Positions 1-22,064 of a DNA stretch of 22,064 nucleotides are shown one piece after another (within the stretch, counting starts at the first letter, position 1; every line of letters starts with the position of its first letter). Both the position numbers and the translations under genes were made by a program. The DNA is from a virus. The stretch spans positions 1-22,064 of IMG/VR virus record IMGVR_UViG_3300023235_000151. The stretch is one strand, 5' to 3'. Under the pieces are notes generated by a model. That model did no database searches. It was not told the origin of the DNA and saw nothing but the letters and a program-made list of their open reading frames with translations.

Positions 1-2
1 TC

Positions 3-422
3 CACAAGCGCTATGGTAAAGATGCAGAAAACGTCATGCATGCTACTGCTACTAAGATGGCTCGTAACGAAGGTTTTGAGCTTGACATGACTAAAGATGA
101 GCTTATTGAAGAGATCGGACCACTTGAAGAGATTTCAGTTCATGCGAACGACTCAGGTTCAAATTTCGAAAAGCGCGGTAAGAGTCTTAACAAAGCGTTC
201 AAAAGAATTGGCGGGATTAAAAATGCTGCTGATAAATTAGCGAAAGAAGAAGTTGTTGCTGAACTTAGCGACAAGACTTTAAGCAGCTACGCTAACAAAG
301 CTAAATCATCTGCTGAAAAGCACGATGCTGCAGGAGCATACGGTGGTAATTCTGAGAAAAACGCTCATAAAGCCGTTCAAAGAAGAATCGGAGCTCTTAA
401 AGCTCTTAGTAAGATTGGGTAA
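3..422 (+). CDS. Virion-associated protein, 5'-truncated by window edge
   Basis: The reading frame is open to the left edge, so the gene starts upstream; an internal ATG lies at 36 but the residues before it (HKRYGKDAENVMHATATKMA) read as genuine protein. From memory, similar HKKYGKxAExVMYATATKMA segments occur near the C-termini of T4-superfamily structural or prohead proteins, so I call it a probable virion protein without naming it. The rest is Lys/Glu/Ala-rich and helical with no membrane segment or signal peptide. The next gene follows after 11 bp with a good Shine-Dalgarno site, implying co-transcription. The family is only tentatively recognised. Confidence 0.6.
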   Translation, partial: HKRYGKDAENVMHATATKMARNEGFELDMTKDELIEEIGPLEEISVHANDSGSNFEKRGKSLNKAFKRIGGIKNAADKLAKEEVVAELSDKTLSSYANKAKSSAEKHDAAGAYGGNSEKNAHKAVQRRIGALKALSKIG

Positions 423-433
423 GGAGAAAACCA

Positions 434-871
434 ATGACTAACATCGACCAACTTAGAGCAAACGTTGATATGCTAAAGAGAGCAAAGCTTCGTTCAACTT
501 CATTCACTGAGGTCGCTCAGGCGAATATGCGTCATATGGCCGCAGCTCGTCAACTTGATGCTGCTGTTCGTCAGCAAGCATCTGCTCAGCAAACGCCGGC
601 GCAAGTTCAAGAGACTAGAGTTATTAGCGAAGGCCACGAAGAACAGAAGAGCGAGTATCACGGCAGGGCTGTAGATCAGGCTCAAGAGATTGTCAACCAT
701 TTGAAAAAGGTTGAGAAAGACTACAGCTACTGTGACTTCAAAGAAGTTTATCGTCGCCTTGAAGATGTTGCTGATGAAATGGAAAACATCTCGCAAAATA
801 GTCAAGAGTCAAAGAAGATGGCTATTCAAGATCGTAAGCGTGATTTGAAGCGTCTTAGCGACTCTGATTAG
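434..871 (+). CDS. Hypothetical coiled-coil protein, structural operon
   Basis: A 145-residue acidic/basic helical protein. The start is fixed by AAGGAG about 8 nt upstream (421-426). The middle is Gln/Ala-rich (about 50-65) and the C-terminal half has heptad-like Leu/Val/Glu/Lys spacing and many charged residues, so a coiled coil is likely. No catalytic motif, membrane segment or cysteine cluster is seen. It sits between two virion-type genes and probably belongs to the late structural operon. I do not recognise the family and propose no function. Confidence 0.7.
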   Translation: MTNIDQLRANVDMLKRAKLRSTSFTEVAQANMRHMAAARQLDAAVRQQASAQQTPAQVQETRVISEGHEEQKSEYHGRAVDQAQEIVNHLKKVEKDYSYCDFKEVYRRLEDVADEMENISQNSQESKKMAIQDRKRDLKRLSDSD

Positions 872-882
872 CGTCTTCGGCT

Positions 883-890
883 TATAAATA
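883..890 (+). promoter_or_regulatory. T4-type late promoter TATAAATA
   Basis: Exact match to the T4 late promoter octamer, followed by GATC, in the 85-bp gap between two structural genes. Late transcription would start near 897-898, leaving a leader of about 60 nt before the gene at 957. In T4 this octamer is read by the gp55 sigma factor with gp33/gp45. Identity is by sequence match only. Confidence 0.75.
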
Positions 891-956
891 GATCGTCAAT
901 TTGATTATGCCGAGTAGTTAAAGACAAAAACGAAAAGCGAAAGGAACGCAAAACAA

Positions 957-1673
957 ATGTCCACTTGGGGTTTCAATAGAGAGTCAACTCAGACTGTTAA
1001 CGGTGCTAACAACGCAGCAGCTCAGGTCGCGGGTTACCAGCCTTATGCGCAGGCAGATTATCTAGCTTCAAAGCGCAATGTCGTAGCTACCAACAAGGGT
1101 TGGGTTCGCAGACAGATTAAAACAGATATGCACGGTACAACCCGTACAATCGATGAAGTTCTAGTAGCAGCCAACCCTGGAGTTCAGGGTATGGACTATG
1201 CTTCTAACAACTATCTTGGTGATTCAGATATCAGTCAGGTCTATGTAAAGCTGAACGCAAACGGTTACATTTCCGCAAACGTATCTGCAAACCTTTATGT
1301 TGTATTCAATACACCACTTCATTTTAAGGCTTCAGGCAACCTTTGTTCGATCAGTATTGCAAACACTGTCGGTGGTAACCATGGACTAGCATACTTCGCT
1401 AACACTGCTGCTCAGTCTCGTATCATAAATGCTAACAACACATTAGTATTTAAGATGCCCGCCCTTCAAGGTGGTGCTGGTTCAGTAGCTGCAACTTACC
1501 ATGTTAATGCACAGGCTATTTCAGTAACCGGTAATCCGTTGTACAATCCTGATAAGGGCATTACGCATACGGCTAACCTAACTATTACTGGTGCAGTATC
1601 TAACAACATGCTTAATGGTGCAGGCGCGCTAGTCACGAACTTCCAGGTAGCACGTCCAGCTGGCCAAGTCTAA
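957..1673 (+). CDS. Virion structural protein (Asn/Ala-rich, 238 aa)
   Basis: Starts MSTWGFNRES with AAAGGA about 13 nt upstream and a late promoter 67 bp before it. The protein is rich in Asn, Ala, Val and Thr, lacks cysteine-based metal sites and has alternating beta-type segments, a composition typical of virion proteins. Similar proteins occur, from memory, in the structural clusters of T4-like cyanophages. The next gene begins 10 bp after its stop. A capsid decoration, tail or fibre-associated role is possible; the exact role is not determined. Confidence 0.65.
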   Translation: MSTWGFNRESTQTVNGANNAAAQVAGYQPYAQADYLASKRNVVATNKGWVRRQIKTDMHGTTRTIDEVLVAANPGVQGMDYASNNYLGDSDISQVYVKLNANGYISANVSANLYVVFNTPLHFKASGNLCSISIANTVGGNHGLAYFANTAAQSRIINANNTLVFKMPALQGGAGSVAATYHVNAQAISVTGNPLYNPDKGITHTANLTITGAVSNNMLNGAGALVTNFQVARPAGQV

Positions 1674-1683
1674 GGAGTAGACT

Positions 1684-2106
1684 ATGGCTGATCAAAAAGT
1701 TTCAGGTCTTTCAGCGCTTGCTGCACCAGCAAGCGCTGATCTACTTCTTATTATCGATGATCCAAACGGAACGCCAGCAAGTAAGAGTATTACAGTTAAG
1801 ACTCTTTTCGGCAATGTTCCATCGAATACCGCGATTGCTGGTTTACTAACTGCTTCAGCTAATGCAACTTTCTCTGGATCTAATACGGTCTTTAGCTCGA
1901 ATGCTAACTTCACTGGAGCAACTGGTCCTAAGATCAGTGCTGGAGTTGTAACATTAAGTTCGGCTACTACAGTCTCGTCTAACAATGCAACAACAGTACT
2001 CAGCGGCGGTGGTCTTCAGGGATCAATCTTCTGGGATGCAAATTATCTCTACGTAGCCACGTCTAATACCGTAATTAAAAGGGTAGCGCTCAGCGTATTT
2101 AGTTAG
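1684..2106 (+). CDS. Virion structural protein, fibre-type N-terminus
   Basis: A 140-residue protein preceded by AAGGAG (1672-1677). The N-terminus has the recurrent phage-fibre style pattern MADxKVSxLxALAAPAxADLLLIIDDPNGTP (residues 1-33, shown as a pattern), which opens many small phage structural and fibre-associated proteins. The middle is Ser/Thr/Asn-rich beta repeats (about 55-105); the C-terminus (FWDANYLYVATSNTVIKRV) resembles the end of such proteins. No enzyme motif. It follows the previous structural gene by 10 bp, so the two are probably made together late in infection. Confidence 0.65.
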   Translation: MADQKVSGLSALAAPASADLLLIIDDPNGTPASKSITVKTLFGNVPSNTAIAGLLTASANATFSGSNTVFSSNANFTGATGPKISAGVVTLSSATTVSSNNATTVLSGGGLQGSIFWDANYLYVATSNTVIKRVALSVFS

Positions 2107-2112
2107 TAATTT

Positions 2113-2502
2113 ATGCTTTTTGATTCTGTTGATGATTCCACGTTTATGTTGTTTGCTGTTCGTTCTTACGATAATCCAAACTGTACTTCTGTAGATGAGT
2201 TTGAAGATGATCTTAAACGAATAAAGTATATCAAACGTCTCTTTAAGAAGTACAAAGATTCTGGAGAGCTTAAAGAACGGCTCATCTTAAATCATTTGAT
2301 AGTTCTCTATAATGTATTCCAAGCAGAGTCGATGACGAAGATGCTGTGTTTCAAGCTCCATGATTATATAGCAATATTGAAATCTTTTTTAGAATATATG
2401 AGCTACTGGCCAAAGATTGTTCGCGGAGTAAGTAGTAGAGACATTGTTAGCGAGAGCGTTATTGCTGACGTTTTTGTAGCTTCAACATTAGCGAGAATTT
2501 AA
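2113..2502 (+). CDS. Conserved hypothetical T4-superfamily protein
   Basis: A 129-residue protein with an acidic N-terminus and a helical body containing the block ERLILNHLIVLYNVF (about 55-70) followed by MTKMLCFKLHDY. I recall close relatives of this block as uncharacterised proteins in T4-like cyanophages, next to the gene that follows here. It starts 6 bp after the structural gene; no strong Shine-Dalgarno site is visible. Its stop overlaps the next start (TAATG). Conservation of the pair suggests a linked role; function unknown. Confidence 0.7.
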   Translation: MLFDSVDDSTFMLFAVRSYDNPNCTSVDEFEDDLKRIKYIKRLFKKYKDSGELKERLILNHLIVLYNVFQAESMTKMLCFKLHDYIAILKSFLEYMSYWPKIVRGVSSRDIVSESVIADVFVASTLARI

Positions 2503-3065
2503 TGGGTAAGGCTATTGATCTTTATCTTGTATACGAATTCATTCGTCGCCTTGCAACTCCGTTCGATAAAACAAAAGCATTTGAAGCTGGTCTTATCGAT
2601 GCTAATGGCAAGCGCTTAAAGAAAGCGTCATCTAGAGAAGAGAAAAACGCGCTAACGTATTTTGATCGACTCATTTTCAATCTTAAAAGAATACTACAAA
2701 GAGTTGGCGCTGGTGGAAAAATCAGTACATATGCTGCTGCTCTATTGCTTCTTCGTGAAAATACTGAAGAGCTTTCAGAGCTCAGTGAAGAACAGTTAGA
2801 GTACATTCTTAATGATCAGATCATATACATGCAAGAAAGCAAAATGACTTTTCAAGACCTGATCAAAGAGGAGATCGCGAATGCAACTGGAGCTGCCGTT
2901 GCTGGTACAGGAGATGATGGCGTTCATTGGGCTAAGCAAAAGCGTAGTCCCGGCCGGCCTAAAACCGTTGGCCGTTACATCAGCGGAACAGCTTATCTTA
3001 AAAGAGCAGCTAGAACTTCCATTAAGAAGCGAAAGGAGTTTCTCGCTCGTGCGGCTATCTCCTAA
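2502..3065 (+). CDS. Conserved hypothetical T4-superfamily protein
   Basis: A 187-residue protein whose ATG overlaps the upstream stop by one base. The N-terminal block IDLYLVYEFIRRLATPFDK and the later ATYAAALLLL-like segment (STYAAALLLLRE) are, from memory, characteristic of a T4-like cyanophage family of unknown function. The C-terminal third is basic and Gly/Pro/Arg-rich (KRSPGRPKTVGRY, about 148-160), perhaps nucleic-acid binding or disordered. The last 17 bp overlap the endolysin gene, whose Shine-Dalgarno site lies inside this gene. Confidence 0.7.
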   Translation: MGKAIDLYLVYEFIRRLATPFDKTKAFEAGLIDANGKRLKKASSREEKNALTYFDRLIFNLKRILQRVGAGGKISTYAAALLLLRENTEELSELSEEQLEYILNDQIIYMQESKMTFQDLIKEEIANATGAAVAGTGDDGVHWAKQKRSPGRPKTVGRYISGTAYLKRAARTSIKKRKEFLARAAIS

Positions 3066-3516
3066 TTTTACAGTCGAAGAATTCATAAAGTCTGATACCG
3101 CTGAACGTAAGAGTTTAGACAACTCAATTCGCGATCACAACATTTTTGATAACGCTGTAAATTTAGCTGAAAATATTCTCCAACCAGTAAGAGATAAATT
3201 TGGAGCTACGTTCATTAGGTCTGGATATCGGTCAATCGAATTGAACAAACTTATTGGCGGTGCTAGTACTTCTCAGCATACTCTAGGACAAGCGGCTGAT
3301 ATTGAAGTTTCTTCAGCTTCAAATTATGAATTAGCTTGTTGGATCAGAGATAATCTAGAATTCGATCAGCTTATTCTTGAATTTTATACACAAGGTAAAC
3401 CATCTTCTGGATGGGTGCATGTTTCTTATCGCGCTGATGGAAAGAATAGAAACGGGTGTTTGACTGCTTCTAAGACTATTTCTGGTACTAAGTACATAGT
3501 AAGTTTAGTCCCCTAA
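3049..3516 (+). CDS. Endolysin, M15 family D-Ala-D-Ala carboxypeptidase-like
   Basis: Zinc peptidase of the M15A type, predicted to cut peptidoglycan cross-bridges at the end of infection. In the 155-residue form the hallmarks are SGYRS (58-62), SQHTLGQAADIEV with zinc ligands H77 and D84, E111 as likely catalytic residue, and WVHVSY with the third ligand H124. The open frame extends upstream to 2881, but that part overlaps the previous gene in another frame; GTG at 3049 has AAGGAG 10 nt upstream (3033-3038) and gives a normal N-terminus (RLSPNFTVEEFIKS). No signal peptide, so a holin is needed for export. First gene of a lysis cassette with two spanins and a holin-like gene. Confidence 0.85.
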   Translation: MRLSPNFTVEEFIKSDTAERKSLDNSIRDHNIFDNAVNLAENILQPVRDKFGATFIRSGYRSIELNKLIGGASTSQHTLGQAADIEVSSASNYELACWIRDNLEFDQLILEFYTQGKPSSGWVHVSYRADGKNRNGCLTASKTISGTKYIVSLVP

Positions 3517-4010
3517 TGTTCGGCATCTTTTCATATGTAAAGATCGCAGTTGTAGTTATCATGATTGCTAGTATAGCTGGGGCAGGAACTTATGTTCTTA
3601 AGCTACGCGGTGACAATTCTGCTTTGAAGTTGAACAACCAAAAGCTTGAGATAGTAGTCGATAATCAAAAGACAGCATTAGAACAGCAAAAGATAGACTT
3701 TGCATCTATTCGAGCAGCTGTAGCTCAGCATGAGATAGTGAATAAGAAGCTCAAAGAAGAAGTTACAGCCCTCGAAAAGAAGTTCAATAAGATCAATGCA
3801 TCTGGAGAGAAGCGTGATCTTGGCGCTCTTGCTAAAGAGAGGCCAGCTCTAATCGAAAGAATTATAAATAGAGCAAGTATTAATGTTTTAAGATGTCTTG
3901 AAGTAAGTATGGGAGCGCCTCTAACTGAGGCTGAGCGCAATGCGACTAAGAAGTCTGAGATCAATCCAGAATGTACTGGCTTGGTCAATCCTAGTTTTAT
4001 TGACTATTAG
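3516..4010 (+). CDS. i-spanin (Rz-like inner-membrane lysis protein)
   Basis: A 164-residue protein with one N-terminal membrane segment (about 6-28) followed by a long Lys/Gln/Glu/Leu coiled coil (about 30-95) and a C-terminal region ending in a Cys-containing segment. This is the architecture of i-spanins, which span the periplasm and pair with an outer-membrane lipoprotein to fuse the two membranes. Its ATG shares one base with the endolysin stop (TAATG). The o-spanin gene begins inside its 3' end in another frame, a classical Rz/Rz1-type overlap (71 bp). Confidence 0.8.
   Translation: MFGIFSYVKIAVVVIMIASIAGAGTYVLKLRGDNSALKLNNQKLEIVVDNQKTALEQQKIDFASIRAAVAQHEIVNKKLKEEVTALEKKFNKINASGEKRDLGALAKERPALIERIINRASINVLRCLEVSMGAPLTEAERNATKKSEINPECTGLVNPSFIDY
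3863..3870 (+). promoter_or_regulatory. Internal late promoter candidate TATAAATA
   Basis: Exact T4-type late octamer followed by GAGC, like the other two copies in the window, located inside the i-spanin gene 70 bp before the o-spanin start. It could add late transcripts for o-spanin and holin. It is in coding sequence, so a chance match is possible. Confidence 0.45.
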
Positions 4011-4329
4011 TCTTCCAGCATGCTCAAGCGTGAAGGAGCTCGTAACGTTTAGCAGTCCTGTTGAACGTCAGCCCCTCAATTTAGACCATCCTGATCCGAT
4101 TGATTTGAAACCGGTAGAATGGACGGTCGTGACTGAAGAGAACTTCATTGAAGTTTTTAAAGTCATGAAAGAGAAGGGCATTGATCTTGTTATTATCGGG
4201 GTTGATGACGAGAACTACGAATTGCTCGCTCTAAATCTCGCCCAAGTTCGTCGGTATATCTTGTTACAAAAGGACCTGATTAACAGGTACAAAGAGTACT
4301 ACGAAGGCGGCGAGGATGTCAGAAACTAA
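3940..4329 (+). CDS. o-spanin (Rz1-like outer-membrane lipoprotein)
   Basis: A 129-residue protein with a basic N-terminus, hydrophobic segment and lipobox SLPAC, the lipidated cysteine being C28; the mature part would be about 102 residues tethered to the outer membrane. The segment around LDHPDPIDLKPVEWTVVTEE and the C-terminal QVRRYI matches, from memory, a lipoprotein family found as Rz1-like partners in T4-superfamily phages. It starts within the i-spanin gene in another frame. ATG 3940 is the start that gives a complete signal peptide. Confidence 0.75.
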   Translation: MRLRSLRSIQNVLAWSILVLLTISLPACSSVKELVTFSSPVERQPLNLDHPDPIDLKPVEWTVVTEENFIEVFKVMKEKGIDLVIIGVDDENYELLALNLAQVRRYILLQKDLINRYKEYYEGGEDVRN

Positions 4330-4600
4330 CGAACTCGATACTAACAACGACGGCTTAGTTAGCGTTGTTGAACTTGAAACGGCACATAAAATCGAGATGA
4401 TCGAAAAGCAATCAGCACAACGTCAAATGGCATGGACTGCTTTGATTGCAATCATTGTGTTTACAGCCTTTATGTTTTCGCCGTGGGTTCCAGATTCTAA
4501 AGTTGAACTATTATCTGATGTGTCTGGAATGTTCTACGTTTCTATGGCGACTATCGTTGGCGCTTTTATGGGTATGACAGCATGGATGAGCAGAAAGTAG
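4316..4600 (+). CDS. Holin-like membrane protein with EF-hand loop
   Basis: A 94-residue protein. Residues 8-19 (DTNNDGLVSVVE) form a textbook 12-residue EF-hand calcium loop (Asp 8, Asn 10, Asp 12, Gly 13, Glu 19). It is followed by a charged helix and two membrane segments (about 38-56 and 70-89). Position after endolysin and spanins, size and two membrane spans suggest a holin. I recall similar EF-hand plus two-span proteins in T4-like cyanophages. Overlaps the o-spanin stop by 14 bp and the next gene by 19 bp. The holin role is inferred, and calcium control is only a hypothesis. Confidence 0.7.
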   Translation: MSETNELDTNNDGLVSVVELETAHKIEMIEKQSAQRQMAWTALIAIIVFTAFMFSPWVPDSKVELLSDVSGMFYVSMATIVGAFMGMTAWMSRK

Positions 4601-5028
4601 TAACTTCAATGAACGACGAACTCTTAAAGATTAGAGAAGAGATCTCTAGTCTTAAAAAGGATGGCGAGGTTGTTAATCTTCTAGTAAGTAGACTAGACAT
4701 AGCTCTTGACAAGCTTACAGATGTATTCACCGGTATCAGTAAGATCATGGCTGTTCACGAAATTAGACTAGAGCAGAATGAAAAGACAAATGAGTCTATT
4801 CTAAAACTTTCAGAAGAACGCCGCAAAGAGACAAAGTTAGAGCTTACAATACTCAAAGAAGCTCTTACTGAAAAACTAGATAATCATCACCATAGCCATA
4901 GTGAGTCTATAAAGAGAATAGCTGAGCGCACTTCTTCTCTAGAGAAGTGGAAGTGGTACGCTATTGGTATAGCTGGTGGCGGTTTCTTTGCGCTTACTCA
5001 ATTAGATAAGATTTTCAAACTTTTTTAA
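4582..5028 (+). CDS. Coiled-coil protein with C-terminal membrane anchor
   Basis: A 148-residue protein: Lys/Glu/Leu heptads over most of its length (about 10-115), a His-rich patch (DNHHHSHSES, about 100-109), then KWKWYAIGIAGGGFFAL (about 122-138) as a single C-terminal membrane segment. This resembles XhlA/haemolysin-type proteins that work with holins. ATG 4582 lies inside the holin-like gene; a second ATG at 4609 is possible. Last gene of the lysis cassette; the run of T at 5021-5026 has no GC-rich stem before it, so no clear terminator. Confidence 0.6.
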   Translation: MDEQKVVTSMNDELLKIREEISSLKKDGEVVNLLVSRLDIALDKLTDVFTGISKIMAVHEIRLEQNEKTNESILKLSEERRKETKLELTILKEALTEKLDNHHHSHSESIKRIAERTSSLEKWKWYAIGIAGGGFFALTQLDKIFKLF

Positions 5029-5035
5029 TTAGGCG

Positions 5036-5063
5036 TTTACTTTACTAATCGAGATGATATAAT
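5036..5063 (+). promoter_or_regulatory. Sigma70-type promoter for the replication/nucleotide operon
   Basis: TTTACT (5036-5041), 16-bp spacer, perfect TATAAT (5058-5063). Transcription would start near 5070, about 14 nt before the primase ATG. It separates the late lysis genes from the early/middle metabolic genes, the expected place for a host-type promoter. Confidence 0.6.
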
Positions 5064-5083
5064 GCTATCTTGGTTGGTGAAGA

Positions 5084-6106
5084 ATGATCTGGGTAGACGT
5101 CAAGTACGCAAATTTGCTTTCTGTACAGTTGGACCTTTACAAGGTTAAGCAGCAAAGTCCGTATCTTGCGAGTTTTCGTTGCCCGATCTGCGGCGATAGC
5201 CGTAAAAGCCGCACTAAAACGCGCGGCTTTTTTTATGCTAATGGAAACGATTTGTGGTTTAAGTGTCACAACTGTCAAGCGGCACACCACTTCAATACTT
5301 TCCTCAAGATAACTAATGAAGATCTTTATAAACAGTATGCTATGGAGGTTTTTCGTGAGAAACACGGAGAACGAAAGCTTAACACAGAACCCGCTACTTA
5401 CGAGTTTGATCCGCCAGATTTCTCTGCTGCAGGACTACTCGATCGAATGCTTCCCCGTATATCATCTCTCCCCAAATGTCACGAGGCCGTTGAGTACTGC
5501 AGAAAGAGAAATTTACCGAGAGATTCGCTCGATCGCCTCTACTTCATTGAACACTCCTTTGACATCGCAAGGATCGCCGATCGATACGAAGGAATCATCA
5601 CGGGCAAAGAACCAAGGATTGTCATCCCCGCTTATAGCCGTGGTGGATTACTAACAGGAATTACCTGTAGAGCTATTCGTGGAGAAGAGCAGAGATACGT
5701 TGTTGCTAGGCTTAACGAACAAGAACCCATGGTCCATTTCATTGACGAAGTAGACTTCAGACAGAGAGTATATGTATTAGAAGGAGCGTTTGATGCGCTC
5801 TTCATCAAGAATTCAGTAGCAGTCGGCGGCAGCGACTTGAAGAAAGTTATGCGTGTTTTGACTCATGTCGATGTGGCTCTTATTTTCGATAATCAGCCGA
5901 GGAATAAAGAAGTAGTCAAAATCATGGAACGGACAGCCAAACTTGGTTATCCAATCGTTGTATGGCCAGACACAATTAATGGTAAAGACATAAATGAAAT
6001 GATTGAAAATGGAATGACTCGAGATAGTGTTATGGAAGTGATAAATACAAACACATTCCAAGGACTATCTCTAGTAGCAAAACTTGGAAAATGGAGAAAA
6101 CGTTGA
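5084..6106 (+). CDS. DNA primase, T4 gp61-like
   Basis: Makes RNA primers for lagging-strand synthesis at the phage fork, normally with a gp41-type helicase. The 340-residue length matches T4 gp61 (342). Zinc-binding module: C33, C36 (CPIC) and C61, C64 (CHNC). TOPRIM-type signature: VYVLEGAFDALF (229-240, E233) and an acidic ALIFDNQ motif (265-271, D269). The Shine-Dalgarno site is weak (GGTGAAG). It is the first gene after a consensus promoter, and a terminator-like hairpin lies at codons 41-51. The TTG of the next gene overlaps its stop. Confidence 0.9.
   Translation: MIWVDVKYANLLSVQLDLYKVKQQSPYLASFRCPICGDSRKSRTKTRGFFYANGNDLWFKCHNCQAAHHFNTFLKITNEDLYKQYAMEVFREKHGERKLNTEPATYEFDPPDFSAAGLLDRMLPRISSLPKCHEAVEYCRKRNLPRDSLDRLYFIEHSFDIARIADRYEGIITGKEPRIVIPAYSRGGLLTGITCRAIRGEEQRYVVARLNEQEPMVHFIDEVDFRQRVYVLEGAFDALFIKNSVAVGGSDLKKVMRVLTHVDVALIFDNQPRNKEVVKIMERTAKLGYPIVVWPDTINGKDINEMIENGMTRDSVMEVINTNTFQGLSLVAKLGKWRKR
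5204..5234 (+). terminator. Terminator-like hairpin inside the primase gene
   Basis: AAAAGCCGC (5204-5212) pairs perfectly with GCGGCTTTT (5223-5231) across a 10-nt loop and runs into seven T residues (5228-5234). It lies about 135 nt after the predicted transcription start, within the zinc-binding module coding sequence. As RNA it has every part of an intrinsic terminator or attenuator, although it is also constrained by codons. Confidence 0.5.
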
Positions 6107-6328
6107 CGGGCACTAAAAAAGAGTTCAAAGAACTTTTAGCTAAAGTTGATTATGAAGGTGGATGGGAATCGATGCTTAACTACAGCGATCCACCAAACAT
6201 ATATAAGTTTCCTAGTATCGCTAAGATTTGGGACAAAATTAAAGTTTGAGTTTGAAGAGCTCGAAGGTGAGATTAATTTTTATGCAAATGAACTCGGACT
6301 CGAGCTAGACAATATGGATGGTATGTAA
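6103..6328 (+). pseudogene. Small ORF split by a +1 frameshift
   Basis: TTG 6103 overlaps the primase stop and has GGAG 6 nt upstream (6093-6096). The first frame reads about 48 residues (TKKEFKELLAKVDYEGGW early on) and stops at TGA 6247. Directly there the +1 frame carries a plausible continuation, KFEFEELEGEINFYANEL to TAA 6326-6328. The junction is GTT TGA G: skipping one base after AAA gives a 75-residue product. Either a real mutation, a sequencing error or stop-associated +1 frameshifting. The ATG at 6146 in the second frame gives an unconvincing N-terminus. Family not recognised. Confidence 0.5.
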
Positions 6329-6329
6329 G

Positions 6330-7016
6330 ATGAACCCGTTTCCACATCAGAAAGTCTCTGTCGTCTCGTTTACGATCCCGTTCATCGAGGGTTGTGAGAC
6401 TCCAGAAGAGTTGATATCATATACTGCCCGCGTATCTAACCCAGGAAATCAGAACAATAAAGAGACATCTGAAAAATTAGTTGGCTATCTGATGCGCAAT
6501 GCGCACTGGTCTCCGTTCGAGATGGTAGATGTAACAATGGACTTATGGATGACCAGAGATATCGGTCGTCAAATTTTACGCCATCGCTCGTTCGTCTTCC
6601 AAGAGTTCAGTCAGCGCTATGCAGACCCGACAAAGATGGAATTCGCGCAACGCGAAGCTCGTCTTCAAGACACGAAGAATCGTCAAAACTCTGTTGAAAT
6701 CGACGATAATGACTTGCAAGCTTTGTTTAATCAACGTCAGCAAGAAGTATGTTTTGCCGCAATCGAAGCCTATAGGTGGGCGCTTGAAAACGGTATTGCT
6801 AAAGAACAGGCTCGAGTATTTTTGCCTGAAGGTTTGACAATGAGCCATATGTATATGAAAGGCTCAGTGAGAAGTTGGATTCACTATCTTCAGCTTCGAC
6901 TTGGTAATGGAACTCAAAAAGAACATCGTGAGTTAGCAAAAATGATTGCTGCTGAATTACAAACGGTGCTTCCATCAATTATCAAGTCGACGCAAGGAGA
7001 AGAATGGAATACTTAG
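6330..7016 (+). CDS. thyX: Flavin-dependent thymidylate synthase ThyX
   Basis: Converts dUMP to dTMP using methylene-tetrahydrofolate, FAD and NADPH. The ThyX signature RHRxxSxxxxSxR is present as RHRSFVFQEFSQR (residues 84-96 from ATG 6330). Conserved flanks include HWSPFE (59-64), PEGL and the SWIHYLQLR segment near the C-terminus. Length of about 228 residues fits the family. ATG 6318 is an alternative start four codons upstream; neither has a clear Shine-Dalgarno site. Its stop overlaps nrdA by 13 bp, so dTMP and dNTP synthesis are probably co-expressed. Confidence 0.93.
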   Translation: MNPFPHQKVSVVSFTIPFIEGCETPEELISYTARVSNPGNQNNKETSEKLVGYLMRNAHWSPFEMVDVTMDLWMTRDIGRQILRHRSFVFQEFSQRYADPTKMEFAQREARLQDTKNRQNSVEIDDNDLQALFNQRQQEVCFAAIEAYRWALENGIAKEQARVFLPEGLTMSHMYMKGSVRSWIHYLQLRLGNGTQKEHRELAKMIAAELQTVLPSIIKSTQGEEWNT

Positions 7017-8794
7017 GAATAGAGCTTTCTCCACAAAGAGATATTTTGTTCGATGAGTACGGTGTTAAGCGTTTAAGAGAATCCTACATGGCGGAGAACG
7101 AATCGTCTCCTCAGGAGCGACTCGCTTTCGTCTCAAAGACATTTTCAAGTAACCCAGAGCACGCTCAGCGACTCTATGATTACGCATCAAAACATTGGCT
7201 GTCTTATTCGACTCCAATCTTATCTTTTGGACGTTCAAAGCGCGGGCTTCCAATTTCGTGCTACTTAAACTACATTGAAGATACGGCTGAAGGTCTTGTT
7301 CAAAATTTGAGCGAGACTAACTGGCTGTCTATGATGGGTGGCGGTGTTGGGATTGGTTTCGGAATTCGTAGCGCAGACGACAAATCAACTGGCGTCATGC
7401 CGCATCTTAAGATGTACGATGCGTCTTCACTAGCCTATAGACAGGGAAATACTCGTAGAGGTTCTTACGCAGTCTATCTGGATATAGATCATCCAGATAT
7501 TATGCAATTTCTCGAAATGAGAAAGGGAACTGGCGATCAAAACTATAGATGTCTGAATTTGCATCACGCAGTTAACATTCCTGATACGTTCATGACGATC
7601 ATCGAGAAATGCATGATCGATCCAGAAGCTGATGACTCTTGGAACCTTGTAGATCCACATAGTCGCGAAGTTAAAGAGACTGTGTCGGCGAAAGAACTGT
7701 GGCAGAAGATCATTGACTTGCGAATGCAGACCGGCGAGCCGTACATGCATTTCATCGACCAATCTAATAACCAGATGCCAGATTGGCTGAAGGATAAGGG
7801 ACTGAAGATTTATCAGTCTAATCTCTGTAGTGAGATCACTCTTCCTACTTCTAAAGACCGAACTGCTGTGTGCTGTCTTTCTTCAGTAAACCTTGAGTAT
7901 TATGATGATTGGAGCAAGAACAAGCTCTTCCTTAAAGATATCGCTGAGATGCTAGATAATGTTCTTCAATACTTTATCGATAATGCTCCAAACGAGATTG
8001 CTCGAGCGAAATACTCTGCAGAACAAGAGCGAAGCATTGGTGTCGGAGCTCTTGGTCTTCATGCGTACTTTCAGAAGAATAATATTCCGTTTGAGAGCGC
8101 GCTAGCTAAGTCACGCAACATGGTCATGTTCAAGCATATCAGAACTTCTCTTAACAAAGCTAATAAAGAGCTTGGAGAAGAGAGAGGTTCAGCTCCTGAT
8201 GCAGAGTCTGTAGGTCTTCGGTTTAGCCATGTTATGGCAATTGCGCCAAATGCTTCGAGTAGTATTATCATGGGTAATACTAGCCCGTCCATCGAACCAC
8301 TTAGAGCTAATGCATATCGCCAAGATACTTTGTCTGGATCATTCTTAAACAAGAACAAGTTCTTAGACGTAGTAATTAAGCGCTATTGTAACATCGACGA
8401 GAAGTTGAACTATGCTGATGTGTGGTCGTCTATTATCAGTAGTGATGGTTCAGTCCAGCATTTGAAGTTCTTAACCGATGATGAGAAGGACGTGTTCAAG
8501 ACTGCTATGGAGATTGATCAGAGATGGATTGTTGATCTAGCCGCTGATCGTCAAAAATTTATTGATCAGTCGCAAAGTGTTAACGTGTTCTTTAGACCAA
8601 ACGCGAACATCAAGTATCTTCATGCTGTCCACTTCATGGCGTGGAAGCTCGGTATGAAGACTCTCTATTATTGTCGTTCAGAAAAAATTGGTAAGGCTGA
8701 CAAGATTGCTAGTCGCATCGAACGTGACATCATTAAAGAGATTGATATGGCTGAAGTCGCAGCAGGAGAGACCTGCTTGGCGTGTGAAGGATAA
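7004..8794 (+). CDS. nrdA: Ribonucleotide reductase class I, alpha subunit
   Basis: Catalytic subunit reducing NDPs to dNDPs. Key residues are visible: C86 in PISCYLNY and C290/C291 in AVCCLSS (redox pair), thiyl-radical C275 and E277 in NLCSEI, and the C-terminal relay cysteines C591 and C594 (TCLACEG). At 596 residues it is shorter than E. coli NrdA (761) because the N-terminal ATP-cone allosteric domain is absent, so dATP inhibition is probably lost. The start overlaps thyX and has AAGGAGAAG just upstream. It forms an operon with nrdB. Confidence 0.95.
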   Translation: MEYLGIELSPQRDILFDEYGVKRLRESYMAENESSPQERLAFVSKTFSSNPEHAQRLYDYASKHWLSYSTPILSFGRSKRGLPISCYLNYIEDTAEGLVQNLSETNWLSMMGGGVGIGFGIRSADDKSTGVMPHLKMYDASSLAYRQGNTRRGSYAVYLDIDHPDIMQFLEMRKGTGDQNYRCLNLHHAVNIPDTFMTIIEKCMIDPEADDSWNLVDPHSREVKETVSAKELWQKIIDLRMQTGEPYMHFIDQSNNQMPDWLKDKGLKIYQSNLCSEITLPTSKDRTAVCCLSSVNLEYYDDWSKNKLFLKDIAEMLDNVLQYFIDNAPNEIARAKYSAEQERSIGVGALGLHAYFQKNNIPFESALAKSRNMVMFKHIRTSLNKANKELGEERGSAPDAESVGLRFSHVMAIAPNASSSIIMGNTSPSIEPLRANAYRQDTLSGSFLNKNKFLDVVIKRYCNIDEKLNYADVWSSIISSDGSVQHLKFLTDDEKDVFKTAMEIDQRWIVDLAADRQKFIDQSQSVNVFFRPNANIKYLHAVHFMAWKLGMKTLYYCRSEKIGKADKIASRIERDIIKEIDMAEVAAGETCLACEG

Positions 8795-8818
8795 CTCGAT
8801 AAGAACAGGTAGTTGAGA

Positions 8819-9028
8819 ATGAGAGACCAAACTATTGAAGAGCTAGCGATCGAAGAATGTCCGTTTTTGTGGACTAAGGAGCGCATGATGATCTACGTAC
8901 TTAGACGTACACTCCCTTTGAAAATAGCTCAAGATATCGTTGATGTTCAGCCGATGCCGAATGTTGACCTGAAAGCTATAGCCCGACACTCGTTGTGGCA
9001 GTCATATTGGAGAAGACACTTTGGTTAA
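8819..9028 (+). CDS. Small hypothetical protein between nrdA and nrdB
   Basis: A 69-residue protein (starts MRDQTIEEL) separating the two RNR subunit genes. ATG 8819 has AGG 9 nt upstream; an in-frame TTG at 8813 is a less likely start. The sequence is helical with no recognised motif. Its last 8 bp overlap the TTG start of nrdB and it carries the nrdB Shine-Dalgarno site, so it may be needed for coupled translation. Function unknown. Confidence 0.65.
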   Translation: MRDQTIEELAIEECPFLWTKERMMIYVLRRTLPLKIAQDIVDVQPMPNVDLKAIARHSLWQSYWRRHFG

Positions 9029-9992
9029 GACAAAATTACAGGATAGTAGAGACTCATTCAAACCCTTCAATTATCCATGGGCTTACGATACGTGGCTTAA
9101 GCACGAGCAGTCTCATTGGCTTCACACTGAAGTTCCACTCATCGAAGACATCAAAGATTGGAAGAATCGGCTTACAGTAGAAGAGAAATACTTCTTAACT
9201 CAGATCTTTAGATTCTTCACTCAGTCTGATATCGACGTTGCTGGTGGATATGTGAAGAACTATCTTCCAAACTTTCCACAACCAGAAGTACGAATGATGT
9301 TGATGGGATTTGCTGCCAGAGAAGCTCTTCATATTGCTGCGTATAGTCATTTGATCGAGACTCTTGGAATGTCAGAAGGTATCTACAATGAGTTCCTCGA
9401 ATACGATGCTATGAGAGAGAAGCATGATTATTTTCTTGACAAGGTAGAGAATAACGCGGTTTTGCCTGTAAAAATCGCAGCAATTAGCGCATTCACAGAA
9501 GGTCTAGCTCTGTTTAGTTCGTTCATTATGCTCTTAAACTTCCCGCGCCATGGTAAGATGCGTGGTATGGGTCAGATCATAACTTGGTCTATCGTAGACG
9601 AAACTATGCATGCCGAAGGAATGATCAAACTCTTTAGAACATACATTGAAGAAAATAGAGAAGTTTGGAATGACTCAACTAAGAAACAGATCTACGACAT
9701 CGCTGAAAAGATGGTGAAGCTTGAAGATGACTTTGTTGATCTAGCATTTAAGATGGGTAAGATAGAGGGACTTCGCATTGAGGAAGTTAAACAATACATC
9801 CGGTACATTGCAGATCGCAGACTCATTTCTATGGGGCTTAGAGGGATATTCAAAGTTAAGAAGAACCCGCTTCCTTGGGTCGAAGAAATGATCAACGCGC
9901 CAACTCATACAAATTTTTTCGAAAATCGCGCAACTGATTATGCCCGTGGAGCTACACAGGGCGATTGGTCTGACGTCTGGGCAGATAAATAA
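9021..9992 (+). CDS. nrdB: Ribonucleotide reductase class I, beta subunit
   Basis: Holds the di-metal centre and tyrosyl radical for NrdA. Metal ligands are recognisable: D70 (TQSDIDVAG), E101 and H104 with radical Y108 (REALHIAAY), E160 (FTEGLALF), E194 and H197 (DETMHAEG). The 323-residue length is within the family range. The start is TTG 9021 with GGAG 8 nt upstream (9009-9012); no nearby ATG gives a full N-terminus. The C-terminal tail ends GDWSDVWADK, fitting the region that docks on NrdA. Confidence 0.93.
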   Translation: MVKTKLQDSRDSFKPFNYPWAYDTWLKHEQSHWLHTEVPLIEDIKDWKNRLTVEEKYFLTQIFRFFTQSDIDVAGGYVKNYLPNFPQPEVRMMLMGFAAREALHIAAYSHLIETLGMSEGIYNEFLEYDAMREKHDYFLDKVENNAVLPVKIAAISAFTEGLALFSSFIMLLNFPRHGKMRGMGQIITWSIVDETMHAEGMIKLFRTYIEENREVWNDSTKKQIYDIAEKMVKLEDDFVDLAFKMGKIEGLRIEEVKQYIRYIADRRLISMGLRGIFKVKKNPLPWVEEMINAPTHTNFFENRATDYARGATQGDWSDVWADK

Positions 9993-9996
9993 GAGG

Positions 9997-10185
9997 ATGA
10001 GTAATCCAATCCTTACCAGTAAGTGCACTAACTGCGAAGCTGAGTTCGACCTTGAATGGTTTGATGCAGAGTATGAGGCAGAGTTCTGTCCATTTTGTGG
10101 TGAAAGCCTAGACACCGAAGAAGAGCTTGATGAAGAAATTTATTATGACGATGGTGTTGGTGAGGAGAACATAGAAGATTTTTAA
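9997..10185 (+). CDS. Small zinc-ribbon protein
   Basis: A 62-residue protein with two cysteine pairs, CTNC (12-15 region) and CPFC (about 36-39), the layout of a zinc ribbon, followed by a very acidic tail (EEELDEEIYYDDGVGEENIE). ATG 9997 is preceded directly by AAGAGG with no spacing, so another start is possible; the frame is open back to 9940 inside nrdB. GATAAATA at 9984-9991 is a one-mismatch late octamer. It may bind nucleic acid or polymerase; this is a guess. Confidence 0.7.
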   Translation: MSNPILTSKCTNCEAEFDLEWFDAEYEAEFCPFCGESLDTEEELDEEIYYDDGVGEENIEDF

Positions 10186-10602
10186 GTGTACGAAAACCCG
10201 TGGCTTTTTAACGGAGTTCCGTATGACAGTCCAGATAAGTTTGCTGGTTTTGTCTACTTAATTACAAACAAACTCGACGGCAGACGATACATAGGTCGTA
10301 AGTACTTCTGGTCTATTAGGAAGCAGAAGGGTAAGAAGAGACGTCAACGTTCAGAAAGCGATTGGCGCGAGTATTACGGGTCATCGCAAGAGCTTCTTGC
10401 AGATATTGAGAAGCTTGGAGAAGAAAACTTTGAAAGGAGAATTCTCTCTCTGCATACGACTCGGGGTGATGTAAATTACGAGGAAGTACGACAACAGTTT
10501 CTCCTCGGTGTATTAGAAAGTGATGAATGGTACAATGAAGCAATTGGAAAATACCGACGAAAGCCACAACACATCGTCGAAGGACGCCGCTACTCTTCCT
10601 AA
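10186..10602 (+). CDS. GIY-YIG endonuclease-like protein, T4-superfamily type
   Basis: A 138-residue protein with the GIY-YIG core as GFVYLITN (21-28) and YIGRKYF (35-41), then a Lys/Arg-rich KKRRQRSESDWREYYGS segment. This combination is, from memory, conserved in many T4-like phages as a putative endonuclease of unclear role, larger than the minimal domain. GTG 10186 follows the previous stop directly; GAGGAG lies about 18 nt upstream, so translation may depend on coupling. It overlaps the methyltransferase gene by 80 bp in another frame. Confidence 0.75.
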   Translation: MYENPWLFNGVPYDSPDKFAGFVYLITNKLDGRRYIGRKYFWSIRKQKGKKRRQRSESDWREYYGSSQELLADIEKLGEENFERRILSLHTTRGDVNYEEVRQQFLLGVLESDEWYNEAIGKYRRKPQHIVEGRRYSS

Positions 10603-11149
10603 TCATCTCGGCTGTCATCTAAACAAAGTGCATACAGATCGTGGAACTCTCTATTATTTGATAGAGATGTTTCAAATCAAGTCAATGCTTGATATCGGCT
10701 GTGGACCAGGAGACATGGTTCGTATTGCTAAACACCGAGGCCTTGATGCTATTGGTATTGATGGTGACTTTACTCTCAAATTCAAAGACAGTAAAGTATT
10801 AATCCATGATTTTTGTACAGGTCCAGCCGACCTTGGCGATTCTAAATTCGATCTAGCGTGGTCAGTAGAATTTCTTGAACACGTTGATGAGAAGTACGTT
10901 GATAACTACATGCGAGCATTTGCTCGTTGTAAGTACGCAATTGTTACTGCTGCTCCTCCAGGTCACGGCAGTCATCATCATGTCAATGAGCAGCCAAAAG
11001 AATATTGGATAAAAACTTTTGCTAAGTACGGCTTTACATTTTCAGAGACTTTTACGAAAGAGATTCGAGAAAACCGTAGTAACATGCGTAAACCGTTTAT
11101 GCAGAAGAATGGTCTTTTCTTTATCAATACTGAGAACAATGGAAGATAG
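10523..11149 (+). CDS. SAM-dependent methyltransferase
   Basis: Class I methyltransferase fold: motif I DIGCGPG (57-63) binds S-adenosylmethionine, an acidic residue follows the next strand (GIDGD, about 77-81), and EFLEHVDE (about 116-123) matches the post-motif region typical of small-molecule methyltransferases. Substrate unknown; the glycosyltransferase genes downstream suggest a sugar or glycan. Start uncertain: GTG 10520, ATG 10523 and ATG 10535 are all possible and all lie inside the previous gene. The first conserved block begins near residue 26. Overlaps the next gene by 11 bp. Confidence 0.8.
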   Translation: MNGTMKQLENTDESHNTSSKDAATLPNHLGCHLNKVHTDRGTLYYLIEMFQIKSMLDIGCGPGDMVRIAKHRGLDAIGIDGDFTLKFKDSKVLIHDFCTGPADLGDSKFDLAWSVEFLEHVDEKYVDNYMRAFARCKYAIVTAAPPGHGSHHHVNEQPKEYWIKTFAKYGFTFSETFTKEIRENRSNMRKPFMQKNGLFFINTENNGR

Positions 11150-11942
11150 AATCAAACTATTCGTCGGTTGCTCTCCAAACGGAGAAGACGCTGAATCTAT
11201 GGCTGTTCTCGAATATACAGCAAAAAAGAACAGTTCATTGCCAGTTGATATTACTTGGATGAAGATTAGCGAAGATCCAGAATCTCCATGGGGCGGGTGG
11301 AACACAACTACTTGGTCTACTCCATTCAGCGGATTTCGATGGGCGATCCCCGAAGTCTGTGGCTTCGAAGGTCAAGCGATCTATATGGATAGCGATATGA
11401 TCATCCTAGGAGATTTAGCTGAGCTATGGAACGCTCCTTTCAAGCCAGGAAAAATCGTTCAGGCTAAAGGCGGCTGGCGTTTTTGCGTAGCTAAATGGGA
11501 CTGTGCAGCAGCAAAAAGTTTCATTATGCCGATCAACAGAATGAAGAAGCTACCTGAAGCTCATCAAAGGATGTTCAGTATTCTGAATGCTAAAGAGCAT
11601 TTAGTTCAAGTCTTTGATCGCCAATGGAACAACTTCGATGGTGAGAACGATAAGCTTGAAGACATTAAGATCTTACATTACACAGATATGTCAACTCAGC
11701 CGCATTTAGCTATGGCTCTTGAGAGATTAGAAGCTAGAGGACGACATCATTGGTTTGATGGAGACTTAAGACGCCATAGAAGAGAAGACGTGATCGAACT
11801 CTTTATGAAAGAGTACCGCGAAGCTGTAGAAGCCGGTTACACTGTTGACACGTACGAGCCAGATGACGTAATCGATTTTGTAAAGCTATCACAGAGAGGT
11901 TATGTAGCAGCAAACGGCTTTGATGTTACAAGAGGTGAATAA
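11139..11942 (+). CDS. Glycosyltransferase, GT8-like
   Basis: A 267-residue predicted nucleotide-sugar transferase. YMDSDMIILGDLAELW (82-97) contains the DxD metal and sugar-nucleotide motif (D84, D86) in the context typical of GT8-like enzymes. Conserved-looking blocks: FVGCSPNGED at the N-terminus and TPFSGFRWAIPEVCG (61-75). ATG 11139 is chosen because the frame before it overlaps the methyltransferase and is unlike protein. One of three consecutive transferases that may decorate phage DNA, virion or host surface glycans; no target can be read from sequence. Confidence 0.8.
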   Translation: MEDRIKLFVGCSPNGEDAESMAVLEYTAKKNSSLPVDITWMKISEDPESPWGGWNTTTWSTPFSGFRWAIPEVCGFEGQAIYMDSDMIILGDLAELWNAPFKPGKIVQAKGGWRFCVAKWDCAAAKSFIMPINRMKKLPEAHQRMFSILNAKEHLVQVFDRQWNNFDGENDKLEDIKILHYTDMSTQPHLAMALERLEARGRHHWFDGDLRRHRREDVIELFMKEYREAVEAGYTVDTYEPDDVIDFVKLSQRGYVAANGFDVTRGE

Positions 11943-12727
11943 TGAAAATTGAGATGCCAAAAGTAGCGAAAGACTTGCTGGGGAAGACATCAGTTCTATA
12001 TTGTTCTTGCGATTCAATCTACTTTAGAGAACACGCTTCGATATTAGCGGCAAGCGCTCAAGTAAATAAGACTGACTTGCATATCAACGTAGTAAATGCA
12101 GATAAGGGTGCTCAAGATTTTCTTCTAGCTGGAGTTATTGAGCGCTCGATGCCATATGTTACTGTTAGCTTTTCTACTGCTGATTTAACTGGAGTCGATG
12201 CTAGAACATATTTTTCATGCGATAGATTTATAACAGCATCAGCGATTATGGAGCACGTAGAACGTGTTATGATTATTGATGCTGATTGTTTGATTATGAG
12301 TCCTGTTAATTGGTCAGCCTTTGAAAACGCTGACTATTCTCTTTTTACTCGCGATCCTCTCCCAGGAACTACTGGCATCGAACATATTGGTACAAAGGTG
12401 GCTGCTGGTTGTGTGTACGCTGCTGGCGACAAGGGAAGACGGTTTCTTGAAACTGTATCAGATACGTTGAGACGTAGTAATCTTCGTTGGTTCATAGACC
12501 AATATGTTCTTTGGTCTGTTCATGAGAAGTGGCAGAACGCTGATATCATTTTCAAGCAAGTTCCTGATGAATTCATTGACTGGGATTTCCGAAAGGACAC
12601 CACGATCTGGACTGGTAAAGGTCCGCGCAAATACGAAAACCCGCAGTATTTAGAAGCTAAAGCTCAATACGAGCGTATATATGAAACGATCATCAAAGGA
12701 GGAGCAATTGCGAGTCTTATTCCTTAA
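11942..12727 (+). CDS. Second glycosyltransferase, GT8-like
   Basis: A 261-residue protein sharing the general fold signature of the previous gene: IIDADCLIM (111-119) with DxD at D113/D115 and an acceptor region with WFIDQYVLW (about 183-191). ATG shares one base with the upstream stop (TAATG) and has AGGTG 7 nt upstream. It is too divergent from its neighbour to be a recent duplicate. Its last 20 bp hold the Shine-Dalgarno site and start of the next gene. Likely acts with its neighbours on one glycan. Confidence 0.75.
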   Translation: MKIEMPKVAKDLLGKTSVLYCSCDSIYFREHASILAASAQVNKTDLHINVVNADKGAQDFLLAGVIERSMPYVTVSFSTADLTGVDARTYFSCDRFITASAIMEHVERVMIIDADCLIMSPVNWSAFENADYSLFTRDPLPGTTGIEHIGTKVAAGCVYAAGDKGRRFLETVSDTLRRSNLRWFIDQYVLWSVHEKWQNADIIFKQVPDEFIDWDFRKDTTIWTGKGPRKYENPQYLEAKAQYERIYETIIKGGAIASLIP

Positions 12728-13727
12728 GCCTAGGCTCGACGTCACGTTCAAGCAGGGTTTTGTACCAGAGCAGCGCGGTCCTATTCCTCCGATTAGAGAA
12801 CATTGGAAACGCTTCGCTGAAATGTGCGAAGTCCTTTTGAGCACATCAAATGCTGTTACTAAATATGATAGCGTTGAGATGCCTCTATGGCAGATCACTC
12901 CTGAGTTTGCTATGAGTTACAAACCCGACGTTGTATTTGTTCCTCATCGTGAGGACCACAACTTTGAGTTACCTCCTCACGTAGCTGTCTATTACTATAT
13001 GCAGATGGTCTTACCTTGGCTGTTTCAGATTGATAAGAAGGGCTGGTGTGGTGGAGCCAGCGTTTATCCAATAGCTCCAGATTATGACAACCCAATCGCT
13101 CTGTTCAACAAGATGAAAGAAGAGCTGATTGTTAAAAACGTAAGCAAGTTTGATCAACCTCCAGTACGTAATCTCGTTTTACCAGATCAATTTATTTTCT
13201 TTCCATGTCAGATTCCTCACGACCAAACGATTCAATACCACTCTAAAGTATCTGTAGTTGAAGCTCTAAAAGACGCTCTAAAATTCGGGCGTAGCATTGA
13301 TGTACCGGTCATTGTTAAAGGGCACCCAGTTAATCCAGGTTCTATGGTAGAACTTAGAGACGTGTTTGTTTCTAATCGACGTGCTGAAGATGAGTGGTAT
13401 GACAATGCGTCGATTCATGAGTTGCTAAGCAAGTGCGCAGCTATGTTCACAGTCAATTCTGGTACAGGAATCGAAGCTGTGCTCCACGAAAAACCAATCT
13501 ATACGTATGGCAAAGCTGAGTATGATCATGTAGCGCATAGAGTAACTAATGAATATCCAGGCGTTCAATGGTCTAAGAGATATCAAAAAGTCTTTTCATA
13601 CCCAGGCTTCTTCAATGCTTGGTATAAATCTATGATGGACACGAACAAGATCATTGCTGATCAGTCTGATAGACTAAAAAATGCTAACCCAGTGCTTTTT
13701 AATGTTGACATTAGCAAGCAACTTTGA
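12708..13727 (+). CDS. Capsule-polysaccharide-type transferase (KpsC/KpsS-like)
   Basis: A 339-residue protein. VIVKGHPVNP (201-210) and MFTVNSGTGIEAVLHEKPI (246-264) resemble the capsule polysaccharide biosynthesis family that includes KDO transferases, where KGHP and NSxxGxEA are conserved. The start is TTG 12708: AAAGGAGG lies 5 nt upstream (12695-12702) and gives the N-terminus RVLFLKPRLD; the frame before it lies inside the previous gene. A sigma70 promoter begins inside its last codons. Role in modifying a phage or host glycan is inferred from family and neighbours. Confidence 0.7.
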   Translation: MRVLFLKPRLDVTFKQGFVPEQRGPIPPIREHWKRFAEMCEVLLSTSNAVTKYDSVEMPLWQITPEFAMSYKPDVVFVPHREDHNFELPPHVAVYYYMQMVLPWLFQIDKKGWCGGASVYPIAPDYDNPIALFNKMKEELIVKNVSKFDQPPVRNLVLPDQFIFFPCQIPHDQTIQYHSKVSVVEALKDALKFGRSIDVPVIVKGHPVNPGSMVELRDVFVSNRRAEDEWYDNASIHELLSKCAAMFTVNSGTGIEAVLHEKPIYTYGKAEYDHVAHRVTNEYPGVQWSKRYQKVFSYPGFFNAWYKSMMDTNKIIADQSDRLKNANPVLFNVDISKQL

Positions 13728-13733
13728 TAGTAT
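13705..13733 (+). promoter_or_regulatory. Strong sigma70 promoter TTGACA-N17-TAGTAT
   Basis: Perfect -35 (13705-13710), 17-bp spacer and TAGTAT -10 (13728-13733), overlapping the end of the preceding gene. The start of transcription falls near 13740, exactly where a long hairpin begins. Confidence 0.65.
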
Positions 13734-13739
13734 AAACAC

Positions 13740-13834
13740 ATTGGAAGATTAGACGCCACGTAGAGACGCACGCAATCCGGTGGGTATAAATTGTTCAACT
13801 CTTGTAGTTGGATGTTATCATCTAATCTTCCAAA
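13740..13834 (+). ncRNA. Promoter-proximal structured small RNA candidate
   Basis: Ends of this 95-nt stretch form a perfect 13-bp helix: TTGGAAGATTAGA (13741-13753) with TCTAATCTTCCAA (13821-13833). Inside, TTCAACT (13794-13800) pairs with AGTTGGA (13806-13812) across loop CTTGT, and CCAC with GTGG can pair. The outer helix starts at the predicted +1 of a strong promoter. No long ORF and no canonical tRNA arms. There is no clear U-tract directly after it, so the 3' end is uncertain. Confidence 0.5.
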
Positions 13835-13861
13835 AAAGTTTTATCTTTAGTGAAGTTTTTG

Positions 13862-13889
13862 TTGACACTGAAGATATATAGTATAGAAT
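13862..13889 (+). promoter_or_regulatory. Strong sigma70 promoter TTGACA-N16-TAGAAT
   Basis: Perfect -35 (13862-13867) and TAGAAT -10 (13884-13889). Transcription should begin at about 13896, at or next to ATG 13897. Confidence 0.65.
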
Positions 13890-13896
13890 GTTAAAC

Positions 13897-14013
13897 ATGA
13901 AGAAACAAAGATCGAATATGCTTTCACGTCCCGCCACATATTGGCAGAATTCGGAGTCTACCAAGACCCTGTTTGCGTCATGTGGAAATGATGAAGGCGT
14001 AGCAATAATTTAG
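13897..14013 (+). CDS. Possible leaderless 38-aa peptide gene
   Basis: ATG sits at the predicted transcription start with no Shine-Dalgarno site, the frame runs 38 codons (MKKQRSNML at the start), and the stop codon abuts a tandem hairpin and terminator, giving a self-contained promoter-gene-terminator unit. The same DNA can also fold as RNA (13920-13926 with 13992-13998; CCACAT 13934-13939 with ATGTGG 13980-13985), so a roughly 175-nt small RNA is the main alternative. No family recognised. Confidence 0.35.
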   Translation: MKKQRSNMLSRPATYWQNSESTKTLFASCGNDEGVAII

Positions 14014-14073
14014 GTCACCAAGAGTAGAAATACGAGCTCTTAGGTGGCCCACCAAGTAATTGGTGGGTTTTTT
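14013..14073 (+). terminator. Tandem hairpins ending in an intrinsic terminator
   Basis: A first hairpin pairs GGTCACC+AAGAG (14013-14024 region) with CTCTT+GGTGGCC, one base bulged. It is followed by CCCACCAA (14048-14055), loop GTAA, TTGGTGGG (14060-14067) and six T. The second stem is perfect and is the best intrinsic terminator in the window. Confidence 0.85.
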
Positions 14074-14080
14074 ATTAGGT

Positions 14081-14330
14081 GGTAGCGGAACGAGGCTGCA
14101 AGACGCCACCTTAAACAAAGTCTGAACGGGCGGCCCTGAGGATGAAACCCTAATAGACTGGGGGAGTAAAATTCGGGCGATATGATTAGCTGCACAATAG
14201 TGTAGTAGTCTAGTGGGATAGCAAACGACTGCGTCCGCGACTGGTATTTGCTCGCTATGCGAGCGGCTTGCGAAGAGCAAGCGATTATGGTGGGGGGTGC
14301 GGATCCACACTAAACTAACGCACACCAAAT
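14081..14330 (+). other. Structured non-coding stretch with a possible pseudoknot
   Basis: About 250 bp without a convincing gene. Visible structure: GGTGG/CCACC around 14080-14113; GCTCGC (14250-14255) with GCGAGC (14259-14264); GCTTGC (14266-14271) with GCAAGC (14277-14282); GGGTGCG (14295-14301) with CGCAC-A-CC (14319-14326), after which A completes CCA; and TAGTGT (14198-14203) with ACACTA (14307-14312), which falls in the previous hairpin's loop. A D-arm-like TAGTCTAGTGGGATAG occurs at 14206. It could be a remodelled tRNA-like RNA. No T-loop TTC motif is present. Confidence 0.4.
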
Positions 14331-14333
14331 TTT

Positions 14334-14410
14334 GGCAGGGTGGAGCAGTGGTCAGCTCGTCTGGTTCATACCCAGGAGGTCGCGGTGTTCGAATCCCGCC
14401 CCTGCAACCA
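14334..14410 (+). tRNA. tRNA-fMet(CAT), initiator type
   Basis: 77 nt with encoded CCA. Anticodon loop TTCATAC. Initiator hallmarks: the 1-72 pair is a G x A mismatch, D-stem GAGC/GCTC carries A11-U24, and the body closely follows E. coli tRNA-fMet (TGGAGCAG, AGCTCGTC). The anticodon stem has G-C at two of the three classical positions; the third is U-A. Confidence 0.9.
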
Positions 14411-14416
14411 ATAACG

Positions 14417-14450
14417 GGTTAGGAAAGTCGCGAGCTGCGGCAGACTAACC
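14417..14450 (+). other. Short hairpin in the fMet-Tyr spacer
   Basis: GGTTAG (14417-14422) pairs with CTAACC (14445-14450) around a GC-rich loop. It may be a processing element or a short RNA; nothing else is recognisable in the 50-bp spacer. Confidence 0.3.
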
Positions 14451-14460
14451 GATCTTCAAT

Positions 14461-14544
14461 GGATAGGCATTCCCAGGAGAGATAAGCTGGCTGTAAACCA
14501 GTGGCCTTTGCGCTGAGTAGGTTCGAATCCTACCCTATTCACCA
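14461..14544 (+). tRNA. tRNA-Tyr(GTA)
   Basis: 84 nt with CCA. Acceptor GGATAGG/CCTATTC, anticodon loop CTGTAAA, and a long variable arm (GGCCTTTGCGCTG) as expected of bacterial tRNA-Tyr. T-arm GTAGGTTCGAATCCTAC is canonical. Confidence 0.92.
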
Positions 14545-14676
14545 CTTAGTGGTTTTCGAAAACAGCTAGACCATGTCAACGGTATCTCGACTGATCATAG
14601 GCTAGAGAACCTCCGGTTGCTCTGTCCTAACTGCCATTCGCAGACACCAACTTGGTGTGGTCGCAACAAGTAATAT
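14545..14676 (+). other. Hairpin-rich tRNA spacer
   Basis: 132 bp without a gene. Hairpins: GGT-A-TCTC pairing with GAGAACC (14580-14612 region), CTGC/GCAG with loop CATTC, and ACACC/GGTGT with loop AACTT (14644-14658). TTTTCGAAAA near 14553 is palindromic. No tRNA or ORF recognised. Confidence 0.3.
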
Positions 14677-14766
14677 GGAAGAATGGCAGAGTCTGACTTA
14701 ATGCACTCGCCTTGAAAGCGAGAGAACCGAAAGGTTCCGTGGGTTTGAATCCCACTTCTTCCGCCA
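14677..14766 (+). tRNA. tRNA-Ser(TGA)
   Basis: 90 nt with CCA. Acceptor GGAAGAA/TTCTTCC, anticodon loop CTTGAAA, class II variable arm GAACCGAAAGGTTC, discriminator G73. Canonical serine tRNA for UCA codons. Confidence 0.94.
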
Positions 14767-14771
14767 ACAAC

Positions 14772-14843
14772 GTGCAGAGATGCGGACTTCAATCCGCCTG
14801 GACACAACTGTGTCTTGTCTTCTAAGAGTTAAGGATACTGTAC
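14772..14843 (+). ncRNA. Cloverleaf RNA resembling a circularly permuted tRNA, copy 1
   Basis: Closing stem GTGCAG (14772-14777)/CTGTAC (14838-14843). Inside, in order: 4-nt linker; hairpin GCGGA/TCCGC with loop CTTCAA (14782-14797); hairpin GACAC/GTGTC with loop AACT (14801-14814); TC; hairpin TTCT/AGGA (14820-14835). Read as a permuted tRNA these are anticodon stem, variable loop, T-arm, joined acceptor strands, positions 8-9 and D-arm, with near-tRNA spacing. A related copy lies 176 bp downstream. The T-loop has 6 nt and there is no CCA, so function is uncertain. Confidence 0.5.
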
Positions 14844-14854
14844 ATCACAACAAC

Positions 14855-14942
14855 GGTTAGTTGACAGAGCGGTCGATTGTGCTCGCCTGGAAAGCGAGTG
14901 GACTGAAAGGTCCCAGAGGTTCGAATCCTCTACTAACCGCCA
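14855..14942 (+). tRNA. tRNA-Ser(GGA)
   Basis: 88 nt with CCA. Acceptor GGTTAGT/ACTAACC, anticodon loop CTGGAAA, variable arm GGACTGAAAGGTCC, G73. Class II serine tRNA for UCC/UCU. Confidence 0.94.
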
Positions 14943-14947
14943 CTAAT

Positions 14948-15017
14948 GTGCAGAGACGCGGACTTCAATCCGTCGGGACACTATGCGTCTTGTCGTCTAA
15001 GAGTTAGGATACTGCGC
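14948..15017 (+). ncRNA. Cloverleaf RNA resembling a circularly permuted tRNA, copy 2
   Basis: About 80 percent identical to copy 1. Closing stem GTGCAG (14948-14953)/CTGCGC (15012-15017): compared with copy 1, two bases of the 3' strand change (TA to CG) yet both pair with the same 5' strand. T-arm-like hairpin GCGGA/TCCGT with the same loop CTTCAA (14958-14973). Acceptor-like helix CGGGAC (14974-14979)/GTCTTG (14987-14992). D-arm-like GTCTAAGAGTTAGGAT follows TC. It lies between two tRNA-Ser genes like copy 1. Confidence 0.5.
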
Positions 15018-15032
15018 CGCCTCTAAATACAT

Positions 15033-15124
15033 GGTGAGTTGGCAGAGTCTGGCTTATTGCATCTGTTTCGAAAACAGACGAGCCCGCAAGGGTTCCAGGG
15101 GTTCAAATCCTCTACTCACCGCCA
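15033..15124 (+). tRNA. tRNA-Ser(CGA)
   Basis: 92 nt with CCA. Acceptor GGTGAGT/ACTCACC, anticodon loop TTCGAAA, long variable arm AGCCCGCAAGGGTT, G73. Third serine isoacceptor in a row. Confidence 0.93.
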
Positions 15125-15153
15125 CTATAAGTTACCTAGAACTTCCTGGTCTT

Positions 15154-15204
15154 ATGAGTCATAGTACTCATGAGATCAAGGTGACTCACAAAACTCGGTG
15201 AGTC
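15154..15204 (+). other. Two hairpins upstream of tRNA-Pro
   Basis: ATGAGT (15154-15159)/ACTCAT (15166-15171) and a perfect 7-bp GACTCAC (15183-15189)/GTGAGTC (15198-15204). The spacer 15125-15229 contains no ORF or tRNA. Possibly processing signals or a small RNA. Confidence 0.3.
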
Positions 15205-15229
15205 TAATAAATGCTATGGCCAATATTAT

Positions 15230-15304
15230 CCGGGTGTGTCGGGAGTCTGGTATCCGACCTTGTTTGGAACGAGGGGCACGCAGGTTCAAATCCTGTCGCC
15301 CGGA
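15230..15304 (+). tRNA. tRNA-Pro(TGG), no encoded CCA
   Basis: Acceptor CCGGGTG/CGCCCGG, anticodon loop TTTGGAA in stem CCTTG/CGAGG, T-arm GCAGGTTCAAATCCTGT, discriminator A73. The gene ends A-CAT instead of A-CCA, so host CCA-adding enzyme would be needed. The other Pro tRNA ends the same way. Confidence 0.88.
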
Positions 15305-15311
15305 CATCGCA

Positions 15312-15369
15312 CCCGTTGGTACTAAGTATCGAACTCTATAAATAGAGCGAATACGGAGTACCAACGGGG
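15312..15369 (+). promoter_or_regulatory. RBS-masking hairpin containing a late promoter
   Basis: CCCGTTGGTACT (15312-15323) pairs perfectly with AGTACCAACGGG (15357-15368). The right arm contains the GGGG that serves as Shine-Dalgarno site for TTG 15375. The loop holds CTCTAT/ATAGAG and an exact late octamer TATAAATA (15337-15344). Transcripts from upstream would mask the site; late transcripts starting near 15351 would lack the left arm and expose it. This is the known design of T4 genes such as soc, e, 49 and the I-TevI gene. Confidence 0.75.
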
Positions 15370-15374
15370 TAGTT

Positions 15375-15602
15375 TTGAAGTACCTAGTCTACATGATCAC
15401 AAACAAAGTCAATGGAAAGCGATATATCGGCTGCCATAAGACCGATGATGTAGATGACGGGTACATGGGTTCCGGAAAGTTAATCCGTCGAGCCATCAAG
15501 AAGTACGGTAGCGAGAACTTCGCCAAAGAAGTTCTCGCTACTTTCAAAAATGACTCTGAAAATAAAAAGATTCGTCACTCAGACGCGATACCGATCGGTT
15601 AG
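15375..15602 (+). CDS. GIY-YIG homing-endonuclease-like protein, short
   Basis: Starts at TTG 15375; the 75 residues begin KYLVYMITNKVNGKRYIGC, with VYM as the GIY equivalent (5-7) and YIG at 17-19, then the family-typical DGYMGSGKLIRRAIKKYG (28-45). Relatives, from memory, continue with a further 60-100 residues and often a zinc-binding or helix-turn-helix DNA-binding part; here the frame ends soon after ENFAKEVLATF, so it is probably C-terminally truncated. Expression seems gated by the upstream hairpin and late promoter. It sits among tRNA genes, a usual target zone for mobile nucleases. Confidence 0.75.
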   Translation: MKYLVYMITNKVNGKRYIGCHKTDDVDDGYMGSGKLIRRAIKKYGSENFAKEVLATFKNDSENKKIRHSDAIPIG

Positions 15603-15622
15603 CGTAGAGGACGTACTAGTAA

Positions 15623-15697
15623 CTGTGTGTAGCTCAGCCTGGGAAGAGTGCTCCCCTCGGAAGGGAGAGGCCAGTGGTTCAAATCCACTCACGCAGA
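15623..15697 (+). tRNA. tRNA-Pro(CGG), no encoded CCA
   Basis: Acceptor CTGTGTG/CACGCAG, D-arm TAGCTCAGCCTGGGAAGAGT, anticodon loop CTCGGAA in stem CTCCC/GGGAG, T-arm AGTGGTTCAAATCCACT, A73 followed by CAT rather than CCA. Confidence 0.9.
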
Positions 15698-15821
15698 CAT
15701 TTACGAAAGCAAGGTAGCAAGATCGTTCATAACGATAGCCATGTATATGCTCACCACCCTAAGCACGGGTTTGTTAGAGCAGACCATGGTGATCACTCAG
15801 ATATTTAGTAATTTTTTTCAT
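15698..15821 (+). other. Structured spacer between tRNA-Pro and tRNA-Glu
   Basis: 124 bp without a gene. ATCGTT/AACGAT with loop CAT (15722-15736); TGCTC (15748-15752)/GAGCA (15777-15781) enclosing ACCC/GGGT. Seven T occur at 15812-15818 without a strong adjacent stem. Function unknown. Confidence 0.3.
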
Positions 15822-15899
15822 GATACCGTCGTCTAACTGGTCTAGGACTCTTGACTTTCAATCAGGAAAATGCGGGTTCGACTCCCGTCGGTATCTCCA
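15822..15899 (+). tRNA. tRNA-Glu(TTC)
   Basis: 78 nt with CCA. Acceptor GATACCG/CGGTATC, D-arm GTCTAACTGGTCTAGGAC, anticodon loop CTTTCAA, T-arm GCGGGTTCGACTCCCGT. Canonical apart from discriminator T73. Confidence 0.93.
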
Positions 15900-15905
15900 A
15901 TCAAT

Positions 15906-16024
15906 GTTGCGAAGTCTTGGATGACTGCCGCGCGCCTCGCCTGGTACCTCACGGGTACACTAAGCCATAGGACTAACCATGGAACGGTTCTATGCAGTAT
16001 ACGGTTCGATTCCGTTGTGCAACA
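15906..16024 (+). tRNA. tRNA-like gene with about 44-nt insertion, identity unclear
   Basis: GTTGCG (15906-15911) pairs with TGCAAC (16018-16023, via G.U); T-arm ACGG-TTCGATT-CCGT (16001-16015) is canonical; AGTC/GACT (15913-15926) is a D-arm-like hairpin. Between D-arm and anticodon-like arm (AACC/GGTT with 7-nt loop ATGGAAC, 15974-15988) lie some 44 extra nt with hairpin GTACC/GGTAC. If that arm is the anticodon arm, the anticodon would be GGA. No CCA; the gene ends ATCA then T7. Possibly degenerate or carrying an intron-like insert. Confidence 0.4.
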
Positions 16025-16036
16025 TCATTTTTTTAT

Positions 16037-16112
16037 TGGAGTGTACTCAACTCGGTAAGAGAGCTGGCTGTTAACCAGTCATATGCAGGTTCAAGTCCTG
16101 TCACTCCAGCCA
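16037..16112 (+). tRNA. tRNA-Asn(GTT)
   Basis: 76 nt with CCA. Acceptor TGGAGTG/CACTCCA, anticodon loop CTGTTAA in stem GCTGG/CCAGT region, T-arm GCAGGTTCAAGTCCTGT, G73. Confidence 0.93.
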
Positions 16113-16118
16113 ATTCAT

Positions 16119-16193
16119 AGTCGGTTAGTTCAGCGGAAGAACGCTTCCTTTACACGGAAGAGGCCGGGGGTTCGATCCCCTCACCGACCACCA
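16119..16193 (+). tRNA. tRNA-Val(TAC)
   Basis: 75 nt with CCA. Anticodon loop TTTACAC in stem CTTCC/GGAAG; D-arm GTTCAGCGGAAGAAC; T-arm CGGGGGTTCGATCCCCT region. Acceptor GTCGGT/ACCGAC pairs, but position 1 (A) and 72 (C) do not, an unusual end mismatch for an elongator. Confidence 0.9.
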
Positions 16194-16198
16194 ACAAT

Positions 16199-16273
16199 GC
16201 GCGCTTAGTTCAGCGGTAGAATGCTTGCTCGACACGCAAGAGGCCGAAGGTTCAATTCCTTCAGTGCGCACCA
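16199..16273 (+). tRNA. tRNA-Val(GAC)
   Basis: 75 nt with CCA. Acceptor GCGCGCT/AGTGCGC, anticodon loop TCGACAC in CTTGC/GCAAG, T-loop TTCAATT. D-arm similar to the adjacent Val(TAC), suggesting duplication followed by divergence. Confidence 0.92.
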
Positions 16274-16278
16274 ACAAC

Positions 16279-16354
16279 GGGGTCTTAGCTCATCTGGGAG
16301 AGCGCCTGCTTTGCACGCAGGAGGCGATCGGTTCAAGTCCGATAGACTCCACCA
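16279..16354 (+). tRNA. tRNA-Ala(TGC)
   Basis: 76 nt with CCA. Acceptor GGGGTCT/AGACTCC contains the G3.U70 wobble that identifies alanine tRNAs. Anticodon loop TTTGCAC in CCTGC/GCAGG. Confidence 0.95.
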
Positions 16355-16359
16355 ATAAC

Positions 16360-16435
16360 GCGGGTATGAGCGTAATGGATAACGTCCCTGCCTTCCAAGC
16401 AGGACATCTCGGTTCGAGTCCGGGTACCCGCGCCA
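16360..16435 (+). tRNA. tRNA-Gly(TCC)
   Basis: 76 nt with CCA. Acceptor GCGGGTA/TACCCGC, anticodon loop CTTCCAA in CCTGC/GCAGG, T-loop TTCGAGT. Discriminator is G where bacterial tRNA-Gly usually has U. Confidence 0.92.
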
Positions 16436-16440
16436 ATCAC

Positions 16441-16516
16441 GTCCCATTCGTCTAGTGGCTTAGGACGCTGCCCTCTCAAGGCGGTAACAGGAGTTCGAAC
16501 CTCCTATGGGACACCA
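16441..16516 (+). tRNA. tRNA-Glu(CTC)
   Basis: 76 nt with CCA. Acceptor GTCCCAT/ATGGGAC, anticodon loop CTCTCAA in CTGCC/GGCGG, D-arm GTCTAGTGGCTTAGGAC, typical of glutamate tRNAs. Confidence 0.93.
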
Positions 16517-16521
16517 ACAAC

Positions 16522-16596
16522 GGGGACTTAGCTCAGTGGGAGAGCAACACGCTGGCAGTGTGTAGGTCAAGGGTTCAACCCCCTTAGTCTCCACCA
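16522..16596 (+). tRNA. tRNA-Ala(GGC)
   Basis: 75 nt with CCA. Acceptor GGGGACT/AGTCTCC again with G3.U70, anticodon loop CTGGCAG in ACACG/TGTGT. Confidence 0.93.
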
Positions 16597-16744
16597 CAAA
16601 TTGGTAATCAGCATCTGGTTCCGCCGCAGCTTCACCAGCTGACGCGGAGCCAGAAAGTTGGTCGCCATAGCGAAGCGGAACTTTAGTAGGCCAACGGGTG
16701 GTGCCGGGAACGAAACAGAACCCTAGTAGCTTTAAGTTTCTTTT
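16597..16744 (+). ncRNA. Structured small RNA candidate with a 17-nt-arm hairpin
   Basis: 148-nt gap between tRNA-Ala and tRNA-Ile. Positions 16615-16631 pair with 16637-16653 in 15 of 17 positions around loop TCACC. Downstream AAAGTT/AACTTT and GTTGG/CCAAC offer further, mutually competing stems. No ORF or tRNA is present. An RNA product or tRNA-processing element is likely; it would be co-transcribed with the tRNAs. Confidence 0.4.
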
Positions 16745-16838
16745 ACCCTTGTAGCTCAATGGTAGAGCGCTCGTTTTATAAACGAGATAGGCGCCGGATT
16801 AGCGCACGATGGGGGTTCGATTCCCTCCGGGGGTACCA
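16745..16838 (+). tRNA. tRNA-Ile(TAT) with expanded variable region
   Basis: 94 nt with CCA. Acceptor ACCCTTG/CGGGGGT, D-arm GCTCAATGGTAGAGC, anticodon loop TTTATAA in CTCGT/ACGAG, T-arm GGGGGTTCGATTCCCTC. Between anticodon and T arms are about 24 nt instead of 4-5, containing GCGC/GCGC with loop CGGATTA. Isoleucine tRNAs normally lack a long variable arm. Confidence 0.8.
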
Positions 16839-16846
16839 ATATTTTA

Positions 16847-17044
16847 TGCCTTCGAAAGCATCATGACACTAGGAAAGACTGATGAGCTGCTCGAGAAGTT
16901 CTTCAGAGAAGTACTTGACGAGCGTGGGCTTGGTTTCGGGTCGCACCGAGACAGCGGGTTCGATCCCCGCCGAAAAAAGATGGTCTGGCCTCGACATCGC
17001 GACGAGGTTTACGGGTTCGACACCCGTTGGCGCTTATTTTTAAT
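16847..17044 (+). other. Spacer with two orphan T-arm hairpins
   Basis: Two perfect T-arms, GCGGG-TTCGATC-CCCGC (16954-16970) and ACGGG-TTCGACA-CCCGT (17011-17027), each preceded by another hairpin (CTTGGT/ACCGAG 16929-16950; CCTCG/CGAGG 16989-17007) but without a matching acceptor stem or CCA. A frame from ATG 16863 starts plausibly (MTLGKTDELLEKFF) but runs through both hairpins and the next tRNA, so I do not call a gene. Likely remnants of tRNAs or fused tRNA halves. Confidence 0.35.
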
Positions 17045-17119
17045 GGGACTATGGCAGAATGGCTCATGCACCGAGCTGCAACCTCGGTTATTCAGGTTCA
17101 ATTCCTGATAGTCCTTCCA
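17045..17119 (+). tRNA. tRNA-Cys(GCA)
   Basis: 75 nt with CCA. Acceptor GGGACTA/TAGTCCT (G1.U72), anticodon loop CTGCAAC in CCGAG/CTCGG, T-arm TCAGGTTCAATTCCTGA, discriminator U73, the main cysteine identity base. Confidence 0.92.
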
Positions 17120-17124
17120 CTTTT

Positions 17125-17201
17125 AGAGCAGGTTAAGACGCGGTTTGTCTAAATGGCAAAGAGAACAGTTGGGACGCCAACTACCGATCAGTCACTGCAC
17201 T
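17125..17201 (+). ncRNA. Closed multi-hairpin RNA, possibly related to the permuted cloverleaves
   Basis: AGAGCAG (17125-17131) pairs with CTGCACT (17195-17201) in six of seven positions. Inside, TTA-A-GAC/GTCTAA with loop GCGGTTT (17133-17152) and AGTTGG/CCAACT with loop GACG (17167-17182). The closing stem resembles GTGCAG/CTGYRC of the two elements near 14.8-15.0 kb, but no D-arm-like third hairpin is clear. It fills the gap between tRNA-Cys and tRNA-Leu. Confidence 0.3.
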
Positions 17202-17209
17202 TCTATAAT

Positions 17210-17292
17210 GCGGGTATGGTGAAATTGGTAGACGCACCTGCTTTAGAAGCAGACGCGAAAGCGTGGGGGTTCGAGTCCCTCTACCCGCACCA
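17210..17292 (+). tRNA. tRNA-Leu(TAG)
   Basis: 83 nt with CCA. Acceptor GCGGGTA/TACCCGC, anticodon loop TTTAGAA in CCTGC/GCAGA, class II variable arm ACGCGAAAGCGT, A73. A normal leucine tRNA. Confidence 0.94.
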
Positions 17293-17297
17293 ATTAT

Positions 17298-17372
17298 TGT
17301 TCTTTAGTTCAATGGTTAGAACGCTCGGCCGATAACCGAGAGATCGTGGTTCGAATCCGCGAAGAACAACCA
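17298..17372 (+). tRNA. tRNA-Ile(GAT) with C33
   Basis: 75 nt with CCA. Acceptor TGTTCTT/AAGAACA, D-arm GTTCAATGGTTAGAAC, T-loop TTCGAAT. Anticodon loop CCGATAA in stem CTCGG/CCGAG: position 33 is C instead of the nearly invariant U. Confidence 0.88.
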
Positions 17373-17378
17373 AACAAT

Positions 17379-17453
<75 letters not shown>

Positions 17454-17458
17454 TTTCG

Positions 17459-17486
17459 TTGACATTTGCTCGTCATCATATAGCTG
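17459..17486 (+). promoter_or_regulatory. Promoter with consensus -35 TTGACA
   Basis: TTGACA at 17459-17464; -10 candidates are TATAGC (17479, short spacer) or TAGCTG (17481, 16-bp spacer). Located between tRNA-Phe and a small gene at 17499, in the same place and phrase (GTTGACATT) as two other array promoters. Confidence 0.45.
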
Positions 17487-17498
17487 TGGAGTGAAGCG

Positions 17499-17690
17499 AT
17501 GTATCCTTACGGCTATTACGAGAAGCTTGGGCTATGGCCTAAGTCTATTTCTGATCCCAACACTTTGGTTGAATCAAAGATCCGCAGCGACTGCTACTAC
17601 GCGGAATGCGTGAAGCGTAAAGTCAACTGCAAAGAGTGTTGCAATTCAAATTTCGGCTGTCCTTCATTCGAGGTCAGCGATTTTGATTAA
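17499..17690 (+). CDS. Small cysteine-rich protein, unknown
   Basis: A 63-residue protein starting MYPYGYYEK, with GGAG 8 nt before ATG. Six cysteines, including CVKRKVNCKECC and a later FGCPSF, could bind a metal or form disulfides; no membrane segment. It has its own promoter candidate and its stop lies one base before tRNA-Lys(CTT), so the transcript must run on into tRNAs. No family recognised; small early phage proteins in such places often target host functions, which here is only a suggestion. Confidence 0.65.
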   Translation: MYPYGYYEKLGLWPKSISDPNTLVESKIRSDCYYAECVKRKVNCKECCNSNFGCPSFEVSDFD

Positions 17691-17691
17691 C

Positions 17692-17773
17692 GGGTATTGA
17701 GCTGAAAGTTAGCTGGGCTGGCACCACCCTCTTAAGGTGGATGCAAGAGGTTCGATTCCTCCAATACCCTCCA
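17692..17773 (+). tRNA. tRNA-Lys(CTT)
   Basis: 82 nt with CCA, 6 nt longer than usual. Acceptor GGGTATT/AATACCC, anticodon loop CTCTTAA in CCACC/GGTGG, T-loop TTCGATT, T73. The D-region is enlarged: GCTG pairs weakly with TGGC around a 14-nt loop holding an AGCT/AGCT repeat. Confidence 0.85.
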
Positions 17774-17786
17774 TTCCAGCATTAAA

Positions 17787-17830
17787 GTTTAAGTATCGAA
17801 CTCTATAATAGAGCGAATACTAGAACGGAG
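17787..17830 (+). repeat. Second copy of the hairpin-promoter element, before a TTG ORF
   Basis: Positions 17791-17820 repeat 15324-15354 (AAGTATCGAACTC and TAGAGCGAATAC shared) except that TATAAATA has become TATAATA. Outer stem GTTTAAGTAT (17787-17796) pairs with ATACTAGAAC (17817-17826) in nine of ten positions; CTCTA/TAGAG forms the apex. GGAG (17827-17830) follows directly. Same arrangement as upstream of the GIY-YIG gene, suggesting a repeated translational or promoter switch. Confidence 0.55.
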
Positions 17831-17842
17831 CTGTGTAGAAAC

Positions 17843-17908
17843 TTGAAGAACAAATTTACGGACTGCGAGCTGAATGGGATTGATTATTCAGGATACGCGG
17901 GTGTGTAG
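17843..17908 (+). CDS. Tiny TTG-start ORF after the hairpin repeat
   Basis: 21 codons from TTG 17843 (LKNKFTDCELNGIDYSGYAGV style product; 21 residues), stop TAG formed by tRNA-Lys positions 8-10. Called only because it sits where the GIY-YIG gene sits relative to the first hairpin copy; GGAG is 12 nt upstream, rather far. May be a leftover of a deleted gene. Confidence 0.25.
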   Translation: MKNKFTDCELNGIDYSGYAGV

Positions 17909-17980
17909 CTGAGAGCGACGTGGCGTCAAAACGGTCTTTTACACCGTATGCAAGAGGTTCGATTCCTCACACACCCTCCA
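17899..17980 (+). tRNA. tRNA-Lys(TTT)
   Basis: 82 nt with CCA. Acceptor GGGTGTG/CACACCC, anticodon loop CTTTTAC in ACGGT/ACCGT, T-loop TTCGATT, T73. Like Lys(CTT) it is about 6 nt long in the D-region, where GACG/CGTC makes an extra hairpin. Confidence 0.85.
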
Positions 17981-18007
17981 ATCCGCTGAGCGAGAGATCG
18001 CCAGCCC

Positions 18008-18037
18008 CTCAATGACTAAGGTTGTTGAGACTTTTTT
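18008..18037 (+). terminator. Intrinsic terminator after tRNA-Lys
   Basis: CTCAATGAC (18008-18016) pairs with GTTGTTGAG (18021-18029; two G.U pairs) across loop TAAG, then AC and six T (18032-18037). It directly precedes the next promoter, dividing the tRNA array into transcription units. Confidence 0.75.
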
Positions 18038-18038
18038 G

Positions 18039-18066
18039 TTGACATTCTATCAGAATATGATAGAAT
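18039..18066 (+). promoter_or_regulatory. Consensus promoter with an operator-like palindrome
   Basis: TTGACA (18039-18044), 16-bp spacer, TAGAAT (18061-18066). The spacer and -10 form a perfect inverted repeat: ATTCTATCA (18044-18052), GAATA, TGATAGAAT (18058-18066). The palindrome spans the space between the two boxes and includes the -10, the place where a repressor would act. Confidence 0.7.
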
Positions 18067-18071
18067 GCTTA

Positions 18072-18194
18072 ATGAGATTAGCGCATAGGAACAATCCACT
18101 TATCCGTTGTTTCTATGTTGCTGGATTCGACACCCGGCCTGATGATAAGTGTAAGGCCAAGTGTAACGAGTTCAATAAGTTTATCCCCCGGTAG
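18072..18194 (+). CDS. Leaderless 40-aa peptide gene
   Basis: ATG lies 5 nt after the -10 box, so the message would start on the ATG; no Shine-Dalgarno site. The product (MRLAHRNNPLIRCFYVAGFD, then a Lys/Cys-rich half with CKAKC) is basic with three cysteines and reads like real protein. Its stop TAG is formed by tRNA-Arg positions 8-10, overlapping that tRNA by 10 bp. The DNA also encodes two hairpins with complementary loops (18084-18158). Function unknown. Confidence 0.45.
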   Translation: MRLAHRNNPLIRCFYVAGFDTRPDDKCKAKCNEFNKFIPR

Positions 18195-18288
18195 CTCAGC
18201 GGTACCGGAAGGTGAGCTCTTAATAGAGCAAGAGCGCTGTCCACTCGAGGGACAGAGGTCGGTGGTTCGAATCCATCCTGGGGGGCCA
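18185..18288 (+). tRNA. tRNA with D-loop insertion, probable Arg(TCG)
   Basis: 104 nt with CCA. Acceptor CCCCCGG/CTGGGGG; D-stem GCTC (18194-18197) and GAGC (18232-18235) are canonical if the 27 nt at 18205-18231 are removed. The insert contains GCTCT/AGAGC with loop TAAT, similar to the hairpin repeat at 17801. Anticodon arm CTGTCC/GGACAG has loop ACTCGAG (6-bp stem, C33), giving TCG; a 9-nt loop reading is equally possible. T-arm GGTGGTTCGAATCCATC is good, G73. Confidence 0.65.
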
Positions 18289-18295
18289 AGTTTAT

Positions 18296-18368
18296 GTTGG
18301 GGAAGCAGGTTTTATGCGCCGTCATTGAAGACGGAGATTCGCTGGTGAGAACCCAGCCCACGACACCA
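18296..18368 (+). tRNA. Aberrant tRNA, 6-nt anticodon loop
   Basis: 73 nt ending ACCA. Acceptor GTTGGGG/CCACGAC (one mismatch), D-arm GCAGGTTTTATGC, anticodon stem CCGTC/GACGG around only six nt (ATTGAA), T-stem GCTGG/CCAGC with unusual loop TGAGAAC. If T33 is counted, the anticodon would be TGA, but the short variable loop does not fit serine. Amino acid not assigned. Confidence 0.55.
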
Positions 18369-18374
18369 AATTAC

Positions 18375-18450
18375 GGCAAGGAAGCAGGCTTTATGCAGTC
18401 CTAATTCAAACGAGGACGTTTCGGTGGTTCAAATCCGTCCCTTGTCACCA
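18375..18450 (+). tRNA. Aberrant tRNA, 10-nt anticodon loop
   Basis: 76 nt with CCA. Acceptor GGCAAGG/CCTTGTC, D-arm GCAGGCTTTATGC nearly identical to the previous gene, T-arm GGTGGTTCAAATCCGTC canonical. Anticodon stem GTCCT/AGGAC encloses AATTCAAACG, three nt more than normal; TTC or TCA could be presented. Amino acid not assigned. Confidence 0.55.
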
Positions 18451-18451
18451 T

Positions 18452-18524
18452 ATCGGGTTAGTATAATGTTAGTACACTCTCGGCTTAGAGAGAAGCGGTA
18501 GCTCGAATCTATCACCCGATGCCA
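18452..18524 (+). tRNA. Aberrant tRNA, 6-nt anticodon loop
   Basis: 73 nt with CCA. Acceptor ATCGGGT/ACCCGAT, D-arm GTATAATGTTAGTAC, anticodon stem CTCTC/GAGAG around six nt (GGCTTA), T-arm GGTAG-CTCGAAT-CTATC with C54 instead of T. Amino acid not assigned. Confidence 0.55.
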
Positions 18525-18530
18525 ATCAAT

Positions 18531-18609
18531 GCCCTAGTAGCTTAATTACAGAGCACTCTGTTTCACTGGACGCGGGGTGGTGCTGGTGAGAGTCCGGCCT
18601 GGGGCGCCA
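18531..18609 (+). tRNA. Aberrant tRNA, anticodon arm unclear
   Basis: 79 nt with CCA. Acceptor GCCCTAG/CTGGGGC and D-arm GCTTAATTACAGAGC are good; T-stem GCTGG/CCGGC carries the odd loop TGAGAGT, as in the gene at 18296. CTCTG following the D-arm has no proper partner, and TTTCACT in the loop position would give TCA, a UGA-reading anticodon, but the stem is poor. A competing hairpin ACAGA/TCTGT with loop GCAC exists. Confidence 0.45.
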
Positions 18610-18618
18610 AACTTTTAC

Positions 18619-18692
18619 GGTTCGTTAGGTTAGAGGTAAACCTTTCCCCTGTCACGGGAAGATCACGGGTTCAATTCCCGTACGAACCGCCA
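18619..18692 (+). tRNA. tRNA-Asp(GTC)
   Basis: 74 nt with CCA. Acceptor GGTTCGT/ACGAACC, D-arm GGTTAGAGGTAAACC, anticodon loop CTGTCAC in TTCCC/GGGAA, T-arm ACGGGTTCAATTCCCGT, G73 as expected for aspartate. Confidence 0.93.
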
Positions 18693-18698
18693 TTTTAT

Positions 18699-18772
18699 GA
18701 GTGCGTGATGTAGTGGTCGCATAACTGACTGTCTATCAGTTAGAGAGGGTTCGATTCCCTTCGTACTCGCCA
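18699..18772 (+). tRNA. Second tRNA with GTC anticodon (Asp)
   Basis: 74 nt with CCA. Acceptor GAGTGCG/CGTACTC, D-arm ATGTAGTGGTCGCAT, anticodon loop CTGTCTA in ACTGA/TCAGT, T-loop TTCGATT, G73. Position 37 is T rather than a purine, which is rare. Only distantly similar to the preceding Asp tRNA. Confidence 0.85.
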
Positions 18773-18780
18773 ATTCTGCG

Positions 18781-18809
18781 TTGACATTTAGTCCGCAATA
18801 GGATACTAT
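18781..18809 (+). promoter_or_regulatory. Sigma70 promoter TTGACA-N17-TACTAT
   Basis: TTGACA at 18781-18786, 17-bp spacer, TACTAT at 18804-18809. Predicted start of transcription is 18816, the A of the next gene's ATG. Confidence 0.65.
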
Positions 18810-18815
18810 ACTTAA

Positions 18816-19133
18816 ATGAAAAAGATGTGGGAAATACTCGTTCCAACTATCAGAAATGATGGTGGGCAGATCAATACCAGATTCCACAAAGTGTGGGATG
18901 AGAAAGTTAGGCAGATTAGTGGTGGACTTACTATTCTGATGCCAGCTAGAGGTCAGTGGGTCAGCCCCACAGGAGAACTTTTTAAAGAGCTTATGATTCC
19001 CGTAAGAGTTCTTGCTACTGATGATGAGATGGAAACAATCATTAACATAACGCTTAAACATTACGAAGATCAAGAAGCAATTCTTGCATATGTAGTATCA
19101 AGCACTTACGTCTTAAAGTATAGAGACGAATAA
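18816..19133 (+). CDS. Conserved phage hypothetical protein, likely leaderless
   Basis: A 105-residue protein, MKKMWEILVPTIRNDGGQIN onward. The blocks WEILVPT, HKVWDEKVRQISGGLTI and GQWVSPTGELFKELMIPVR match, from memory, a family found in many phages and some bacteria without known function. ATG lies 7 nt after the -10 box and has no Shine-Dalgarno site, so translation probably starts on a leaderless message. Flanked by tRNAs on both sides. Confidence 0.8.
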   Translation: MKKMWEILVPTIRNDGGQINTRFHKVWDEKVRQISGGLTILMPARGQWVSPTGELFKELMIPVRVLATDDEMETIINITLKHYEDQEAILAYVVSSTYVLKYRDE

Positions 19134-19138
19134 CATAT

Positions 19139-19213
19139 AGGCCCTTAGTTCAGCGGTAGAACAGCGGTTTTTGAGGCCGTGTGTCGTGGGTTCGAATCCT
19201 ACAGGGCCCGCCA
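19139..19213 (+). tRNA. tRNA-Gln(TTG)
   Basis: 75 nt with CCA. Anticodon loop TTTTGAG in GCGGT/GCCGT, D-arm GTTCAGCGGTAGAAC, T-arm GTGGGTTCGAATCCTAC, G73. The acceptor pairs from position 2 (GGCCCT/AGGGCC); 1-72 is an A x C mismatch, consistent with the weak first pair that GlnRS prefers. Confidence 0.9.
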
Positions 19214-19228
19214 ATTTTGGAGTAGGTT

Positions 19229-19339
19229 ATGAAAGCCAGTGAAGCTAATACGATAATCATAGTTACTACATGGAAGTCAAAAAATCGCGGCCATGGAAGA
19301 AAAAATATGCGAGAACGCTACCAACGCTCCTGTAGTTAA
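19229..19339 (+). CDS. Small basic peptide, 36 aa
   Basis: ATG 19229 has GGAG 6 nt upstream (19219-19222). The product starts MKASEANTIIIVTTWK and becomes strongly basic (about 12 Lys/Arg of the last 22). The stop lies inside the D-arm of tRNA-Thr, overlapping that gene by 14 bp. The good ribosome binding site favours a real gene; no family recognised. Confidence 0.45.
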   Translation: MKASEANTIIIVTTWKSKNRGHGRKNMRERYQRSCS

Positions 19340-19400
19340 GTTGGAATAACAGTTGATTTGTATTCATCAGTCCCCGGATCGAAGCCGGGTAGGAGCTCCA
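19326..19400 (+). tRNA. tRNA-Thr(TGT)
   Basis: 75 nt with CCA. Acceptor GCTCCTG/TAGGAGC, D-arm GTTAAGTTGGAATAAC, anticodon loop TTTGTAT in GTTGA/TCATC (one U x U mismatch), T-stem CCCGG/CCGGG with loop ATCGAAG (A54 instead of T54). Confidence 0.82.
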
Positions 19401-19447
19401 TATTAAACACGAGGAAGTCACGGGTTCAAATCCTGCTACCGGCTCCA
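19384..19447 (+). tRNA. Truncated tRNA fused onto the end of tRNA-Thr
   Basis: GCCGG (19384-19388 region, shared with the T-stem of tRNA-Thr) can pair with CCGGC (19439-19443), followed by T-CCA. A canonical T-arm ACGGGTTCAAATCCTGC lies at 19420-19436. There is no D-arm; only about 35 nt separate the shared 5' strand from the T-arm. Most likely the 3' half of a lost tRNA that overlaps its neighbour. Confidence 0.4.
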
Positions 19448-19462
19448 ATTTTAGGAGAATTT

Positions 19463-19669
19463 ATGATTGATATCAAACGCGCAATTAGAGACCGCGAAGG
19501 TATTGTTAGGCTCTCATATTATCGTGACGGCGCGTTGTGGTATACAACCGAGCGCGATGAGATTTTTCCAGTTCCTATTAGCGACGTTGGTAACGCAACA
19601 TTTCTAGCAGAGGACAAAGCTATTCTTTTTATGCGCTACATGCGCAAATTTAACGAGAGTCTGAAATGA
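19463..19669 (+). CDS. Conserved phage hypothetical protein (68 aa)
   Basis: ATG 19463 with AGGAG 5 nt upstream; the frame before it runs through tRNA sequence and is rejected. The core VRLSYYRDGALWYTTE (about 15-30), then FPVPISD and TFLAEDKAILFMRYMRK match a small family I recall from many tailed phages, function unknown. Its stop overlaps the next start (ATGA), indicating translational coupling. Confidence 0.82.
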   Translation: MIDIKRAIRDREGIVRLSYYRDGALWYTTERDEIFPVPISDVGNATFLAEDKAILFMRYMRKFNESLK

Positions 19670-19995
19670 GCACGGATCAATCTATCCCACTCAAGATATG
19701 GCTTGACGATATTCGCCCAGCGCCTGAAGGATGGACGTGGGTAAAGACATACCAGGAAGCTTCGCTATGCTTAGCAGTCTGGAAATGGTCAGTCATCTCG
19801 CTAGATCACGATCTTGGCGATTATGTTGACAACGGAAGAGAGTGCACGGGTTATGACGTCCTCATGCGTATCGTAGAGATGAAGCTCGCGGGTCATGAAG
19901 TCGGCCGCGTTTTGGTTCACAGCACAAACCCGGTAGCACAGGAACGAATGCTTGGCGTTATCGCCAGGTACTTAGATGATGGGTCCTTAGTGTAA
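19666..19995 (+). CDS. Cyclic-phosphate-processing receiver-domain protein
   Basis: A 109-residue receiver-like domain: IWLDDIRPAPEGW (11-23) with the acidic pair D14-D15, ISLDHDLG (44-51), TGYDVL (61-66) and LVHSTNP near the C-terminus. This set marks the family named for cyclic-phosphate processing, often linked to RNA repair or nucleotide second messengers, and common in phages. Its stop lies inside tRNA-Trp (15-bp overlap), so the mRNA end is shared with a tRNA. A role beside so many tRNAs, for example in processing RNA ends, is an attractive but untested idea. Confidence 0.75.
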   Translation: MSTDQSIPLKIWLDDIRPAPEGWTWVKTYQEASLCLAVWKWSVISLDHDLGDYVDNGRECTGYDVLMRIVEMKLAGHEVGRVLVHSTNPVAQERMLGVIARYLDDGSLV

Positions 19996-20054
19996 CGGTA
20001 GCACGACGAGCTCCAACCTCGTTAGCGTGGGTTCAAATCCTACAGGGCCTGCCA
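19981..20054 (+). tRNA. tRNA-Trp(CCA)
   Basis: 74 nt with CCA. Acceptor GGGTCCT/AGGGCCT, anticodon loop CTCCAAC in ACGAG/CTCGT, T-arm GTGGGTTCAAATCCTAC, G73 (a tryptophan identity base). Confidence 0.92.
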
Positions 20055-20070
20055 ATTCAGGAGAATTGTA

Positions 20071-20604
20071 ATGAGTGACGAAATCAGAATTGCTGTCATG
20101 ACGTCTTTGATTGATGGAACACGAAGCGTGGGGACTGTGGTCTTCAAAGACAAAGAGTTTCTTGACGAATTTGTAGATGGCTTGAGTAAACATCCAAACA
20201 TAAAGTCATTTAAGATCTGGGAGCTTGGCGGCCTTGTCGCTAGTGGTCATAAGACTACGGCCGATGATATGAAGCTCACAGCTGCAGATCTTGACAAACT
20301 CATGGCATTAATCGCCGATAAGAAAGCTCACATCAAACTTGATAATGCTTTGCCATTAGATTTTCATGATTCACGTCGTCCAAAAGGCACAGTAGCTCAT
20401 ACTGGTTGGGATGGCAATGAGTCTTCTGGCTGGGTAGACGATCAAAATAATCCTATTGCTGATTTTATTGAAGACAAAGGTTACACTAACGTAGAAGATT
20501 CACAGCAAAAGATACCATACGATTTGACCGGAGGCGCTGTTGAAGCTCTTCGTAAAGAATTTGGCTGTGACAAAGAGGACGGCGGCGGAACTGGACCGTT
20601 CTAA
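20071..20604 (+). CDS. Hypothetical protein (177 aa)
   Basis: ATG 20071 has AGGAG about 8 nt upstream. N-terminal half alternates strands and helices (IRIAVMTSLIDGTRSVGTVV; FVDGLSKHPNIKSFKIWEL); the middle is helical (about 60-90); the C-terminal half is Asp/Gly-rich and probably loosely folded, ending GGGTGPF. No metal site, membrane segment or known motif. Expressed from the tRNA-region transcript. Family not recognised. Confidence 0.7.
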   Translation: MSDEIRIAVMTSLIDGTRSVGTVVFKDKEFLDEFVDGLSKHPNIKSFKIWELGGLVASGHKTTADDMKLTAADLDKLMALIADKKAHIKLDNALPLDFHDSRRPKGTVAHTGWDGNESSGWVDDQNNPIADFIEDKGYTNVEDSQQKIPYDLTGGAVEALRKEFGCDKEDGGGTGPF

Positions 20605-20694
20605 ACTATCGAAAGCTGGGCACCCTTTGTTTCGCTTTGTGTGAGAAAAAAAACCCGAGCTTCGAACTCACTTTAGGTGAGCCGAACATTTTAT
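20605..20694 (+). other. Spacer with CGAA-CTC-GAG hairpin
   Basis: CTCAC (20667-20671)/GTGAG (20677-20681) with loop TTTAG, extended by TTCG/CGAA around an AA bulge. The flanking CGAACTC...GAG(C)CGAA resembles the elements at 15330 and 17797 but lacks TATAAATA. Eight A (about 20646-20653) precede it. No gene. Confidence 0.3.
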
Positions 20695-20773
20695 GCTCCA
20701 TTAGCATCAGTGGATTTAGAGCGCTGCGCTTCGAACGCAGAGGTCCCAGGTTCGAGTCCTGGATGGAGTACCA
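20695..20773 (+). tRNA. tRNA-Arg(TCG)
   Basis: 79 nt with CCA. Acceptor GCTCCAT/ATGGAGT, anticodon loop CTTCGAA in CTGCG/CGCAG, T-arm CCAGGTTCGAGTCCTGG, A73. The D-arm is somewhat long. Confidence 0.9.
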
Positions 20774-20787
20774 ACTTTGGAGAGAAT

Positions 20788-20997
20788 ATGAGACGATTTA
20801 ATCTAGTCAGAAATGAAGATTTTTCTGGAATTAGCGGCACCGGTATTGTTGCTCAAGGCGTGGTATTCAACGATGGAACTTCTGTTCTTCGGTGGACATC
20901 TGATAAAGCGTCAACAGCGATTTATAATTCAATTCGTGAACTTGTTGAAATCCATGGACACGCAGGCCGAACTGTAGTAGAATTTATCGATCCGTAA
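20788..20997 (+). CDS. Conserved phage hypothetical protein (69 aa)
   Basis: ATG 20788 with GGAGAG 4-8 nt upstream; the upstream frame runs through tRNA-Arg and is rejected. SGTGIVAQGVVFNDGTSVLRW (about 16-36) and HGHAGRTVVEFID (about 56-68) match a small beta-rich family I recall in many phages, sometimes beside DNA-metabolism genes; function unknown. Confidence 0.82.
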   Translation: MRRFNLVRNEDFSGISGTGIVAQGVVFNDGTSVLRWTSDKASTAIYNSIRELVEIHGHAGRTVVEFIDP

Positions 20998-21006
20998 AAA
21001 GAATAT

Positions 21007-21083
21007 GTGCCTATAGCTCAGTTGGACAGAGCGCAGTCTTGCGAAGGCTGAGGCCAGAGGTTCGAATCCTCTTAGGCACACCA
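21007..21083 (+). tRNA. tRNA-Arg(GCG)
   Basis: 77 nt with CCA. Acceptor GTGCCTA/TAGGCAC, D-arm GCTCAGTTGGACAGAGC, anticodon loop TTGCGAA in CAGTC/GGCTG, T-loop TTCGAAT, A73. Could be read as ACG-type function for CGC/CGU codons. Confidence 0.93.
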
Positions 21084-21087
21084 ACAG

Positions 21088-21134
21088 GGGTGGGGAAACG
21101 ATCACTGAGCATTGCGACTCACATACCCTCACCC
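21088..21134 (+). other. Stem-loop spacer before tRNA-Met
   Basis: GGGTG+GGG (21088-21095) pairs with CCC-T-CACCC (21126-21134) and TGAG/CTCA pairs inside. No gene in the 75-bp spacer. Possibly a processed small RNA. Confidence 0.3.
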
Positions 21135-21158
21135 GAAAATTAACCGGGTCCTCCTACT

Positions 21159-21267
21159 AGCGGGGACTAATAAGAAGTTCCGAAGGGTTTCTATGGCGGT
21201 GACGAGTGGTTCGTACGCGGGTCTCATAAGCTCGTAGGGTGAGGTTCAACTCCTCCCTCCGCTACCA
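21159..21267 (+). tRNA. tRNA-Met(CAT), elongator-type, with 34-nt insertion
   Basis: 109 nt with CCA. Acceptor AGCGGGG (21159-21165)/CTCCGCT, D-arm ACGA/TCGT preceded by TG, anticodon loop CTCATAA in CGGGT/GCTCG, T-loop TTCAACT. Between position 7 and TG are 34 extra nt (21166-21199) that can form a hairpin (GAAGTTC/GGGTTTC, loop CGAA). CAT could also become an Ile(AUA) tRNA after C34 modification. Confidence 0.65.
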
Positions 21268-21275
21268 AATTTAAT

Positions 21276-21351
21276 GCTGATGTAGTTCAATGGCTTAGAA
21301 CACTGCCTTCGTACGACAGAAATGCGGGTTCAATTCCTGTCATCAGCTCCA
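21276..21351 (+). tRNA. tRNA-Thr(CGT)
   Basis: 76 nt with CCA. Acceptor GCTGATG/CATCAGC, D-arm GTTCAATGGCTTAGAAC, anticodon loop TTCGTAC in CTGCC/GACAG (one C x A mismatch), T-loop TTCAATT. Confidence 0.88.
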
Positions 21352-21359
21352 ATTTTTAT

Positions 21360-21436
<77 letters not shown>

Positions 21437-21617
21437 GTTTTTCTCGGAACCTTCCCTTAGGCTCTCCGGGTTTTGAGGAAATTCTCTAAGTTCAAAGGGC
21501 TACCAGCGGTAGTGAACTGACGCACATCGGCATCGTATGCTGAAAGAGCCGAATTAGGGGACCGGCTGGGGCTCAGAAGGCCCTTTAGTGTAAACAAAGG
21601 TTTCCTCACAAAATTAT
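21437..21617 (+). ncRNA. Large structured RNA candidate with pseudoknot
   Basis: TTTTG+AGGAAA (21471-21481) pairs with TTTCCT-CA-CAAAA (21601-21613) to close a 120-nt domain. Inside: AGTTCA (21489-21494)/TGAACT (21513-21518) with CTACC/GGTAG on top; the bulged AAGGG (21495-21499) can pair with CCCTT (21581-21585), a pseudoknot; TCGGC/GCCGA and GAGCC/GGCTC are further stems. No ORF, no tRNA arms. Sits between two Arg tRNAs and would be co-transcribed. Confidence 0.5.
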
Positions 21618-21694
21618 GCATCTGTAGCTCAGTAGGACAGAGTCACCGCCTTCTAAGCGGATGGGCGCGGGTTCGAATCCTGCCAGATGCTCCA
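21618..21694 (+). tRNA. tRNA-Arg(TCT)
   Basis: 77 nt with CCA. Acceptor GCATCTG/CAGATGC, anticodon loop CTTCTAA in CCGC/GCGG, T-arm GCGGGTTCGAATCCTGC. Very similar to Arg(CCT), so they are probably duplicates. Confidence 0.93.
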
Positions 21695-21712
21695 AATTAT
21701 GAAAGGACTAAC

Positions 21713-22064
21713 ATGGCGCAAGTTCCATTAGCAGCAGAACAAGAAAAGTGCAACATTTGTGGCGAACCGGCTTATACTAAAGTCGAAGAGGTTATATTTG
21801 ATGACGATGCAGCTTATGGTATGCGACATCCTTTCACAGCGTATATCTGCAGAGAACATTTTCGAATGATTATGGGTCCTGCTGTAGATGATGAACGATG
21901 GTCATACACTCGTCTGAGCGACGTTACTACAGAAGATAGTATAAAAAACGCTCTTGATATCGTAGCTAAAAGACAAAAGGATTTCCGCGCGCTTAGGCAA
22001 ATCGGTAAAGTCACTCATCTTAAAAACGAGGAATTGCGGGTTCGAGTCCCGCAGCGCGCACCAT
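21713..22064 (+). CDS. Zinc-finger-like hypothetical protein, open at window end
   Basis: ATG 21713 with AAAGGA about 6 nt upstream (21702-21707). Residues 13-16 (CNIC) and a later CREHF (about 48-52) could form a CxxC...C/H zinc site; the rest is mixed helix/strand. The frame has no stop before the window edge and passes straight through the whole tRNA-Leu gene at 21987, so the true end is not visible. The first roughly 90 codons look like real protein; beyond 21987 the translation is that of a tRNA. Confidence 0.6.
   Translation, partial: MAQVPLAAEQEKCNICGEPAYTKVEEVIFDDDAAYGMRHPFTAYICREHFRMIMGPAVDDERWSYTRLSDVTTEDSIKNALDIVAKRQKDFRALRQIGKVTHLKNEELRVRVPQRAP
21987..22063 (+). tRNA. tRNA with TAA anticodon (Leu-type) but class I body
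   Basis: 77 nt with CCA. Acceptor GCGCGCT/AGCGCGC, T-arm GCGGGTTCGAGTCCCGC, A73. Anticodon loop CTTAAAA in CTCAT/ACGAG (one A x C mismatch) gives TAA, which reads UUA. The variable loop has only five nt, whereas leucine tRNAs have a long arm (as in Leu(TAG) at 17210), so charging by LeuRS is uncertain. Confidence 0.75.

Follow-up and report, generated by a model that had tools for sequence, protein, structure and literature searches.

A hairpin enclosing a promoter-like string occurs twice in the tRNA array of the IMG/VR virus record IMGVR_UViG_3300023235_000151, once before a homing-endonuclease gene (copy 1) and once between two tRNA-Lys genes, where only a 21-codon frame follows (copy 2). 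The question raised by this locus is what copy 2 is and how it came to stand there. The analysis covered the whole record, 22,064 nt in length, which is referred to below as the window.

Results

Phage type and genomic setting

Genes for ribonucleotide reductase, primase and endolysin are present in the window, together with a tRNA array of 31 ARAGORN calls. A sister contig of 34.8 kb (L003) is 99.9% identical to the window over stretches of 8,176 and 1,774 nt and ends at window position 17322, short of copy 2. Because L003 encodes a gp45-type clamp, a gp44-type clamp loader, UvsX, a DnaB-type replicative helicase and a family-B polymerase, its gene content argues that the window phage is of the T4 type. 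The late sigma factor family, gp55, was found in seven of the 12 reductase-relative records and in all seven homing-gene-relative records searched, and was not found in the 34.8-kb fragment L003. A nucleotide search of phage records with window positions 5000 to 15000 gave no matches, and tRNA was the only Rfam family above its gathering score in the window and in the five leader loci tested, L003, L136, L147, L165 and L242.

The octamer TATAAATA, the T4 late promoter, lies at window positions 883-890 and 3863-3870, in each case approximately 74-77 nt 5′ of a gene (a 238-aa gene and a lipoprotein-like gene, spanin-type by position, respectively); the string at 3863-3870 is flanked by long complementary arms inside coding sequence. 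In L003, spacer repeats with a GCGGACTTCAATCCGC-type hairpin (7405-7475 and 7584-7655) lie between tRNA-Ser genes; we take this hairpin to be reminiscent of a selenocysteine-type anticodon arm.

Copy 1, the leader of a GIY-YIG gene

The features at copy 1 are as follows.

15230-15305, plus strand: tRNA-Pro(TGG), directly 5′ of copy 1, with CAT and not CCA after the discriminator
15312-15368, plus strand: copy 1 leader, with a 12-bp outer stem (15312-15323 with 15357-15368), the core at 15326-15354 and TATAAATA at 15337-15344
15366-15369, plus strand: GGGG, candidate ribosome site from the sequence, its first three bases within the 3′ arm
15375-15602, plus strand: GIY-YIG homing-endonuclease gene of 75 codons (phrog_314; Pfam SegE_GIY-YIG)

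The predicted fold of copy 1 has an energy of −32.7 kcal/mol (z −6.4), which was equalled by none of 200 shuffles, and all 12 positions of the outer stem are paired (P 5e-5 against random spacer pairs). In this fold the late promoter sits in the apical part of the hairpin. The predicted energy is −34.0 kcal/mol for read-through RNA and −6.9 kcal/mol for RNA starting at 15345; the hairpin would thus hold the ribosome site and is predicted to vanish in the late RNA. Copy 1 therefore has the endonuclease gene downstream and the late promoter within a hairpin that mark leaders of the segB/I-TevI type. A nucleotide search of phage records with copy 1 returned a single match (E 7). No known RNA family was assigned to it, as the two microRNA matches fell far below their gathering scores.

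Comparison with T4 segB and other known leaders

In PMC2988022 the late promoter is described as placed such that the late RNA loses a hairpin hiding the ribosome-binding site, for I-TevI, I-TevII, I-TevIII, segB and mobE of Aeromonas phage Aeh1; PMC3014915 calls the same control shown for mobE and implicated for segB. The closest parallel to copy 1 is T4 segB, a GIY-YIG gene between tRNA-Ile and tRNA-Arg. Its leader forms a hairpin of 18 pairs directly behind tRNA-Ile, TAGAAATA lying in the apical loop and the GIY-YIG gene coming next; like copy 1 it has the late promoter in the hairpin loop, an inner stem of the CTC..GAG type and the ribosome site in the 3′ part. It differs in that the start codon lies within the stem and in that the arm sequences are unrelated. 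Comparison of T4 with the empty sites of QL01 and fPSFA places the start of the segB cassette exactly after the tRNA-Ile discriminator base. The same tRNA-Ile/tRNA-Arg junction is occupied in L234 (HEMP5, 465-1189) by a phrog_15137 endonuclease with a hairpin of its own.

I-TevI, I-TevII, I-TevIII and mobE share with copy 1 a late promoter whose position leaves part of the ribosome-site hairpin out of the late RNA (PMC2988022), but they are intron-borne, or of the HNH type in nrd genes, and lie outside tRNA arrays. RNA structure likewise masks the ribosome site of the late genes e and soc of T4, and late promoters free that of gene e, according to PMC3014915 and PMC2988022; both, however, are ordinary phage genes and not homing genes.

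The core shared by copies 1 and 2

The features at and around copy 2 are as follows.

17692-17773, plus strand: tRNA-Lys, anticodon CTT by eye, directly 5′ of copy 2, with an encoded CCA (Rfam RF00005 at 17692-17770)
17787-17826, plus strand: weak outer pairing GTTTAA / TAGAAC around the core (P 0.28 outside the core)
17793-17820, plus strand: copy 2 core hairpin, GTATCGAA-CTCTA-TAA-TAGAG-CGAATAC
17804-17810, plus strand: TATAATA, a decayed late-promoter box from the sequence, where copy 1 has the octamer
17827-17908, plus strand: Shine-Dalgarno-like GGAG (17827-17830), TTG at 17843 and the 21-codon frame, read from the sequence
17899-17980, plus strand: tRNA-Lys, anticodon TTT by eye, 3′ of copy 2 (Rfam RF00005 at 17899-17977)

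Neither of the two flanking tRNA-Lys genes was called by ARAGORN. The copy 2 core, GTATCGAACTCTATAATAGAGCGAATAC, repeats 28 of the 29 letters of 15326-15354, and the one missing A turns the octamer of copy 1 into TATAATA, as the first-pass annotation had read it. Since shuffles give 0.00 expected matches to the copy 1 core, the repeat is real and beyond chance. The likeness is confined to a core of about 32 nt: downstream of it the similarity is unremarkable (P 0.36) and the start-codon region is not shared, while the upstream similarity (P 0.04) is due to the T arms of the tRNAs. Pattern scans found the exact core nowhere outside the window and its sister phage L003.

The description of copy 2 as a second hairpin-promoter element agrees with the comparative evidence, as this layout is found before GIY-YIG genes in many T4-type tRNA arrays, T4 segB among them. 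The Shine-Dalgarno-like site, the TTG and the short frame behind it are there as described. The fold of the copy 2 region is only slightly better than that of shuffled sequences (z −1.5, with 14 of 200 as good; z −1.3, with 21 of 200). Nine of ten complementary pairs in the outer stem had been taken to argue for selection on structure; approximately four of them lie in the shared core, and the arms beyond it pair like random spacer pairs (P 0.28), so the argument fails for this copy. In contrast to T4 segB and the I-TevI-type leaders, copy 2 has no stable hairpin including a ribosome site, no significant outer stem, no exact late promoter and no endonuclease gene behind it. Profile likeness to an endonuclease behind copy 2 did not exceed that of shuffles (P 0.50; HMM E 0.17), and neither the 21-codon frame nor the copy 2 region had matches in the phage collection and phage records. 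The string LNGIDYSG in the frame looks GIY-YIG-like by eye, but shuffles do equally well in 50% of cases and the frame was rejected as an endonuclease remnant. Also set aside were a sigma-70 promoter (no site called at copy 2), an intrinsic terminator, a GC stem with a T run behind it (no site called at either copy), and two matches in Campylobacterota MAGs, which lie inside coding frames and are attributed to chance.

A family of leaders in T4-type tRNA arrays

Upstream regions of 111 distinct GIY-YIG genes were assembled from protein searches and pattern scans. The exact octamer lies within 150 nt upstream in 52 of them, and a same-strand tRNA ends within 160 nt in 75. The median energy of the arms enclosing the octamer is −20.7 kcal/mol before GIY-YIG genes (n=50) and −12.9 kcal/mol elsewhere (n=246), as against −12.5 and −12.0 kcal/mol, respectively, for shuffles. 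Among 126 promoter-like sites at most 60 nt behind a tRNA, strong stems (score of at least 14) occur at 45 of the 72 linked to an endonuclease gene, at 4 of the 54 others and at none of the 126 shuffled sites. Three of these four precede endonuclease-like genes, one for a homing endonuclease of phrog_655, one for an HNH protein and one with only a weak HNH match; the fourth overlaps a tRNA end.

Covariation was assessed by comparing own with swapped arms, because the 3′ arms were not placed correctly when 25 leaders were aligned with MAFFT. In 36 of 39 leaders, with 31 distinct arms, the 5′ arm pairs with its own 3′ arm, compared with 6.0% of 1476 swapped pairs. Because the arms are private and yet paired with their own partners, structure is selected in the leader family, copy 1 (12/12, P 5e-5) included, though not demonstrably in copy 2. 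The proposal that relatives carry further copies with conserved pairing of the outer arms is borne out in part: no exact copy exists outside the sister phage, but there are many analogues in which the outer pairing is conserved.

One subgroup, the class II leaders, comprises 19 sites at 18 loci. Wherever an upstream tRNA was called (18 sites), the distance from its end to the start of the promoter is 16 nt; several loci are near-identical, and the 18 are therefore not independent cases. A GIY-YIG gene is present at every locus; gene-less leaders number none of 19, and loss of the gene alone is therefore uncommon or soon erased. One pattern scan yielded 14 stretches, of which five precede a GIY-YIG gene (two of them identical), one is L130 and eight are unrelated. 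Another yielded 29, with nine before a GIY-YIG gene (five distinct contexts) and 20 not; among the latter, the string in L259 also precedes a gene, but one missed by the GIY-YIG profile. L130 resembles a solo leader; its hairpin has 19 pairs and contains TATCGAACTATTATAAATAG, and the tRNA-Pro next to it is on the reverse strand. No clear solo copy behind a same-strand tRNA was found in the relatives examined.

Shortening of the endonuclease gene

Over 9,950 aligned nucleotides, the only differences between the window and L003 are four substitutions, one TA indel located in the loop of the copy 1 leader and an in-frame deletion of 381 nt (window 15548/15549, L003 8175-8555), by which the endonuclease is reduced from 202 codons in L003 to 75 in the window. 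Loss of the endonuclease is thus visible within one phage population. The promoter box of L003 is TCTAAATA, seven of the eight letters of the octamer. Window copy 1 therefore has an exact promoter and a shortened gene, L003 a seven-of-eight promoter and a full-length gene, and copy 2 neither.

A T-loop-like box 5′ of the promoter

The box TATCGAACT, 5′ of the promoter, is similar in its reverse complement to the T-loop of tRNAs (GTTCRAN). The consensus of the T-loop is GTTCRA, the reverse complement of T[CT]GAAC, and is visible in the tRNAs of the window. Among 70 leaders whose loci had been retrieved solely by protein similarity, 10 have T[CT]GAAC, mostly 7-8 nt 5′ of the promoter, compared with 5 of the 375 promoter-like sites that served as controls (Fisher 8e-6). 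In L244 and L248 an operator-like inverted repeat, GTTCGA..TCGAAC, lies directly 5′ of the late promoter of the GIY-YIG genes. The TATCGAAC group of enzymes includes that of L165.

Discussion

On balance, we think it somewhat probable that copy 1 is the segB-type leader of its GIY-YIG gene and that copy 2 is what decay has left of the leader of another gene of this kind, since lost, between the two tRNA-Lys genes. As modelled, a read-through transcript of the tRNA array would fold such that the 3′ arm hides the ribosome site and prevents synthesis of the nuclease. At late times of infection, initiation by the T4-type late RNA polymerase at TATAAATA in the hairpin loop would give a short transcript without the 5′ arm, leaving the ribosome site free and allowing the nuclease to be made. 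Such a gene lies with its leader exactly behind the 3′ end of a tRNA. Once the gene was lost the leader would drift, and copy 2 would have shed its promoter octamer and most of its outer stem while keeping the compact core. The layout, the predicted folds, the covariation across the family, the point of insertion and the shortening of the gene are results of the analysis, and from them we infer when transcription occurs, that a gene once followed copy 2 and in which order the losses took place. That this phage population loses such genes follows from the 381-nt in-frame deletion that separates the window from L003. A lost homing-nuclease gene had been proposed from the first reading of the locus, and the occurrence of the same layout before GIY-YIG genes in many T4-type tRNA arrays favours it, although nothing endonuclease-like lies behind copy 2. 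Against a lost gene, the CCA is intact in the tRNA-Lys that precedes copy 2, unlike in the tRNAs before copy 1 and T4 segB. The insignificant outer stem, the restriction of the similarity to the core, the rarity of gene-less leaders (0 of 19) and the failure to find gp55 in the L003 fragment also count against this reading, and the solo-like L130 counts for it. Further losses would also be needed to account for two faint core-like hairpins in the window, both gene-less:

18217-18229, plus strand: possible inner-hairpin relative, CTCTTAATAGAGC, within the D-arm insertion of a tRNA-Arg
20662-20686, plus strand: TCGAACTCACTTTAGGTGAGCCGAA, just before a tRNA-Arg, possibly a third copy that has diverged; two of its inner pairs are compensated, and it lacks a promoter box

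The relaxed pattern is expected 0.07 times per window for the match at 20662 and 0.02 times for that at 18217, both having been noticed after the fact. The latter belongs to tRNA-Arg(TCG) (18187-18288), in which a D-arm hairpin insertion of about 30 nt, GCTCTTAATAGAGC, resembles the inner hairpin of copy 2. These matches, and the sharp boundary of the copy 1/copy 2 similarity at the core, are what would be expected if a dispersed mobile hairpin of about 32 nt had been copied through the tRNA array independently of the endonuclease, with copy 1 supplying the promoter of the gene. We regard this as rather doubtful: in pattern scans the core is limited to the window and the sister phage, no duplication of a target site was seen, and the promoter-in-hairpin layout, with the TATCGAACT-TATAAATA string, precedes endonuclease genes in other phages. 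The copy count of such a palindrome (MITE/REP-like) would be two clear and two faint in the window. The related suggestion of a mobile regulatory cassette fits the recurrence of the core without its flanks but finds no clear solo copy behind a same-strand tRNA in the relatives examined, L130 lying beside a reverse-strand tRNA.

That copy 2 is a working regulatory site, which drives or gates tRNA-Lys and the later tRNAs or serves a 21-codon leader peptide, would agree with the retention of a TATAAT-like string, a Shine-Dalgarno-like site and the TTG, with tRNA-Lys directly next. The box departs from the late octamer, however, no sigma-70 site is called at copy 2 and the phage collection contains nothing related to the peptide, and such a role seems distinctly unlikely. 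Still less can be said for a hairpin that acts in RNA processing or as a spacer within the array, such as an RNase III-type site or a terminator. The array does contain other strong spacer hairpins, for example at 15142-15182 in the tRNA-Ser/tRNA-Pro interval (by eye), but there is no terminator-like call at either copy and a plain processing site has no need of 28 identical letters in 29; we consider this highly improbable.

The T-loop-like box allows a more speculative addition. I-TevI shuts off its own expression at an operator similar to its homing site (PMC2988022). By analogy, TATCGAACT could be an operator copied from the target of the enzyme, binding to the T arm of many tRNA genes leading to homing behind their 3′ ends and binding to the same letters over the late promoter to self-shutoff; copy 2 and other solo leaders would in that case serve as decoy operators or be scars of the gene. 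We consider this unlikely, but an operator role of the box would account for the settling of one enzyme family behind many different tRNAs.

The promoter-in-hairpin layout of the segB type is already known, and a gene-less leftover of it is a small novelty; among the titles and abstract openings surveyed, no description of gene-less leaders was found. The wider result concerns the family: segB-type control, known from a handful of T4-type genes, is common for homing genes that environmental T4-type phages carry in their tRNA arrays. The leaders covary strongly, and those of one subgroup stand at a constant position behind the tRNA. As one phage population holds both a copy without a gene and a gene shortened only recently, the cycle of invasion and decay of free-standing homing genes could be followed.
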